From assembly GCF_018141545.1 (NCBI RefSeq), contig NZ_CP064356.1, positions 620,001 to 684,000 on the forward strand: 64,000 nucleotides of DNA, read 5' to 3'. How positions within the stretch are numbered: position 1 is the stretch's first letter; every line of letters begins with the position of its first letter. The notes beneath the pieces are model-generated. The model made no database searches, had not been told where the DNA came from, and saw nothing but the letters and a program-made list of their open reading frames with translations. Positions 1-64,000 of this stretch are shown one piece after another. The DNA is from Miltoncostaea oceani (GTDB taxonomy: Bacteria > Actinomycetota > Thermoleophilia > Miltoncostaeales > Miltoncostaeaceae). The position numbers and the translations under genes are program-made.

Positions 1-315
1 GCGGGCCATCACGCCGATCACGAGCCCGCCCGCGACCGGGATCAGGATGCTCCACGGCCCGCGCACGGTCGGGTCGGGCGGGGTGAGCGTCGTGCTCCAG
101 CGCCCGGCGTAGCAGAGGTTCGAGATCAGCGCGATCAGGTCCAGCAGCCCGAGCGCCACCACCGCGACCGCCGCCCCGATGACTGCGGCGATCAGCCCGA
201 TCCGCACCAGGTCCGGTGTCGCGGTGAAGTCACCCTGCGCCCGCTCGGGACCGTCGGTCGCCCGCAGGTCGGGAATCGCGACGCCGTCATCGGGAAGCGG
301 GCGCGGGCGGGCCAT
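1..315 (-). CDS. ClC-family chloride channel, N-terminal fragment
   Basis: The first 105 codons of a gene that runs off the left edge. After a polar N-terminus there is a hydrophobic helix (about residues 40-65, rich in VIGAAVAVVALGLLDLI). An aromatic NLCYAGRW segment follows, then GPWSILIPVAGGLVIGVMAR. This order (helix B, then GPW..IP..GGL..G..AR) is typical of the start of ClC chloride channels or H+/Cl- antiporters of the inner membrane. The ATG at 315 lies only 7 bases from a TATAGT -10 box (322-327), so the transcript is probably leaderless. The selectivity filter lies outside the window, so transporter type cannot be decided. Confidence 0.75.
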   Translation of the reverse strand, partial: MARPRPLPDDGVAIPDLRATDGPERAQGDFTATPDLVRIGLIAAVIGAAVAVVALGLLDLIALISNLCYAGRWSTTLTPPDPTVRGPWSILIPVAGGLVIGVMAR

Positions 316-321
316 CGCGGC

Positions 322-341
322 ACTATAGATCGTATTGCGAT
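322..341 (-). promoter_or_regulatory. -10 box plus 17-bp operator-like repeat, copy 1
   Basis: Read on the minus strand, an imperfect palindrome ATCGCAATACGAT (329-341) is followed directly by a TATAGT -10 box (322-327) and then the ClC start codon. The same 17-bp word (325-341; consensus atagatcgtaWtRcgat on the plus strand) recurs at 661-677 before the next gene. A repressor bound here would cover the -35/-10 spacer. Confidence 0.6.
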
Positions 342-385
342 ATTTCTTTCGCGACCTGTCCGCCGGTCCCCGGACGCAGGGACGC

Positions 386-634
386 TCAGGCGGCGTCCTC
401 GGGATCCTCGCGGACCACCCGTCCGAGGGCCTGCCCGCCCGACTCCTCGCGCACCACCCGGCCCAGCCGTTTCGTGGTGGGCTCGAGCGGGTCGGGAAGC
501 ACCCGGCCACGGGCGGCGGGCCGCTCCGCGGGATCGCCGCGGACCACGCGGCCGATGACGTCCACGTCCTGGCCGGGGTCGGGGTGCCCAGCCGGGATGC
601 GGCGGTCCCCGCGGGCGTCGTCGTCGTCGGTCAT
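386..634 (-). CDS. Small acidic hypothetical protein
   Basis: An 82-residue protein beginning MTDDDDARGDRR. I do not recognise a family. It contains three similar short segments (IGRVVRGD, LGRVVREE, LGRVVRED), so it looks internally repetitive. It has no membrane segment or signal peptide. The ATG at 634 has a strong ribosome binding site (GAGGAGGAGCG). The promoter carries the same operator-like repeat as the ClC gene, so the two are probably co-regulated. The reading frame stays open upstream, but that extension has no start with a comparable binding site. Confidence 0.6.
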   Translation of the reverse strand: MTDDDDARGDRRIPAGHPDPGQDVDVIGRVVRGDPAERPAARGRVLPDPLEPTTKRLGRVVREESGGQALGRVVREDPEDAA

Positions 635-657
635 CGCTCCTCCTCGAAGCTTCGCCG

Positions 658-677
658 AGAATAGATCGTAATACGAT
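658..677 (-). promoter_or_regulatory. -10 box plus 17-bp operator-like repeat, copy 2
   Basis: On the minus strand the near-perfect palindrome ATCGTATTACGAT (665-677) lies just upstream of TATTCT (658-663), a plausible -10 box, and 31 bases from the ATG at 634. Seventeen bases (661-677) match copy 1 at 325-341 except at two positions. Both copies hold the same position relative to the -10 box, which argues for one shared regulator. Confidence 0.55.
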
Positions 678-809
678 GTTGCGGTGGCGGCAAGGGAGGG
701 CAGGCGCGCGACGGCGCTCGCCTCCAGGGATTCGGACCTCTGGATCGCGGCGCGCAGGCCACGGCCGACCCGCGCGGTCGGTCGAAGCCGCGATCGGGCC
801 AACGGACGA

Positions 810-852
810 TGGGCCGTGTCGGGCTCGAACCGACGACCTTGGGATTAAAAGT
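810..852 (-). repeat. Detached 3' half of a tRNA-Lys gene at the left att site
   Basis: Read on the minus strand this is the 3' part of a tRNA: ACTTTTAATCCC of the anticodon arm, the variable loop, a T-arm with stem GTCGG/CCGAC around TTCGAGC, the acceptor strand ACGGCCC and the discriminator A. The D-arm and 5' half are missing. The 18 bases at 835-852 are identical to the intact tRNA-Lys at 48677-48694. The T-arm stem differs from the intact gene (CTGGG/CCCAG) but remains perfectly paired. This is probably the host's original 3' half, pushed aside when the ICE inserted. Confidence 0.75.
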
Positions 853-961
853 AGCCGCGGTCCGTCTCTGGCCGTCTCGTGGCGCCTCGGGCACCGCGGT
901 TCCCTGCGGCGTTTCGTGGTCGCGGGTCGCCCGGCCCTCTCGGGCCGTCTCTGCCCGTCTC

Positions 962-980
962 GTTCCCACCCTGTTCCCAC
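962..980 (+). promoter_or_regulatory. Left-end paired GTTCCCAC sites, candidate integrase arm sites
   Basis: Two copies of GTTCCCAC (962-969 and 973-980), 11 bases apart, lie about 110 bases inside the left att core. The same octamer pair occurs inside the right end (48559-48566 and 48571-48578). Tyrosine integrases bind such short direct repeats (arm-type sites) flanking the core. Binding here is inferred. Confidence 0.5.
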
Positions 981-992
981 CTCGGCGGGCCG

Positions 993-1967
993 ATGAGTGC
1001 GCTGGAGCTGGTGCCAACCCCGCGCGATCCTGCTCTCCGCGCCCTCCTGGAGCGAGGTCTCGCCCAGGCGCACGCCCGCGAGGCGGCGGCGCCCCCGGAG
1101 GCGGCGCCTGAGCAGGTAGAACCCGCTTCCAAGCCCACGGTCCGGCCTATCCCGCGCACGCTCGGCCTCGCCTCCGACCGGGCGTGCGTCGAATCCAACC
1201 TCGCCCGCAAAGGGCTCTGGCGTTCGGGCACGACCAGCGGCGGGGAGCTCGTGCGCCTCCTCGATGCCACCGACCAGCTCGGGACCGTCCAGCGCGTCGA
1301 CGCCGGGCCTCCCCTCGGCGCTCTCGCGTTCGACGTCGTTGTCTGGGCTTGCAGCCGCTGGCGTGAACTCGGGCAGGCCGGTGAGCGTCACGTTCCCTTC
1401 ACTCTCGAGGTCATGGCCACCAACCTCGGCTGGCGGAAGGGCGGCGGTGCCTCCGCTGAGCTTGCGCGGGTGCTCGACACCCTGCGCGGCGCAACCTTCC
1501 GGGCACGGGTCTACAACGCCCGCCTGCAGGAGACGCGGATCGACACCTTCGGCCTCATCGACCGCTGGGAGCGCGGCGAGCCGGACCGTTCCGGACGACC
1601 GGCCCGCGCCGGCTTCCTGGTCCTCGGCGACTGGCTGCACGAGCAGCTCGCGCGCAAGCACGTCACCTTCGTGAACTGGTCAGAGCTCCGCGCGCTGTCG
1701 AGCGGCACCGCCCGCCGCCTCCTCGTCTACCTGGAGGCCGAGCGCTTCACCGGTCCCACGTGGCGCCGGACGATTGACGACACTCTGTTGACGACGCTCG
1801 GCATCGTCGCTGCCAAGCCATGCCACCAGCGCGCCACCCTTCGGCGCGCCGCAATCGAGGTCACGCGAGCCGAGAACCGCTACCTCAGCGTTGGCGTCGA
1901 GCCCGGCAACCAGCGGGGCGTCCATGTCCTGAATGCGCGCCGCCGCAACAGCGCGGCCGACCGGTGA
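993..1967 (+). CDS. RepA-like plasmid replication initiator
   Basis: A 324-residue protein resembling the replication initiator protein A (RPA) family. The visible pattern is FDVVVWACSRW, then VPFTLEVMATNLGW, then a central LARVLDTLRGATFRARV stretch. After that come FGLIDRW, a FLVLGDWLHEQL strand-helix, then VTFVNWSELRALSSGTARRLLVYLEA near residue 245. In this family two winged-helix domains bind origin repeats. The N-terminal 70 residues are Pro/Ala-rich and probably flexible. The ATG at 993 gives the shortest credible form; an in-frame extension runs upstream to 879. It is the first gene inside the left end, so the excised element may replicate. No iteron array is obvious nearby. Confidence 0.65.
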   Translation: MSALELVPTPRDPALRALLERGLAQAHAREAAAPPEAAPEQVEPASKPTVRPIPRTLGLASDRACVESNLARKGLWRSGTTSGGELVRLLDATDQLGTVQRVDAGPPLGALAFDVVVWACSRWRELGQAGERHVPFTLEVMATNLGWRKGGGASAELARVLDTLRGATFRARVYNARLQETRIDTFGLIDRWERGEPDRSGRPARAGFLVLGDWLHEQLARKHVTFVNWSELRALSSGTARRLLVYLEAERFTGPTWRRTIDDTLLTTLGIVAAKPCHQRATLRRAAIEVTRAENRYLSVGVEPGNQRGVHVLNARRRNSAADR

Positions 1968-2242
1968 CCAGGGCAGCTCGTGCGATCGAACTCGGCCCGG
2001 TAGGCGTCGATCTTGGCGTGGCCTCTACCGCCGCAGTCACTGCGATCGGGCGGGGCAGGGGAGACGGTCGACCCGGGAAGGTCGTGCGATGGAACCGGGG
2101 CAGTCGAGGCGATACATCTTCCGCGGAAACCCTGGAAATCTCGCGGAGAGCGGGGCGCCAGTCCGGAAGAGTCCGAAGACATCAGTCACGGCGGCGGCCC
2201 CTCTCGGGCCGCCCGCGTATCCGGAACCGGACTCCTGCCTGG

Positions 2243-5569
<3,327 letters not shown>

Positions 5570-5603
5570 CGTCAGGTCTCCTCGCTCGATGCAGCGGCCA
5601 CGG

Positions 5604-8408
5604 TCACCCTTCCCCGAGGTCGAAGGAGGCCTGCTCGCCGGGGCTCGTCGGCATCTCGCGGGAGGCCTGCACGATGTCGGGCCACGCCGTCGCCGCGGTG
5701 TTGAACGCGAGGGCGTCTTTGGTCCAGCCGTTACGCTCGGCGATCGAGAACAGCAGGAAGGCCAACTCCTTGACCAGCTCGACATCGATGGCGCCGTCGG
5801 GGCGCTCGCGGACCTCAGCGAGGAAGGCGCCCGCGGCCGGCACCCCGCCGCGCTCGAGCGAGGCAATCAGGTGGTGCAGCACCTCCCACACACCGACGCG
5901 ATCGTCGGCCCGTACGTCGTAGTCCTCGGGAAGGTCTGCTGGCGACAGCAAAGTGACCTTGTTCGCCGCGCTGCTCAGGATGCCCTCGCGCTTAACCGTC
6001 TCGACCGCCGTGTTTCGCGCCCGGGCCATGTTGTCGGCCTCCCCGAACTGTCCCGTCGCGTAGCCGTGCTGCCGGTACCAGGCGATCGCGAAGCGCGTAG
6101 AGGCGTCGAAGTCGCCTTCCTGCTCGTTGAGCACTTCGTCAAGGATCTCGTTGATCCGGGCGAGCGCGGCGCGAACGGGCATCGGGCTGCCGTCGCTTTC
6201 GATCACTTTCGCGTAGCGCGAGAAGACCGCCATCCCCGGGCCGATGGCTGCCTGTGGCAGATCGACCGGGGCGATTGCTCCCTGCTGGAGCCTGCGCAGG
6301 GCGTCAGGCAGTTCGTCGCGCAGCGCTGCGATGAGGCCGCGGCGGTCGATCGTCGGCGCGTCGTCGGGGCGCGGGCGGAGGGTCAGGACAATCGACGAGG
6401 CAAGGGCGTTGGTCCCAACTGACAGCATCCTCCCACCGCGCTCGCTGCGCATCGGCCATGTTGCGGTGATCCTCCAGCCCGAGCGGATCATCCCGTCTAG
6501 CAGCGTCTCCCACCCCGTCGACGCCGCGCCGTCATCGCCAACAGCGGACTGCTTGAATGCGTAATAAACGGTGATTGGAAAGTCAGCGATGACCGCGTCA
6601 CGTGCGCGCGCAAAGACACGCCGGAAACCATCTTCAAAGAACTCTTTGGCGCGGTCACTGCCGTTGTGGCGGTAAGGGTTCGCCACGAGTTCTTCGGCCT
6701 TCGGCACAAGCATGGTGCTCAAGAGGCTGGGATGCACCTCCCGGAGCGAGCGGCGCAGCCATACATAGAAGAAATCTGAGAGGTCCGAGTAGCCGATGTT
6801 GTCGTAGTACGGCGGGTCGGTTGCAATGACAGCAGGCACGAAGTCATGACTAGCAGCATCCTGCTGAGTGACCGTCGGTGCTGGGCCGTTGGCAGGGACG
6901 GCAGCCACGGCACTCGCGATCCAGTCGAAATGACCAACGACATTGCCTACCGAGTTCGAAAATGGGTTGATCTCAACGTAGTCCCAAACCATCGGTAGGG
7001 CCTGGCGGGCGAAGGTGTCGCGAACCCCCTCGATCTGCGGAATCCAGCTGCAGACAGAAGACAACCAGTCGGCAAGCTTGGATCCCAGGTGCCCGAGATA
7101 CGTCGCGATGGCATCGGCGTAGGCCTCGGCATCGGCGCCGCCCGATTCGAGGCGGTCGCCTGGCGGCGCGCCGGCCGCGAGTGCGTCGCTCAGCACGTGC
7201 CCCCGCGCCTCCATCACGAGGTCGCTGAAGGTCGTCAGCGCCAGGAGCTGGCGGTTCGTGAACAAGTCCGCGAACGCGGTCAGGCCGTATGCCGGCGGCG
7301 AGAACCAGCGGGGGTTGGTCGAGAGATCGCCGTCGACGGAGTCTTCTGGGCGCGGCACGAGAGCCGCGTCGTGCTGCTCAAGCGTCGGTGCGACATAGAG
7401 ACGCCGCCGTTTACCCTCTGCAACGACAGCGAGCAGATGCTGGCCCATGCGCCCGGCCAGGGCCTCGCTTCGGACGTAATCGACGTTTGCAACGCTCCCG
7501 CAGGCCACGCAAACACCGCCGCGCCTGCCGTCCATGGTGCCGTCCACCTCTGGCCCCGTGGCCGCGTGTTCGATCTCGAACTCGACCCGCTTCCTGCTCG
7601 GATGCTTGGAGTCCGGCACGACGACCGGCCGGATCCAGGCCTCCTTGCCCTTCTTCTTGCCGAGCCACCACGACCGCACGAGGGGCATCTCGATGCCGCA
7701 CGCCGGGTTCGGGCAGGTGACCGTCCGCGCCCAGATCCAGGCGATCACAGTCGCCTTCGTGCCGTCCGCCAAGGTGGCCTTCGGGTAGTGGCGGCCGATG
7801 CGCCTCCCGGCTTCATCGCGCATCCAAAGCCCGTAGGCGCGAATGTCGGCGGCAAGCCCTGTCGCACCCTCCCAGGCCATACGCTCCTCGACCAACCCAG
7901 GGAAAACGGGTGGGCGGCCCGCGAACTTCGGCGGGATCTCGATCAGCGCCTTATTGATCAGCACCGCGACGGGGTTGAGGTCGGAGGCGTGCGCTTCCAG
8001 GCCCAGGCGCTGGGCCTCTAGCGGGATCGAGCCGCCGCCGGCGAAGGGGTCGAGGATCGGCGGCGGATTTCCTCCCGTCGATCGCAGGATCTCAGCATGC
8101 GCCTCCGCCATTAGCGTCTGGTCGCGCGTGTTCTCCCATGTTGCCAGTCGCTCGATCAGCTTGTGCAGCCGCGCGCGCTCGACCCGTTGCGACTCTTCGG
8201 TCGGAAACTGTTCGGGGAGCGATGACGGGTCATCGACAAGCTGTGCGAATAGGACGGCCCGTGCGGCGGCGAGCGGGCGTCGCGCCCACCATAGGTGAAG
8301 CGTCGCGGGATGACCTTTTCGCGGGACCGACTTCTCATGCGCAGACTCACGGTTGATCGCTTCTAGCGGCAGCGCTACCTCAATCAGCTTGCGCATTGGT
8401 GCGGTCAC
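5604..8408 (-). CDS. DUF1156-type adenine-specific DNA methyltransferase with zinc ribbon
   Basis: A 934-residue protein of the COG1743/DUF1156 type. The N-terminus (KSVPRKGHPATLHLWWARRPLAAAR) is the DUF1156 hallmark. The SAM-binding motif I is LDPFAGGGS (119-127), followed by SDLNPVAV. Four cysteines in CPNPAC and CVAC (C232, C237, C300, C303) form a candidate zinc ribbon. The catalytic motif IV is TDPPYYDN (DPPY at 531-534), the amino-methylase type. A GTG at 8408 with GGGAAAGG upstream is taken as start; an ATG four codons later is possible. It probably marks self DNA with N6-methyladenine, in one operon with the ATPase and, 158 bases upstream, the helicase. BREX type 3 uses a related methylase, but no PglZ is present here. 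Confidence 0.85.
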   Translation of the reverse strand: MTAPMRKLIEVALPLEAINRESAHEKSVPRKGHPATLHLWWARRPLAAARAVLFAQLVDDPSSLPEQFPTEESQRVERARLHKLIERLATWENTRDQTLMAEAHAEILRSTGGNPPPILDPFAGGGSIPLEAQRLGLEAHASDLNPVAVLINKALIEIPPKFAGRPPVFPGLVEERMAWEGATGLAADIRAYGLWMRDEAGRRIGRHYPKATLADGTKATVIAWIWARTVTCPNPACGIEMPLVRSWWLGKKKGKEAWIRPVVVPDSKHPSRKRVEFEIEHAATGPEVDGTMDGRRGGVCVACGSVANVDYVRSEALAGRMGQHLLAVVAEGKRRRLYVAPTLEQHDAALVPRPEDSVDGDLSTNPRWFSPPAYGLTAFADLFTNRQLLALTTFSDLVMEARGHVLSDALAAGAPPGDRLESGGADAEAYADAIATYLGHLGSKLADWLSSVCSWIPQIEGVRDTFARQALPMVWDYVEINPFSNSVGNVVGHFDWIASAVAAVPANGPAPTVTQQDAASHDFVPAVIATDPPYYDNIGYSDLSDFFYVWLRRSLREVHPSLLSTMLVPKAEELVANPYRHNGSDRAKEFFEDGFRRVFARARDAVIADFPITVYYAFKQSAVGDDGAASTGWETLLDGMIRSGWRITATWPMRSERGGRMLSVGTNALASSIVLTLRPRPDDAPTIDRRGLIAALRDELPDALRRLQQGAIAPVDLPQAAIGPGMAVFSRYAKVIESDGSPMPVRAALARINEILDEVLNEQEGDFDASTRFAIAWYRQHGYATGQFGEADNMARARNTAVETVKREGILSSAANKVTLLSPADLPEDYDVRADDRVGVWEVLHHLIASLERGGVPAAGAFLAEVRERPDGAIDVELVKELAFLLFSIAERNGWTKDALAFNTAATAWPDIVQASREMPTSPGEQASFDLGEG

Positions 8409-8566
8409 GTGACCTTTCCCATCGTCCCAAACCCGACTGGATTGCGTGGCGGGACCCTCTCCATAACTGTGCGGTCCGGCCGCATAACCCTGAGGAACCG
8501 AATGAATACTGACATCTCAGGCATTCCACCCGCTCCCATAACTGGGCCATATTCGCCATACGACCA

Positions 8567-11500
8567 TCAGAAGGGCTTCCGCCCGCGAGCCCACATCATG
8601 TCCCAGTCGCCCCGGTGGCCGGTGGCGGCGAAGCTGCCGGCGTCGAAGCCACCGAACGGGCTCTCCACGTAGCACACCTCGTCGTGCTGGGGGCCGCGGG
8701 AGTCCACGCAGACCAGAGCCAGGCGATAGTGGGGCGCGCTGTTGAGCGCCGTGAGTACCTCGTTGTGGGTGACGTAGAAGTCGTCGGCCCCTGCGAGGCG
8801 AGCCTTCACCTCGATGCGGATCGGATCCTCGCCCGCTCGCCGCGAGAGAACGTCGAAGCCCGGATTGTTGAACGCCTGCTCCACCGGCACCCGCCCGAGT
8901 GCACGCTCGGCGGCCAATACCCGCTCCACGCCACGGCGCTCCACCTCCTTAGTGGAGACCGCGTGCACCGGCGCGTCGGCGGGCAGCTCGGACTCGACGG
9001 CGTCCAGAGGCAGCACCAGCGCAGCGGTCACGATCCGCGGCGAGGTGGCCTGCATCTCGAGCTGGCGATCGAGGAGTTCCATGCGGGCCGTGAGCCGGCG
9101 GTCGAGGTCGGCTGCCTTCTCCAGCAGGCTCGCCTCGCCCTCGCGGGGCTTCTTGCCGTTCCGCTCCTGCTCCGCGGCGGCGATCGCCTCGGCGATCAAC
9201 CGCTCGCGCTCCTGCGCCAGCCGTCGCTCAACCTGATCGCGCAAACGCCGCAGCTCGGCTTCTCGGCGTTTCGTCACCTCGGTGACGAACCCGGGAAGCT
9301 CGTTGGCGATGACCCAGCTGGCGGCGGAGTCCTCGGCACCCGTCAACCAGGGAAGGCGCCGCGAGCGGTCCACGGCGTCGACGGGCGGAGCCGCGACGCA
9401 GTCGAGGTAGGGCGCGGGCCCGGCTGCCTCGACGCCGCCGGACGCGTCGATGTAGGCGTAGGCAAAGCGCTTCGAGATGGAGGCCTCTGTGGCATCGACG
9501 ACCTCCTGAACGACCCCAACCAACAGCCGCGGCTCCTGAACGTCGGGTGACACGAGCACGGTGCCGCGCTCGAGCGCTGGCCGTAGGCGCTTGAGCGTCT
9601 CGTCGATGACCGCGTCGTGCAGGGGATGGCCTGGCGCGAGGAGCGCGGCGCGAGCGCCGACATCCTCCTCGAGGTCGTCGATATCGAAGGTCACTCGCTC
9701 GTAGCGGGTCGCGACGGGCCCGCGTGCGGCCGCCCGCACCCGGGCCGGGACGTGGGTGATCTCGAAGCGACCGCGCTCGCGTCGCCGTATGCGCCCGCCC
9801 AGTCCGGCGAACGCTGAGCGGAACGCCCCCTCGATGTAGTGCGGTTGGAGCCGGCGCGCCCGAGCCTCGTCCATCAGCTCGCGGAGTCCCGCGATGTCCA
9901 CGGCGGCCAACGCGTCGGACGCGAGCGCCTCCTCGGCGAGCATCTCGGTGATGCCGTGGGCCACGCTCGCGTCTATCACCCGCTCCATGCCGGCGCGCGT
10001 CTCGGGCAGGTCGCCGTAGCGGATCGCCTCGATCAGCAGGTCGCGCAGCGGTCGCTCCGTGAAAGCGACGCCGAGCACGTCGAACACTTTGCCGCCATAG
10101 GCTTTGCGCTGCTCCTCGATCTTGCTGAGCAGCCGCACGAAGACCTCGCCCTCGCGCGTGTTGTCGGCGACCAGGTTCCATAGGCGGCAGACCTCGCGCT
10201 GGCCGATACGGTGGATGCGCCCGAACCGCTGCTCGATGCGGTTCGGGTTCCACGGCAGGTCGTAGTTGACCATCAGGTGCGCGGCCTGAAGGTTGAGGCC
10301 CTCGCCGGCGGCGTCGGTGGCGAGGAGCACCTGGCAATCCGGGTTGCGCGTGAACTCCTCGGTGATCCGGCGGCGCTCGGCGCGGCGGACCCCGCCGTGG
10401 ATCGCTCTGACGGCCCCCGGCCGACTCAGGAGGACCGCGATGCGCCGCGCGAGGTAGTCGAGGGTGTCGCGATGCTCGGTGAAGACGATGAGCTTGCGCC
10501 GCTCGCCCGCCTGGGAGGTGGCGAGGGTGTTGTCCTCGAGGATCGTGCGAAGCTCGGCCCACTTGCGATCAGCCTGCGAGTTGCGGACACGCTCGGCCGC
10601 GACGATGAGCAGCCGCAGGTCGATCAACTCGCTATCGAGCTCCTCGACTGTACGCGCGGCCGTCGCGGCGTCCACGAGTTCGTCCTCGATCTGCTCGAGT
10701 TCCTCAGCCGAGAACTCATCGTCGTCGAGCTCGTCGAGGCCGCCAACCAGGTCGACGCTCGGCGGCTCGGCGGCAGCACGGCCGTCGAGGAGGTCCTGCT
10801 TGCGACGCTCGAGGCGCACGGCGCGGCGCTCGAGGGAGCGGTAGATCGCCTCGGGGCTGGAGGCGAGCCTGCGCTGCAGGACGGTGAGCGCGAACCCGAC
10901 CGTGTTGCGGCGCTTCCCGTCGAGGGCGTCGGCGCGATTCATGCCCTCGCGCACATAGGTCGTGACCTGCTCGTAGAGCTCCTGCTCGAGTTCGTTGAGG
11001 CGGTAGGGGACCGTCTCGGCGATGCGCTCCGGGAAAAGGGGCGTGCCCTCGAAAGTAAGCAGGTCTTCCTTGACCATCCGCCGCATTAGGCCGGCCGTGT
11101 CGGCGTTGTGGATGCTCGCACGGTACCGCCCCTCGAAGCGGTCGCGGTCGAGCAGCGTGAGGAAGAGCTGGAAGTCCTCCTCCTTGCCGTTGTGCGGGGT
11201 GGCCGTCATGAGCAGGAGATGACGCGCCACGCCGCCCAGCAGCTCGCCGAGCTGGAAGCGCTTGGTCTTCTCCAGCTTGCCGCCGAACCAGTGGGCACCC
11301 ATTCGGTGGGCCTCGTCCACGATGACCAGGTCCCACTCCGACGCTTGCAAGGCATTGAGCAGCTCCTCGTTGCGTGCGAGCTGGTCCATGCGCGCGATGA
11401 CGAGCGGGTTTCTCTCGAACGCCGATACCCCGAAGGGGCCGTCGCCCATCTGGGGCGAGAGGATCTCGAACGCGAGGCCGAACTTCTGGAAGAGCTCGTC

Positions 11501-12001
11501 CTGCCACTGCTCCACGAGGCCGCCGGGCGCCACGATCAGGCAGCGTTTCACGTCCTCGCGCAGGAGCAGCTCCTTGGCGTAGAGCCCGGCCATGATCGTC
11601 TTGCCGGCGCCTGGATCGTCGGCGAGCAGGAAGCGCAGCGGCGTGCGCGGCAGCAGCTCGCCGTAGACGGCCCTGAGCTGGTGGGGCAGCGGGCGGATGT
11701 CTGAGGTGGTGACCGCGAGCATCGGGTCGAACAGTCCGGCGAGCGTGATGCGCTGACACTCCGCCACCAGCTTGAAGTCGCCAGCGTCGGCGTCGAAGGG
11801 CCTGGCCTCGGCGCGGGCGACGGAGAGTCTGGGTTCCGCGGATCGTCCGAGCACGCGCTGACCAAGACCGCCATCGGCAGTCTTGTAGGTCAGCTCGATG
11901 GCGTCGTCGCCGTGAGCCTGAACCTGGATAACCGTGACGCTCTGTCCGGGGACGACACCGGCGAGCCGCAAGCCGGGTTCGAGGTCTTCCAGTGTCGTCA
12001 C
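8567..12001 (-). CDS. SNF2-type helicase with C-terminal DUF3883 (PD-(D/E)xK-like) domain
   Basis: An 1144-residue superfamily 2 helicase. Motif I is DDPGAGKT (128-135), motif II is DEAH (229-232), and motif III is TATPHNG. Motif V (ATDAAGEGLNLQ) and motif VI (QRFGRIHRIGQ) follow in the second RecA lobe. A long Arg/Glu-rich coiled-coil stretch lies after residue 900. The last 100 residues (FNNPGFDVLSR, then IRIEVKAR, then FYVTHNEVLTAL) fit DUF3883, a member of the restriction-endonuclease-like fold with a D...ExK arrangement. Start is GTG at 12001. As the first gene of the helicase-methylase-ATPase set it is probably the DNA-translocating, possibly nucleolytic, part. Confidence 0.85.
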   Translation of the reverse strand: MTTLEDLEPGLRLAGVVPGQSVTVIQVQAHGDDAIELTYKTADGGLGQRVLGRSAEPRLSVARAEARPFDADAGDFKLVAECQRITLAGLFDPMLAVTTSDIRPLPHQLRAVYGELLPRTPLRFLLADDPGAGKTIMAGLYAKELLLREDVKRCLIVAPGGLVEQWQDELFQKFGLAFEILSPQMGDGPFGVSAFERNPLVIARMDQLARNEELLNALQASEWDLVIVDEAHRMGAHWFGGKLEKTKRFQLGELLGGVARHLLLMTATPHNGKEEDFQLFLTLLDRDRFEGRYRASIHNADTAGLMRRMVKEDLLTFEGTPLFPERIAETVPYRLNELEQELYEQVTTYVREGMNRADALDGKRRNTVGFALTVLQRRLASSPEAIYRSLERRAVRLERRKQDLLDGRAAAEPPSVDLVGGLDELDDDEFSAEELEQIEDELVDAATAARTVEELDSELIDLRLLIVAAERVRNSQADRKWAELRTILEDNTLATSQAGERRKLIVFTEHRDTLDYLARRIAVLLSRPGAVRAIHGGVRRAERRRITEEFTRNPDCQVLLATDAAGEGLNLQAAHLMVNYDLPWNPNRIEQRFGRIHRIGQREVCRLWNLVADNTREGEVFVRLLSKIEEQRKAYGGKVFDVLGVAFTERPLRDLLIEAIRYGDLPETRAGMERVIDASVAHGITEMLAEEALASDALAAVDIAGLRELMDEARARRLQPHYIEGAFRSAFAGLGGRIRRRERGRFEITHVPARVRAAARGPVATRYERVTFDIDDLEEDVGARAALLAPGHPLHDAVIDETLKRLRPALERGTVLVSPDVQEPRLLVGVVQEVVDATEASISKRFAYAYIDASGGVEAAGPAPYLDCVAAPPVDAVDRSRRLPWLTGAEDSAASWVIANELPGFVTEVTKRREAELRRLRDQVERRLAQERERLIAEAIAAAEQERNGKKPREGEASLLEKAADLDRRLTARMELLDRQLEMQATSPRIVTAALVLPLDAVESELPADAPVHAVSTKEVERRGVERVLAAERALGRVPVEQAFNNPGFDVLSRRAGEDPIRIEVKARLAGADDFYVTHNEVLTALNSAPHYRLALVCVDSRGPQHDEVCYVESPFGGFDAGSFAATGHRGDWDMMWARGRKPF

Positions 12002-12137
12002 GGTCGCGGTGCTGGTCGAATCACGCCTACCCGAGTCTCCTCACGCATGACCCGTCGTAGTTTCTTGGCGCTCGACGGAGGGAGAAGTGTAAGGAGTGCC
12101 TCGGCGGCTCCGGGTGACGCAGCCGTCGGGAGCGGGG

Positions 12138-12434
12138 TCACTTGAAGCGAGTGCCCTCGACCTGGGACCGAATCCGCGCCTCGAGCTTGGGGTCCAGGAA
12201 CAGCTCACGCAGGAGGGCCCTGATCACACGTTGAGCGTCGGTCTCCTCATCGGCCACCCAACGTCGGAGCGCCCGATGATCCTCCCGGTCGAGGTCGACG
12301 GTGATCCTGACGCGCTTTGGCCCTTGAGGAGGGCGCTCCTGGGTACTCGAACGCGAGGCCGCGTCCCGTCGCCCCGTGCCGGCGGCAGCCGAACGGAGCT
12401 GGGCCCGGAGATCCTTCGCGGAGCCTGGCGTCAT
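12138..12434 (-). CDS. Ribbon-helix-helix partner of ParA
   Basis: A 98-residue basic protein. The N-terminal 38 residues are disordered and Arg/Ser-rich. They are followed by KRVRITVDLDREDHRALRRWVADEETDAQRVIRALLREL, a beta strand plus two helices as in ribbon-helix-helix DNA-binding proteins. Its ATG overlaps the ParA stop (ATGA), so translation is coupled. In type Ib partition systems such a small protein (ParG-like) stimulates ParA and binds the centromere. That role here is inferred from position and fold. Confidence 0.65.
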   Translation of the reverse strand: MTPGSAKDLRAQLRSAAAGTGRRDAASRSSTQERPPQGPKRVRITVDLDREDHRALRRWVADEETDAQRVIRALLRELFLDPKLEARIRSQVEGTRFK

Positions 12435-13027
12435 CTGGCGACCCGCGCCGTCAGAAGCTCGTCACGAACGGCCTCGTACTCCACAGCGACCCGGCCGGCA
12501 CCGAACGACAGACCGATCGACTCCAGGAGCGGAACCTCGGCGTTCAAGACAGGCATGCCGATCTCCTCGAGGGCGAGCCGCGTCTCGCGTGCGCTGCGGG
12601 TGCCGCGGCGGACGCGTGTCAGAAGTAGGTGCAGACGAGCGCAGTTCAGCGGCTCGACGTCTGCCACCAGGTCGATCGTGGACCCGAGCCGGTCGAGGTC
12701 GAGTGGCGTCGGCCCCATCGGGACGATGACCTCTTCGACACAGAGAACGGCGCTCCGCACGATGGCGAGTTCGGCCGGCGGAGTGTCGATGACGACGTGC
12801 CGGTAGTCCTCAGCCAGGTCGCGAACGCGTCGGTGCAGGTCGCGCACCGGCAGGCCGACCACGGGGAACCCAAGCTCGCCTGCGGTCTCGGACCACGCGA
12901 GTGCGGACTGCTGCGGGTCGGCGTCGATCAGCAGGGTGCGCCCCTCGGCAGCAAGGCTCGCCGCAAGGTGAACGGCGGTCGTGGTCTTGCCGGTCCCGCC
13001 TTTCAAGTTTGCGATTGCGACGCGCAT
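12431..13027 (-). CDS. parA: ParA-family partition ATPase
   Basis: A 198-residue Walker-type cytoskeletal ATPase. The deviant Walker A is KGGTGKTTT (about 9-17), followed by LLIDADPQQSALAW and the switch region VVIDTPP. The short length with no N-terminal helix-turn-helix matches type Ib ParA. It lies directly upstream of its ribbon-helix-helix partner with a 4-base overlap. For an ICE it would stabilise the replicating circular form. The 247 bases upstream are non-coding and may hold the centromere-like site, although I see only one inverted repeat there (13178-13197). Confidence 0.85.
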   Translation of the reverse strand: MRVAIANLKGGTGKTTTAVHLAASLAAEGRTLLIDADPQQSALAWSETAGELGFPVVGLPVRDLHRRVRDLAEDYRHVVIDTPPAELAIVRSAVLCVEEVIVPMGPTPLDLDRLGSTIDLVADVEPLNCARLHLLLTRVRRGTRSARETRLALEEIGMPVLNAEVPLLESIGLSFGAGRVAVEYEAVRDELLTARVAR

Positions 13028-13177
13028 GAGTGCGTTCTACCGCTTCCGCCGAGATACGGCAATCATCAAACACGTAGATACTGACGCACCTGCCCACCCA
13101 CCGCCGGTTGCTCCCGCGTCGATTCGAGGCGTCGCGGAGAAAGAGCGCCACCCCGCGCTCAGCTCGCTGCCTGACCT

Positions 13178-13197
13178 ATACGATCGGCTAGTCGTAT
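13178..13197. repeat. Inverted repeat ATACGA-N8-TCGTAT
   Basis: A perfect 6-8-6 inverted repeat in the divergent intergenic region between parA (start 13027) and the small gene at 13275. It could be an operator for either gene, or part of a partition site. Confidence 0.45.
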
Positions 13198-13274
13198 CTC
13201 CCGGAGGCGCCAGGTCGGTCCCAACCGTGCCGAGGCTACGATCAAGCCCCTCACCGCTCTTGCTGGAGGATTCG

Positions 13275-13466
13275 ATGCCCGCGAACCGCGCCGATGATCG
13301 AGAAGCACAGGATGTGACGTCCATGCTGCTCGCGGTGGCGGACGCCCGCCCCGACGACGACGTCACGCGGCTGGTCGAGCTCTACGAGGCCACCGAGAGG
13401 ACGTACCGAGCAGCGATGATGGCGGGCGCCCCCATCACGCGCGCTTCGACACACACGACCGCCTAG
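13275..13466 (+). CDS. Small hypothetical protein
   Basis: A 63-residue protein starting MPANRADDREAQDV. It is mostly one or two amphipathic helices (VTSMLLAVADARPDDDVTRLVELYEATERTYRAAMMAG) with no recognised family. The start is well supported by CTGGAGG six bases before the ATG. It ends 9 bases before the broken protease gene and probably shares its transcript. Confidence 0.6.
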   Translation: MPANRADDREAQDVTSMLLAVADARPDDDVTRLVELYEATERTYRAAMMAGAPITRASTHTTA

Positions 13467-13475
13467 ACTCGCGCC

Positions 13476-14571
13476 GTGGCCGGCTGGTCAGAGGTTCTCG
13501 CCGAGATCCAGCAGTCGGCGGCCGGGAAAATACCGCCAGTGCCCGACTTCGACGGGGTGCGGACCCGGTACATGCATCGCCTGCACGATCTGACCGGCCG
13601 ATCTGTGATCGTCTATGCGAGCGGCTGGCTCCAAGGCGCGTCCGATTCCCCCGCCTTCGCCGTGCAGGCGGGCGACGTCCACGCGCTGATGGAGACGTGT
13701 CGCGGCATGCCGGACGGCGGACTGGACCTGATCCTCCACACGCCAGGAGGCTCTCTCGAGGCGGCCGAGCAGATGCTCAACTACCTCCGCAGCCAGTTCG
13801 ATTTCGATCCGGGCGATCGTCCCGCTTCAGGCGAAGTCCGCAGGCACGATCCTCGCGCTTGGCTGCGACGAGATCGTGATGGGTCTCCACTCGGAGCTCG
13901 GACCCATTGACCCGCAGCTCCTGATTCCCGTGCCGGAGGGGCGCAGATTCGCACCAGCTCATGCAATCGTCCGGGACTTCGAGCGGGCGAAGCAGGATGT
14001 TGCGCACGATCCGTCCCGGCTCGCCGCGTGGACGCCGATTCTCCGGTCGTACGCCGGAGGGCTGCTCGACGTGTGCGAGCAGCAGGTCGCTCTATCGCGC
14101 GACGTCGTCGCCGGTTGGCTAGAGCAGTACATGCTTGCCCACGACGACGCCGGAGTGCCCGAAGGCCAGCGGACCGAACGGGCCCGCGCAATCGCTGATT
14201 GGTTCGGCTCGGCCGATGCGTATGACCGCTTTCGCACGCACGGGCGTCCCATCCGCGTCGAAGAGCTCGAGGGTGTGAAGGGTCTACGCGTGCGGCGTCT
14301 TGAGGATGACGACGCCCTGCAAGACGCCATCCTGACGATCTACCACGGGCTCGACGTGTCCTTCTCGTCGTCGCCGGCCGTCAAGTACGTCGAGAACCAC
14401 TTGGGCGCGCGCAAGGTCTACCGCGAGGATGCCGTCGTCATCCACCAGCAGTTGCTGCCCGCGCCTCCCGCCGGGCCGGCGCCGCAACCTCCTCCGCAGT
14501 TACCCGAGGCGCCGGGAGGAGCGCCGCGCCCGAACCGCGCGGAGCGCCGACGCCAGCAGCGTGGCAGGTAG
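13476..14571 (+). pseudogene. SDH-type ClpP-fold serine protease broken by a frameshift
   Basis: Two frames together make one protein of about 364 residues. The first (GTG at 13476) gives the N-terminus and the oxyanion segment LILHTPGGSLEAAEQMLNYLRSQFD. The second continues with RAIVPLQAKSAGTILALGCDEIVMGLHSELGPIDPQ and a helical C-terminus with a Pro-rich tail, to 14571. The PGGS and AKSAGT motifs match the serine dehydrogenase proteinase (SDH_sah) family of ClpP-fold proteases, with the Ser of SAGT as nucleophile. The shift, equivalent to one extra base, falls between about 13800 and 13811. It is either a true mutation, a programmed shift or an assembly error. The downstream part alone lacks a start with a good binding site. 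Confidence 0.75.
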
Positions 14572-14579
14572 CCCCCGGT

Positions 14580-15281
14580 CTACCTGAGTGGCTGGTCGAA
14601 AGGAGGTGGCCGCCTCCACACTGCCACGCGCACGCCGGCGCGATCGGAGGACGCCAGCCTCGACAGGCGCAGCTCGGTCACGAGGTGATCGTCCGGCGCG
14701 CCGGCACGGCCGCCAATCAGTGGCCAGAGGCAGTCGATGACGTTCTTGGGTCTGCCCGTCGCGATGTCGCCGAGGTTGATCCGCGGACCGTGGAAGGTGA
14801 GCGCCACGCCCAGTCCGGGTTCGCCGATCGCGAGCGGCCCGGGCGTGACCAGCCGTTGCACCCACTCTGTGAAGATCTGATCCGTGCCCGAGCGGGGGAG
14901 CGGTCCCTCGAAGAGAGCGTCGAGGAGCGGCGCCTGCGGAGCGGCTGACGAGGGCGGCGCAGCCAGCAACTCAAGCTCGCAGCCGGGCTCGGCGCCACGC
15001 TCCTTCGTGGCCTCGATCGCCTCGATCGATGGGCGGCCGCCGCCGAACCACCTCAACTCGCCGACGAGCACGGCGAGCACCGGATCAAGGAGGTTGTCGA
15101 GGTCGCTCCCCGGCCGACCCGGTGCGGGCGGGGGCAGGACGAAGTGCAGACGCAGTGCGCGGGAGCCGACCTCGACAGGAAGCGGCGTCAGCGCCCCACG
15201 CAGCGCCTCCTTCCAAAGCTGCTCCCGGGCTCCATTCGCAAAGCCCGCCGGCACTCCCGCGACTCGGACCAGAAGCCTCAC
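14580..15281 (-). CDS. Hypothetical protein with two RusA-like segments
   Basis: A 233-residue protein converging on the protease gene with an 8-base gap. The N-terminal half has LRLHFVLPPPAPGRPGSDLDNLLDPVLAVLVG. The C-terminal half has NLGDIATGRPKNVIDCLWPLIGGRAGAPDDHLVTELRLSRL. Both recall the RusA Holliday-junction resolvase pattern: a strand, D.DN followed by a helix, then a DD..V segment. The first half keeps DLDN but lacks a clear second acidic pair. The second keeps DDHLV but has GD..N in place of D.DN. This could be a duplicated, asymmetric RusA fold. The assignment is tentative. The start is GTG at 15281, without a clear binding site. Confidence 0.5.
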   Translation of the reverse strand: MRLLVRVAGVPAGFANGAREQLWKEALRGALTPLPVEVGSRALRLHFVLPPPAPGRPGSDLDNLLDPVLAVLVGELRWFGGGRPSIEAIEATKERGAEPGCELELLAAPPSSAAPQAPLLDALFEGPLPRSGTDQIFTEWVQRLVTPGPLAIGEPGLGVALTFHGPRINLGDIATGRPKNVIDCLWPLIGGRAGAPDDHLVTELRLSRLASSDRAGVRVAVWRRPPPFDQPLR

Positions 15282-15445
15282 CGCGGGCGCGCGGACGTGA
15301 TGGTGGTTCCGGTCATCGCAGCGGGGCAGTGGGCAGAGCTGTCTTCAACGGGACGACGAACGAGATGTGCCGCCTCCTGCTCAGAACCGTGACCGGGTGC
15401 GCATTCCTAGAGATGCAGGTGCCGGAGCCGAGTACGGTAGGAGTC

Positions 15446-15970
15446 GTGTCGGACGAGCCCTCTCAGCCGCCCACGTCCGCTGACCTCGCCGCCCTCGCCC
15501 AGCGGGCCGCGGATGCGAAGGGCGTCGAGCGAGGGGCCCTCACCCGACGCGATGCCGCAGTCGTGGCCGCAGTACGTGCCGGCGCCCGCCTGGACGAGAT
15601 CGCGCTCGCTGCGAACCTCACCAAGGCGGCAGCCTCGGCGATCGCGCGCAAGACCCTGCCACCGCGGACGAGACGGGGTGGGCCCTACCAGCGGCGCCGG
15701 GGAGTCGAGGCTGCGCTGACCGTGGTCAGCGCGGCCTCGCTGACGGCAGCCGCGGCAACCCGCGAGCGACTTCACACAGTGGGCGAGCGCGATGCCGCCA
15801 TTCTTCTCGCGACCGAGCACGGCGTCGCAGCCCGAGCCATCGCCGAGGTCGTGGGCATGGATACCAAGGTCCTCCATAACCTCATCCGACGCCGTCGATT
15901 CGAGGCCGCATCAAAGCGCAAGGGCACCCTTGCATCGCATGTAGCGAATGAAGAACACGCGACACCATAG
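15446..15970 (+). CDS. Protein with two helix-turn-helix-like repeats
   Basis: A 174-residue Ala/Arg-rich protein. Two similar segments, RRDAAVVAAVRAGARLDEIALAANLTKAAASAIARK and ERDAAILLATEHGVAARAIAEVVGMDTKVLHNLIRRR, each look like a sigma-region-4 or resolvase-type helix-turn-helix, joined by a basic linker (PPRTRRGGPYQRRR). It is probably a DNA-binding regulator of the neighbouring ssb operon, which starts right after it. GTG at 15446 is chosen because TAGGAG lies just upstream. An ATG at 15413 would add 11 residues. Confidence 0.6.
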   Translation: MSDEPSQPPTSADLAALAQRAADAKGVERGALTRRDAAVVAAVRAGARLDEIALAANLTKAAASAIARKTLPPRTRRGGPYQRRRGVEAALTVVSAASLTAAAATRERLHTVGERDAAILLATEHGVAARAIAEVVGMDTKVLHNLIRRRRFEAASKRKGTLASHVANEEHATP

Positions 15971-15971
15971 A

Positions 15972-16001
15972 TTGACAAGTAAGCCCGCGCGCGAGTAGCG
16001 T
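15972..16001 (+). promoter_or_regulatory. Promoter of the ssb operon
   Basis: TTGACA (15972-15977) and TAGCGT (15996-16001) with an 18-base spacer. It lies directly after the stop of the preceding gene and about 150 bases before ssb. It is the best consensus -35 element in this part of the window. Confidence 0.6.
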
Positions 16002-16019
16002 CGGCCATACGATCAAAGA

Positions 16020-16049
16020 GGCCCGGCGACGCTCGCAACGCCCCGGGCC
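16020..16049 (+). other. Leader RNA hairpin before ssb
   Basis: GGCCCGG (16020-16026) can pair with CCGGGCC (16043-16049) around a 16-base loop. It lies in the transcribed leader between the promoter and the AAGGAGG that serves a short leader reading frame. It may affect transcription or translation, but no known riboswitch shape is recognised. Confidence 0.4.
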
Positions 16050-16073
16050 GTGGCAACCGAAGGAGGCCTTCGG

Positions 16074-16163
16074 ATGCGTTTCGACCGTACCAACGGGCGA
16101 CGGCCTGCGCTTGTGCGCGACGCCGCGCCCGCACGGGGAAGCGGGGCCACCCGTGTCCGCTGA
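16074..16163 (+). CDS. Short leader peptide overlapping ssb
   Basis: A 29-codon reading frame (MRFDRTNGRRPALVRD, ending GATRVR) with the strongest ribosome binding site of the region (AAGGAGG, 5-7 bases before the ATG). It ends inside the ssb start, overlapping it by 11 bases, so ribosomes finishing it could restart on the ssb GTG. No function is suggested by the basic peptide itself. Translational coupling is the likely purpose. Confidence 0.45.
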   Translation: MRFDRTNGRRPALVRDAAPARGSGATRVR

Positions 16164-16563
16164 CCTCAACACCGTCGGCCTGGTCGGCCGACTGACCCGC
16201 GATCCCGAGCTGCGCTACACGGCGGCGGGCGAAGCCGTATGCGCCCTGCGCCTGGCCGTCTCGACCCGCACCCGCGCCGACGAGGCCTGGGAGGACCGGC
16301 CGAACTTCTTCGACGTCTCGGTGTGGGGCAAGGGCGGCGAGGCCGCCGCCGAGCACCTGACCAAGGGACGGCGGATCGGCGTCGCCGGGCGCCTCGCCTG
16401 GCGCGAGTGGACGACCGACGACGGCTCGCGCCGCGAGGCCGTCCAGATCGTCGCCTCGTCGGTGCAGTACCTCGACGCACCAAAGAAGGACGCGCCCGAG
16501 CCGACGCCCGTCGGCGCCGCCAACGGGAAGGGGACCGCCGGTGGCGACGACATCCCATTCTGA
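16153..16563 (+). CDS. ssb: Single-stranded DNA-binding protein
   Basis: A 136-residue OB-fold SSB. Typical features are LNTVGLVGRLTRDPELRYTAAGEAVCALRLAVSTR, then NFFDVSVWGKGGEAAAEHLTKGRRIGVAGRL, and a short tail ending DDIPF, the conserved acidic tip that recruits repair and replication partners. The linker is short for a bacterial SSB. The GTG at 16153 is chosen to start just before the first strand. On a conjugative element SSB coats the single strand entering the recipient. It is followed by an overlapping regulator gene. Confidence 0.92.
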   Translation: MSADLNTVGLVGRLTRDPELRYTAAGEAVCALRLAVSTRTRADEAWEDRPNFFDVSVWGKGGEAAAEHLTKGRRIGVAGRLAWREWTTDDGSRREAVQIVASSVQYLDAPKKDAPEPTPVGAANGKGTAGGDDIPF

Positions 16564-17152
16564 GCGACCCGCGCTGTCCCTCGTCCCCGACCCGGCGCCG
16601 CCCGGGGCACCCCGTATCGATGAGGCCGAGGCCGACCGCCTCTACGCCGGGACGATGGCCGCCGCCCGACGCGCCGGGCGCCTCGCGGCTGACCTGGAGC
16701 GCGCCGCCGCGGGCGCCGCGCATCCGGCCTGGCAGGTGGCCGCGGCGACCTGCCGCCGCGCCGAGGCGAGCCTGCGCACGGCGGCCCAGGCGATGCCCGA
16801 GGTGCCCCCGGACACCCCGACCGACCCGCGCCGGGCGATCCTGATCGGTGCCCTTTCGATCGACCGCGCACGGCGCGCTGCCTTCTGGGGTGACGCGCCG
16901 CTGTGCCTCACTCGGCTGGAGTTCGATCTCCTGGTCGCCCTGGCCGAGCGCCCGGGGGAGGTGGTCACCAAGGAGGATCTGCTGCGCCGCGTCTGGGGAT
17001 ATGCCGGGCGGGCGCGCACCCGCACCGTCGACTCGCACGCCTCGCGCCTTCGACGCACCCTCTACGACGCGGGAGCGGCGGGCACGATGATCGTGAACGT
17101 GTGGGGAATCGGCTACCGCCTCGCGGTGGCCGAGGAAGGCGATGCCGCATGA
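16541..17152 (+). CDS. OmpR/PhoB-type winged-helix protein without receiver domain
   Basis: A 203-residue protein. Residues 1-100 are Ala/Pro-rich helices. The C-terminal 100 residues form a transcriptional regulator C-terminal winged helix: LCLTRLEFDLLVALAERPGEVVTKEDLLRRVWGY, then RTVDSHASRLRRTLYDAG, then NVWGIGYRL. There is no phosphorylatable receiver domain, so it is an orphan DNA-binding protein, perhaps controlling this operon. Its GTG lies inside ssb (23-base overlap) and its stop overlaps the next ATG. Confidence 0.75.
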   Translation: MATTSHSERPALSLVPDPAPPGAPRIDEAEADRLYAGTMAAARRAGRLAADLERAAAGAAHPAWQVAAATCRRAEASLRTAAQAMPEVPPDTPTDPRRAILIGALSIDRARRAAFWGDAPLCLTRLEFDLLVALAERPGEVVTKEDLLRRVWGYAGRARTRTVDSHASRLRRTLYDAGAAGTMIVNVWGIGYRLAVAEEGDAA

Positions 17153-17454
17153 ACGGCGCCGACCACCAGGGCGCCGGCCTTCGCGCCGCCGTGCGCGCCG
17201 CCATCGCCGCCGACGACCTCGAGGACACGGTGCGCGCGGTCCTCGAGCGCCGCTTTCCGGCCGAGGGAGCGGGCGCCAGCCTCGACGAGGCCGGGGCCGA
17301 CCTCGGCATGAGCCCGGCGATGGTCGCCCACATCGAGTTCGCCGCTCTCTGCGCGATCGCCGCCAGACGCTCGCAGCCGGGCGCGGCCATCCAGACCACG
17401 AGTGGCCCGGGCACAGCGCCCGGCCGCTCGCACGCGGGAAGGGGAGGGGCATGA
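17149..17454 (+). CDS. Small helix-turn-helix-like protein
   Basis: A 101-residue protein with no firm family. The middle (DEAGADLGMSPAMVAHIEFAALCAIAAR) looks like a sigma-70 region 4 type helix-turn-helix, after a helical N-terminus (RAAVRAAIAADDLEDTVRAVLERRF). The tail is Gly/Pro-rich. It overlaps both neighbours by 4 bases (ATGA), so it is translated with them. Confidence 0.55.
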   Translation: MNGADHQGAGLRAAVRAAIAADDLEDTVRAVLERRFPAEGAGASLDEAGADLGMSPAMVAHIEFAALCAIAARRSQPGAAIQTTSGPGTAPGRSHAGRGGA

Positions 17455-19073
17455 CGACGACCGACACCACCGAGGCGACCGCGACCACGCTCGCGGTACT
17501 GCCGATCGACGCGATCACGGTGCGCGAGGGATGGAATCCGCGGACCGCAGACGATGAGGTCGAGCGCGACCAGCTCACCGAGTCGGTGCGCGCTCAGGGC
17601 ATCCTGCAGCCGCTGCTCGTGGAGCGCACCGACGATGGGCGGGTGCTGATCGACGGCCACCGTCGCCTCGCCGCGGCGCGCGCCGCCGGGCTCGCTGAGA
17701 TTCCGGTGATCGAGCGCACGGGCAAGGATGGCGACGCCCCGCAACTCGCAGCCGCGCTTGCAGCCAACATGCGCCGCCGGGGGCTTGACCCGATCGAGGA
17801 GGCGCGCGCCTACGAGCGCGCCACCCAGGCCGGCTGGCCGCAGCGGCGTATCGCGGAGGCCGTCGGCTGCTCACCGCGCCACGTCTCCCAGCGCCTTCGC
17901 CTGCTGCGCCTGCCCGACGCCGTGCAGGAGGCGATCGGCGCCGGGTCGCTGCCGTTGTCCGCGGTGCCCGTCGTGGAGACGATCGCCGCCGTCGCTCCGG
18001 CCGTCGCTGACACCGTGGCCGGCGCTCTCGCCACGGGCGCGCTGACGGCGTCCGAGCTCACCGAGCACCCGGAGGGCGCGCTCGCCGAGCTCGCGCAGTC
18101 AATGGAGGGGGCGTGCCCGACGCTCGTCGCCGTGCCCGGCTACCAGGACCTCGGCGCGCTGGCGCTCGATGCCGATCTCGCCGCGCGCGCCGAGGCGGCC
18201 GGGGTCCACGGCGTCAGCTTCTCCGCCGAGGACATGGACGCAGCGCGCGCCTTCGGCTGCCTGATCGAGTTCGCGGGTGGCGAGGACCGCTACTGGCGCC
18301 GTGGCTTCATGGCCGACGCCACCTGGCTCGCCGACCGGGTGGCCCTCCACGTCGAGCGCGCCGAGGAGCGGGCGCGTCAGGAAGCGGAGCGTCGCGTGGC
18401 GGCAGGCGTCGCGAGCGGCCGGGAGGGCGGGGGTGACGAGGACGCTCCGAGCGAATCCGACGAGGATCGGCGCCGCCGCGAGCGCCAGGAAGCCACGGAG
18501 AACCGGCGGGCCGCGCGCCTGGCGAACCTCGACCTCGGGCGGCGGGCGATGCTGGCCTACGACGAGCCGACCGAGATCACGATGCAGATGGCGCGCGCGG
18601 TCGTGCTGGTCGCCCTCCACCATCACGCCCAGGACGCCGCCCAGGGGCTTCGCCTCACTCGTGAGGCGTTGCAGCGCACCGAGACGACGACGACCAAGGC
18701 CGGGGCGACCCGCGAGCGGGTCCACTACCCCGAGCGCCACGAGGCCGAGGCGGCGCTCGTCGAGTGGATCGAGGGAGCGCGCACGCCGGCCCAGCTCGTC
18801 GGGCGCGGGGTGCAGGCCCTGGTCGGGGCGTTCTACGCCGATCAGGAGGCTCTGCCGCAGTCCGAGCGGCGCCCGGCCGACGTGCCCGGGCGCTACGGCG
18901 GAGGGATCGCGGCGACCCTCCCCGGGGTGATGGACAGGCTCGCCCGTGACGTCCTCCCTGAGGGTCTCGCGACCCTGGTGAGGGAGCGCGTCGCCTGGCC
19001 CCAGCACGCGACGGCGCTCGACGCCGACGACGACCAAGCCGCCCCCGCCGATGCGGAGGCGCAGGCCGCGTAG
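17451..19073 (+). CDS. ParB-like nuclease/partition-domain protein
   Basis: A 540-residue protein. The N-terminal ParB domain has ITVREGWNPR, then LTESVRAQGILQPLLVER and VLIDGHRRLAAARAAGL (about 25-85). An HTH follows (QRRIAEAVGCSPRHVSQRLRLLRLP, about 125-150). The remaining 350 residues are unusual for ParB: a charged linker (EGGGDEDAPSESDEDRRRRERQ), then a helical domain. ParA has its own small partner elsewhere, so this ParB-like protein probably works alone in transfer or gene control. The start has GGGAAGGGGAGGGGC upstream and overlaps the previous stop. A strong hairpin follows its end. Confidence 0.75.
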   Translation: MTTTDTTEATATTLAVLPIDAITVREGWNPRTADDEVERDQLTESVRAQGILQPLLVERTDDGRVLIDGHRRLAAARAAGLAEIPVIERTGKDGDAPQLAAALAANMRRRGLDPIEEARAYERATQAGWPQRRIAEAVGCSPRHVSQRLRLLRLPDAVQEAIGAGSLPLSAVPVVETIAAVAPAVADTVAGALATGALTASELTEHPEGALAELAQSMEGACPTLVAVPGYQDLGALALDADLAARAEAAGVHGVSFSAEDMDAARAFGCLIEFAGGEDRYWRRGFMADATWLADRVALHVERAEERARQEAERRVAAGVASGREGGGDEDAPSESDEDRRRRERQEATENRRAARLANLDLGRRAMLAYDEPTEITMQMARAVVLVALHHHAQDAAQGLRLTREALQRTETTTTKAGATRERVHYPERHEAEAALVEWIEGARTPAQLVGRGVQALVGAFYADQEALPQSERRPADVPGRYGGGIAATLPGVMDRLARDVLPEGLATLVRERVAWPQHATALDADDDQAAPADAEAQAA

Positions 19074-19167
19074 CCGCACACTGGGCGGGCCGGGCGCGCG
19101 GCGGGTCGTGCGACCCGCGCGACGCGGACCCGGCCCGCCCTTCGCTCGTCCGCGCGCCTGCCGGGAC

Positions 19168-19200
19168 GCCGGGCCGGACCTTTTGGGGGTCCGGCCCGGC
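19168..19200 (+). terminator. Strong GC hairpin, terminator or oriT structure
   Basis: GCCGGGCCGGACC (19168-19180) is perfectly complementary to 19188-19200, with a 7-base loop TTTTGGG. There is no T-run after it. It could end the ssb-parB-like operon (actinobacteria often lack U-tracts) or act as a transfer-origin cruciform. Confidence 0.6.
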
Positions 19201-19377
19201 TGCAACGCCGAGCGCCACGCCGCCGACGACTGGCGACCGTCGAAGACCCCTCGACCGATTCACGTCCCGCGCCCCATGGCCGCCATCACGACGCCGCAGC
19301 CACCACGCCGAGAGCGTCCCGACAGCGCCGACGGCGCGACCGACCCGAATCGAGCAGGAGCCGGGCACCCTTGCATC

Positions 19378-19383
19378 TATAAT
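19378..19383 (+). promoter_or_regulatory. Consensus -10 box of the relaxase gene
   Basis: A perfect TATAAT lies 11 bases before the GTG at 19395, so transcription would start within a few bases of the start codon and the mRNA would be nearly leaderless. No good -35 element is visible. Confidence 0.6.
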
Positions 19384-19394
19384 GCGATCCGACG

Positions 19395-22007
19395 GTGTTG
19401 ACGCTACGAGCAGCCAAGGGAGCCGACTACTACGAGCGCGCCGAGTTCGCGCGCGACGACTACTACGCCGAGCGCGGGCAGGTGCGCGGGACGTGGGAGG
19501 GACGCGGCGCCGAAGCGCTCGCCCTCACCGACGGGCCGGGGGACGGCGCGCTGGGCGCGCTTCTCGAGGGACGGGATCCCATGACCGGCGAGGATCTGCC
19601 CGGGCGGCGCACCCGCCGCGGGGGCAACGTCGCCTTCGACCTGACGTTCGCCGCGCCCAAGGGGGTGAGCGTGCTCGCCGCGGTCGGCGACGAGGCGGTG
19701 CGGGAAGCCATCCTCTCCGCGTACGCCGAGGGGGTGCGCGCGGCGCTCGACTACCTCGAGCGGCGGGCCTGCTTCGTGCGGCGCGGCCACAACGGCGTGA
19801 GGGTCCTTCGCGGTGAGGGCTTCGTCGGCGCCATGTACCTGCACGAGATGGCCCGTTCCGGCGATCCGCACCTGCACGCGCACCTGGTGATCGCCAATCG
19901 GGTGCGCGGCGAGGACGGCCGGTGGACGGCACCGGACATGCGGCCGGTGTTCGCCGAGGCAAAGACCGCAGGCTTCATCGCCGAGGCGGTGGCCCGCGCG
20001 CGTCTCAGCGAGACGGTCGGCCTGGAGTGGGAGGAGACCACGAATGGCTCGATCGACCTCGTGGCGGTGCCCGCGTCGGTGCGCGAGCACTTCTCATCCC
20101 GCCACGCGGAGATCGTCGAGCTGGCACACGCGCGCGGCTACACCGGCGCGGCGGCGATCGAGGCGATCCAGCGTGAGACCCGCGACCGAAAGCGCGTCGT
20201 CTCCCGTGAGCGCGCGACGGCCGAGTGGCGCGCGCGGGCGGCCGAGCATGGGTTCGGCGACCCCGAGATCGCGCGGACCATCGGCGCAGCGCCGTCGCGC
20301 TCGCCGGCGGCGTACATCGAGGGCCTTCGCGAGTGCCGGCGCCGAATGGAGAGCCCCGCCGGGCTCACCCAGCGCGCGTCGTCGTTCACCCGCCGCGAGG
20401 TCATCCAGGAGCTCGCCGACGCCCACCCAGAGGGCATCGGCGCGCGCGCCCTCGAGCGCCTCGCCGACGACTTCCTCGCGGCACGCTGCGTGCCACTCGC
20501 GCCGGCGGGCGCGGCGCCCGGGCGCGGTTACCAGGAGGCGCGCTACACGACCCCCGACATGCTCGACGTCGAGACTCGGCTCATCGACACAGCTTGTGCC
20601 CCGCCGATCCACCCACGGCTGGCGAGTCCTCTCCATGTCGAACGCGCGATCGCCGCCAGGCCCACGCTCGGCGATGACCAGGCGGCAGCCGTCCGCCACC
20701 TGTGCTCAGGACAGCCGCGCACGCGGCTGATTGAGGCGCGTGCGGGCTCTGGCAAGACGTTCGCCCTGGAGGCGGTGCGGGAGGCATACGAATCATCGGG
20801 CGTCGCGGTGGTCGGAACCGCCTGGCAGGCCCAGGCGGCCGAGGTGCTCCAGCGCGACGCCGGCATCGCCTCCGAGACGACGGCGCTCATCCTGGAGCGC
20901 GCAGCGCGCGGACAGGAGGCCGTCCCCGGGGGTGCGGTCGTCGTCTGTGACGAGGCCTCCACCATGCCGACGCGCGCTCTCGAGCGACTCGTCCAGGTGG
21001 TGGCGTCGCACGGTGGCCGACTGATCCTGGTCGGCGACAGGGCGCAGCTGCCACCGGTCGACGCCGGTGGCGGCTTCGCCGCCCTCTGCGACCGGCTCGG
21101 CGCGGCCGAGCTCACCGAGAACCGGCGCCAGCGCACCGAACTGCAGCGAGCCGTGGCCGCGCGGCTCGCCGAGGGGCGCGCCGGCGATGCCATCTCCCTC
21201 CTCGCCGAACACGGCCGTCTGCAGGCCTTCGCGGACGGCGCCAACGCCCGGCGCGCGCTGATCCGCTCCTGGGCGCAGACATCGCTTGCGGATCCCGCCA
21301 ACGCCATGATCCTCGCCCACGACCGACGCGAGGTGCGTCTGCTGAACGAGATGGCCCGCGCCGAGCTCGACCGCGCGGGACGGCTGTCTGATCGCCGCCT
21401 CGTGGCGGCCGGCCGCGAGTGGGCGATCGGCGATCGCCTGCTCTGCCGGCGCAACCACTACCGGCTCGACGTGCGCAACGGCACCCGCGGCGTCGTCACC
21501 GGACTCGACGAGCGTGAGCGGGCGCTCACCCTCTGGACCGACGATGGACGCGAGGTGGCCCTTCCCGCCGGCTACCTGCGCCACGCCGAGCACGGCTATG
21601 CGATGACCGGACACGTCAGCCAGGGCACGACCGTGGACCGCACCTACCTGCTCGCGACTCCCGAGCGAGGCGGCAAGGAATGGGCGTACGTCGCCGGCTC
21701 ACGCCAGCGGATCGACCTGGAGGTCTACGCGATCCACACAGACCCCGAGACGCTCGGGGTTGCCCTCGAGTGCGCCTGGACGCGGACGCAGGCAAAGGGG
21801 CTCGCGGTCGACCTCGCCGCGGCTGGCAGTCGGGGCATCGAGGGAAGGAAGCCCAAGAGCGATCTCACACGCTTTCCATCCGGAGGGTCGAGGGCCGAGA
21901 TCAGCAACCAACGGGAGAGGCCCGAGCCGGATCTGCGGCCCTCCGAATCGGCCTGGTCGTACCCCCGCCAGGGCTCTCTTGGGCGCGGGCTTAGTCGGGA
22001 TCTGTAG
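19395..22007 (+). CDS. MobF-family conjugative relaxase with TraI-type helicase
   Basis: An 870-residue TrwC/TraI-like protein. The relaxase domain starts MLTL and has tyrosine pairs Y12-Y13 and Y23-Y24, then FDLTFAAPKGVSVL and the metal-binding three-histidine motif DPHLHAHLVIANR (H159, H161, H163). The helicase part has Walker A in EARAGSGKTFAL, Walker B in VVCDEAS, then LVGDRAQLPPVDAGGGF, LTENRRQ and the late motif YAMTGHVSQGTTVDRTYLL. It would nick oriT, stay bound to the 5' end and unwind the strand for transfer. It starts at GTG 19395 behind a TATAAT box. It is somewhat shorter than the largest TraI proteins and has no extra C-terminal domain. Confidence 0.92.
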   Translation: MLTLRAAKGADYYERAEFARDDYYAERGQVRGTWEGRGAEALALTDGPGDGALGALLEGRDPMTGEDLPGRRTRRGGNVAFDLTFAAPKGVSVLAAVGDEAVREAILSAYAEGVRAALDYLERRACFVRRGHNGVRVLRGEGFVGAMYLHEMARSGDPHLHAHLVIANRVRGEDGRWTAPDMRPVFAEAKTAGFIAEAVARARLSETVGLEWEETTNGSIDLVAVPASVREHFSSRHAEIVELAHARGYTGAAAIEAIQRETRDRKRVVSRERATAEWRARAAEHGFGDPEIARTIGAAPSRSPAAYIEGLRECRRRMESPAGLTQRASSFTRREVIQELADAHPEGIGARALERLADDFLAARCVPLAPAGAAPGRGYQEARYTTPDMLDVETRLIDTACAPPIHPRLASPLHVERAIAARPTLGDDQAAAVRHLCSGQPRTRLIEARAGSGKTFALEAVREAYESSGVAVVGTAWQAQAAEVLQRDAGIASETTALILERAARGQEAVPGGAVVVCDEASTMPTRALERLVQVVASHGGRLILVGDRAQLPPVDAGGGFAALCDRLGAAELTENRRQRTELQRAVAARLAEGRAGDAISLLAEHGRLQAFADGANARRALIRSWAQTSLADPANAMILAHDRREVRLLNEMARAELDRAGRLSDRRLVAAGREWAIGDRLLCRRNHYRLDVRNGTRGVVTGLDERERALTLWTDDGREVALPAGYLRHAEHGYAMTGHVSQGTTVDRTYLLATPERGGKEWAYVAGSRQRIDLEVYAIHTDPETLGVALECAWTRTQAKGLAVDLAAAGSRGIEGRKPKSDLTRFPSGGSRAEISNQRERPEPDLRPSESAWSYPRQGSLGRGLSRDL

Positions 22008-22014
22008 TAGCCGT

Positions 22015-23208
22015 TCAGGGTTTGCTCGGCGCCGGCAGCTGCCCGGAAGCGACCATCGCGGCCCCGCCGATCACCAGGCCCGGCAGGTAGCCGCCGGAGC
22101 GATCCCAGAGCGGCACGCGCGTCGGACCTATGGCGTTGCTAGCGGCCCCGATCATGATCGCCAGGCTCATCGGCCCGCGCACGACCAGGTGCTTGTCCCG
22201 GCCGAGATCGGAGAGATCCGCGAGGAGGCGGGCCGCCTGCTGCGCCAGGCCGCCGATCTGGTCCTCGCTGAGGACGTGCGGGGCGTGAAGCGTGATGATC
22301 TCCTCGGCGCCGATTTCATCGGCGTACCGCCCCGCGGCGCCGTCGATCGGCTCGGGCGCCGAGACGACGACCAGCACCGGCCCCTCCCCGCCCCGGGCCT
22401 GACGGGCCGGGACGACCGAAAACCCCGAGGCGAGCATCTTGCTCGAGACGGTCATCTCGCGTCCCCCGAATCGCTGCGCGACCTCGAGCTGGAGGCCACT
22501 CACCGCGCGCCACTGGTATCCGAGGGCCGCCGCGAGCGGTGCGTAGAGGTCTCCCGTGATCCTCACACGGCGCACGCCCGCCTCGCGCAGCGCTGACTCG
22601 AGGTTCCCGGCGGCGTGCGTGACGCGCGCGCCGTCGATGCCGCTCGTGGTCTCCTCCACGACCGCCCGCCAGTCCACCGCGACCTCGGCGGTGTGGTCGG
22701 GCACGGCCGTGCATGAGAAGGAGATCGTGATCGGAGCCGAGCCGCGGGCGACGAGCGCATGGCGCACGTAGTCGCCGGCGGCGCGGCGCCACAGTGTGGG
22801 ATCGTCCTCGCCGTCAGCTCGGAGCACCCCGTTCAGTCCCCCGAGGGCTGCCAGGCTGCCGCGCCATCGCGGCAGGCAGAGTCTCGGCCGCCGCGGCAGG
22901 TCGCCGGGGCGCAGGTCGCTGAACAGCGGCACCACCGGGAACCCGCCCCGCCGGCCGCGCCCCAGCGCGGCCGGGATCTCGACCTTGCGGATGAAACGTG
23001 ACGTCATCGAGGCCGGGGTTCCGAACCAGATGAACCCGCCCGCGTCTTCGGCGATCACCCGCCGGATCTCGCCCTCGCTCGGGCTCCCCAGACGCAGGTC
23101 GTTGACGTCCTGCCACCCGTCGGCCCCCATCAGGCTGAGTTGCGCGCTGAACTCCTCCAGGCGCAGGCGGTCTTCGCGGGCGTGACACAGGAACGGGCGC
23201 AGGCTCAT
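22015..23208 (-). CDS. CBASS effector with TIR and SAVED domains
   Basis: A 397-residue protein. The N-terminal TIR domain runs about 1-130: FLCHAREDRLRLEEFSAQL, WFGTPASMTSRFIRKVEIPAAL with the likely NADase glutamate E77. The C-terminal SAVED domain (about 165-385) has VLVVVSAPEPIDG, then DKHLVVRGPMSLAIMIGAASNAIGPTRVPLWDR and YLPGL, a CARF-like fold that senses cyclic oligonucleotides. In known TIR-SAVED effectors a cyclic trinucleotide drives filament formation and NAD+ depletion, killing the infected cell. It is the last gene of the operon, with ATGA overlap to the E2-like gene. A region of 7 bases separates its stop from the convergent relaxase gene. Confidence 0.9.
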   Translation of the reverse strand: MSLRPFLCHAREDRLRLEEFSAQLSLMGADGWQDVNDLRLGSPSEGEIRRVIAEDAGGFIWFGTPASMTSRFIRKVEIPAALGRGRRGGFPVVPLFSDLRPGDLPRRPRLCLPRWRGSLAALGGLNGVLRADGEDDPTLWRRAAGDYVRHALVARGSAPITISFSCTAVPDHTAEVAVDWRAVVEETTSGIDGARVTHAAGNLESALREAGVRRVRITGDLYAPLAAALGYQWRAVSGLQLEVAQRFGGREMTVSSKMLASGFSVVPARQARGGEGPVLVVVSAPEPIDGAAGRYADEIGAEEIITLHAPHVLSEDQIGGLAQQAARLLADLSDLGRDKHLVVRGPMSLAIMIGAASNAIGPTRVPLWDRSGGYLPGLVIGGAAMVASGQLPAPSKP

Positions 23209-23843
23209 GCCGCCGCCGCCACCCCGTGCGGGGCCTCGTCGCCGGGCCAGAAGCCCTCGATGCGCCAGATGTGCTCCCGGGCGACGTGGGCCCGAGCGAG
23301 GTCGGCGAGGGCTACGAGCCCGTCCTCAGGCTCCCAGCGCCGGTGCGACGGGTCGCCGGGGTAGTAGAGGCAGAGCTCGTGCCCGTGCGGGCCCGAGAGG
23401 GCGTTGCGGTGCGGCGAGGCAACCCCCGCCCCGCTCGGTCCGTCCAGGCACACCACGACCGCCCGGCGGGCGACCAGCGGCACCAGCGCCACGAGCCGCA
23501 ACCGCCCGAATGGCCCCTCGGCGATGAAGCGGTAGGCGCGCGGTCGGCCCCAACCCCGCCCGGCCACGACGGCGCGCAGGAGCGGCATATCCTCGAGGGC
23601 CTCGGCCGGAAGGGCCACCAGTCCTCCCTCGGTGAGCCCGCGCTCGATCACCCCCCTCACCGTCGGACGCAGCCACCACGGGAGCCACCGGTGCCCCGGC
23701 AGGTGAGGAGGATCCGGGCGTCCGATCCCACCTCGGCCAAGGGCCCGGCGACAGAGCGTGAGCGGGTCGAGGGGCGCGGTGGGCCGCTCCGCCGGCGACG
23801 GCGGCGCTGGCCTGCGCCTGCGCCTGCGCCTGCGCCTGCTCAT
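23205..23843 (-). CDS. E2-like conjugating-enzyme protein of type II-short CBASS
   Basis: A 212-residue protein. After an Arg tract and Pro-rich linker, residues 45-205 fit the bacterial E2 family. Features are YRFIAEGPFGRLRLVALVPLVARRAVVVCLDG, then HGHELCLYYPGDPSHRRW with the candidate catalytic cysteine C158, and LADLARAHVAREHIWR...WPGDEAPHG. Related proteins act on the CD-NTase and raise its output by conjugation. No E1/JAB gene is present, so this is the short form of type II CBASS. The start (ATG 23843) lies one base after the CD-NTase stop. Confidence 0.75.
   Translation of the reverse strand: MSRRRRRRRRRPAPPSPAERPTAPLDPLTLCRRALGRGGIGRPDPPHLPGHRWLPWWLRPTVRGVIERGLTEGGLVALPAEALEDMPLLRAVVAGRGWGRPRAYRFIAEGPFGRLRLVALVPLVARRAVVVCLDGPSGAGVASPHRNALSGPHGHELCLYYPGDPSHRRWEPEDGLVALADLARAHVAREHIWRIEGFWPGDEAPHGVAAAA
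23811..23839 (-). repeat. Hexanucleotide tandem repeat in the E2-like gene
   Basis: Four exact copies of CCTGCG plus a partial fifth, encoding nine consecutive arginines (residues 3-11) on the minus strand. Copy-number change would add or remove Arg pairs without shifting the frame. Confidence 0.75.
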
Positions 23844-23844
23844 C

Positions 23845-24867
23845 TCAGGCCCGCCACGCCCGGGGCGACTTGGCGATGGCCCGCGCGCCGGGCGCGAGGC
23901 TGAGCCCCGCGCCGGCGACGCCGGCCGTGCCTGCGCGCAGGGAGGCCGCAACCGTCCCGGGGCGCTGGCCGGGGCCGGGGAAGGTCGGGCCGAGCAGCTG
24001 CTCCCAGGCCGCGAGGGCCTCCTCGGACGGCAGGTCGAGCGCGGCTCGTGCCGCTTCGGCGGCGGCCGCCGCGACCGGGATCGCCCGGGCCCGCCGGTCG
24101 TCGGCCAGCAGCTCGAGGACGTCCCGCTCGGGCCAGCCGGGGTCGGGGAGAGGGCGGCGCTCGCCCAGGTGCTCGGCGAGGGCCTCCAGGGTGAGGGCCA
24201 TGCCCTGGTCGTAGTCGTGCTCACGGCCACCGAGGGCGCCGTGTGTCGCGGCCTCGATGGCGTAGGACGGCAGGAGCTTCTCGTCGCCCTCGACCATCCG
24301 GCAGTTCCAGCTCTTGGCGATCCGGACCGCCCGGATGTAGGTCCCGCCGCTGGAGGCATTGGCATCGGCCGCGGCCTGGATCTGGCCCCGTGGGTGCTCG
24401 AGCGTCCAGTCGCACAGCCCCTCCTCAGGCTTGTTCCGGCAGAGCCACAGGCGATCGTCGAGGTCGTGCTCGCGGGCCGGCACCAGATCGACCTCGATCG
24501 GGGAGCCCTCGATCACGCAGGTGACCGCCCGGACGCCGATCTTCTTGACGCGCCGGACGATCTTGGAGCCCGCCGCGGCTCGGGCGATCCGGGCGAGCTC
24601 CTCGTCGGGCGGGGGGCGGTGGCGGACATCGCCCACCACCAGCATCACATCGACATCACCGAGCGGGGCGATCTGGGTCTTGCGGCGATACGAGCCGCTG
24701 AGGAACGTATCCGCGACGGGGATGCCGAGCTGCTCGGCGACCTGTTCGCGCACGAGCGGGTGGATCCGCTTGGCCTCGGCATTCTGGTCGCCGGAGACGC
24801 GGATGGCGCGCTCGTGGGCCTCGAAGGCCTCCTGGACGCTCGAATCAGCGGAAACGGTGATGCTCAT
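23845..24867 (-). CDS. CBASS cyclic-oligonucleotide synthase (CD-NTase)
   Basis: A 340-residue nucleotidyltransferase of the cGAS/DncV-like superfamily. The active site is GSYRRKTQIAPLGDVDVMLVV (GS at 58-59, D71 and D73) with the third aspartate in IEVDLVPA (D127). The fold continues with an OAS1-C-like helical domain (YIRAVRIAKSWN and PSYAIEAAT). It would make a cyclic nucleotide upon phage infection to activate the TIR-SAVED effector. The ATG at 24867 has AAGGAGCACCCG upstream. It is the first gene of the operon, transcribed from the TGTGAA-rich divergent promoter region. Confidence 0.9.
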   Translation of the reverse strand: MSITVSADSSVQEAFEAHERAIRVSGDQNAEAKRIHPLVREQVAEQLGIPVADTFLSGSYRRKTQIAPLGDVDVMLVVGDVRHRPPPDEELARIARAAAGSKIVRRVKKIGVRAVTCVIEGSPIEVDLVPAREHDLDDRLWLCRNKPEEGLCDWTLEHPRGQIQAAADANASSGGTYIRAVRIAKSWNCRMVEGDEKLLPSYAIEAATHGALGGREHDYDQGMALTLEALAEHLGERRPLPDPGWPERDVLELLADDRRARAIPVAAAAAEAARAALDLPSEEALAAWEQLLGPTFPGPGQRPGTVAASLRAGTAGVAGAGLSLAPGARAIAKSPRAWRA

Positions 24868-24901
24868 CGGGTGCTCCTTCAGGATCGGGTCGTCGTGCCG
24901 A

Positions 24902-24947
24902 TGTGAACTATAGTGTGAAGTAGAGTCATTGTGAAGTATGGTGTGAA
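24902..24947. promoter_or_regulatory. Divergent promoter with four TGTGAA repeats
   Basis: TGTGAA occurs four times in the same direction (24902, 24914, 24930, 24942), as two pairs with 12-base spacing separated by 16. A TATAGT -10 box for the minus-strand CBASS operon lies at 24907-24912. A TATGGT -10 box for the plus strand (24937-24942) would start transcription at the ATG at 24951. A regulator bound to the repeats could switch both operons. The helix-turn-helix gene at 25769 is a candidate. Confidence 0.6.
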
Positions 24948-24950
24948 CCG

Positions 24951-25769
24951 ATGCCAGGAACCCACCCCACCCCACTCTCCGGGCCGATTCCGGCCACCAT
25001 CCCGCTGAAGCCACCGCCGCTTGCGAAGGTCTTCGTTCAGGTGCGCTTCTCGCCGATGGCGCGGATCGTCCGCGACGAGTTCTTCGCTGACTTCCAGGAG
25101 GCGCTGGCCGACGAGTATCCGTCCGCGCTTAAGGAGCACGAGCTCTTCCTGCCGGCTGGCCCAGCGGCCGAGCCGCAGCGCGCCGAGCTGTGGCGTATGC
25201 GCGACCAGGAGGACCATTGGAAGCTCACGCTGGCCACCGCCTTCGTCACGCTCGAAACCGACGCGTACCCCGGTAAGGACCTCTTCTTTCAGCGCCTCGC
25301 CAGGGTCCTCGAAGCCGTAGCGACTCACGTCGAGCCGAGGCTCGTGGAGCGCGTGGGCGTCCGCTACATCTGTCGGCTCGAGCAGGAGGACGACCTCGTC
25401 CGGCTTCCCGAACTCGTGCGGCCGGAGGTGGTTGGAGTCGCCGCAGTGCCTGGAGCGCAGCCAAAGCTGTTGCTGACCCAGTCGCAGTATCCGCTTGAGG
25501 AGCACGTCTGGCTCGTCGCCCGCTGGGGCATCGTCCCGCCGAACTTGATGATCGATCCCGGCCTGCCCGGACCCGAGAACGGCCGAAGCTGGATTCTGGA
25601 TGTGGACGTCTACGAGGAAGTCGAGCGACCCTTCGACGCCGAAGCTCTTCGGACTCAGGCGCTGCGTTTCTCTCGGCTGCAGTACCGGTTCTTCCGGTGG
25701 GCGATCGAGCCCGCTTTCCTCCTGCGCTTTGGCGCGGATCCCGAACTTGTCCACCGGCTGGAGGTCTGA
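24951..25769 (+). CDS. TIGR04255-like protein
   Basis: A 272-residue protein fitting the sporadically found TIGR04255 family by length and pattern. There is an N-terminal PLAKVFVQVRFSP strand, then LTLATAFVTLETDAYPGKDLFFQRLARVLEAVATHVEPRLVERVGVRYICRL, and a C-terminal domain ending in a FRWAIEPAFLLRFG segment. Biochemical function is unknown for the family. It is transcribed divergently from CBASS, probably as a leaderless message. Its stop overlaps the start of the next gene, so the two are co-translated. No membrane segment is visible. Confidence 0.65.
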   Translation: MPGTHPTPLSGPIPATIPLKPPPLAKVFVQVRFSPMARIVRDEFFADFQEALADEYPSALKEHELFLPAGPAAEPQRAELWRMRDQEDHWKLTLATAFVTLETDAYPGKDLFFQRLARVLEAVATHVEPRLVERVGVRYICRLEQEDDLVRLPELVRPEVVGVAAVPGAQPKLLLTQSQYPLEEHVWLVARWGIVPPNLMIDPGLPGPENGRSWILDVDVYEEVERPFDAEALRTQALRFSRLQYRFFRWAIEPAFLLRFGADPELVHRLEV

Positions 25770-26425
25770 TGAGCCCCACCCTGACCGAGACGAGCAGGGC
25801 CTGGTGGCTAGTCGGCAATGACGCCCACGTCTACGACCCAGCGATGTTTCTGTCGCTGCCGGTCGCCCACACCGGCTGGGATTTCAACCGGCCGCTCGTG
25901 CTGCCCGAGGCCATCACCGCCTCAAAGCCGGCGTGGACGCTTTGGGTTGAGGCGACGCACTCGCCCGCCCCGCCTGACGCGGCTGCCCTGATCAGCGAGC
26001 TGCGCGACCGGACCGACCTCACCTGGGAGGAGTGCGCGCGCTTGTTCGGCGTGTCGCGGCGCACGGCCCACTACTGGGCGAAGGGCGCCAACGCGATGAC
26101 GGCGGCGCACCAGCGCCGACTGAGCCAGATCCTCGAGATCGTGCGGGACTTCGATGCGTCAGCGACACAGATGCAGGCGGCATTGCGCTCGAGCGTCGGC
26201 GGCCGCTCGATCATCGAGATCATCGCGATGGGCGCCTCGCCAGCCCTGATCAGGGACCACCTCGCGAGCCAACTCGGCCCCGGCCGCACGCGCCGCGCCG
26301 AGCCCTGGCAGCCTCTCGAGCTCCTGCCCGAGCAGCCGCGCGACCCGCGCCATGTGCCTGCCCGCTCGCTCTTGCGGTCCGATGCGGCGCCGGTGTTCGA
26401 CCCTGAGGACCCGACGAGCCGGTGA
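25769..26425 (+). CDS. Helix-turn-helix protein, partner of the TIGR04255-like gene
   Basis: A 218-residue protein. A central Xre-like helix-turn-helix (LTWEECARLFGVSRRTAHYWAKGANAMTAAHQRRLSQILEIV, about 90-130) follows a non-recognised N-terminal region (WWLVGNDAHVYDPAMFLSLPVAHTGWDF). The C-terminus is helical, then Pro/Arg-rich. The ATG overlaps the preceding TGA by one base. It may be an antitoxin or autoregulator acting on the TGTGAA repeats. That is inference from its position. Confidence 0.65.
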   Translation: MSPTLTETSRAWWLVGNDAHVYDPAMFLSLPVAHTGWDFNRPLVLPEAITASKPAWTLWVEATHSPAPPDAAALISELRDRTDLTWEECARLFGVSRRTAHYWAKGANAMTAAHQRRLSQILEIVRDFDASATQMQAALRSSVGGRSIIEIIAMGASPALIRDHLASQLGPGRTRRAEPWQPLELLPEQPRDPRHVPARSLLRSDAAPVFDPEDPTSR

Positions 26426-26461
26426 CCGACCTGAGTCCCGCCGAGAGCCGACGGTGGACCC

Positions 26462-27367
26462 GTGGTCGATGACCAGGCGTTCAAGGAACGTGTCCTCGAG
26501 CAGGGCTGGGGTCCCGGAGCGCTGATCCCCTGGAGGGGCGATCTGGCGCACCAGATCGCTACCGCCGGCCTTCGTTCCTGCGACCTGCGGGCAGACGCCG
26601 GCGGACCCGTCCAGGACGAAACTCCGCCCGACGGACAGTTCCTGCTGGTCTCGCAACTGTGCGACCTGACGGCACCGGCCGCCTCTGAGCCCTTCGCGGT
26701 CGCGCTACCAGCGGGGGCATGGGACCCCGAGCCGGATCGCCCGCTCCCGCGACGCAACTCGGCCAGGTGGCTCGTCTTGGACGCAGATGCGCGCTTGGTC
26801 GCGAGCCAGGCGCGGATGATCACCTTCGACAAGCAGCGACTGCCGGATCTCGAGCCGCTGCACGTTCCCCTCAATCCGCAACTGATCTCAACCTGGTGCG
26901 CTCGCCGATGGCGCCGTACGCCGCTGCCGGACGCGTTCACGCGGACGATTCAGCCCGCCCTCGAGGACGCGTTGGAGCGCGTCGACCATGCGACCGCGCT
27001 AAGTGCCACGATCTGCTGGAGAACCCAGTTCCTGTTACCTGGGGCCGACGGCGTGCGAGGGGTGAGCCTGATCGCCGTCTTCGACCCGGATCTGATCGAG
27101 TCGGTCGAGTTCTCCGGCTACGTCGCGGCGGTCACCGAGCAGGTGGACCGTCTCCGCGCCCGCTACGAGCAGCGGTTCGCCAAGCAGGTGACCGGATTCC
27201 AGCCGTATCAGCTCATGCCCTCCCAGCCGGCTTCGACGACGCAATTCTCGCTTCAGATGGCGCTCGACACCGAGATGATCAGCTTCGACCATCTCTCACC
27301 GGACCTCGGCGGGGAAGCGGCGGACGGTCCGGAGCGACCTGAGCTTCGCGAAGAGGACGTCGTTTAA
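26462..27367 (+). CDS. Unrecognised protein with an SQLCD motif
   Basis: A 301-residue protein that I cannot assign. The N-terminal third contains WRGDLAHQIATAG and FLLVSQLCDLTAPAASEPFAVALPAGAW. The S-Q-x-C-D motif beside a strand resembles a conserved site in several uncharacterised families. A central RTIQPALEDALERVDHATALS helix and a beta-rich stretch (FLLPGADGVRGVSLIAVFDPDLIE) follow, with an acidic C-terminus. It has no signal peptide or membrane segment. It is 36 bases after the helix-turn-helix gene and closes the trio. Confidence 0.55.
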   Translation: MVDDQAFKERVLEQGWGPGALIPWRGDLAHQIATAGLRSCDLRADAGGPVQDETPPDGQFLLVSQLCDLTAPAASEPFAVALPAGAWDPEPDRPLPRRNSARWLVLDADARLVASQARMITFDKQRLPDLEPLHVPLNPQLISTWCARRWRRTPLPDAFTRTIQPALEDALERVDHATALSATICWRTQFLLPGADGVRGVSLIAVFDPDLIESVEFSGYVAAVTEQVDRLRARYEQRFAKQVTGFQPYQLMPSQPASTTQFSLQMALDTEMISFDHLSPDLGGEAADGPERPELREEDVV

Positions 27368-27401
27368 GGAGAGGAGCGCCCGAGACCCCAAAGCGGCGGA
27401 C

Positions 27402-27426
27402 GGGGCCTGGGGGGGCTTGGGTGGGG
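27402..27426 (+). other. G-quadruplex motif
   Basis: Four G-runs (4, 7, 3 and 4 bases) separated by CCT, CTT and T on the plus strand, in the 181-base gap after the trio. It would also be present in the RNA. It sits inside an imperfect inverted repeat (AGCGGCGGACGGGGC against GCCCCGCCTCCGCT at about 27445). Confidence 0.5.
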
Positions 27427-27548
27427 TGACGAGCGAAGGCACGCCCCGCCTCCGCTGCGGGCCACCACCGGTCTCGCGATCGACATCGCGATGACGTAGA
27501 TTCCCAACGTCATAGATTCACAATGCGGCTCTGGGCACTGGAGAGGTC

Positions 27549-28088
27549 ATGCCGGTCTTCAAACAACTCAAGTTCTCGCTTAGTCTCCCCCTCGGGGTTG
27601 GCGGGATCGAGGGTACTTGGGAGCCTGACGACGTTGAGCGCAAAGCTGCCTGGGAGATGTACGTCGAGCTGATCACGCGCGTGACGATCGTCGAGCTGAG
27701 GCCCCGCCAGGGCCTTAATCGTGAGGCCCTCCAATCTCTGCACTCGCTCTTTCAGACGACCAGAGACATTCTTCGGTCGTATGGTCCGCGCATCGCCCAA
27801 CCCAAGGGTAGCGGTGACTACTCCTTTGGTTTCCTTGCTGCTGTCATCCTCAACGACGTCCTGCGACCCGTGCTTACCGAGTGGCACCCCAGGCTTGAGG
27901 ACTGGGAGGCGGGGCGTCCGCAGGGCCTATCGCGAACTGAGCATGAGAAATCATGGGAGCACACACCAGAACTGCGGAAAGCCCTCAGCGACATCAGAGA
28001 GCCCTTGATCGCATACGCAGACCTTCTCGCGGCGGTTTCAGAGGTTCCGCGGTTGCACAAAGACGCCCTCGAGGCGCGACACCTTTGA
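27549..28088 (+). CDS. Hypothetical protein
   Basis: A 179-residue, mostly helical soluble protein (KAAWEMYVELITRVTIVELRP, LHSLFQTTRDILRSYGPRI, FLAAVILNDVLRPVLTEWHPRLEDWE). I do not recognise it. The start has GGAGAGG upstream. Base composition from here to about 30160 is visibly richer in A and T than the tra genes, as for cargo from elsewhere. It could be part of the neighbouring TIR system or independent, since 172 bases separate it from the next gene. Confidence 0.55.
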   Translation: MPVFKQLKFSLSLPLGVGGIEGTWEPDDVERKAAWEMYVELITRVTIVELRPRQGLNREALQSLHSLFQTTRDILRSYGPRIAQPKGSGDYSFGFLAAVILNDVLRPVLTEWHPRLEDWEAGRPQGLSRTEHEKSWEHTPELRKALSDIREPLIAYADLLAAVSEVPRLHKDALEARHL

Positions 28089-28260
28089 CCGCCAAAGGGT
28101 TCGCAGCCTCCCCGCTTCCTAAGTCTGGCGCCCGCTCCTGCCGAGCCGTCGTATCCCAGCGAGGAACAGAGCGACACGGAGGACGCACAGCGCCCCGAGG
28201 CTCCTGGTGGTGGCGGTCACTTCCTAACCGGCCGAGCGTTTCCTCGTGCACGGTCTTTCG

Positions 28261-28884
28261 ATGAGGCCGACCCGTTACGGGGATGCTCCCAAACGGTTCG
28301 CTGTGATCGGTACCCACAATGCTGGGAAGACAACGATCTGCCACGGGGTTACTGCGAGGCTTCGAGCACAGGGCCTGGATGCTACGTATTCACCCGAGCC
28401 ATCCCGAACGAGCCGCTTTCTGGCTTCGGGGATCAGGAACATCACCTCACAGCTGGATCTCTTTGTCCGCACGATCGCGAACGAGCTCGAAGCGGGACGT
28501 CAAGCGGCGATCGTCATCTGCGACCGGTCGATCCTTGAAGTGCTCGCCTACAGCGCTCAAATGACAGGCGCGGATGGTCAAGAGGCGAGGCTCGCGAAGG
28601 CCATGGTTGCATTCGCCGAAGAATACGTACAGTCCTACGATGTGTTGTTTCGGGTGGGCTGGCGCTTCCCGATGGCGGACTCTAGCGATCCCATCCGGAT
28701 CGGCGACGCTGGCTTCCAGGAGGCGATCGACACCTCGACTGATGCGTTCGCGTCAAGGTTCGGCTGCGCGGTCGTTCCGCTTCAAAGCCCAGAAACGGCT
28801 GTGATGGACATCGAGCGGGAGATCCTCCGCCGCTTGGCCGCAGACACGGCGCCCTCGGAATCCAGCGGAGCAGAGTTGATGTGA
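28261..28884 (+). CDS. P-loop ATPase/kinase-like protein
   Basis: A 207-residue protein with a clear Walker A, FAVIGTHNAGKTTICHGV, then a thymidylate-kinase- or NadR-like layout. Features are YSPEPSRTSRFL, a VICDRSILEVLAY segment (Walker B-like with DRS, as in deoxynucleoside kinases) and FRVGWRFPMADSSDPIRIGD. It is probably an AAA_28-type or nucleotide-kinase fold. The start could also be a GTG at 28246, adding 5 residues. The last codons overlap the TIR gene by 4 bases (GTGA), so the two proteins are made together and probably act together. Confidence 0.7.
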   Translation: MRPTRYGDAPKRFAVIGTHNAGKTTICHGVTARLRAQGLDATYSPEPSRTSRFLASGIRNITSQLDLFVRTIANELEAGRQAAIVICDRSILEVLAYSAQMTGADGQEARLAKAMVAFAEEYVQSYDVLFRVGWRFPMADSSDPIRIGDAGFQEAIDTSTDAFASRFGCAVVPLQSPETAVMDIEREILRRLAADTAPSESSGAELM

Positions 28885-30161
28885 CTCCGCTCCACGGCCA
28901 GCGTGACGTCTTTGTCTCATATGCGAGCTCGGACCGTGACCGCGTCGTGGCACCCATTCTTGGTGCTCTTGATCAGCGAGGGATCTCATACTGGGTCGAT
29001 TCCCACGAAATGCGCTGGGGTACCGACATCGTCGCGGCGATTGAGTCGGGCCTACGCTCCGCTGAGACGGCGCTGGTCGTGTTCAGTACTGCCTATGTGG
29101 ACGCCCCTTGGGCACGTCGGGAGTACTCGGCGCTCGTCAGCATGGAGATTCGCGGAGAGGGCGCACGCATTCTCCCGCTCGTGGTTGGGGATGACGACGA
29201 GATAGCGAAAGTCCGAGCGGCGTTCCCCCTCGTGCACTCGCGGCTGTTTCACCGGTGGGTGAACGACGCGGACGAAACCGCAAGGAAGATCGCCGACGTC
29301 CTCTCGCAGGGCTACCGAATGCAGGAAGCGCTTCGCTTGGATGACGAGGAGATGTTGATCTCCACAGCGTTCTGGGCGGGTCGCTTTAACGAGTCCGTCG
29401 TACGGTCTCAGACACTGCTCGAGCTCGCCCTTGCACGGCGCGACTACGAAACGGCTGCTCTTGGTCTCGCCAACCTGATTCTCATCGCGCGAAGTCGAGG
29501 GCAGGTAGGTCACGTGCGCTTCCTGCTTCAGAGGTATATGGGTGACATCCCGGTCCGACGCCTTTCTGCGGCGTTCGAGTATCGACTAATGAAGGAGTTG
29601 TTCGTATACTATTACGAACAGGAAGCGTTTGATCTATCTGCGCGCTACCTGACGCGTATGGAGAGGCTCGATAGTGAGCTGATGACGTTTACACCGTCAG
29701 ACGACTGGATTCCGGGCACAGTGCGTTGGCGGAAGGCTCACCTATTGTGGATGCAAGAGCCAACGAGGCGGCGGCTCCGGGAAGGTCTTGCCGTCGCCCA
29801 AGACGGGGTCACCTACCTCACGGGGGTACTGCGAGAGAACCCGAACTCCGCCGGGCTTGCAAGCGCGATCTTGAACGTAGGCTGGCTTTATGTGCTAGCC
29901 GAGAATCCAGTGGCTCTGGACTACTTTGCGATGGCTCAGGAGCACGCCAGGGGGTTCAGTCCGCGCACTAGGTCCGAAGCGGAACTCGGTGAGATCGTGG
30001 CGATGAGGTGGCTACGCGTGTTAAACGATGGCGAGGCTGAGAGTCGAGCGAGAGGAGTTCGCGAGGACCTGCGGCGCCTGGGCTTCCCACCACGAACGTA
30101 CGCGTTCCTGGGCAGGGTTGCAGACTGGCCTGTCGTCCGGAGGCTGGTCGCCGGCGTCTGA
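28881..30161 (+). CDS. TIR-domain protein with helical (TPR-like) repeats
   Basis: A 426-residue protein. The TIR domain (about 8-135) has DVFVSYASSDRDRVVAPI, YWVDSHEMRWGTDIVAAIESGLRSAETALVVFSTAYVDAPWARREYSALV and ARILPLVVGDD. The likely NADase glutamate is E81. The remaining 290 residues are helical pairs such as RDYETAALGLANLILIARSRGQ and AFDLSARYLTRMERL, resembling tetratricopeptide repeats that could sense a ligand or oligomerise. A GTG at 28881 overlaps the upstream stop. The likely role is abortive infection by NAD+ loss, with the P-loop protein as sensor or modulator. That role is inferred. Confidence 0.75.
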   Translation: MTPLHGQRDVFVSYASSDRDRVVAPILGALDQRGISYWVDSHEMRWGTDIVAAIESGLRSAETALVVFSTAYVDAPWARREYSALVSMEIRGEGARILPLVVGDDDEIAKVRAAFPLVHSRLFHRWVNDADETARKIADVLSQGYRMQEALRLDDEEMLISTAFWAGRFNESVVRSQTLLELALARRDYETAALGLANLILIARSRGQVGHVRFLLQRYMGDIPVRRLSAAFEYRLMKELFVYYYEQEAFDLSARYLTRMERLDSELMTFTPSDDWIPGTVRWRKAHLLWMQEPTRRRLREGLAVAQDGVTYLTGVLRENPNSAGLASAILNVGWLYVLAENPVALDYFAMAQEHARGFSPRTRSEAELGEIVAMRWLRVLNDGEAESRARGVREDLRRLGFPPRTYAFLGRVADWPVVRRLVAGV

Positions 30162-30190
30162 GCCTGCACCCTCAGACGTCCCTGCTGATG

Positions 30191-30696
30191 CTAGGAGAAG
30201 CGCTCCGGGTGGTTCTCTAAGGCAAAGGCCGCCAGGGAGCGCACTTGGGCGAAGGTGTCGAGACCCGGGATCTCGTCATGTGAGAACCACCTGCAAGCCT
30301 TCACCTCATCCCTCTGAGGCTTCAGACTACTAGGGATGCCCGGGGGGCCACGAAGAAGAACTGAACAATTGCTGGCTTACGGAAGCCCGTCGTCTCGACG
30401 TCCACATAGAAGGGCAGGGGTTCGGCGATAGCGCCCGGATCGTCCGGATGAATCGCTGGTGTGTCCCTGCAGGCACGTACCGTGATGCCGGTTTCCTCAT
30501 GCGCCTCGCGGCAGGCAGCCTGCGAGAAGGTTTCGCCCGGTTCGAGGTGCCCGCCGGGCGGCACCCAGCAGTCGAACCTCGAGTGGTGCACGAGGAGGAC
30601 GCGTTGCCGCTGGACGAGGTAGGCGGAGGCAATCATGAGAAAGCCCGCGTCGACAACGCCCGACCCAGAGTCTATGTAGATGTCGTGAACGGCCAT
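30191..30696 (-). pseudogene. Nudix hydrolase broken at a homopolymer
   Basis: The first frame runs from ATG 30696 (MAVHDIYIDSG) through the Nudix box GGHLEPGETFSQAACREAHEETGI to FFFVAPRASLVV and a stop at 30322. One extra C in the six-C run (six G at 30342-30347 on the plus strand) would restore VAPPGIPSSLKPQRDEVKA. The frame would then continue to RSLAAFALENHPERFS, stopping at 30191, which is a normal Nudix C-terminus of the right length. So this is one gene with a one-base loss in a homopolymer: mutation, slippage switch or sequencing error. Substrate unknown. The start lacks a ribosome binding site. Confidence 0.75.
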
Positions 30697-30790
30697 GGGC
30701 GGATGGTAGCCGGACCAGGTCGGCAGCGCGCAGGCGCCATCCGCGCCGCCGTGGGCCGCCTCGTTGCTGGCGATCTGCCGGGCCACGCAC

Positions 30791-30830
30791 CCTCCGGCCG
30801 CCGGTGGCACCCTCCGGCCGCCGGTGGCAC
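30791..30830. repeat. Two exact 20-bp tandem repeats
   Basis: The unit cctccggccgccggtggcac is duplicated head to tail, about 100 bases upstream of the Nudix start and inside the gap before the antirestriction gene. Each unit has an inner near-palindrome (CCGGCCGCCGG). Confidence 0.7.
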
Positions 30831-31020
30831 GTGTGCACGGCCGCCCGCTCAGTATGAGCCGGTTGCCCCGTCTAAGCTAAGTACACGCTGGGGCTCGCGG
30901 CGAGTCCGGGAGACCCACAGCGTCGACGTGGTGTTGGGGGCCTCTCCGCGGAGCGTCGCCAGCGGGCGGGCACGGCCTCGCTGGGCCTGCACCGGAGGAG
31001 ATGTCGAGGCGCGTGAACCC

Positions 31021-31956
31021 TCAGCGGGTCCGCACGGGAGCCCGGGCACGCTCGTCCGCGATCTGCGGCGCTTGGGCGAGGGCGGCGTCCTCCCAGAGCG
31101 GCGCGAGCGGGCGCTGCTCGGGTTCGTGTCCGAGCCGGAGCGCCGACTCCAGCGCCGAGGCGATGCGGTGTGTCGCGTCGGCGTATGAGGCGAGCGTCTG
31201 TGGGGCGGCGTCTGCCCATCCGGCGACGTACGGCACCGATTGGCGTCCGGTGTCGAGGCCGACGCCCGCGAGAGTGATGTGGGCGGCGGTCTCGGCGACG
31301 ACCTCAGCCCCCGCGCGACCGAGCTCGTCGTAGCGCGCGCCGTGGACGTGGGCCAGCTCGTGGACGAGGACGGCGACCTCTCCGTTCGGCGCGAGCGTCG
31401 ACGCGAGGACGATGAGGTGATGGTGGTGGTCGACGTACCCCTGGGATCGCCCGGGCATGACATCGTGCCGCTCCACCCGGTAGCCGGCGCGCGCCGCATC
31501 CTCCTCGAGGTGACGGAGCAGGTGAGCGTGGGACGCTCCCGTGAGCGGCGCGATCGGCGGCGGCTCCGGGAGGGGAGGCCCCTCGGTCTGGGAGATGTCG
31601 AACACCGGCACCAGCACGAACCTGCGGACCGCGGCGGCCTCCTCGCCAGTCTTCCCGTCTCGCTCGCGCCGCACCGAAGGCGCCCAGATGCGCAGGGCCT
31701 GCTCTCCTCGGCGCACCTGACGCTCGAGCGCGATCCAGCGCCGGTAGCTGGCGACCGTCGTCGCGTCGGGCCGCTGGGAGAGGATCAGGAGCGTGTTCGT
31801 GAGCGAGTAGCCGCGAAGAAGCGCCCGCGCCTTCGCGAAGCGCTGCCAGCCCTCCGAGCTCCGTAGGTCCTCGCAGGCCGCCTCGAAGCGGGCGCGTGCC
31901 TCCTCGCGGCGCGCCTCGGCCCGGCCACGGCCGGTCTCGGGTGGCGGGTCGGTCAA
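31021..31956 (-). CDS. ArdC-type antirestriction protein (ssDNA-binding plus zincin)
   Basis: A 311-residue protein. The N-terminal ArdC domain (GWQRFAKARALLRGYSLTNTLLILSQRPDATTVASYRRWIALERQVRRGEQALRI) binds single-stranded DNA. The C-terminal domain is a zincin with HELAH (VAVLVHELAHVHG) and a downstream AETAAHI glutamate. ArdC proteins protect entering plasmid DNA from host restriction. The only upstream start that fits is TTG at 31956, overlapping the coupling-protein stop (TTGA). It is thus the distal gene of the transfer operon and made with it, fitting early expression in recipients. Confidence 0.8.
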   Translation of the reverse strand: MTDPPPETGRGRAEARREEARARFEAACEDLRSSEGWQRFAKARALLRGYSLTNTLLILSQRPDATTVASYRRWIALERQVRRGEQALRIWAPSVRRERDGKTGEEAAAVRRFVLVPVFDISQTEGPPLPEPPPIAPLTGASHAHLLRHLEEDAARAGYRVERHDVMPGRSQGYVDHHHHLIVLASTLAPNGEVAVLVHELAHVHGARYDELGRAGAEVVAETAAHITLAGVGLDTGRQSVPYVAGWADAAPQTLASYADATHRIASALESALRLGHEPEQRPLAPLWEDAALAQAPQIADERARAPVRTR

Positions 31957-33656
31957 CCCGTCGTCCCAGCAGTTCTGGCCGCCCGGCGCAGGGCCCGCTC
32001 GCGGTACCAGGGTCGAAGCGACAGGCGCGCCGGCGGCAGATGCCCGTAGACGAGGATCGCCTCGCCCGGCGGTATCCCCCGCACGGTGTCGGCGGGTGCC
32101 AGCCGCTTCTGGCGCGTCCCCCGGGTGCGGCTGGCTGATCCGTGCTCGCCCCGGGTGTGGCTCTCGTAGCCGACCTCCTCCTCGCCGAGCGCCCGCCCGA
32201 GGTAGTCGAGAGTGCGCGCATCGCTGATGCCCGACAGGAAGAGCTTGGCCCGGTGGTTGGCGAGGATCGTGTCGGCGGCCTCGCCGTAGCGTCCTCGCGC
32301 CTGGGCGAGGTCCTGGAAGACACTCACGACCTGGATGCCCTGCCCGGCGGCCGTCGCGGCGATCTGGGGGAGGTTGCGGATCGGCGCGGTGTTGGCCGCC
32401 TCGTCGAGCACGAGCAGCAGCGCGGGCTCGCAGGGGTTCCCCGCGGCGGCCCGGGCGTAGGCGGCTTCCACGATGTGCTCGATGAGTCCCGCGAAGAGCG
32501 GAGCGAGGCGCTCCTGATCCTTCGCGGGGGCGATCACATAGAGCGTGCTCTGTCCGTCGAGGACCGCCTGCTGGTCGATCTGCGGCAGGGTGGTGCTCCG
32601 CAGAACCGCCGGGTCGGAGAAGGGCGCAAGCACGGCCTCGGCTGTCGCGTAGACCGACGAGAGGGTCCGCTCCTCCCGGCGGCAGGTCGCGACGAAGGCG
32701 GCGTGTGCGTCCGGCTCGCCGAGCTCTACGAGAATCCTGCTGACCGCCGTCTGCTCGCCCGAGTCGAGCCAGCCGACGACATCCCGCATCGAGCCGCCGT
32801 CGCGGCCGGCGGCGGCGAGGAGCAGCGGTGCGATTAGCTTCGCCGCCATCTGCAGCCAGAACTCCGCGTCGCGCCCGCCCGCCGCCCCCTGCGCGCTCGT
32901 GAGGTTGTGGGCCATCCGGCGGGCGTCCGGCCATTCGGCGCACGAGGCGACCGGGTCCCATCCGACGAGCCCCTCGTCGTCGAGCCGCGCGGCGCCAGTC
33001 GGGTCGTAGATCAGCGCCTGGCCGCGAGCCCGTCGCGCCGCCAGGGTGTGGTCGAGGAGATCCCGCTTCACGGACACGGCCACGACCGGTCCGGTGGCCT
33101 CGAGGATCGCGGGGATCGCGAGACCGGCGGTCTTCCCCGACTGACTTGGCCCGACTACGACCGTGCTCGCCCGCGACTCGCCGGCGACGAGGTGCCGCCC
33201 GAGCCGCCCGAGCGTCAGCCGTCCGGGCTGTGCCCTCCGGGCGATCAGCGTCCGCAGGTCGCGTGCCCGCGCCCAGCGGGCGCCCTCGGGAGGTCGACGA
33301 CGGAGGGCGTCAACGCCGGCGATCCGTCTTACGAGTGAGATCCCCGCCAGCGCGAGCCCCGACAGCGTCGCCACCGCCAGCGCGAGGGTGCCGTAGAAGC
33401 CCGCCGGGCCGGGCAGCCGCGCGCGGTCGCCCGCCGGCCAGGCCGAGGCCGGATCGGAGAGCCGCTCGGGCATCCGTGCGAGGACCCCCGGCATGTCGGC
33501 GAGCCCGGCGGCAGGCGCGCCCGAGCCGAAGGTGACCCCCGCGAGGTGGCCGAGGCCCCATACGGCGAGCGCCAAGCCCACCGCGCCGCCCGCGAGCGCG
33601 AGCCCGAGGGTGACCCACGGGTCCTCGGGCGCGCGAGGTGCGGGCGGCCGGGTCAT
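31953..33656 (-). CDS. VirD4/TraG-type coupling ATPase
   Basis: A 567-residue type IV coupling protein. Two N-terminal membrane helices lie at about 15-40 and 88-110. Walker A is VVGPSQSGKTAG (about 168-178) and Walker B LLLVLDEAANTAP. The late motif QVVSVFQDLAQARGRYGEAADTILANHRAKLFLSG is typical of TraG/TraD hexamers. It links the relaxase-DNA complex to the secretion channel. The ATG at 33656 overlaps the upstream stop by 4 bases. It precedes ArdC and follows a small helical protein. Confidence 0.9.
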   Translation of the reverse strand: MTRPPAPRAPEDPWVTLGLALAGGAVGLALAVWGLGHLAGVTFGSGAPAAGLADMPGVLARMPERLSDPASAWPAGDRARLPGPAGFYGTLALAVATLSGLALAGISLVRRIAGVDALRRRPPEGARWARARDLRTLIARRAQPGRLTLGRLGRHLVAGESRASTVVVGPSQSGKTAGLAIPAILEATGPVVAVSVKRDLLDHTLAARRARGQALIYDPTGAARLDDEGLVGWDPVASCAEWPDARRMAHNLTSAQGAAGGRDAEFWLQMAAKLIAPLLLAAAGRDGGSMRDVVGWLDSGEQTAVSRILVELGEPDAHAAFVATCRREERTLSSVYATAEAVLAPFSDPAVLRSTTLPQIDQQAVLDGQSTLYVIAPAKDQERLAPLFAGLIEHIVEAAYARAAAGNPCEPALLLVLDEAANTAPIRNLPQIAATAAGQGIQVVSVFQDLAQARGRYGEAADTILANHRAKLFLSGISDARTLDYLGRALGEEEVGYESHTRGEHGSASRTRGTRQKRLAPADTVRGIPPGEAILVYGHLPPARLSLRPWYRERALRRAARTAGTTG

Positions 33657-34075
33657 CGGCCTCCTCCCGCCGTCTTCGCGGCCGGGCGCGGCGCCCGTGG
33701 ACGGGCCGCCCCGCGATCCTGTGCGCGCTTGCGGCGCTCGGCCTCGAGCTCGGGCCGGGCGCGCTCCAGGGCCCGCTCCACCTGCGCGAGGACGTCGCCG
33801 AGGCGGGGCAGGGCGTCGGCGGCGATCTCGGGGGCGAAGCCGACCGCCCGCATGCCCTCCAGTCCGACGATCGCCCGCCCCAGATCGCGCACCGCCAGGC
33901 AGAAGCGGTTGTCGAGGCGCGGCGAGCCCTGGAAGCCCGCGACCAGCTCCGCCGCCGCCTGGGCGCGGCGGGCCAGATCGGCCTCCTCGGCGCGCGGAAG
34001 CAGCGGATCGCCGATCGTCGCCGCTTGGCTCGCCGGGGCGAGAGGCGTCGCGGCCGGGGTGTGGTCGCTCATCAT
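33653..34075 (-). CDS. Small helical transfer-operon protein
   Basis: A 140-residue soluble protein of unknown family. It is predicted mostly helical (ADLARRAQAAAELVAGFQG, ALPRLGDVLAQVERALERARPELEAERRKRAQDRG) with a basic Ala/Pro tail. Two adjacent ATG codons (34075 and 34072) follow GGGAG. The first overlaps the VirB4-like stop by one base. It lies between the two motor ATPases, so an adaptor role is plausible but unproven. Confidence 0.6.
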   Translation of the reverse strand: MMSDHTPAATPLAPASQAATIGDPLLPRAEEADLARRAQAAAELVAGFQGSPRLDNRFCLAVRDLGRAIVGLEGMRAVGFAPEIAADALPRLGDVLAQVERALERARPELEAERRKRAQDRGAARPRAPRPAAKTAGGGR

Positions 34076-35325
34076 CAGTCTCCCGGGTCGGGGGTCGACA
34101 AGGGGCCACGCATTCGGCCGTCGGTGTCCACGAGCGACCACTCGCGGCGCGACAGACGGTGGTCAACGAGAAACGAGCGCCCGCCGACTTTCCAGAGCGC
34201 GGCACCCCGCCAGAGGCCCGCGACGTGCTCGGCCTCGGTGGCCGACAGGCCGACCAGCTCGCGCGTAGCGGCGAGGTCGGCTGGGCTCTGCTGGAGGATC
34301 ACCCGGGTCTCGGAATCGGAGAGCAGGCCCTCAGCGATCCGTGTCTCGCGCGATCCCTCGGCTCCGGCGGACCGTAGATCGGAAAGGCGGTGGACGACCA
34401 GGATGTTGGCCACGCCGTAGGCGCGCGCCAGCTTCCAGGAGCGCTGCAGGAAGGCGGCGGTCGCCGGGTCGGCGAGCACGGCCCAGCCCTCGTCGAGTAC
34501 GACCAAGCGCTTGATCCCGTCGGCACGAGCGAGGCGTCCCGACAGCCAGGCGCTCACGCAGACCATCAGGATCCCCTGGGCGGCCGATCCATGGAGGGCG
34601 GACAGGTCGAAGACCACCACCGGCGTGTCGAGGTCGACCTGGTGAGAGGTCAGTCCGTCGAACATGCCCGCCAGATCGCCCTCGCAGAGCCGGCGCAGCT
34701 CCAGGGCGCAGGCCCGTCCCTCCTGGGCGAGCCCGGCGGCGTCGGTCCCGAGCGCGACGGCCGGCTCGGGGGCGGGGTGAAGGAGGTGGTGCTGGACCGC
34801 GGGAAGCGTCGGCGCGTCTGAGGCGGCCGCCGCCCGGTAGGCGACGTCGAGGGCGGTGTGCTCCTGCGGGCCGAGAGCCCGCCGCAGCGAGGCCGAGACG
34901 AGCGCGGCCAGGAGGGCAACGCGCTCCTCGCGCCCGCCCGCCGCATCGAGCGGGTTGAGGCGCACGTGCCCACCGGGAATCAGGCGGATCGGCCGGCCGC
35001 CGAACCACTCGGCGAGCGGCCCGTACTCGCCCTTGGGGTCGATCACGATCGAGCGCCGGCCGAAGACCGCCTGACGGGCCAGGTAGGTCTTCACCAGCGC
35101 CGACTTGCCGAAGCCGATCTGCCCGACGATGAGCGCCGAGGGGTTGGTGATAAGCCCCAGCTCGTAGAGGACGAAGGGGTCGAAGCAGAATGCGGCCCCG
35201 GAGTAGACCTCGCGACCGATGTAGACCCCCCGCCCCCCGAGGCCGCCCTCGCCCATGAACGGGTAGGCCGCCTGCAGGTGCGCGCTCGTCGCCCGGTGGG
35301 CGCGGCGGCGCGAGCGCGTCCTCAC
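34075..35325 (-). CDS. VirB4-like ATPase, motor domain
   Basis: A 416-residue protein corresponding to the C-terminal P-loop half of VirB4/TraC. Walker A is LIVGQIGFGKSALV (about 65-78), followed by SIVIDPKGEYGPLAEWFGG. Walker B is RLVVLDEGWAVL and the later motif is LVVHRLSDL...SETRVILQQ. The N-terminal half of a normal VirB4 is absent and may be supplied by the upstream SCO6880-like gene. It powers the secretion channel. The start is GTG at 35325, overlapping the previous stop (GTGA). The start is basic (RTRSRRRAHR). Confidence 0.85.
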   Translation of the reverse strand: MRTRSRRRAHRATSAHLQAAYPFMGEGGLGGRGVYIGREVYSGAAFCFDPFVLYELGLITNPSALIVGQIGFGKSALVKTYLARQAVFGRRSIVIDPKGEYGPLAEWFGGRPIRLIPGGHVRLNPLDAAGGREERVALLAALVSASLRRALGPQEHTALDVAYRAAAASDAPTLPAVQHHLLHPAPEPAVALGTDAAGLAQEGRACALELRRLCEGDLAGMFDGLTSHQVDLDTPVVVFDLSALHGSAAQGILMVCVSAWLSGRLARADGIKRLVVLDEGWAVLADPATAAFLQRSWKLARAYGVANILVVHRLSDLRSAGAEGSRETRIAEGLLSDSETRVILQQSPADLAATRELVGLSATEAEHVAGLWRGAALWKVGGRSFLVDHRLSRREWSLVDTDGRMRGPLSTPDPGD

Positions 35326-36791
35326 CGAAGCCCCCGACAGAGCGGCAGGGTGTAGGTGAAGCTGACCGCCTGCTCGCCCCACATCGGCCGTAGCTCCAGG
35401 CGCGAGCCCTGGGCCTGGTGCTCGACGTCGGCGATGGCGCCCTCGAGGTCCTCGGCCGAGCGCGCCGAGATCGTCACGTAGCCCGAGAAGCGACAGCCGG
35501 CGTGCCCGGCCGCCGTCTCGTCCTCCTCGTCGAGGACCGCCTCCTGGCGCCGGCGCCGGCGCGCCGTGGCCGAGAAGCCGAGGCGCCCGCGCAGTTCCTC
35601 GTCGGAGGTGGCGCTGGTGCGCGCGTTCTCGGCCTGGCGGATCGCGCGGGCTGGATCGAGCGCCTCGATCGTGACCGCGATCGTGCGCCATGCGGTCGTC
35701 GTCAACACCAGCGGCATCAGGAAGTCCGCGCCAACGTCGACCCGCGGCCACTCCGAGATCCAGTAGGTGGCGTGGATCGCCCCGTCGGTGCGATAGGCGC
35801 GCCACCCCTCCTCGGCGGCCATCGGCCCGGCGGTCGCCGGTGCGACGCCCGCCGGCTCCGGGCCGTCGGCTGCCTGCTCATCGAGGGCCGCCCGCGCGTC
35901 GGGGTCGAAGCCCAGGCGGATGGCGCGCGCCACCTGACCGGGCGACAGCAGGCCGCGCACCGGCACCTCGGCGCCGCGAAGGCGCTCGGCGAGCCCCGAG
36001 AGCTCGCGAAGTAGGACCGCGCAGCCTCCGGCGTCGCCGCCACCCGCCCGGCGGACCGCTCGCCCTGCACGCCGTCCGTCGACCTGCAGGCAGAGGAAGG
36101 TCTCGTGCCGGCGTGCCGGCGGGCCGGCCGTGGAGATCAGGTCGAGGTAGGAGTGGACCGCCGGATCGGAGGGGTCGAGGCCGAGGCCTTCGCGCAGATG
36201 GCGGCCGAGCGCGTCCGGCGGTTCGGCGGCGGTGCGCTCGATCCACTGGATGCGCGAGACCGGGCTCGCGGGCGTCGCGAAGCCGGCGAGCACCGACCCC
36301 CAGCGCGCGACGCGCCGCTCCTTGTCGGAGAGGTCGAGAAGCGCGAAGGCCCCGGGTTCGACAGCGACGACCGCCGTCCAGGTCGGCCCGTCGCGCACCA
36401 CCCCGACCTCTCCGCCCGTCAGCGGGACCGCGAGGATCCGCACGCCGCGGAGGCTCTCGGGCAGGTCTACTCCCGCTGCGGGCCACCCGCGCTGTGGCGC
36501 GGCCGAACGGTGGCGCAGGCGCCCCGTCAGGCGCCGGGTGGCGTAGTCCGAGGCGATCGCGGCCCATGCGACGGGGGGACGGCCGCCGAGCGAGGCGAGG
36601 CTGGCCGCCGCGCCGCCGCCGGCGAGCACGAGGCCGAGGATGGCACCCGTCGCCCCGGGAGCGACGTTGAGCGAGAGCACCAGGCCGAGCAGGCCGCCGG
36701 CGATGCAAGCGACCTGGCCCCAGGTGAGTCCGCCGATCGCACCCCCGGCCTCGAGCGGCCCGAAGCGATAGCGGGCGGGCTCACGCTCCAT
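35322..36791 (-). CDS. SCO6880-family conjugation protein
   Basis: A 489-residue protein of the actinobacterial SCO6880 type. Two membrane helices near the N-terminus (WGQVACIAGGLLGLVLSL, GATGAILGLVLAGGGAAASL) give a PrgI-like module. A long domain comparable to the N-terminal part of VirB4 follows, with LDLSDKERRVARWGSVLAGFA and WPRVDVGADFLMPLVL. There is no Walker motif. Together with the next gene it would form a split VirB4. The ATG at 36791 overlaps the VirB6-like gene by 11 bases. Confidence 0.75.
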   Translation of the reverse strand: MEREPARYRFGPLEAGGAIGGLTWGQVACIAGGLLGLVLSLNVAPGATGAILGLVLAGGGAAASLASLGGRPPVAWAAIASDYATRRLTGRLRHRSAAPQRGWPAAGVDLPESLRGVRILAVPLTGGEVGVVRDGPTWTAVVAVEPGAFALLDLSDKERRVARWGSVLAGFATPASPVSRIQWIERTAAEPPDALGRHLREGLGLDPSDPAVHSYLDLISTAGPPARRHETFLCLQVDGRRAGRAVRRAGGGDAGGCAVLLRELSGLAERLRGAEVPVRGLLSPGQVARAIRLGFDPDARAALDEQAADGPEPAGVAPATAGPMAAEEGWRAYRTDGAIHATYWISEWPRVDVGADFLMPLVLTTTAWRTIAVTIEALDPARAIRQAENARTSATSDEELRGRLGFSATARRRRRQEAVLDEEDETAAGHAGCRFSGYVTISARSAEDLEGAIADVEHQAQGSRLELRPMWGEQAVSFTYTLPLCRGLR

Positions 36792-38160
36792 GGCCGCCCC
36801 GGACGGGCCGCGCGGGAATGATCGGCGGCGGCGTGCGCGGACGTCGCCGGGCGGGCGCGCCGGGGGCAGAACCCTCGTCTGCTCCAGAAGGTGCGTGCCC
36901 GGCGGCCTGCGGGCGCGGGGAGCCGGCTCCCGCAGCCGCGCTCGTCGTCGCTGCCGACAGTCCGGGTCGCCCCGAGGCGCCCGGGCCGGCGCCCGCTCCG
37001 CCACCGGGTCCCGGATGCCGCGGGGCAGCGAGTGTCATGCCTCCTCCGCCCGCCCCGCCACCCGGGCCGACCCCGCGCGGGCCGCCGGCGCTCGCAGAGC
37101 CGATCGCCCGGCCGGCGCCGTGGCCGGCCCCGAAGGCCATCCGCGTGCGGGCCACGTTCCAGGCGAGCGACGCCCCGGTGGCGCCCGCCAGGGCCTGGCG
37201 CGACTCGCGCTGGGGCTGGGCGGCGTCGGCGACCAGTGGAAGGAGCGAGAAGAGGACGAAGGGCGAGAAGGCCGCGAGCATGAACATGCCCGCCCCCGCC
37301 AGGATCGCGCTCGGCGAATCCCCGGAGGCGAAGGCCGACAGCCCGAGCGACAGGGTCGCGACGATCACGAGCTTCGAGAGCACCGCCGCCGCCAGGAGCT
37401 GCACCAGGCGCCGGATCCAGCCCGAGGTCGCCGGCCAGATCATCGCCGCGAGAAAGAGCGGCAGGAACATCACGGCGATGTAGATGGCCGCCGCCCGTAG
37501 GACGAGCTCGATCCAGACGAAGACGGCGGCGATCGCTATGAAAAGGGCGAGCACGAAGGAGGCGAAGAGCGGGATGCCCGAGCCCGGCAGGCTCACGGCC
37601 GAAAGCCCCTGGGCGAGCGAGCCGGTGTCCTCCGAGATTCCGGCGGTGAGCTCGGCCGAGAGTGCGTCCGTGACCGCGAGGGCCGTCTGGGTGACCGCCA
37701 CCGCCAGGCCCGTGAGCAGCATCGCCGCTGGCAGATGAAGGAGCGCCGCGCGCACGAGGAGCCCGGCGTCCTGGCGGAGGAGCGCTTGAACCACACTCAG
37801 TAAGAGGAGTGGCAGCAGCAGAATCGCTCCCACCCCGAACATGAAGCCGTAGTGCTCGGCGAACCAGGACGCGCCGAGGTCGACGCGCGTCGTGTCATCG
37901 ATCGCCTTCGCGACCTGCTCCAGGAGCCACGAGGCCCCGTCGCCGACCCAGCCGGTGAGGCTGCCGAGGATCGCCTGGCCGGCGGCGTCGGCTCCCGCTC
38001 CGGCGACGGCGCCGACCACCTCGCCGACGGCGCTGCAGCCATGATCGATGAGGGGCACGTCGCAGGGTGTGGGGGTCGCCTCGGCGCGCTGGGGCTGCGG
38101 TGCCAGGAGCACGAACGCGGCGAGGGTGGCGACGAGGATCGCGACGCCGACACGCCTCAT
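36781..38160 (-). CDS. VirB6/TrbL-like polytopic membrane protein
   Basis: A 459-residue protein. A signal peptide (MRRVGVAILVATLAAFVLLAPQ) is followed by an extracellular part with two cysteines (C33, C42). Six or more membrane helices follow (GFMFGVGAILLLPLLLLSVV, FASFVLALFIAIAAVFVW, AAIYIAVMFLPLFLAAMI and others). The C-terminal 130 residues are low-complexity Gly/Ala/Pro and probably cytoplasmic. This is the layout of actinobacterial VirB6/TrbL channel components. ATGA overlap with the upstream gene. Confidence 0.8.
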   Translation of the reverse strand: MRRVGVAILVATLAAFVLLAPQPQRAEATPTPCDVPLIDHGCSAVGEVVGAVAGAGADAAGQAILGSLTGWVGDGASWLLEQVAKAIDDTTRVDLGASWFAEHYGFMFGVGAILLLPLLLLSVVQALLRQDAGLLVRAALLHLPAAMLLTGLAVAVTQTALAVTDALSAELTAGISEDTGSLAQGLSAVSLPGSGIPLFASFVLALFIAIAAVFVWIELVLRAAAIYIAVMFLPLFLAAMIWPATSGWIRRLVQLLAAAVLSKLVIVATLSLGLSAFASGDSPSAILAGAGMFMLAAFSPFVLFSLLPLVADAAQPQRESRQALAGATGASLAWNVARTRMAFGAGHGAGRAIGSASAGGPRGVGPGGGAGGGGMTLAAPRHPGPGGGAGAGPGASGRPGLSAATTSAAAGAGSPRPQAAGHAPSGADEGSAPGAPARRRPRTPPPIIPARPVRGGHGA

Positions 38161-38837
38161 CGCGAGAAGGGCGCGAGGCCGGCGAGCCGGGCGAGGAAGA
38201 CCTCGGAGGGCGTCGCGGTTGCGGCGTTGGTCACGGTCGGGCCGGGGCCGGGCTCATCGGAGGTGAAGCGCGCGACCCGCCAGCCGCCCTTGGTCCACAC
38301 CAGGTCGGCGCGGCTGGTCGACCACGAGGCGACCACGCGCCCCCCGGGCGCCCCGAGGAGGAGTACCTGCCAGACGGCGACCCGCGCCCGCAGGGGCGAG
38401 AAGCTCTCGACGCGATGCCCGAGGGGGACGAGGCGCATGAGAACGCGGGAGGGGTCGGAGTCGCCGAGCTCACGCGCCATGTGGTCGTAGCCGCGGTCGA
38501 ACAGCGACGCGAGCTCACTGGCGTAGGCGGGCTCCGCCAGCTGGGCGATGACGGTCCTGCGGCGCGAGGGGTCGAAGAGGAGATCCGATCGACCGAGGGC
38601 GGTCATTGCCATCGCGGCCGTGGCGACCGCACCCGACCTAGTGCGCTCACCGTTGTCAGTCTTGGCCGACGGCGGGGAGGCCGGCGCCGTTGCACGGGAC
38701 GCGACTACCGAGGAGGTTGCCGGCTCGCCATCGCCGGCCGTCCACCGGCCGACCGCCAATCCAATCGCGAGTACGAGCGCCGCCGCGCCAACGAGCGCGA
38801 GGCGGCTCGGACCGCCGTATGTCTCAACAACCCGCAT
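38157..38837 (-). CDS. Membrane-anchored VirB8/TcpC-like protein
   Basis: A 226-residue protein. One membrane helix (SRLALVGAAALVLAIGLAVG, about 10-30), a Ser/Ala/Pro linker and a C-terminal 150-residue extracellular domain. The pattern is VAVWQVLLLGAPGGRVVASWSTSRADLVWTKGGWRVARF, strands that suit an NTF2-like fold as in VirB8 and TcpC. It would be an assembly platform in the envelope. Family assignment is by fold pattern and position only. Confidence 0.6.
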   Translation of the reverse strand: MRVVETYGGPSRLALVGAAALVLAIGLAVGRWTAGDGEPATSSVVASRATAPASPPSAKTDNGERTRSGAVATAAMAMTALGRSDLLFDPSRRRTVIAQLAEPAYASELASLFDRGYDHMARELGDSDPSRVLMRLVPLGHRVESFSPLRARVAVWQVLLLGAPGGRVVASWSTSRADLVWTKGGWRVARFTSDEPGPGPTVTNAATATPSEVFLARLAGLAPFSR

Positions 38838-38872
38838 GGCGCGGCCCCCTCAGCAGATACGGAGACACGGAG

Positions 38873-39160
38873 CTACTGACGTCCCACGTTGTAAAAGAAG
38901 TTGACGAGCTGCGGCGCCATCCCCACCAACAGCGCAGCGCCGAAGCCGAGGAGCACCCCGCGTCGCCCGGCCGAGGCCGCGCCGTGATGGTTCGAGTGGC
39001 TGCCCCAAGCCCAGGCAATCGCCGCGACGACCAGTGCGGCTAGCACCAAGATCAGCGACCAACTGTAGAGCCCGTTGACGAGCCCCTGCAGCTTGTCCTG
39101 ACCTGGCAGGCCAGCCGGATCGGGGGTCGCGGAAACCTGGAGGACCAGACCCTTGACCAC
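38873..39160 (-). CDS. Small two-helix membrane protein, VirB2/pilin-like
   Basis: A 95-residue protein with two hydrophobic helices (LYSWSLILVLAALVVAAIAWAW and GVLLGFGAALLVGMAPQLVNFF) separated by a short polar loop. This matches VirB2/TrbC-type pilins and the small DUF6112-like proteins of actinobacterial transfer operons. It is the first gene of the operon, with a GTG start at 39160 preceded by AGGAGG. Confidence 0.65.
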   Translation of the reverse strand: MVKGLVLQVSATPDPAGLPGQDKLQGLVNGLYSWSLILVLAALVVAAIAWAWGSHSNHHGAASAGRRGVLLGFGAALLVGMAPQLVNFFYNVGRQ

Positions 39161-39177
39161 GAAACGCCTCCTCGCGT

Positions 39178-39194
39178 TTAGGCATTACGCCTAA
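39178..39194. repeat. Palindrome TTAGGC-N5-GCCTAA in the tra leader
   Basis: A perfect 6-5-6 inverted repeat between the tra promoter and the ribosome binding site of the first gene. In RNA it forms a small hairpin ending 7-8 bases from the AGGAGG region; in DNA it could be an operator. Confidence 0.5.
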
Positions 39195-39211
39195 TGAGGT
39201 GTACAGCGTCA

Positions 39212-39240
39212 TAACTACGTGACGTGACCGGTAACGTCAA
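39212..39240 (-). promoter_or_regulatory. Promoter and operator of the tra operon
   Basis: On the minus strand TTGACG (39235-39240) and TAGTTA (39212-39217) are 17 bases apart, a good promoter about 52 bases before the first tra gene. A perfect inverted repeat TGACGT-N8-ACGTCA (39220-39239) covers the spacer and -35 box. The same TGACGT half-site forms a palindrome at the plus-strand operon promoter (43199-43208). Confidence 0.65.
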
Positions 39241-39349
39241 GTGCTAGTTGCTTCATAAGTGCCAGGACCGACGGTGAATGTCGCTCGTCCGCCGGCCGGA
39301 CCGGCAACCCAAGCCTCGATCCGTCAGGGCCGTATGGGAGGCTGGCCAG

Positions 39350-40570
39350 GTGAACTGGACGGCACCGGCAACGGAACACCAGCGCTTCTTCGACGAGCTC
39401 TCGGGCGGAGACCGTCGCCAACTCTGGGCGCGCGACGGGCGGCTCGGGGAGGACGCCGATCTTGTCTACCTAGAGGTCGGCGCAGCCCCGCGCTTTCGAA
39501 GCAGCCGACTCGTCCCCCGCCACATGCTCTGCCCCATGCCCGGATGTCCGTGTCCGAGGTTCAAGACGGCGAAGGGCGGAAGCAAACGGGATCACTTTGT
39601 CCATGAGTTCGATCCCAACCTCGTGCTCGACCACCACGGGCCGCAGGCCGCGGGCATTCACGCGGCGAGTCTCCTGGCCCAATGGGCACGGGGTGAGGGC
39701 ATGCGGGTCGAGCGTGGCGGCGGCTCTCCACCTCGCCCCGTCCACCTGAGCACGACGGGAGCCGGGCGTGGGCCGGTCAACCTCGTCTTTGTGGCGGAGC
39801 CTCTTTCTCAGTCGGCGATTCGGGACGTTACGGGGAAGGCCGAGAAGGATCGAGCTCGCATCTGCTGGTTCCTCTGGAACCGCCGTCCTCTCCTTGACCG
39901 GGCGGGTGGGAGAACGCCCGCCGTGGCCAGCTGGACGAAGGACGCCTTCTCGCTCGCCCGCCACGGAAGCGTCGTGTGGCTGAGTCCTGACCTGCGCCTG
40001 GTCGGGATACCGAACAGAATCGGACGCGGACTCGATCCCTCCACGGAGGTCTCGGTCGTGCCGCTTCTCGACTGTCGTCTCGGAGAGCGGGGACCGGTTT
40101 CGCCCGACGGCATCATCTCGCCGGCCGCCCAAGGATTCCCGCCAGAGGCAGCCGTCAGCCGCACCAGGGCTCCCAGTCCCACTCGAGTTCGAGCGCTCTG
40201 TCGCGCCGCTCGGATCCACGAGATCGCCGTGGTGACGATCCACGGATGGCTAGCGCAGGAGCTCAAGAACGTGCTGCACGACGACGTCAAAGTCAGACAT
40301 GTCGCGGCTCCGCGCTTCCCCGATCACCTGCCGGCCGCGGCGCGCGCGAGCAACCATCCAGATGTGATCGGCGCTGCGCTCGTCGAGTCTTTGGGCGGCG
40401 CTGATCTCGCGGTCATGGTCGATCTGCCCCAGAGCGCGCTTGAAGGGGTGGCTCACTTGTCCCTCCCCTGCGCCCACTGCCGAGTTCGCAACGGCGGTCT
40501 CGATGAGCTGCTTCGAGAGGTCGCCGGGTTCGCCGCCGCTCGTGCGGAGCGGCGTCGCTGGGACTGGTAG
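39350..40570 (+). CDS. CoiA-like zinc-finger protein
   Basis: A 406-residue protein transcribed divergently from the tra operon. Near the N-terminus CPMPGCPCPRF...KRDHFVHE resembles the zinc-binding CP.C...HF.H signature of the competence CoiA-like family. This is followed by a VNLVFVAEPLSQSAIRDVTGKAEKDRARICWFLW domain, and a Cys pair (CAHC) near the end. A nuclease or DNA-processing role is suggested only by that family. A GTG at 39350 with GGGAGG upstream is preferred; an ATG at 39278 without a binding site would add 24 residues. Confidence 0.55.
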   Translation: MNWTAPATEHQRFFDELSGGDRRQLWARDGRLGEDADLVYLEVGAAPRFRSSRLVPRHMLCPMPGCPCPRFKTAKGGSKRDHFVHEFDPNLVLDHHGPQAAGIHAASLLAQWARGEGMRVERGGGSPPRPVHLSTTGAGRGPVNLVFVAEPLSQSAIRDVTGKAEKDRARICWFLWNRRPLLDRAGGRTPAVASWTKDAFSLARHGSVVWLSPDLRLVGIPNRIGRGLDPSTEVSVVPLLDCRLGERGPVSPDGIISPAAQGFPPEAAVSRTRAPSPTRVRALCRAARIHEIAVVTIHGWLAQELKNVLHDDVKVRHVAAPRFPDHLPAAARASNHPDVIGAALVESLGGADLAVMVDLPQSALEGVAHLSLPCAHCRVRNGGLDELLREVAGFAAARAERRRWDW

Positions 40571-40632
40571 GTGCGCAGAGGCGGAGAGCGCACCAGGCAC
40601 CATGGGACTCCGCGGGGGCCGAGACCAGAGAC

Positions 40633-42435
40633 TCAGCCGATGACGACTCGGAGCCGTTTGGCGACGATCGGCGCGAAGCGCCAGCCCTGCTCTCGAGGGA
40701 CCACCACCCGGAGGCGCACCGAGTACCCGCCGCCCGCCGGGTTGAAGCGATAGCCGAGCGCGAAGCGCCCGCGCCGGTCGGTCCTCGTGGTTGCCAGCGG
40801 GCGCCACTCCTCCCCGCGCCGCCACTGCAGCAACACCGACTTCCCGCGCGCCTTCGCCCGCGGCCGGACGACGCCCGAGACGCGGAGAGTGTCGCCGGGC
40901 CGAAGCGCCAAGGCACTGACCCTAGTGCGGACCAAGGGGCGCACGAGGATGTAGGCCTGGGTCACAACGAGGGGACGCCCGAGGGCGATGACCCGCCAGA
41001 CGCCCGGCCGGCGCGGGCGGGCCGTGAAGCGGAAGCGCCCTCGCCGGTCGGTGAGGGTCGTCGCGTGGGTGCGACCGGTCGGATCGAGCAGGTAGACGGT
41101 GGCGCCGCGCAGGCCGCGACGGTTCGCGTGGACGAACCGGCCGCGCACGCCGACGGGGCGTCCGTACGTCCCCTCGATGACCGGCACCTTCCGCCGTCCA
41201 GCCCGGGTGCTCCCGAGCGCGTGCGCTGACGACAGGCCGAGAGTCTGGATCCGCGAGAAGTTCGGAAGCGCCGCCCCGCTCGCCTCGATGCGGCCGGGCT
41301 CGCCGAGCTCGGCGTCGGGTCCCACAAGGACGGTCGGCAGGGCGCTCGTCGCTCCCGGCGCCGCGCGGCCGACGAGGTCGGACACGAAGCTCGTGACGTG
41401 CCCGGCGTTGTCCTCGGCCGACAGGTAGAAGGCGACCGACTGGCCCGGGCCGACGTAGTCACCGAGCGAGGCCTCGACCGCCGAGCCGGCCGCGGTGCCC
41501 GAGGCCACGACGGGCCCCGCGGTGCCGCCGGCCCGAAGGGTCCACGCGCGGACGCCGCTGGTCGCGTCGGCGACCGAGGTCGTGAGGCGAACCCGGTCGG
41601 GACCGCTCGGCGCGACGTCGACGCGGGCGCTCGGGGGCGCTCGGTCGATCCTCACGACCCCCGTCTGGGTCGCGGCGGGGGCCGTGCCATCGCCGTCGGC
41701 CTCCAGTCGTACCTGATGGACGCCGTCAGGGATGTCGGTCAGCCCGAACACGACGCCGTGGGCGCCCTGCCCGGGCGCGCCGGCCCACTTCAGCCGCGAT
41801 GCCACGACGATCCGCTGTTGCCCGATCCCGTCCGAGCCGAGGTTGTCGGCGGCGCTCCAATCGACGCGCATCTCGTCGCCGGTCACCCAGTCCGCCGGCA
41901 GCCCCCGCAGGGCGATCGTCGGCGCGTCGAGGTCGCGTACGTTGATCGTGGGCTCGATGATCGACCAGACCCGGTTGGGCTGCTGGCGGGTCTCCGTCTG
42001 GCGCAGTCGCAGGGAGACGGTCTGGCCTCGCAGGCTGACCAGGTACGCCTTCGGTGCCGCCGGGCTCCGCGGCACGTCCTGCTCGGCGACCCCCCAGACC
42101 GGGTTGCCGTCGCCGAGCGCCTCGAGCGCGATCGAGGTCGGCGTCTCGTGGTAGCGGACCGCGCGCCACGAGATCGACTCGATCGTCGTTCCGCCCCAGG
42201 GGGTGCGCAGGTCGATCTGCCACTTGGCGCCCTGGAGCGACGGCGCGGCGGGCGGGCAGAAGACACCGAAGACCGCCCCGTCCTGGCGCGAGTTGCACTG
42301 CTCGTCCGGTACCCGATGGTTGACCAGCGCCCCGACGCCGACCGCGTAGAGGCTGCCCTCGGTCGCGCTCGCGAGGGGGGCGAGCGCCAGCGGCGCCGTG
42401 AGCGCCGCGGCGATGAGGGCGCCCCGCGCCCTCAC
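40633..42435 (-). CDS. Secreted protein with Ig-like repeats
   Basis: A 600-residue exported protein. A signal peptide (GALIAAALTAPLALAPLASA) and a two-cysteine region (EQCNSRQDGAVFGVFCPPA) are followed by beta-rich domains. The second half holds adhesin-like modules: GLRGATVYLLDPTGRTHATTLTDRRGRFRFTARPRRPGVWRVIA, then a related VLLQWRRGEEWRPLATTRTDRRGRFALGYRFNPAGGGYSVRL. It lies next to the transfer genes and may be a surface or pilus-associated adhesin. The GTG at 42435 overlaps the upstream stop (GTGA); another GTG at 42456 is possible. Confidence 0.65.
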   Translation of the reverse strand: MRARGALIAAALTAPLALAPLASATEGSLYAVGVGALVNHRVPDEQCNSRQDGAVFGVFCPPAAPSLQGAKWQIDLRTPWGGTTIESISWRAVRYHETPTSIALEALGDGNPVWGVAEQDVPRSPAAPKAYLVSLRGQTVSLRLRQTETRQQPNRVWSIIEPTINVRDLDAPTIALRGLPADWVTGDEMRVDWSAADNLGSDGIGQQRIVVASRLKWAGAPGQGAHGVVFGLTDIPDGVHQVRLEADGDGTAPAATQTGVVRIDRAPPSARVDVAPSGPDRVRLTTSVADATSGVRAWTLRAGGTAGPVVASGTAAGSAVEASLGDYVGPGQSVAFYLSAEDNAGHVTSFVSDLVGRAAPGATSALPTVLVGPDAELGEPGRIEASGAALPNFSRIQTLGLSSAHALGSTRAGRRKVPVIEGTYGRPVGVRGRFVHANRRGLRGATVYLLDPTGRTHATTLTDRRGRFRFTARPRRPGVWRVIALGRPLVVTQAYILVRPLVRTRVSALALRPGDTLRVSGVVRPRAKARGKSVLLQWRRGEEWRPLATTRTDRRGRFALGYRFNPAGGGYSVRLRVVVPREQGWRFAPIVAKRLRVVIG

Positions 42436-43142
42436 GAGGCGCCGCCGAGGTTCCACGGGCCGGGCTCGAACTCGCGCACCGCGGGCGGCACCGCCGCCCA
42501 GGGGTCGGCTGGCGCCTCGCGCACGGGCGGGCTCGACACCAGCCGGGTCTCGGCGGGCGCCGGAGTCCTCGCCGCCCGCTCACGCGCGCGCTGTCTGGCC
42601 GCCGCGCGCTTCTTCTTCTGTTCGAGCGCGGCGGCCTCGCGGCGCGCCTGCAGCTGCGATGCCTTCAGGGACCTGTCAAGTCTGGCGATCCAGGCCGCGT
42701 CGATCTTCGCCGAGGGCGTCGCCGGCGCGGCGGTGGGCGCCGTTGCTTCCTCCGGCCGGCCGAAGTCACCCGCGGGGGGCAGGCCGATCCCCCCGGAAAC
42801 GGTGACCACCGTGAGGATCACCGCGCCCAGGACGCCGGCCCCGGCACCCGCGCGTGCCCCGAGCGACAGGCGCACGCGTCGTCCGGAGGGGCGGCTCGGC
42901 GTGGGCGCGGGGGCGATCGGCGCGCCATCCGGCGGCGAGTCGTCGCCTGCCACCGAAGGAAGCGGAACCAGCACGCTGTCGTCGTCGAGCGTGAAACCCG
43001 GAAGCGGCACCATGTCGACCGCCTCGGTCGGCCAGATGGCCGAATTGGAGTCCTCGCTCGCAACGGGCCCGTCCGAGAGCCAGGCGAGGTCCGGGCCGCG
43101 GTCGTCTTCGGGGATCGATGGGTCGAGCGGAGCGTCGCTCAC
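42432..43142 (-). CDS. Single-pass membrane protein of the transfer region
   Basis: A 236-residue protein. An acidic cytoplasmic N-terminus of about 90 residues precedes one membrane helix (GAGAGVLGAVILTVVTVSGGIGL). An extracellular basic coiled-coil follows (LDRSLKASQLQARREAAALEQKKKRAAARQRARERAAR), then a Pro-rich tail. No family recognised. The GTG at 43142 has GAGG upstream. It is co-translated with the secreted protein that follows, so the two may form a surface complex. Confidence 0.6.
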   Translation of the reverse strand: MSDAPLDPSIPEDDRGPDLAWLSDGPVASEDSNSAIWPTEAVDMVPLPGFTLDDDSVLVPLPSVAGDDSPPDGAPIAPAPTPSRPSGRRVRLSLGARAGAGAGVLGAVILTVVTVSGGIGLPPAGDFGRPEEATAPTAAPATPSAKIDAAWIARLDRSLKASQLQARREAAALEQKKKRAAARQRARERAARTPAPAETRLVSSPPVREAPADPWAAVPPAVREFEPGPWNLGGAS

Positions 43143-43198
43143 CAGCGGACCTCAGTGGGAGACACGGCGAGTCTCGCGCATCATCCCCGTCGCCCGTC

Positions 43199-43225
43199 TT
43201 GACGTCAAGTGAGTGAGAGGTGATA
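43199..43225. promoter_or_regulatory. Divergent promoters sharing a TTGACGTCAA palindrome
   Basis: The 10-bp palindrome TTGACGTCAA (43199-43208) supplies a -35 TTGACG on both strands. On the plus strand a GATATAGC -10 region lies 17-19 bases on. On the minus strand GATGAT lies 17 bases on. It contains the same TGACGT/ACGTCA half-sites as the tra promoter at 39220-39239. Confidence 0.55.
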
Positions 43226-43310
43226 TAGCTATGAGCCATGAACAGCATCGACATGCGAAATCGTGCCGTAACGCCAGCAGCGATCCGCATTTTGGGAGAA
43301 GCTACGCCGG

Positions 43311-43754
43311 ATGAGCGAGCCGCCCCGCCACGAGGTCCTGACGCTTCCCGAGGTGGCCGAGTGGCTCGAGCTTCATCCCAACAGTGTCCACCGGGCCGCG
43401 CGATCGGGGCGCCTTCCCGCGCGGCGGGTGGGCAAGGAGTGGCGTTTCCTCCGCGAGGCCGTCGCCGCTCGCTGGACTCCCGGTCGGCGGCTTCGCGGCA
43501 CGCCCCCGCTTCCAACCGTCCACCAGCTGGCTGTCCCCGAGGCGCCGATCGCCCTGTCGGCTCAGGAGGCCGCCGACTTCCTGCGGGTCGAGCTGCACAC
43601 CATTTACCACGAGGCGATGGCCGAGCGGCTCCCCGCCTGGAAGGAGGGCAACGAGTGGCGCACCTCCGAGGGGGCCCTTCGGGAGTACCTGCGCGCGGAC
43701 CCCGATGCGGACACCCGCTACATCAAGGAGCGGGACCCCCGGCGCCGCGCGTGA
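43311..43754 (+). CDS. Tandem excisionase-type helix-turn-helix protein
   Basis: A 147-residue protein with two copies of the MerR-like excisionase fold. The first is LTLPEVAEWLELHPNSVHRAARSGRLPARRVGKEWRFLREAVAARW. The second is LSAQEAADFLRVELHTIYHEAMAERLPAWKEGNEWRTSEGALREYL. Each is a helix-turn-helix plus a wing with the RV.KEWRF pattern. The real Xis gene lies next to the integrase, so this one is probably a regulator of the transfer promoters. GGGAGAAG precedes the ATG. First gene of a long plus-strand operon. Confidence 0.75.
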   Translation: MSEPPRHEVLTLPEVAEWLELHPNSVHRAARSGRLPARRVGKEWRFLREAVAARWTPGRRLRGTPPLPTVHQLAVPEAPIALSAQEAADFLRVELHTIYHEAMAERLPAWKEGNEWRTSEGALREYLRADPDADTRYIKERDPRRRA

Positions 43755-43770
43755 CGGGCGGAGTCAGCCG

Positions 43771-44697
43771 ATGAGCGCCCCGGGGCAGGAGCCTCTCCCA
43801 GAGATGTACCGGGTGAAGGCGCTCGAGCAGGCCCTGCAGATCATCGCCGCCCTAGAGGCCGAGCCCGAGCTGACGCTGCCCGAACTCGGTGAGCGAATCG
43901 GTACCCAGACCCCGAACGCCCACAAGCTCGTCCTTCACCTGGCCGAGGCGGGTCTCGTCGAGGCGAGCCCGCTGACCAAGCGCTATCGCCTCGCTCCGGG
44001 ACGCCTCGGTGAGCTCTCGGCCCGGGCCCTCGCCGGGCTGAACCCCTGGGAAGAGCTTCGCCAGGTGGTTCCGGATCTCAAGAAGTCGACCGACATGCCG
44101 GGCCTGATCGCGGTGCTCTCGGGCGGGCGGGCGATCTACGTCGAGCAGTTCCGCGGCCCGGCGCGCGCTCTCGGGCGCGCCTTCCCGGCCCACGCAACCG
44201 CCCTCGGAAAGGCGATCCTCGCCTTCCTGCCGGCGCCCACGCGGGAGGTGGTGCTCGCCGAGCTCGTCCTCGACGCGTGGACCCCGAGGACGATCACCGA
44301 CCCCGAGCGCCTTCGCTCCGAGTTCGCCGTGATCGCCGAGCGCGGATACGCCCTTGAGGATGGCGAGCTCGACGGGCCGCGACGCTCGATCGGTGCGCCC
44401 GTGCGCGACCACACCGGTGAGGTGATCGCCGCAGTCGGGGTCGGCGGCGCGCGCGCGAGCATTCCCGACAGGAGGATCGCGACGATTGCTGAGCTGGTCG
44501 TCGCCGAGGCCGAGCGGGTATCTGCCGCCCTCGGGGCCGGCGGACTCGCCGCCATGCCTGCGCGGACTCTCGAGGTCGAGGTGCTCGGGGCGGTAGAGCC
44601 GCCGGTGCCTCCGGCGCGCGAAGGTGTCACCGAGCCGACCCGCCGCCCGCGGCGAACACCCCGCGCCAAGCGCGGCTCGGGAGCCGGTGGGTCGTGA
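43771..44697 (+). CDS. IclR-family transcriptional regulator
   Basis: A 308-residue IclR protein. The N-terminal winged helix (VKALEQALQIIAALEAEPELTLPELGERIGTQTPNAHKLVLHLAEAGLVEAS) is followed by the effector domain with the characteristic GRAFPAHATALGKAILAFLP and RSIGAPVRDHTGEVIAAVGVGG. A basic Pro/Arg tail of about 45 residues is extra. IclR proteins normally control catabolic genes. Here it sits in a transfer operon, overlapping a peptidoglycan hydrolase, so it likely regulates conjugation. The ATG at 43771 has no strong binding site. Confidence 0.8.
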   Translation: MSAPGQEPLPEMYRVKALEQALQIIAALEAEPELTLPELGERIGTQTPNAHKLVLHLAEAGLVEASPLTKRYRLAPGRLGELSARALAGLNPWEELRQVVPDLKKSTDMPGLIAVLSGGRAIYVEQFRGPARALGRAFPAHATALGKAILAFLPAPTREVVLAELVLDAWTPRTITDPERLRSEFAVIAERGYALEDGELDGPRRSIGAPVRDHTGEVIAAVGVGGARASIPDRRIATIAELVVAEAERVSAALGAGGLAAMPARTLEVEVLGAVEPPVPPAREGVTEPTRRPRRTPRAKRGSGAGGS

Positions 44698-45719
44698 GCA
44701 CGGCCGCCGCCCCGCGCGCGCTGCCCCTCTTTCGCTGGGGGCTGGCGGCGCTGGCCGGCGTGGTAGCGCTCATCGTCTCCCTGCCACTCCTCGCGCTCCT
44801 CGCCGCCGCGGGCGGATGGACGAGTTCGGCCCGGGCGGCGTCCTCGTCGGTGAACGCGGCGGCGCTCGACGAGTGGATGGCCGACGACGTGCCCGGCTCG
44901 CCGCTTGTGGGACTCGGGCGGGTGTTCGTCGCCGAGGGAGTGCGAAACGGAATCGACCCGCGCGCGCTGGTGGCGATCGCCCGCCACGAGTCGGTGCTCG
45001 GGACCGAAGGGTCGGGCGCCGGCATCAACAACGCCTTCGGCTGGGGGCCGGCGATCCCGTTCAGCTCATGGGAGCAGAACATCGCCACGGTCGCCCGCGG
45101 CCTGGCGACCAACTACCTCGGCCGGGGACGCACGACGCTCGCCGACATCCAGCCGGTCTGGGCTCCGGTCGGTGCGACCAACGATCCGGGCGACCTCAAC
45201 TCCGCGTGGGTGGAGGCGGTCGGGCGCTTCTACGCGGACCTCGGCGGCGACCCGACCCTGCCGATCACCCTGGAGGCGCAGGGGGGTGCTCTCGGCGCCG
45301 GCGCGACGATCGGCCCCGGAGGCCTCGCGACACCGACCGGAGGCCTCGGCACTCTCAGCGGCGGCCCCGGGGAGGGCACGCACGACTACGGCGCCTGGCC
45401 GAACAACTGGCAGTCGGACCGCGCGGTAGACATCAGCCTGCCCTTCGGATCGCCGCTCTTCGCCGTGCAGGCCGGGGAGATCGTGCGGATCGGCGGCGAC
45501 GCGACGCGCTTCGACGGCCGCTTCGGCGGCGCCCAGCTAACCATCGAGTCGGCCGACGACGCCTACTACTACGCGCACCTGTCGGGGATCGTGGTGGGCG
45601 AGGGCGATCGGGTGGCGCTCGGGCAGCTCATCGGCTTCTCCGGCGCGGCGAACGGCGTCGACCACCTTCACCTCGGCGTCATGCGGCGTGATCCAGTTGC
45701 CCTCGCAGGGGTCGGATAG
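44694..45719 (+). CDS. Membrane-anchored cell-wall hydrolase (glucosaminidase-like plus M23)
   Basis: A 341-residue protein. An N-terminal membrane anchor (WGLAALAGVVALIVSLPLLALLAAAG) precedes a lysozyme-like or glucosaminidase-like region with GIDPRALVAIARHESVLGTEGSGAGINNAFGW. The C-terminal M23-type domain has RAVDISLPFGSPLFAVQAGEI, YYYAHLSGI and HLHLGV. The usual first metal-binding His of HxGxD is missing (the site reads SDRAVD), so the peptidase may be inactive or atypical. It probably opens the cell wall for the channel, like VirB1. Start GTG overlaps the IclR stop. Confidence 0.75.
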   Translation: MSTAAAPRALPLFRWGLAALAGVVALIVSLPLLALLAAAGGWTSSARAASSSVNAAALDEWMADDVPGSPLVGLGRVFVAEGVRNGIDPRALVAIARHESVLGTEGSGAGINNAFGWGPAIPFSSWEQNIATVARGLATNYLGRGRTTLADIQPVWAPVGATNDPGDLNSAWVEAVGRFYADLGGDPTLPITLEAQGGALGAGATIGPGGLATPTGGLGTLSGGPGEGTHDYGAWPNNWQSDRAVDISLPFGSPLFAVQAGEIVRIGGDATRFDGRFGGAQLTIESADDAYYYAHLSGIVVGEGDRVALGQLIGFSGAANGVDHLHLGVMRRDPVALAGVG

Positions 45720-46258
45720 TGGGCGAGCCACGGAAGCGGGCCCTGACCCGCGACGACCTCTTGATGGCGTGGCTCGACGCGCAGCGGTACGCAGGCGCCC
45801 ACGTGGATCTTGAGACCTTCCACACACGCCGGCTCGCGGCGATGGAGACAGCGTTCCTGGTGGATCTACGGCAAGGGCCCCGCTCGCTGCCGGAGGGCCT
45901 CCCCGTCTGGCTCGTCGAGTCGATGCCCGAGCACATGCGATCAGGCCTGGCAGGGGGGCGCAATCCCGCCGCGCTGCAACGGCTGTTCCTCCGGGCGACC
46001 GACTGGCTCCTGAAGAGCGGCTCGGCGTTCGGCGGATACCTCGAAGCGCCGCCGCTGGTTGCCGCCCTCTATCAGCGCCATAGAGATGCCCTCGACGAGG
46101 CCGCCGAGGCCGTCCGCCGCGGTCATCGGGCCCTCCTCCTCGACCTGCTCGAGTTGCTCTGGGGGCTCGACGCCGAAACCCGGGTCGACCGAGCCCGTGT
46201 GGTCGCCGCGGGGTTCGATCCGGACGAACGCGAGCCCGAGCCGGAGGACTACTGGTGA
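45719..46258 (+). CDS. Hypothetical protein paired with the PD-(D/E)xK-like gene
   Basis: A 179-residue soluble, mostly helical protein (TRDDLLMAWLDAQRYAGAHVD, LQRLFLRATDWLLKSGSAFGGYLEAPPLVAALYQRHRDALDEAAEAVRRGHRALLLDLLELLWGL). No family recognised. Its GTG overlaps the upstream TAG by one base and its stop overlaps the next GTG. It is translated as a unit with the nuclease-like protein. Confidence 0.55.
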   Translation: MGEPRKRALTRDDLLMAWLDAQRYAGAHVDLETFHTRRLAAMETAFLVDLRQGPRSLPEGLPVWLVESMPEHMRSGLAGGRNPAALQRLFLRATDWLLKSGSAFGGYLEAPPLVAALYQRHRDALDEAAEAVRRGHRALLLDLLELLWGLDAETRVDRARVVAAGFDPDEREPEPEDYW

Positions 46259-47076
46259 CACTGTGGCTGTCGAACCTGCTCCGGCGAATACGCGGACTAC
46301 CGCGTCGCGCTTCGGAGGCGGAGTGGGCTGCGCTCATCGAAGAAAACGAGCGGATCATCCCGCGCACCACAACGGCGGAAGACTGGCCGTCCGTCATGGA
46401 GGCCGTGATCGCATCCGTGGGATCCCGAGCGGCGTTGATCGCCAAGCCTGCGTGTCTCGGAGTCGCAGTCGAGCGACCGTTCGAGGTTGCCCTCGCGGCG
46501 GCGCTCAACGGCGAGCTCTCATGGGACCTCAGAGCCCGCACCGGGGGCGGGCACGGGCTCACGGACTTTCCGGCCCTCGGCCCTTACGACGTCTCGGTGG
46601 CGGATGGTCGGCCGGATGACACGCATGCGGCCATCCTCGAGTTCAAGAAATGGGGTGCGCCTGGTATCAACAGCGCGCCCCCCAGGAAGCGGCACGAAAC
46701 GCTTTGGGACGTCCTCAAGGTCGGGTGCTCGGTGGCCCGAGAGCGGTCTGACCGCGGCTACCTCGTCACCCTGGCCCCCCGGACGGCGTGGAAGCAGCCG
46801 CACGAGTTCGCGGCGCTCTTCGATGGTGTCGAATGGGACACCCTCGAGGTCTGCGCTCGCCATCCGGAAGCGATGGCCTTCTTCAAGGCCGGTTGGCGCC
46901 TGCCCATGGTTCCTGCCCGCGTGCGGTCCGTTCCGGCGGGGACGGAAGCGGCCGTTGACGCGTGCGACGGCTCTGACTGGCTGCTTCGAGCCGTGGCGAT
47001 CGAGCCGCGCGGGCCGCTGGTGCAGCTCGTCCTCCCGGGAGCGCCGGCCGCGGGGATCGGTCCGCCGCCAGCATGA
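46255..47076 (+). CDS. PD-(D/E)xK nuclease-like protein
   Basis: A 273-residue protein. The segment PFEVALAAAL (E77), then GPYDVSVAD (D112), then AAILEFKKW (E129, K131) has the order and spacing of the restriction-endonuclease-like active site (E ... D ... ExK). A helix with KRHETLWDVLKVGCSVARE follows. The C-terminal 100 residues are beta-rich. It could be a defence or recombination nuclease; no close family is recognised. It is embedded between a helical partner and Xis with 4-base overlaps on both sides. Confidence 0.6.
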   Translation: MTLWLSNLLRRIRGLPRRASEAEWAALIEENERIIPRTTTAEDWPSVMEAVIASVGSRAALIAKPACLGVAVERPFEVALAAALNGELSWDLRARTGGGHGLTDFPALGPYDVSVADGRPDDTHAAILEFKKWGAPGINSAPPRKRHETLWDVLKVGCSVARERSDRGYLVTLAPRTAWKQPHEFAALFDGVEWDTLEVCARHPEAMAFFKAGWRLPMVPARVRSVPAGTEAAVDACDGSDWLLRAVAIEPRGPLVQLVLPGAPAAGIGPPPA

Positions 47077-47444
47077 GCCACAGTGAGTACAGAGAGGCCA
47101 GCAAAGGCGGCCGCGCCGAGTCCGGCGCATCGGAACACCCGGGTTGGCTCCGGATCTCGGTCGAGCTGAGTGACGAAGACGTGAGGCGCATCGCCGACCA
47201 GATGGCGGCGCTCCTGCGCACCGAGCCCCGCGGCATCGATCGCGAATCGCCGTATCTCACGATCGACGAGGCCGCTGCCTACCTGCGGTGCCGTCGTCAG
47301 CGCATCGACGACCTTCTGTCACAGCGTCGGCTCAGCCGCATCAAGGACGGAGCGCGGACGCTGATCGCGCGCGCCGAGCTCGAGGCCTACCTGCGTCGAG
47401 GCGCCGACGACCCGTCGCTGGTGCGCTGGGGCTCGGCCGCGTGA
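47073..47444 (+). CDS. xis: Excisionase (Xis)
   Basis: A 123-residue protein with a C-terminal MerR-like excisionase helix-turn-helix (YLTIDEAAAYLRCRRQRIDDLLSQRRLSRIKDGARTLIARAELEAYL). The N-terminal half has WLRISVELSDEDVRRIADQMAALLR. It overlaps the preceding gene (ATGA). Its 3' end also overlaps the convergent integrase gene by 58 bases. Expression from the same plus-strand operon as the transfer regulators links excision to transfer. Confidence 0.8.
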   Translation: MSHSEYREASKGGRAESGASEHPGWLRISVELSDEDVRRIADQMAALLRTEPRGIDRESPYLTIDEAAAYLRCRRQRIDDLLSQRRLSRIKDGARTLIARAELEAYLRRGADDPSLVRWGSAA

Positions 47445-48547
47445 GTACCGGCCGGGCCGGGGTCCTCGTCGTGGGCAAAGCGCGGCTCCGGGAGGTCGTC
47501 GGGGATCAGGTGGACGTAGGTCGCCAGGGTGAAGGCCGGCGAGTGGTGGCCGAGCACGACCTGTACCTGCTTCGCGTTCCAGCCGGAGCGGAAGAGGATC
47601 GAGGCGCAGGTATGGCGCAGGGTGTGGACGCCTGCCCAGGGCACTCCGGCCCGCGCGGCGGCGGGCTTGACGATCGAGCGCAGCACGAACTCCGGGCGCA
47701 GCTGACGGTCCTCGGGCCCGAGGAAGACCAGGGCCTCGTCGTCGGCGCCGGCCCGGTGGCGCCACAGGTCCTGAGCCAGGCGCGTCGAGATCGGCACCTG
47801 CCGGATCCCGTAGCTGCTCTTGGGAGTGTCGAGGCGACCGAGTCGGAGACGTCGGCGCACGTTCACACGCCGCGTGCCGAGGTCAACGTCCTCCCAGCGC
47901 AGCGCGATCAGCTCGCCGACGCGAAGACCGGTCTGGGCGAGGAAGCGCACGATCAGGCGCCAGCGCTCGGGGGTCTCCTCGATCAGGCGAGCGAGCTGGC
48001 CCTCGTCGAGCGCGCGACGCTTCTCGGTCGGGTCGAGCTTCGCACCTGCGCCGAGACGAAGGCCGGCGGCGGGGTTAACCCGCAGCAGGCCCTCCTCGAC
48101 GGCCGTGGCAAACAGAGCCCGGACCGGGGCCATGACGATGCGCACGGTCGCGGGTGCGAGTCCTTTGTCTGTGAGGTGGCGAGCGAGGGCCTTCAGGTCC
48201 CGCTGCTCGATCTCGGACAGGCGTCGACGGCCGATGACCGGGATCACGTGGAGCTGCAGGTCGCGGTCGTACTCGGCGATCGTCTCCGGGCGGATGCCGC
48301 GACTCGTCCGCCCCTCGTAGGTGCGCACCCACTCGCGGGCGTAGTCCTCGAAGCGCGCGCGCGACGACTCGCGGAACTCGCCTCGGGCGACGTCGGCGGC
48401 GAGCGAGCTCTTCAGGAGGCGCGCCTCAGCGAGGGTCGTCGCCGCGCGCTTACGCCGGCGTCCCGATGGGTCCGTGAACGTCACAACGTAGCGGCTGCCA
48501 CGGCGGTAGACGCCGGGGGTGGTCGTGCGCTCGTAGGGGGCCGCCAT
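47387..48547 (-). CDS. int: Tyrosine recombinase integrase
   Basis: A 386-residue phage-type integrase. An arm-binding/SAM-like N-terminal part (about 1-160) includes FEDYAREWVRTYEGRTSRGIRPETIAEYDRDLQLHVIPVIG. The catalytic residues are R209 (TGLRVGEL), K243, H308 and R311 (HTLRH), H334 and Y344 (LATYVHL). Its ATG lies about 105 bases from the 3' end of tRNA-Lys, with the GTTCCCAC arm candidates between. It converges with and overlaps xis by 58 bases, so antisense interference between integration and excision is possible. Confidence 0.95.
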   Translation of the reverse strand: MAAPYERTTTPGVYRRGSRYVVTFTDPSGRRRKRAATTLAEARLLKSSLAADVARGEFRESSRARFEDYAREWVRTYEGRTSRGIRPETIAEYDRDLQLHVIPVIGRRRLSEIEQRDLKALARHLTDKGLAPATVRIVMAPVRALFATAVEEGLLRVNPAAGLRLGAGAKLDPTEKRRALDEGQLARLIEETPERWRLIVRFLAQTGLRVGELIALRWEDVDLGTRRVNVRRRLRLGRLDTPKSSYGIRQVPISTRLAQDLWRHRAGADDEALVFLGPEDRQLRPEFVLRSIVKPAAARAGVPWAGVHTLRHTCASILFRSGWNAKQVQVVLGHHSPAFTLATYVHLIPDDLPEPRFAHDEDPGPAGTHAAEPQRTSDGSSAPRRR

Positions 48548-48558
48548 GGGAGGGCGAT

Positions 48559-48578
48559 GTTCCCACTTCTGTTCCCAC
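48559..48578 (+). promoter_or_regulatory. Right-end paired GTTCCCAC sites, candidate integrase arm sites
   Basis: GTTCCCAC at 48559-48566 and 48571-48578, with 12-base spacing, directly upstream of the integrase gene. This pairs with the octamers at 962-980 inside the left end. Binding would also cover the integrase promoter, allowing autoregulation. Confidence 0.5.
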
Positions 48579-48593
48579 CCTGCAATCGCAGGG
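48578..48593. terminator. Small hairpin between tRNA-Lys and int
   Basis: CCCTGC (48578-48583) pairs with GCAGGG (48588-48593) around AATC. It is about 60 bases past the tRNA 3' end in the direction of transcription and could end the tRNA transcript before the integrase. No U-tract. Confidence 0.4.
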
Positions 48594-48651
48594 CCCTGTT
48601 AACAACGATCGGAGAAGCCGTGATCGCCTATCTCAAGCGCGATCTCACCGA

Positions 48652-48724
48652 TGGGCCGTCTGGGATTCGAACCCAGGACCTTGGGATTAAAAGTCCCCTG
48701 CTCTGCCAACTGAGCTAACGGCCC
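48652..48724 (-). tRNA. tRNA-Lys (UUU)
   Basis: A complete 73-nt tRNA. Acceptor stem GGGCCGU/ACGGCCC with discriminator A, D-arm TAGCTCAGTTGGCAGAGCA, anticodon loop CTTTTAA (anticodon UUU), and T-arm stem CTGGG/CCCAG around TTCGAAT. CCA is not encoded. The 3' half (from about the anticodon loop) was probably brought by the ICE, which rebuilds the gene on insertion. Confidence 0.95.
48677..48694 (-). repeat. Right att core, 18 bp
   Basis: Identical to 835-852. It covers the anticodon loop, the 3' anticodon stem and the variable loop of tRNA-Lys, a standard crossover region for tyrosine integrases. Confidence 0.8.
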
Positions 48725-48822
48725 ACCGCCATTCTGACGCCTCCGGGGCCCGGGCGGGTCGCGACGGGGCCCGCCCGGCTGGCATCCTGCGGCGGCTGAG
48801 CAAACCACCGGAGGGATCGCCC

Positions 48823-49035
48823 GTGGCCGTGCACCTCACCCCCGACCAGATCGCCGCCCTGCTCGAAGTCGAGCCGGACGTCGTGGTGAACGCCGCCGAC
48901 GAGGTCGGCGTGCCGGTGTACCAGGGGCAGATCGACCGGGTGCTGCTCGCCGAGGCGCTCGTCGCCGCCGGGCACCACCTCGCCCCCGTCGCGTCGGAGC
49001 GCCTCCTGCGCGCCGGCGACGCCTCCTCCGGCTAG
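48823..49035 (+). CDS. Small hypothetical protein
   Basis: A 70-residue protein (AVHLTPDQIAALLEVEPDVVVNAADEVGVPVYQGQIDRVLLAEALVAAG). The first 50 residues look like a compact helix-turn-helix or short helical fold. GGAGGGATC precedes the GTG start. It reads away from tRNA-Lys, with a 9-bp hairpin (48750-48758 with 48770-48778) in the leader. Confidence 0.6.
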   Translation: MAVHLTPDQIAALLEVEPDVVVNAADEVGVPVYQGQIDRVLLAEALVAAGHHLAPVASERLLRAGDASSG

Positions 49036-49042
49036 GCGCCGC

Positions 49043-49804
49043 TCAGCCCGCGAGCCAGCGGCGCTCGATCTCCAGGGAGTGGTCGGTCAGGGCGGCCTGC
49101 AGGAGCGGTCCGAACGTGATGCGCCCCACGCCGAGGGAGGTCAGGTGCGCGAGCGAGTGGTCGACGGGGTGCGCCGTGATGTTCACCGGCACCGGTATCG
49201 CGGCGACCACGTCGCGCACCAGGTCGTCGTCGCTCTGGATCCGCACCGGGTAGACGCAGTCGGCCCCCGCCTCGACCAGCAGCAGCAGCCGGGCGACGCC
49301 CTCGTCGCGGAGCGCCGCCGGGTCGGCCGCGTCCTTGAAGAGGTCGGTCCGGCCGTTCACCACCAGCGGCACCCCCGCCGCGTCGGCCGCCCGTCGCAGG
49401 CCCGCGACGTACTCCGCGTGCTCCTCCGGCGCGCGCATCCGCCCGCCCTCCGAGTGGACGGTGTCCTCGATGTTCAGGCCGGCGGCGCCCACCGCGACGA
49501 GGCCCTCCACCAGGTCCTCCGGCGGGTGCCCGTAACCCGACTCCAGGTCGACCGACACGGGTACGTCGACGGACGCGATGATCGGCCCGACCGCCGTGAA
49601 CACCTGCTCCAGCGACAGCTTCTCGCCGTCGCCCGAGCCGAGGGCGTCGGCGAGGGGGTGGCTGCCGATGGTGAGGGCGGCGAACCCCGCCCGCACCGCC
49701 GTCCGCGCCGACCATGCGTCCCACACCGTCGGCAGCACCAGCGGCCGTTCCCCGCCGTGGAGTGCCCTGAGCCGCGCCGCCGCGCCTGCCGCGTCCACCG
49801 TCAT
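49043..49804 (-). CDS. Isocitrate lyase/PEP mutase-family protein
   Basis: A 253-residue TIM-barrel enzyme. Visible marks are LVLPTVWDAWSARTAVRAGFAALTIGSHPLADALG, PVSVDLESGYGHPPEDLVEGLVAVGAAGLNIEDT and VVNGRTDLF. The metal-binding aspartate/glutamate pattern of the PEP mutase/ICL superfamily is kept. The catalytic KKCGH of true isocitrate lyase is absent, so a carboxyphosphonate- or oxaloacetate-type C-C lyase is likelier. The ATG overlaps the exonuclease III stop (ATGA). Confidence 0.8.
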   Translation of the reverse strand: MTVDAAGAAARLRALHGGERPLVLPTVWDAWSARTAVRAGFAALTIGSHPLADALGSGDGEKLSLEQVFTAVGPIIASVDVPVSVDLESGYGHPPEDLVEGLVAVGAAGLNIEDTVHSEGGRMRAPEEHAEYVAGLRRAADAAGVPLVVNGRTDLFKDAADPAALRDEGVARLLLLVEAGADCVYPVRIQSDDDLVRDVVAAIPVPVNITAHPVDHSLAHLTSLGVGRITFGPLLQAALTDHSLEIERRWLAG

Positions 49805-50691
49805 CGCCTGTCTCCACGGGTCGTCGGGTCGTCCGCCTGGGGGAGGCGGGTGGAGCCCCGCCGGGCGGGTTTCGCCGACGGGGGTGGCACGACCGGGCCG
49901 ATGTCGCCGTCGGGCGCCTCGTCCAGGTCGACGATCACCGGCGCGTGGTCGCTCGGGCCGGTGCCCTTGCGCGCCTGGCGGTCCACCCACGCCGCCCGCA
50001 CCCGCTCCGCCACCGGCGCCGACGCGAGCGCCAGGTCGATCCGCATCCCCAGGTCCTTGTGGAACATGCCGGCGCGGTAGTCCCAGTACGTGAAGATCCG
50101 CTCCGACGGCCACCGCTCCCGCACGACGTCGTGCAGCCCCAGCGCCATGAGGTCGGCGAGGGCCGCGCGCTCCGGCGGCGTGACGTGGGTCTGGCCGACG
50201 TACGCCTCCGGGTCGAAGACGTCCGCGTCGGCGGGGGCGATGTTCATGTCGCCGACCACGATCGCGTCGTCCGGGCCGCCCGCCACGACGTCGCGCAGCG
50301 CGGCGAGCCACTCCAGCTTGTAGCGGTAGTGGTCCGAGTCGGGCTGCCGCCCGTTCGGCACGTACAGGCAGTGGACCCGCACGCCGCCGCAGGTCGCGGC
50401 CAGCGCCCGCGCCTCCGGGACCTCCCAGTCCGGCGCGCCGGCGAGGCCGGTCACGACGTCGTCGAGGCCGACCCGGGACAGGATCGCCACGCCGTTCCAG
50501 CCACCCTGCCCGTGCGCCGCGACGGCGTAGCCCCGCGCCGCCAGCTCGTCGTCGAGCAGCTCCGCGAACGCGTCGTCCGCGAGCTTCGTCTCCTGCAGGC
50601 AGACGACGTCGGGGCGGCGGTCGTCGAGCCACGGCAGCAGCCGCGGCATCCGCTGCCGTACCGAGTTCACGTTCCAGGTCGCGATGCGCAT
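49801..50691 (-). CDS. xthA: Exodeoxyribonuclease III (AP endonuclease)
   Basis: A 296-residue ExoIII/APE1-type enzyme. Motifs: MRIATWNVNSVRQR, VVCLQETKLAD (metal-binding Glu), GWNGVAILSR, VVGDMNIAP (D and N), IFTYWDYRAGMFHKDLGMRIDLALAS and GPSDHAPVIVDL (catalytic D and H). It repairs abasic sites and 3' blocks. A 35-residue Pro/Arg tail after the domain is extra. Confidence 0.93.
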   Translation of the reverse strand: MRIATWNVNSVRQRMPRLLPWLDDRRPDVVCLQETKLADDAFAELLDDELAARGYAVAAHGQGGWNGVAILSRVGLDDVVTGLAGAPDWEVPEARALAATCGGVRVHCLYVPNGRQPDSDHYRYKLEWLAALRDVVAGGPDDAIVVGDMNIAPADADVFDPEAYVGQTHVTPPERAALADLMALGLHDVVRERWPSERIFTYWDYRAGMFHKDLGMRIDLALASAPVAERVRAAWVDRQARKGTGPSDHAPVIVDLDEAPDGDIGPVVPPPSAKPARRGSTRLPQADDPTTRGDRR

Positions 50692-50766
50692 CCGCCCCAC
50701 CATACGAGCCTCCGCCCCTGGCGCGCCTCCGCCCCCGGCGCCGTCCCCCCGGGGTAGGGTCGGGCG

Positions 50767-51516
50767 ATGGAACTCGGGCTGGAGGGGCGCGTCGCGCTGG
50801 TGACCGGGGCGTCCCGGGGCATCGGCCGGGCCATCGCCGAGGGCCTCGCCGCGGAGGGCGCGCGCGTCGCCGTGGCGTCCCGGTCGCGGGAGGCGCTCGA
50901 GGAGCTGGCGGGCGCGATCGGCGGGAGCGCCCACCACCTCGACAGCGACGACCTCGCCACCATCGACCCCCTCGTCGACGCCGTCGAGCGCGACCTCGGA
51001 CCCGTGGACGTGCTCGTCGCGAACACCGGGGGCCCGCCCACCGGGGCCGACCCGCTCGGATTCACCGCCGCCCAGTGGGAGGCCGCGCACCGCGCCCTCG
51101 TCGTCGCGCCGATGCTGCTCATGGCGCGCCTCGTCCCCGGCATGCGGGCGCGGGGGTGGGGCCGCGTCCTCGCCGTGTCGTCCAGCGCCGCTCGCGAGCC
51201 GATCGGCGGGCTGCAGCTCTCCAACGCCAACCGGCCCGGCCTGCTCGCCGCGATGAAGCACCTCGCGCACACCGCCGCCGCCGACGGGGTCACGTTCAAC
51301 GCCGTGCTGCCGGGGCGGATCGCGACGGACCGCATCGTCGCCAACCACGGCTCCCTCGCCGCGGCCCAGGAGGCGGCGCGCCGGCTCGTCCCCGCCGGCC
51401 GGCTCGGCACCCCCGCCGAGATCGCCGACGTGGCGGTCTTCCTCTGCTCCGACCGCGCCCGCTACGTGACGGGGCAGTCGCTCCTCGTCGACGGGGGGCT
51501 GACCCGCTCCTGGTGA
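50767..51516 (+). CDS. SDR-family oxidoreductase without the usual catalytic Tyr
   Basis: A 249-residue FabG-like Rossmann protein. NAD(P)-binding TGASRGIGRAIAEGLAAEG (about 14-32), then VLVANTGGPPTGA and GRVLAVSSSA. The C-terminus is YVTGQSLLVDGGLTRSW. Where classical SDRs have YxxxK the sequence reads SNANRPGLLAAMKHLA, so the usual Tyr is not in place. A subgroup of 3-oxoacyl-ACP-reductase-like proteins shares this SNxxR form. Substrate unknown. Its 3' end overlaps the convergent kinase gene by 55 bases. Confidence 0.85.
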   Translation: MELGLEGRVALVTGASRGIGRAIAEGLAAEGARVAVASRSREALEELAGAIGGSAHHLDSDDLATIDPLVDAVERDLGPVDVLVANTGGPPTGADPLGFTAAQWEAAHRALVVAPMLLMARLVPGMRARGWGRVLAVSSSAAREPIGGLQLSNANRPGLLAAMKHLAHTAAADGVTFNAVLPGRIATDRIVANHGSLAAAQEAARRLVPAGRLGTPAEIADVAVFLCSDRARYVTGQSLLVDGGLTRSW

Positions 51517-51992
51517 CGCCCGTCGCCGGCGACGGGGGGACGCGAGAACCGCAGCTCCACCTCGGTGCCGGGGGCGCGCTCGTGCCACCGCGCGTCGTCG
51601 GCGATGGCGGCCATGATCACCCGACCCCGCCCGCGGATCTCGTGGGGCTCCGGCGGCGTCGGGGGGTGGACGGGCGTCGGGGCGCCGGGGCGGCCCCGGT
51701 CGCGGATCCGGACGTGCGCGCGGTCGCCGTCGGCCTCCAGCTCCACCTCGACGGGCGCGTGCGGCTCGGAGCCGTGCTCGATCGCGTTCTGGACGGCCTC
51801 GTCGACGGCGAGCACCACGTCGTCGCGGTCGTCCGTCGGCCAGCCCGCACGGGCGAGGCCGGACGCCACGCACTCGACCAGGCGGCGCGTCGCGGGCGGT
51901 GACGCCGGCTCGCCGGCGCGGAGCCTCACCACGTCGTCACCGGACGTCTCGGCGGGGGGAGGTGCACCCGTGGTGGGTACCCGGCGATCCAC
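51462..51992 (-). CDS. RsbW-like anti-sigma factor / serine kinase
   Basis: A 176-residue HATPase_c_2 protein. N box VDEAVQNAIEHG, G1 RDRGRPG and G2 GRGRVIM of the GHKL ATPase fold are visible, with a short disordered N-terminus and a C-terminal tail that lies antisense to the SDR gene. Such proteins bind sigma factors or phosphorylate anti-anti-sigma partners. No partner gene is adjacent. GTG start at 51992. Confidence 0.8.
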   Translation of the reverse strand: MDRRVPTTGAPPPAETSGDDVVRLRAGEPASPPATRRLVECVASGLARAGWPTDDRDDVVLAVDEAVQNAIEHGSEPHAPVEVELEADGDRAHVRIRDRGRPGAPTPVHPPTPPEPHEIRGRGRVIMAAIADDARWHERAPGTEVELRFSRPPVAGDGRHQERVSPPSTRSDCPVT

Positions 51993-51995
51993 GGC

Positions 51996-52625
51996 CTAAC
52001 CGTCCCCGCCCGGGGCGGTTCGGGGTGCGAGACACGCCATGACGGCGTCCACGACCCCCTCCTCCCAGCCCTCCGGGAAGCCGTCGCCCGAGAGGTACCG
52101 CGCCTGGTAGGCGCCCGAGATGAGGTCGATGACGGCGTCCCGGTCGACGCCGGGGTCGGCGGCGCCCGCGGCGACGGCGTCGTCGAGCAGGCGCCGGTAG
52201 ATCTCCCGCCGCGGCTGCAGGGTCCGCTCCCGGAAGAGGCGCAGCAACTCGGGGGTGTGGTGCTCCTCGGTGAGGCAGGTGCCGACGAGCGCCATCACCG
52301 TCACCCGCTCGGCGTTGCGCCGCGCCTGGCGCAGCTGGGCGAGCAGGTCGGTCCGCAGGTCGCCCGTCGGGGCGGGGCGCCCCGTCTCGCGCAGGTGGGC
52401 GAGGGCGGCGGTCGCCAGGTCGGCCTTCCCGGCGTAACGGAGGTAGAGCGTCGCCTTGCTGACCCCGGCGCGCGCGGCGACGCCGTCCATGCTCATGCGG
52501 GCGTAGCCCTCGGTGGAGAGCAGGTGGATCGCCGCGTCGATGATCGCGGCGTCGACGGCCGGCGAGCGCGGGCGCCCGGCGCGGCGTCCCTCGGGGGCGG
52601 TTGTCGGTTCCGGCGCGGCGGCCAC
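51996..52625 (-). CDS. TetR-family regulator of the adjacent MFS gene
   Basis: A 209-residue TetR protein. The N-terminal helix-turn-helix is VDAAIIDAAIHLLSTEGYARMSMDGVAARAGVSKATLYLRYAGKADLATAAL. The C-terminal domain resembles TetR_C-type ligand pockets (RYLSGDGFPEGWEEGVVDAVMACL). It is divergent from the MFS exporter, 61 bases away, the usual repressor/efflux arrangement. GTG start. Confidence 0.88.
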   Translation of the reverse strand: MAAAPEPTTAPEGRRAGRPRSPAVDAAIIDAAIHLLSTEGYARMSMDGVAARAGVSKATLYLRYAGKADLATAALAHLRETGRPAPTGDLRTDLLAQLRQARRNAERVTVMALVGTCLTEEHHTPELLRLFRERTLQPRREIYRRLLDDAVAAGAADPGVDRDAVIDLISGAYQARYLSGDGFPEGWEEGVVDAVMACLAPRTAPGGDG

Positions 52626-52686
52626 GACCGGACGGTACCACCACCGGGCGGTTTAGTGAACTGGACCGTTTGGTATGTTGACCGGC

Positions 52687-53907
52687 ATGACCCTGGGATC
52701 CTGGAAGGCCCTGATCGGGATGCTCGTGCTCACCATGGGCACGAGCACGCTCACCCCGCTGCTGCCGCTCTACAAGTCCCACTTCGGCATCTCGACGGGC
52801 ACGGCGACGCTGCTCTTCGTCACCTACACCGTGACCGTCTGCCCGACGATGCTGATCGCCGGCAACCTGAGCGACCGGCTCGGGCGCAAGCGCCTGCTGC
52901 TCCCCGCGATGGTCCTGATGACGCTGGCGTCGCTCGTGTTCGCCCTCGCCGAGAGCGTGCCGCTGCTGTTCGCCGGCCGGGTCCTGCAGGGCCTCGCGAT
53001 CGGCGGCTTCCTCGGCGTCGGCGCCGCCTTCGTCGTCGACCACGCCCGCGTCGAGAGCAAGGCCCTCGCGGCCGCGCTCGCCGGGGTGTTCTTCCGCCTC
53101 GGCTTCGGCCTCGGGCCGGGCCTCGCGGGCCTCGCCGCCCAGTACGGCCCCGCCCCGCGCCACACCCCCTTCTGGGGGCACATCGTCCTCATGGTCATCG
53201 GGATCATCGCCATCGCGACGGCGTCCGAGACGCTCATGCGAAAGGCGGAGCCCGGGCCGTTCCGCATCCGCATCGGCGTGCCCGCCGGGCAGGCCCGCGG
53301 CTTCCTGACCTACGTGGCGCCCGCCACCTTCATGATGAGCTTCGTCGAGGGCACCGTGCTGTCGGTGGTGCCGATCTTCGTCTCCGAGACACTCGACGTG
53401 AAGAACCTCGCGGTGATCGGCGCGATCGGGTTCATGGTGCTCGCCCTCGGCGGCCTCGCGCCCTTCCTCGCCCGCGGGCTCGAACCGCGGCTCTCCATGA
53501 CGATCGGGGTGCTGCTCGCATCGACGCTGTCGTTGCTGATCGTCGCGTCGTCGACCCTCGACAACGTCGGCATCGTGCTCTTCGCCGCCGCCGCGATCGG
53601 CCTCAGCAACGGGTTCATCCTCTACGGGGGGACCGTCATCTGCGGCACGATCGTCCCGATCGGGGAGCGCGGCAAGCTGATGTCGCTGCTCTACATGTGC
53701 GCCTACGCCGGGACCATCCCGACCGTCGCCCTCGGCTACCTCGCCGACGGCATCGGCCTCACGGCGACCCTCGGCATCTTCTCGGCGGTCGCGATCGGCA
53801 TCGCGCTGTTCGTGGTGACCGTCGGACGCCGCTTCTTCCGCGAGGTCATCCCGTGGGTCGACACGCCGCCCGCCCCGGCCGAGACGCTGGTGTCGCGCAC
53901 GACCTGA
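52687..53907 (+). CDS. MFS transporter
   Basis: A 406-residue, 12-helix major facilitator. The motif A loop is GNLSDRLGRKRLLLPAM between helices 2 and 3. A long run of hydrophobic segments follows, with a central loop near residue 190. It is probably a drug or metabolite exporter controlled by the divergent TetR. An upstream ATG at 52675 is possible, but TATGTT overlapping it looks like a -10 box, favouring a leaderless start at 52687. Confidence 0.85.
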   Translation: MTLGSWKALIGMLVLTMGTSTLTPLLPLYKSHFGISTGTATLLFVTYTVTVCPTMLIAGNLSDRLGRKRLLLPAMVLMTLASLVFALAESVPLLFAGRVLQGLAIGGFLGVGAAFVVDHARVESKALAAALAGVFFRLGFGLGPGLAGLAAQYGPAPRHTPFWGHIVLMVIGIIAIATASETLMRKAEPGPFRIRIGVPAGQARGFLTYVAPATFMMSFVEGTVLSVVPIFVSETLDVKNLAVIGAIGFMVLALGGLAPFLARGLEPRLSMTIGVLLASTLSLLIVASSTLDNVGIVLFAAAAIGLSNGFILYGGTVICGTIVPIGERGKLMSLLYMCAYAGTIPTVALGYLADGIGLTATLGIFSAVAIGIALFVVTVGRRFFREVIPWVDTPPAPAETLVSRTT

Positions 53908-53957
53908 TGGGCCACGGGGCCGGGGTCCCCGCAGGCCGGCGGCGCTACGCTGCCCCC

Positions 53958-56621
53958 GTGACCCGAGACGACGAGACCCACGACGTCGACCCCAACGAGA
54001 CCCAGGAGTGGCTCGAGGCGGTCGACGACATCCTCCGCGAGTACGGCCCCGAGCGCGCGGGCGAGCTGCTCGGCCGGGTGGTCACCGAGGCCCGGCTCTT
54101 CGGCGCGGTGGTGCCGGTCAGCGACAGCACCCCCTACGTCAACACCATCCACGTGGAGGACGAGGAGCCGATCCCCCACGACCAGGACGTGGAGCGCCGG
54201 CTGCGCTCCGCCATCCGGTGGAACGCGGCGGCCCTGGTGCTGCAGGCCAACAAGGAGTCGTCCGAGCTCGGCGGGCACATCGCCAGCTTCCAGTCCGCGG
54301 CGACGCTCTACGAGATCGGCTTCAACCACTTCTGGCACGCCCGGTCCGAGGACCACGGCGGCGACCTCGTCTACATGCAGGGGCACTCCTCGCCCGGCAT
54401 CTACGCCCGGGCCTACCTCGAGGGCCGGCTCGACGACGACCAGATGCGCAACTTCCGCCAGGAGGTCGACGGCAACGGCCTCTCGTCGTACCCGCACCCC
54501 TGGCTCATGCCGGAGTTCTGGCAGTTCCCGACCGTGTCGATGGGCCTCGGCCCGATCATGGCGATCTACCAGGCGCGCTTCCTGAAGTACCTCCAGGGCC
54601 GCGAGATCGCGGACACCTCCGCCCGCCACGTGTGGGCGTTCATGGGCGACGGGGAGATGGACGAGCCCGAGTCGATGGGCGCCATCTCGCTCGCCGGGCG
54701 GGAGAAGCTCGACAACCTCGTCTTCGTCGTCAACTGCAACCTGCAGCGCCTCGACGGGCCCGTGCGGGGCAACGGCAAGATCATCCAGGAGCTCGAGACC
54801 AACTTCCGCGGCGCGGGCTGGAACGTCATCAAGGTGATCTGGGGCGAGAACTGGGACCCCCTCCTCGCCGAGGACCACGACGGCCTGCTGAAGCGCCGCA
54901 TGGAGGAGGCCGTCGACGGCGAGTACCAGACGTTCAAGTCGCGCGACGCCGACTACGTGCGGGAGCACTTCTTCGGGGCGTACCCCGAGCTGAAGGAGCG
55001 CGTGAAGGACATGTCCGACGCCCAGATCTGGGCGTTGAACCGCGGTGGCCACAGCCCGCGGAAGGTCTACGCCGCCTACCACGCCGCCGTGCACCACGAG
55101 GGCCAGCCCACCGTGATCCTCGCGAAGACGATCAAGGGCTACGGCATGGGGCGCGCCGGCGAGGGCCAGAACATCACGCACCAGCAGAAGAAGATGAACG
55201 AGGAGGCGCTGCTCGCCTTCCGCGACCGCTTCGGCGTGCCCCTCACCGACGAGCAGGCCCGCGACGCCGTCTTCTACAAGCCCGACGACGACAGCGCCGA
55301 GATGACGTATCTGCGGGAGCGCCGGGCGGCGCTCGGCGGCAGCCTGCCCGCGCGGCACGCCGACGCCCCGTCGATCGAGATCCCGCCGCTCTCCGCCTTC
55401 GACGCCCTGCTGAAGGACACCGGCGACCGCCAGATCTCGACGACGATGGCGTTCGTCCGCGTGCTCTCCACGCTGGTGCGCGACAAGGGCATCGGCCGCC
55501 ACGTCGTCCCGATCGTCCCCGACGAGTCGCGGACCTTCGGCATGGAGGGGATGTTCCGCCAGCTCGGCATCTTCAGCCAGGTGGGGCAGCTCTACAGCCC
55601 CGAGGACGCCGAGCAGCTCATGTACTACCGCGAGGACAAGGGCGGCCAGATCCTCGAGGAGGGGATCACCGAGGCGGGCGCCATGTCGTCGTGGATCGCG
55701 GCGGCCACGTCGTACGCCAACCACGGCGTCCCGATGATCCCGTTCTACATCTACTACTCGATGTTCGGGTTCCAGCGCATCGGCGACCTCGCCTGGGCGG
55801 CGGGCGACAGCCGCGCGCGCGGGTTCCTCGTCGGCGGCACCTCGGGGCGCACGACGCTGAACGGCGAGGGGCTGCAGCACGAGGACGGCCACAGCCACGT
55901 CATGGCCGCGACGATCCCCAACTGCCGGGCCTACGACCCGACGTTCGCGCACGAGGTCGCCGTGATCGTGCAGGACGGGCTGCGGCGGATGCTCACCGAC
56001 CGCGAGGACGCCTTCTACTACCTCACGGTGATGAACGAGAACTACCACCACCCGGCGCTCCCCGAGGGCTCCGAGGAGGGGATCCTGCGGGGCATGCACG
56101 TCATCCGGCAGGCCGAGGGCAAGGGCCCGCGGGTGCAGCTGCTCGGGTCGGGCGCGATCCTCCGCGAGGTGCTCGCCGCCGCCGACATCCTCCGGGAGGA
56201 CTACGGCGTCGGCGCCGACGTCTGGAGCGTCACGAGCTTCACGGAGCTGCGCCGCGACGGCCTCGAGGCGGAGCGGTGGAGCCGCCTGCACCCCACCGAG
56301 GAGCCGCGGCTCTCGTACGTCGAGACGCAGCTCGGCGACCGGGAGGGACCGGTCGTGGCGGCGAGCGACTACGTGCGGGCGTTCGCCGACGGCATCCGCC
56401 CGTTCGTGCGCGGCCGGTACGACGTGCTCGGCACCGACGGCTACGGCCGCAGCGACTACCGCGTCAAGCTGCGCCGCTTCTTCGAGGTCGACCGCCACCA
56501 CGTGACCGTCGCGGCGCTCGGCGCGCTCGCGCGGGAGGGCGTGATCGACGCCGCCATCGCCGCCCAGGCGATCACCCGTTACGACATCGACCCGGAGGCG
56601 GTCCCGCCGTGGCAGCGATGA
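53958..56621 (+). CDS. aceE: Pyruvate dehydrogenase E1, homodimeric type
   Basis: An 887-residue thiamine-diphosphate enzyme, the same length as E. coli AceE. TPP/Mg site: FMGDGEMDEPES...NLVFVVNCNLQRLDGPVRGNGKI. Other marks are HSSPGIYARAYLEGR, TIKGYGMG, VPIVPDESRTFGMEGMFRQLGIFS and GFQRIGDLAWAAGDSRARGFLVGGTSGRTTLNGEGLQHEDGHS. It decarboxylates pyruvate and acetylates the E2 lipoyl group. A GTG start at 53958 lies about 7 bases after a TACGCT -10-like box, so the mRNA may be leaderless. First gene of an overlapping aceE-aceF-lpd operon. Confidence 0.97.
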   Translation: MTRDDETHDVDPNETQEWLEAVDDILREYGPERAGELLGRVVTEARLFGAVVPVSDSTPYVNTIHVEDEEPIPHDQDVERRLRSAIRWNAAALVLQANKESSELGGHIASFQSAATLYEIGFNHFWHARSEDHGGDLVYMQGHSSPGIYARAYLEGRLDDDQMRNFRQEVDGNGLSSYPHPWLMPEFWQFPTVSMGLGPIMAIYQARFLKYLQGREIADTSARHVWAFMGDGEMDEPESMGAISLAGREKLDNLVFVVNCNLQRLDGPVRGNGKIIQELETNFRGAGWNVIKVIWGENWDPLLAEDHDGLLKRRMEEAVDGEYQTFKSRDADYVREHFFGAYPELKERVKDMSDAQIWALNRGGHSPRKVYAAYHAAVHHEGQPTVILAKTIKGYGMGRAGEGQNITHQQKKMNEEALLAFRDRFGVPLTDEQARDAVFYKPDDDSAEMTYLRERRAALGGSLPARHADAPSIEIPPLSAFDALLKDTGDRQISTTMAFVRVLSTLVRDKGIGRHVVPIVPDESRTFGMEGMFRQLGIFSQVGQLYSPEDAEQLMYYREDKGGQILEEGITEAGAMSSWIAAATSYANHGVPMIPFYIYYSMFGFQRIGDLAWAAGDSRARGFLVGGTSGRTTLNGEGLQHEDGHSHVMAATIPNCRAYDPTFAHEVAVIVQDGLRRMLTDREDAFYYLTVMNENYHHPALPEGSEEGILRGMHVIRQAEGKGPRVQLLGSGAILREVLAAADILREDYGVGADVWSVTSFTELRRDGLEAERWSRLHPTEEPRLSYVETQLGDREGPVVAASDYVRAFADGIRPFVRGRYDVLGTDGYGRSDYRVKLRRFFEVDRHHVTVAALGALAREGVIDAAIAAQAITRYDIDPEAVPPWQR

Positions 56622-58006
56622 AGGTCACCGTCCCCGACATCGGGGACTTCGACGACGTCCCGGTGATCGAGGTGCTGGTCGCGGCGGGCGACACCGTCGC
56701 CGCCGAGGACCCGCTGATCGTGCTCGAGTCGGACAAGGCGAGCATGGAGGTGCCCGCCCCCGCCGCGGGCGTGGTCGGCGAGGTGGCGGTGAAGGTCGGC
56801 GACGCGGTCTCGCAGGGCGACCTGATCCTGACCCTCGAGGAGGAGGGCGGCGGCGACGCGGACGACGCGGACCACGACGGGGAGGCCGATGCGGCTCCCG
56901 ACGCCGACGCCCCCGACGACGACGAGGGGGACGAGCCCGACAGCGGCGGCACGTCCGATCCCGCGTCGGCGGGCCAGGAGGAGCAGCAGGCGGCCCCCGA
57001 CGAGGCGCCCACCGGCTCCTCCGGGGACGGCGCCGGCGACGGGGACGAGGTGAGGTCGGAGCGCCCGCCCGCCGGCACGTTCGACGGCGACGACGTCTAC
57101 GCCGGACCTGGCGCGCGACGGCTGGCGCGCCAGCTCGGCGTCGACCTCGGCGCCGTGGAGGGCAGCGGCCCGAAGGGCCGGATCACCAAGGAGGACGTGA
57201 CCGCGGCCGCGGAGTCCGGCGGCGGCGCGGACGCCTCCGGCGGCGCCGCCCCCGCGGCGGCCCCCGCCGCCCCGGCCGGGCTGCCCCCGTGGCCCGAGGT
57301 CGACTTCGCGTCGTTCGGCCCCGTCGAGGTGGTGGAGCGCTCGCGCATCACGCGCATCGCGGCGCCGGCCCTCGCCCGCAACTGGGCCATGATCCCGCAC
57401 GTCACCCAGCACGACGAGGCCGACATCACCGCGTTGGAGTCCTTCCGCACGGAGGTCAACGCCGCCCACGCCGACGAGGGCGTGAAGGTCACGATGGTGT
57501 CGCTGCTGCTGAAGGCGTGCGCCGCGACGCTCCGGGCGTTCCCCGAGTTCAACTCCTCGCTCGACGGCGACCGGCTCGTGCTGAAGCGCTACTTCCACCT
57601 CGGGTTCGCGGCCGACACGCCGCAGGGCCTGCTGGTGCCGGTGATCCGCGACGTCGACCGCAAGGGTCTGCTCGAGATCGCCCGCGAGCTGACCGAGCTG
57701 TCCGGCGCCGCCCGCGAGGGGAAGCTCTCCCGGGAGCAGATGCAGGGCGGCACGTTCACCATCTCGAGCCTCGGCGGCATCGGCGGGACCGCGTTCACCC
57801 CGATCATCAACGCCCCCGAGGTCGCGATCCTCGGCGTCTCGCGGTCCGCGATGAAGCCGGTCTGGCAGGACGGGGAGTTCGTCCCCCGGCTGATGCTGCC
57901 GCTGTCGCTCTCCTACGACCACCGGGTCGTCGACGGCGCGGCGGCCGCCCGCTTCACGACGCACCTCGCCGACCTCCTGAGCGACCCGCGCAAGATGCTG
58001 CTGTGA
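56618..58006 (+). CDS. aceF: Dihydrolipoamide acetyltransferase (E2)
   Basis: A 462-residue E2. One lipoyl domain (1-80) with the modified lysine K40 in ESDKASMEV. An unusually acidic Asp/Glu-rich linker of about 70 residues follows. The E1/E3-binding domain (about 160-195) has GPGARRLARQLGVDLGAVEGSGPKGRITKEDV. The catalytic domain has SYDHRVVDGAAAARF (H and D). Transfers acetyl to CoA. ATGA overlap with aceE. Confidence 0.96.
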   Translation: MKVTVPDIGDFDDVPVIEVLVAAGDTVAAEDPLIVLESDKASMEVPAPAAGVVGEVAVKVGDAVSQGDLILTLEEEGGGDADDADHDGEADAAPDADAPDDDEGDEPDSGGTSDPASAGQEEQQAAPDEAPTGSSGDGAGDGDEVRSERPPAGTFDGDDVYAGPGARRLARQLGVDLGAVEGSGPKGRITKEDVTAAAESGGGADASGGAAPAAAPAAPAGLPPWPEVDFASFGPVEVVERSRITRIAAPALARNWAMIPHVTQHDEADITALESFRTEVNAAHADEGVKVTMVSLLLKACAATLRAFPEFNSSLDGDRLVLKRYFHLGFAADTPQGLLVPVIRDVDRKGLLEIARELTELSGAAREGKLSREQMQGGTFTISSLGGIGGTAFTPIINAPEVAILGVSRSAMKPVWQDGEFVPRLMLPLSLSYDHRVVDGAAAARFTTHLADLLSDPRKMLL

Positions 58007-59430
58007 GCGAGGAGGGCCAGGCCGACGTCCTCGTGCTCGGGGGCGGCCCGGGCGGCTACACGGCGGCGTTCCGCGCCGCCGACCTCGGGCTGTCCGTCAC
58101 GCTCGTCGAGCGGTACGAGCGGCTCGGCGGCGTCTGCCTCAACGTCGGCTGCATCCCCTCCAAGGCGCTCCTGCACGCGGCGAAGGTGATGACCGACGCC
58201 GAGGACGCCTCGGCGATGGGCATCGCGTTCGGCGCCCCCGAGGTGGACCTCGACGCCCTGCGCGGCGCGACGGCGAAGGTGGTCACGACGCTCACCGGCG
58301 GGCTCGACGGCCTCGCGAAGAGGCGCAAGGTCCGGGTGGTGCGCGGCACGGGGACGTTCACGTCGCCGAACGCCCTCCGGGTCGAGGGACCGGACGGGGA
58401 GGAGGAGACCGTCGCGTTCGCCCACGCGATCATCGCCGCGGGCTCCCAGGCGGCCCGCATCCCCGGCCTCCCGGACGACCCCCGCGTGATGGACTCGACC
58501 GGCGCCCTCGCCCTCGACGAGGTGCCCGGGCGGCTGCTCGTGATCGGCGGGGGGATCATCGGCCTGGAGATGGCGACGGTCTACGACGCCCTCGGGTCGC
58601 GGGTCACCGTCGTCGAGATGCTCGACCGGCTCATCCCCGGGTGCGACCCCGACCTCGTCGCGCCCCTCCAGAAGCGGATCGGCAGGCGCTACGAGGCGAT
58701 CCACCTCGGGGTGCGCGTGTCGGGCGTCGAGGCCGCCGACGACGGGCTGCGCGTCGCCTTCGAGGGGGACGACGCCCCTGAGGCCGTCACGGTCGACCGG
58801 ATCCTCGTCGCGGTGGGGCGCCGCGCCAACGGCGGCGCGATCGGCGCGGACGCCGCCGGCGTGGAGGTCGACGACCGCGGGGTGATCGCCGTCGACGCGC
58901 AGATGCGCACCAACGTCGCCCACATCCACGCGATCGGCGACATCGTCGGGGACCCCATGCTCGCCCACAAGGCCAGCCACCAGGGCGTCGTCGCGGCCGA
59001 GGCGATCGCGGGCCTGCCGGCGGCGTTCGACGCCCGCGCCATCCCGTCCGTCGCCTACACCGACCCCGAGATCGCGTGGGCCGGGCTCACCGAGACGGCC
59101 GCGGAGGCCGACGGCACCCCCTACGAGGTCGCCGTCTTCCCGTGGGCGGCCTCCGGCCGGGCGCTCGCGACCCACCGCGCCGAGGGCCGCACCAAGCTCC
59201 TCGTCGAGCCGGGGTCCCGCCGCATCCTGGGGGCGGGGATCGTCGGCGTGAACGCGGGCGAGCTGATCGCCGAGGCCGTGCACGCGATCGAGATGGGCGC
59301 CGACGCCGAGGACCTCGGCCGCACGATCCACCCCCACCCGACGCTCTCCGAGACGCTGATGTTCTCGGCCGAGGCGGCGGAGGGGACGATCACCGACCTC
59401 TACCTCGGGAAGCGCTCCCGCCGCGACTGA
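58003..59430 (+). CDS. lpd: Dihydrolipoamide dehydrogenase (E3)
   Basis: A 475-residue FAD/NAD disulfide oxidoreductase. FAD site LGGGPGGYTAAFRAADLG, redox disulfide GGVCLNVGC (C45, C50), NAD site VIGGGIIGLEMATVYDALG, FAD motif IHAIGDIVGDPMLAHKA and the active-site base in HPHPTLSE. It reoxidises the E2 lipoamide. GTG overlaps the aceF stop (GTGA), completing the complex in one operon. Confidence 0.97.
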   Translation: MSEEGQADVLVLGGGPGGYTAAFRAADLGLSVTLVERYERLGGVCLNVGCIPSKALLHAAKVMTDAEDASAMGIAFGAPEVDLDALRGATAKVVTTLTGGLDGLAKRRKVRVVRGTGTFTSPNALRVEGPDGEEETVAFAHAIIAAGSQAARIPGLPDDPRVMDSTGALALDEVPGRLLVIGGGIIGLEMATVYDALGSRVTVVEMLDRLIPGCDPDLVAPLQKRIGRRYEAIHLGVRVSGVEAADDGLRVAFEGDDAPEAVTVDRILVAVGRRANGGAIGADAAGVEVDDRGVIAVDAQMRTNVAHIHAIGDIVGDPMLAHKASHQGVVAAEAIAGLPAAFDARAIPSVAYTDPEIAWAGLTETAAEADGTPYEVAVFPWAASGRALATHRAEGRTKLLVEPGSRRILGAGIVGVNAGELIAEAVHAIEMGADAEDLGRTIHPHPTLSETLMFSAEAAEGTITDLYLGKRSRRD

Positions 59431-59442
59431 CCCCGCCGGGGG

Positions 59443-59685
59443 CTACTGCTGGTAGCCCTCGACGGTGTCCTCGTCGCGCAGCGACGCCTCGCCGGGGTCG
59501 CGGCCCGCGGCGCGCTCGGCGCGACGCTGGCGCAGGAGGTCCCAGAAGCGGTCGAGCCGCACCTGCACCTCGCCGAGGCGGGCGTGCTCGTCGTCCGTGA
59601 GGGCCCGCCCGTCGCGGTGCTCCAGCAGCCGGTGCTCCTCGGCGACCAGTTCCTCGATGACGCCCTGGATGTCCTCGTCGGCCAT
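59443..59685 (-). CDS. DUF2630 family protein
   Basis: An 80-residue helical protein (DIQGVIEELVAEEHRLLEHRDG, DEHARLGEVQVRLDRFWDLLRQRRAERAAG), matching the size and pattern of DUF2630, a small actinobacterial family of unknown function. GAGGGGGAG precedes the ATG at 59685. It converges with lpd, 12 bases away. Confidence 0.85.
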   Translation of the reverse strand: MADEDIQGVIEELVAEEHRLLEHRDGRALTDDEHARLGEVQVRLDRFWDLLRQRRAERAAGRDPGEASLRDEDTVEGYQQ

Positions 59686-59782
59686 GACGCTCCCCCTCGG
59701 CGGTGTCGGTGGTCGACCCATCATCGCAGGGCCCCGGGCGGGGTCGGGCCGGTGGCGGCCCCGGTCCCGGCGTCGCGGGACG

Positions 59783-59810
59783 GCCCCCGGCCGCGTGCGC
59801 GGCCGGGGGC
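59783..59810. terminator. Rho-independent-like hairpin
   Basis: GCCCCCGGCCGC (59783-59794) pairs perfectly with 59799-59810 around GTGC. It lies 8 bases after the stop of the PRC-barrel gene, on its transcribed side. Confidence 0.7.
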
Positions 59811-59817
59811 GGGTGAC

Positions 59818-60408
59818 TCAGGCCCCGCGGTCCGTGCGGGACGCGTCGCGCGCGACGGCGTCGGCCATCTCGGCCCGCGCGATCTGCGGCGTGGGGGCGG
59901 GGGTCCGCTGACGGGCGCGGAGCGCGTCGCGGGTGGCGTCGTCGCGGCCGACCCCGGCGTAGTAGCCGTGGATCTCCCGCTCGCGGTCGGGCGTGACCTC
60001 GCCGTCGTCGTCGAGGCTCGGGGCGCCCTTCAGGTGGTCCGTCGAGTACGGCACGACGGCGTGCGCGTCGCGGCCGTCGCCCTCGTCCACGTAGGTGACG
60101 TCGTCGATCGGCACGACGTGGGTGCCGCGCGACAGCCACCCCGTCGAGACCGACAGGTAGCGCACGCGCTCGGCGCGCGGGTCGAGGAACACGTCGCGGA
60201 TGGAGCCGACCTTCTCGCCCTCGGCGTCGCGGACGTCCATCCCCTTCAGGCGCGACAGCGACGCGAGCCGGGTGGGCCCGCCCACCGCGTCATCGTGGTG
60301 GTGATGGTCGTCGTGGGTGTCGGCCACGACCGCGGGACCGGTCTCGCCGGCGCTGACGGTGCGCGCCTCGTCGGTCGTCCCGGTGCTCTCGTCGTCGATC
60401 CTCGCCAT
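59818..60408 (-). CDS. PRC-barrel domain protein
   Basis: A 196-residue protein. A His/Asp-rich N-terminal stretch (DTHDDHHHHDD) precedes a PRC-barrel (LKGMDVRDAEGEKVGSIRDVFLDPRAERVRYLSVSTGWLSRGTHVVPIDDVTYVD). The C-terminal region has APSLDDDGEVTPDREREIHGYYAG, often seen in actinobacterial stress-related PRC proteins. The exact role is unknown. GGGAGACGC precedes the ATG. Confidence 0.85.
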   Translation of the reverse strand: MARIDDESTGTTDEARTVSAGETGPAVVADTHDDHHHHDDAVGGPTRLASLSRLKGMDVRDAEGEKVGSIRDVFLDPRAERVRYLSVSTGWLSRGTHVVPIDDVTYVDEGDGRDAHAVVPYSTDHLKGAPSLDDDGEVTPDREREIHGYYAGVGRDDATRDALRARQRTPAPTPQIARAEMADAVARDASRTDRGA

Positions 60409-60465
60409 GGTGCGTCTCCCTCTGGTCCGGTGCTGAGGGGGGGACGTACCCGCGTGGGCCCCGGG

Positions 60466-61935
60466 CTACCCCCGACCGGGTTCGGGGCGGAGGCGCACCG
60501 GCTCGGCGACGCCGGGCACGCGGACCCCGCGGCGCGGGATGCGGAGCGTGGCGACCGCGCCGACCAGGGCAGCCGCGCCGGCGATCAGGAACATGGCGGT
60601 GAACGCGCCCTCCGACGGGATGTCGGGGGTGCCGGAGATGGTCGCCGCGCTCAGCAGCGCCGCGCCGACCTGGCCGCCGACGACGCCGCCGATCGTGCGC
60701 ATGACGGTGTTCATGCCCATCGCGACGCCGGTCACCTCGCGTGGCACGGAGTCGACGATCAGCTTGGCGAGCATCGCGTAGACCAGGCCGACGCCGACGC
60801 CGATCAGCGTCATGGCGATGACGATCTGGTACCCCCGGTCGTGGAAGAGCGCCAGGGTGAGCCCCCCGAGTCCGAGGATCACCGAGCCCACGCACGTCAG
60901 GGAGCGTGCGCCCACGCGGTTCTCGAGGATACCGCCGAGGGGCCCGACGATCAGCATCACCGCCGAGGCGGGGAGCAGGTAGAGGCCGGCAACGATGACG
61001 CTCGCCGCGAAGCCGTAGGGGATCATCGCCGCCAGCTCCGGCGGGAGGTTCGCGCCCATCTGGACGAAGCTCGGCACGAGCAGGAACGTCCCGAACATCG
61101 CGAAGCCCGCGATGAACGCGACGATGTTGGTCCAGAGGACGGCGCGGTCGCGCATCATCCCGATCTCGATCATCGGCTGCGGCACCCGCAGCTCGACGAC
61201 CACCCAGAGGCAGAGCACGACCACCGAGAGCGCGAACACGCCGAGCGTCGCGGCGCTCAGCCAGCCCCACGTCTCGCCCTCGCTGAGGGCGACGAGCAGG
61301 GCGGAGAGGCCGATCGAGAGGGTCAGCGCGCCCTGCCAGTCGACGCGCGAGGGGGTGCGGATCGGCGACTCGGGCAGCAGGCGCCACGTCAGCACCATGG
61401 CGACCACGATCGGCACCGCGCCGATCCAGAACAGCCAGCTCCAGTGGAGGCTCTCGAGGATTACGCCGCTCAGCACCAGCCCGGCGCCGCCGCCGACGCC
61501 GAAGGTGGCCGACAGCAGGCCGAGGCCCATGCCCACGCGCTCGGGCGGGAGCTCGTCGCGCACGATCCCGAAGGCGAGGGGGAAGATCGCGCCCGCCGCG
61601 CCCTGCAGGGCGCGGGCGAGGATCAGCGCGCCGATCGACGGCGCGAGCGCCGCGGCGACGGTGCCGACCGCGAAGACGCCCATCGCGATCATCAGCAGGC
61701 GCTTCTTGCCGTAGGTGTCGCCGAGCTTGCCGAGCAGCGGCGTCGCGATGGCCGAGGTCAGCAGGAACCCGGTGAACACCCACGCCGTCCACGTCGTCGT
61801 GGTGTCGAGGTCGCGCTGGATGGTCGGCAGGGCCGGGACCACCAGCGTCTGCTGCAGGACGTAGGACACGCAGACCACCGCGAGCAGTCCCAGCGTCACC
61901 CCCGGCCGCACCCGGCGTGCGTCATCCGCCATCAT
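60466..61935 (-). CDS. DHA2-type MFS drug exporter
   Basis: A 489-residue, 14-helix transporter. Features include LVVPALPTIQRDLDTTTTWTAWVFTGFLLTSAIATPLLGKLGDTYGKKRLLM (motif A) and ARALQGAAGAIFPLAFGIVRDELPPERVG. These match the EmrB/QacA group using proton exchange. It is divergent from the MarR gene, with a palindrome in the 62-base gap. The start could be either of two adjacent ATGs (61935, 61932). Confidence 0.9.
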   Translation of the reverse strand: MMADDARRVRPGVTLGLLAVVCVSYVLQQTLVVPALPTIQRDLDTTTTWTAWVFTGFLLTSAIATPLLGKLGDTYGKKRLLMIAMGVFAVGTVAAALAPSIGALILARALQGAAGAIFPLAFGIVRDELPPERVGMGLGLLSATFGVGGGAGLVLSGVILESLHWSWLFWIGAVPIVVAMVLTWRLLPESPIRTPSRVDWQGALTLSIGLSALLVALSEGETWGWLSAATLGVFALSVVVLCLWVVVELRVPQPMIEIGMMRDRAVLWTNIVAFIAGFAMFGTFLLVPSFVQMGANLPPELAAMIPYGFAASVIVAGLYLLPASAVMLIVGPLGGILENRVGARSLTCVGSVILGLGGLTLALFHDRGYQIVIAMTLIGVGVGLVYAMLAKLIVDSVPREVTGVAMGMNTVMRTIGGVVGGQVGAALLSAATISGTPDIPSEGAFTAMFLIAGAAALVGAVATLRIPRRGVRVPGVAEPVRLRPEPGRG

Positions 61936-61981
61936 CGAACCCCGATCGGTCTGCGGGCGCGCGGCGCCCCCGGCGAGAAAG

Positions 61982-61994
61982 TTGCATGATACAA
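61982..61994. promoter_or_regulatory. MarR-type palindromic operator
   Basis: TTGCATGATACAA, symmetric at 10 of 13 positions, in the MarR/MFS divergent region and overlapping the likely marR -10 region. Size and form fit MarR-family operators. Confidence 0.6.
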
Positions 61995-61997
61995 GCG

Positions 61998-62597
61998 ATG
62001 CCCGTTCCCGGCCCCGACCACACCACCGGCGACCTCGACGCCCTCGCCGAGGCGCTCGTCGAGGTGCGCGCCCGCCTCGCGCCCCTCGTGCTCGCCCGTC
62101 AGGAGCGCCGGCGCACCGGCGCGACGGCGGCGGAGCGCCTCAGCACCCCGCAGCACCTGACGCTGCTGGCGCTCGGTGACGGCCCGCTCACCATGACCGC
62201 CCTCGCCGGTGCGACGGGCGTGGCCATCAGCACCGCCACCCGGATGGTGCAGTCACTCGTCCGTGAGGGCTGGGTGGCCGCCGTCGACCCCGCCGAGGGC
62301 GACCGCCGACGCCGCCCCGTCGGGCTGACGCCCGCCGGGCGCGAGGTCAGCGACGCCGCGACCGCGCACCTGCGGTCCCGCATCCGTAGCCTGCTCGACC
62401 ACCTCGACCCCGGCGAGGGCGCCGCCATCCTCGCGGGCGTCCGTGCCCTCGAGAAGGCGATTCAGCTCGACGACGAGCGGCGCGCCCGGGCCGTGGCGGC
62501 CTCGAGCGCGGCCTCGATCTCCCCCAGCGAGGGCGCGGGACCGGACAGCGGCGACGCCGCCGCCGGGCGCATCCCGTCGAGGATCACGCCGAGGTAG
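61998..62597 (+). CDS. MarR-family regulator
   Basis: A 199-residue protein. The winged helix is LSTPQHLTLLALGDGPLTMTALAGATGVAISTATRMVQSLVREGWVAAVDPAEGDRRRRPVGLTPAGREV, typical MarR. The last 45 residues (ARAVAASSAASISPSEG and onward) lie antisense to the convergent TetR gene, a 136-base overlap, and are probably non-conserved. ATG at 61986 is an alternative start. Likely repressor of the divergent MFS exporter. Confidence 0.85.
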   Translation: MPVPGPDHTTGDLDALAEALVEVRARLAPLVLARQERRRTGATAAERLSTPQHLTLLALGDGPLTMTALAGATGVAISTATRMVQSLVREGWVAAVDPAEGDRRRRPVGLTPAGREVSDAATAHLRSRIRSLLDHLDPGEGAAILAGVRALEKAIQLDDERRARAVAASSAASISPSEGAGPDSGDAAAGRIPSRITPR

Positions 62598-63118
62598 CGG
62601 CGCCAGAGGTCGGGGATCTGCAGCTGGCAGGGCTGCGCGTGCCCGGCGGCGGTGATCAGGAAGAGGACGTCGACGGGGACGAGGTCGTCGCGGACCACAC
62701 CGGCGGCCTGGGCGCGCTCCAGGAGCGCGGCGAACGGGGCGGTGACCCGGTCGCGGGCCCCGCGCAGCTCCGGTGACCCGACGACGTCGCTGCTGGCCGT
62801 CTCGAACATGCCCCGGTCCCGCGCCTGGCGCTCGGCGATGGCGGCCATCGCCGCGACGAGGGCGTCCCACGGGTCGTCCACCGTCCGGGCGATCTCCTCG
62901 ACCGCGTCGGCGGCCTCGCCGAGGCGCTGCTCGAACATCGCGAGGACGAGGTCGTCCTTGGTGGGGAAGCGGCGGAACACCGTCGCGTGCCCCACGCCGG
63001 CGCGGCGCGCGATCTCGTCGACGCAGAGATCGGCGCCGTGCTCGGCGAAGAGCTCCGACGCGGCCGCCACGATCCTCTCGCGGTTGCGGCGCGCGTCGGA
63101 GCGCAGGTTGGAGGTCAC
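62462..63118 (-). CDS. TetR-family regulator
   Basis: A 218-residue TetR protein. The helix-turn-helix is RERIVAAASELFAEHGADLCVDEIARRAGVGHATVFRRFPTKDDLVLAMF. The C-terminal ligand domain contains LFLITAAGHAQPCQLQIPDLWRRYLGVILDGM. It follows the MFS gene by 10 bases on the same strand, so it is co-transcribed with and probably represses it. GTG start at 63118. Confidence 0.88.
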   Translation of the reverse strand: MTSNLRSDARRNRERIVAAASELFAEHGADLCVDEIARRAGVGHATVFRRFPTKDDLVLAMFEQRLGEAADAVEEIARTVDDPWDALVAAMAAIAERQARDRGMFETASSDVVGSPELRGARDRVTAPFAALLERAQAAGVVRDDLVPVDVLFLITAAGHAQPCQLQIPDLWRRYLGVILDGMRPAAASPLSGPAPSLGEIEAALEAATARARRSSSS

Positions 63119-63128
63119 CGCGGGCCTC

Positions 63129-64000
63129 CTAGAGCCCGGCGTGCGCGGGCGCCTCCGACGGCACGATCTCGGCCACGTCCCGGCGCCGGACGTAGGTGGC
63201 GAGGATGACGACCCCGAGGACCATCAGCGCCGCGCCCCCGGCGAAGGCCGCCTGGAAGCCCTCGACCAGCGCGCTCGCCTGGTCGGCCTGCGTCGGCGTC
63301 CCGCCGACGCCCTCGAGGGCCCCCTCGGTCTGCGAGGCGGCGATCGTCGAGAGGATCGCGAGCCCGAGGGCGCCGCCGATCTGCTGCGACGAGTTGAAGA
63401 CGCCCGACGCGAGGCCCGCGTCCTCGTCGGCCACGTTCGCCGTGGCGATGAGGGTCAGCGGGACGAACGTGAGGCCGAGCCCGGCGGACATGACCAGCAG
63501 GCCGGGGAGGAGGTCGGCGACGTAGGTGCCGTCGACGGTGACCCGGGAGAGCAGCAGCAGGCCGACGGCCGCGACCGCCATGCCGGCGAGGCCGATCGTG
63601 CGGACCCCGAGGCGCGCGATGGAGCGCTCCGCGATCACGGAGAACAGGATGATCCCCGCGGTGAGCGGCAGGAAGGCGAGGCCCGCCTGGACCGGCGTGA
63701 AGCCGAGGGTCTGCTGGACGTAGATCGACGCGAAGTAGAAGACGGCGAACATGCCGCCCATCACCGCGAGCATCGAGAGGTTGGCGCCGGCGAGGGAGCG
63801 GGTGCGGAACAGCCCGAGCCGCACGAGCGGCGCCTTCGAGCGGAGCTCGATGACCACGAACGCCACGAGCAGGGCGGCGGCGGCGGCCATCATCCCGATG
63901 GTCTCGACGGAGCCCCAGCCGTAGTCGACGGCGCGCACGATGGCGTAGACGAGCAGCGTCAGGCCCGCCGTGACGCTGACGGCCCCGGCGATGTCGACGC
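63129..64000 (-). CDS. DHA2-type MFS exporter, C-terminal part
   Basis: The C-terminal 290 residues of a transporter whose start lies beyond the right edge. The frame stays open to position 64000. It begins with DIAGAVSVTAGLTLLVYAIVRAVDYGWGS and continues with ATLRSKAPLVRLGLFRTRSLAGANL-like and FTPVQAGLAFLPLTAGIILFSVIAERSIARLGVRTIGLAGMAVAAVGLLLLSR segments. These are typical of helices 7-14 of EmrB/QacA-type proteins. Stop TAG at 63129-63131, followed by the TetR gene. Confidence 0.88.
   Translation of the reverse strand, partial: VDIAGAVSVTAGLTLLVYAIVRAVDYGWGSVETIGMMAAAAALLVAFVVIELRSKAPLVRLGLFRTRSLAGANLSMLAVMGGMFAVFYFASIYVQQTLGFTPVQAGLAFLPLTAGIILFSVIAERSIARLGVRTIGLAGMAVAAVGLLLLSRVTVDGTYVADLLPGLLVMSAGLGLTFVPLTLIATANVADEDAGLASGVFNSSQQIGGALGLAILSTIAASQTEGALEGVGGTPTQADQASALVEGFQAAFAGGAALMVLGVVILATYVRRRDVAEIVPSEAPAHAGL

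Follow-up and report, generated by a model that had tools for sequence, protein, structure and literature searches.

Do three tightly packed genes beside a CBASS operon in Miltoncostaea oceani make up a defence or toxin-antitoxin module, and is it one of a kind described before? The genes, designated here A, B and C, lie on the plus strand of the window, that is, the whole stretch of 64,000 nucleotides that was analysed, and the CBASS cyclase gene precedes them on the opposite strand:

24951..25769, plus strand: gene A, TIGR04255 family protein, 272 aa
25769..26425, plus strand: gene B, helix-turn-helix (HTH) protein, 218 aa, distant relative of MbcA-type antitoxins
26462..27367, plus strand: gene C, 301 aa, a divergent representative of an unnamed family marked by (S/T)QxCD and DK motifs
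23845..24867, minus strand: CBASS cyclase (SMODS), neighbour with a common control region, start at about 24867

The coordinates that the initial annotation gave for the three open reading frames are confirmed on the window sequence. The genes had also been described as overlapping, which holds for A and B alone: these share one base within TGATG, the start of B falling on the last base of the stop codon of A, whereas 36 nt separate B from C, whose start codon is a GTG at 26462. The promoter region said to be common with CBASS is borne out, as 83 bp lie between the two operons, and the identity of the neighbour is supported by a PADLOC cyclase match (E 3e-34) and a Pfam SMODS match above cut-off.

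A three-gene operon spread across phyla

Entry into the family was gained by tblastn of B against plasmids, which returned three weak matches, in Chroococcidiopsis (Cyanobacteriota), Kocuria (Actinomycetota) and Sphingomonas (Pseudomonadota). Each is flanked on one side by a TIGR04255 gene and on the other by a hypothetical gene that is a relative of C, and these plasmid-borne C relatives have the motifs QGD, (S/T)QTCDIV and DLDR..TVEK in common. The C protein alone found no clear relative in plasmids, viral contigs or 246 genomes of the host phylum. A search with the C alignment yielded 45 genome loci in at least seven phyla, and profiles of A, B and C placed on these C-found loci recovered the three genes in order and on the same strand in 40 of them. 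Co-occurrence of the three families, suspected from the single copy in the window, is thus near-universal among loci found with C. The arrangement characteristic of type II toxin-antitoxin systems, fixed adjacent genes with the antitoxin candidate (B) before the toxin candidate (C), is present in the same 40 loci. The five exceptions comprise two loci truncated at the end of a contig (L038, L055), a pair of degraded remnants from Rhizobium (L045, L052), and L058, in which a divergent HTH open reading frame separates A from C. Carriers include an integrative conjugative element (ICE), plasmids and viral contigs: six plasmids have all three genes and a seventh a broken C (L012), and C occurs on three viral contigs, two of which have A, B and C.

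Pairwise distances computed for each of the three proteins correlate with one another (Mantel r 0.77–0.83, reached in 0 of 2000 permutations), which indicates that the module travels as a unit. Profiles built without the window rows still find the window genes, with E values of 3.5e-72 for A, 3.7e-26 for B and 3.1e-5 for C; window C is therefore a true, albeit divergent, member of its family. In four loci (L014, L025, L040, L051) the reading frame of C is broken and those of A and B are open, and in none is the reverse seen, a count that is small, comes from a C-seeded search and may include assembly errors among the broken copies. Such a bias is as expected if C is costly and B and A protect from it.

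Two further observations concern unusual copies. Rhizobium genomes (L012, L045, L052) contain frameshifted C remnants that lack accompanying A and B genes. A Desulfovibrio bin (L028:4023-8819) has two B-like HTH genes between A and C, with an apparent AbiEii-like nucleotidyltransferase between them.

A predicted toxin fold in gene C

Window C contains the SQLCDL motif reported by the initial annotation, which could name no family for it, and belongs to no family in Pfam, NCBIfam or PADLOC, its 40 relatives reaching marginal scores at most. Five residues are invariant in the family (G26, Q65, C67, D68 and K124 in window numbering). A typical member, L020, was modelled with AlphaFold2 in place of the divergent window protein (pLDDT 93), and residues 12–163 of this model align with whole MazF and CcdB chains, which predicts a MazF/CcdB barrel. 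The top structural match, to MazF-mt3, has a VIA Z of 10.0 over 106 of 109 residues; all 50 best structural matches are MazF or CcdB toxins, and Foldseek agrees.

At the level of sequence profiles the resemblance between C and MazF is weak (hhalign E 0.05), with an alignment that is reliable around the DK motif alone; there, DLDR.MTV.K of C is placed on Q.RT.DK.RL of MazF, the expected place, and window C reads ARMITFDKQRL at this position. The MazF/PemK family PF02452 matches none of 41 members of the C family, nor anything in the host genome. Residues clearly corresponding to the catalytic Arg and Thr of MazF were not seen in C, so RNase activity is not implied by the fold.

Three actinomycete A-B operons (L079:2369-3100, L080:6377-7150, L081:5039-5788) end in C-like genes without a Pfam match, in which SHDC or AHPC replaces SQTCD. 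These are likely to be divergent C subfamilies.

Gene B and the antitoxin MbcA

B was initially annotated as a helix-turn-helix protein. Its direct HTH matches are sub-threshold: window B scores 16.7 bits against the Xre-like HTH family PF20432, below the gathering score of 25.8, and members of the B family reach E 5e-4 at best. Stronger grounds come from the B family profile, which is significantly related to the antitoxin MbcA (6fkg_C, E 8.3e-6) over 88 of 115 residues, comprising the HTH and the C-terminal, toxin-binding domain. Antitoxins are typically shorter than B.

A conserved operator and a predicted CBASS promoter

Two 18-bp direct-repeat sites and one predicted promoter occupy the 83-bp gap between A and the cyclase gene:

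24902..24919, minus strand: operator copy 1, TTCACACTATAGTTCACA, 0 mismatches to TTCACA-N6-TTCACA
24930..24947, minus strand: operator copy 2, TTCACACCATACTTCACA, 3 nt upstream of the A start codon
24907..24935, minus strand: predicted sigma-70-like promoter towards CBASS, TTCACA-17-TATAGT, consensus match

Of 49 loci, 26 have a perfect TTCACA-N6-TTCACA upstream of A, and the number rises to 35 if one mismatch is allowed (one plasmid is counted twice and a few loci are near-copies); at the latter tolerance, none of 3,253 control windows taken from these loci contains the pattern. No half-site spacing other than 6 gives comparable counts. With one mismatch allowed, the 4.54-Mb host genome contains exactly two sites, both of them between A and the cyclase gene, and none was seen outside the region upstream of A in any locus examined. 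The operator that a type II system has at its operon promoter would accordingly be represented by this conserved DNA site, the putative target of B. Operators of antitoxins are usually palindromes; the half-sites here are direct repeats.

In the Rhizobium group the half-sites change to CTTTAC (variant TTTAC) and the recognition helix of B changes too, C[ST]RQ replacing SRR, a joint change that would be expected if B is the binder and that comes from one lineage. One of the actinomycete loci described above, L081, has TTCCCA operators. The possibility that phages carry decoy operators was considered and is not supported: the 18 exact matches on viral contigs do not adjoin A, B or C in any case, and many lie inside coding genes.

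The promoter predicted on the CBASS side matches the sigma-70 consensus at 10 of 12 positions, compared with 0.1 such matches expected in shuffled sequences, and is the sole match there. Its -35 element is a half-site of copy 2 and its -10 element lies within the spacer of copy 1. As the operator is duplicated across the gap and overlaps this promoter, B should also control CBASS, and its binding in the gap would be predicted to block CBASS transcription.

A model for the module

The operon, its operator, the toxin fold of C, the likeness of B to MbcA and the joint inheritance of the three genes are computational results; from them we infer the binding of B, the toxicity of C and its neutralisation, the control of CBASS and a part in defence. 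The toxin-antitoxin side of the initial proposal gains from cross-phylum co-occurrence, from the fold, from B and its operator, and from restriction and Druantia genes near several copies. The favoured reading, to which a probability of roughly 0.6 is assigned, is that A-B-C is a three-component, type II-like toxin-antitoxin operon repressed by its own product B, whose operator has captured CBASS. C would be the toxin, its MazF/CcdB barrel extended by a C-terminal domain. B would act as both antitoxin and repressor, binding ahead of A at the paired TTCACA half-sites, which are spaced 12 bp apart, repressing the operon and holding C. The least certain step is the part of A, which may be needed by B or C as a partner, perhaps in sensing or in stabilisation. 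Were B lost or overwhelmed, through phage takeover or loss of the mobile element, C would be freed, growth would stop and repression would be lifted. In the window, with a duplicated operator over the CBASS promoter, B would govern CBASS as well.

The overlap of the window operators with the CBASS promoter would also suit a module that is mainly a regulatory switch for immune operons, after the manner of CapH/CapP, CapW or CapK/CapS, in which B is the repressor, A and C lift its repression on sensing damage or infection, and C is no toxin; immune operons with a repressor pair encoded upstream have been described (PMC13373217). Such a switch seems unlikely, given that A-B-C stands alone in most loci, that in these loci no further operator with at most one mismatch occurs beyond the region upstream of A, that C has a toxin fold and that neither A nor C has a WYL, peptidase, GHKL or STAS match in Pfam or NCBIfam. 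A bolder extension of the toxin-antitoxin reading is offered tentatively: with B seated on two operators over both promoters, phage action on B or A might free the MazF-fold C and turn CBASS on at once, making the locus a coupled, two-layer immune unit with a previously undescribed toxin family at its core.

Gene A and the wider TIGR04255 family

TIGR04255 is listed as a sporadic family of unknown function. The placing of A in it by the initial annotation is amply supported, with 117 bits against an NCBIfam cut-off of 30 over profile positions 2–252 of 252. The AlphaFold2 model of A (pLDDT 94) has arginine kinase, creatine kinase and McsB as its best structural matches, with Z up to 7.9 over most of the protein, and its conservation is complete or almost complete at several arginines and two aspartates. 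A could on this evidence be an enzyme of guanido-kinase-like fold that modifies B or C, placing the toxin-antitoxin pair under post-translational control. This is improbable: a Z below 8 can reflect a common arrangement, and comparison of the A profile with guanido kinases gives nothing (E 0.12). A SecB-like fold is absent among the structural matches listed for A, a listing that does not exclude one.

The notion that every TIGR04255 gene belongs to an A-B-C module was discarded, as a B- or C-like neighbour is found in 9 of 20 other TIGR04255 loci of the host phylum. Two TIGR04255 genes without B or C (L087:5415-6730, L091:5794-6935) are followed by small genes of unknown kind (186 and 143 aa), with restriction-like genes near. 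The family may have several partner types.

Relation to known systems

The closest parallels to C are MazEF and CcdAB, in which, as here, a protein of MazF/CcdB fold (in C, the N-terminal domain) has a DNA-binding partner encoded upstream and the operon its own operator. C departs from them in approximately 120 extra residues, in the lack of a PemK or CcdB Pfam match and in an invariant Q-x-C-D and K of its own; its partner B does not resemble MazE or CcdA, and the operon opens with a third gene, A. B aligns with MbcA over the HTH and the domain that follows it, as would a relative of MbcTA and of the Xre/MbcA/ParS antitoxins. Yet its partner is a MazF/CcdB-fold protein and not a RES/MbcT toxin, and, unlike the Xre/MbcA/ParS antitoxins, it has extra N- and C-terminal stretches and reaches no Pfam cut-off. 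Toxin-antitoxin-chaperone (TAC) systems (PMC9098466) likewise have three genes, a DNA-binding antitoxin and a third protein as possible partner; here the third protein is a TIGR04255 member without SecB-like assignment and comes first in the operon.

CapK/CapS, CapH/CapP and CapW (PMC13373217) resemble the window in having a DNA-binding repressor beside an immune operon, with sites in a common control region. The protein families are unrelated, however, and A-B-C, for the most part a free-standing unit, contains a protein of toxin fold; the WYL, peptidase, GHKL and STAS domains of CBASS regulators are matched in none of A, B and C in Pfam or NCBIfam. CapK/CapS is a conceptual neighbour and not a relative (PMC13373217).

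The literature searched contains no mention of TIGR04255 and no MazF-fold or three-component system of the A-B-C kind. No earlier description was found of the C family, the A-B-C architecture, the cross-phylum operator or the control shared with CBASS, the parts being distant relatives of known kinds. If correct, the model names a widespread toxin family missed by current databases and gives TIGR04255 a function. The near-invariance of the operator across phyla, judged to be uncommon in a repressor that is mobile, allows the system to be found and tested with ease, and the control region common with CBASS provides a direct, testable link from a toxin-antitoxin module to a second immune system.

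The module in its genomic setting

The window copy belongs to an ICE, between a TrwC relaxase (19395-22007) and a type IV secretion system coupling protein (31953-34205), with CBASS (SMODS cyclase and SAVED-TIR) to its left and a kinase-like AAA gene and a TIR gene to its right. This position, together with further copies on conjugative plasmids and viral contigs, is what would be seen if A-B-C were an addiction module only, maintaining an ICE, plasmid or prophage, its closeness to CBASS accidental and its part in defence nil. That reading is slightly less likely still than a regulatory switch: several copies adjoin HsdR (L023), DruE-like (L026), type III methyltransferase (L040) or type I methyltransferase genes, and gene A would be superfluous in a simple addiction module. 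For the toxin-antitoxin operon preferred here, an anti-phage role is plausible from position. In most loci A-B-C is free-standing, with neighbours that are varied or on the opposite strand, and enrichment in defence islands is an impression.

The interval 19395-34205 reads as cargo of a conjugative element, with CBASS, A-B-C and the TIR gene set between flanking genes for TrwC, a TraG/VirD4 coupling protein and an ArdC-like antirestriction/peptidase. Between the CBASS cyclase and the SAVED-TIR effector, an open reading frame on the minus strand (23205-23844) ends in GHELCLYYP...FWPGDEAPHG, presumably the ending of an E2-like CBASS accessory protein. To the right of C, at 28246-30161, the kinase-like AAA gene overlaps the TIR-domain gene (TIR_2, E 1.7e-19), and the pair is possibly another two-gene defence system.
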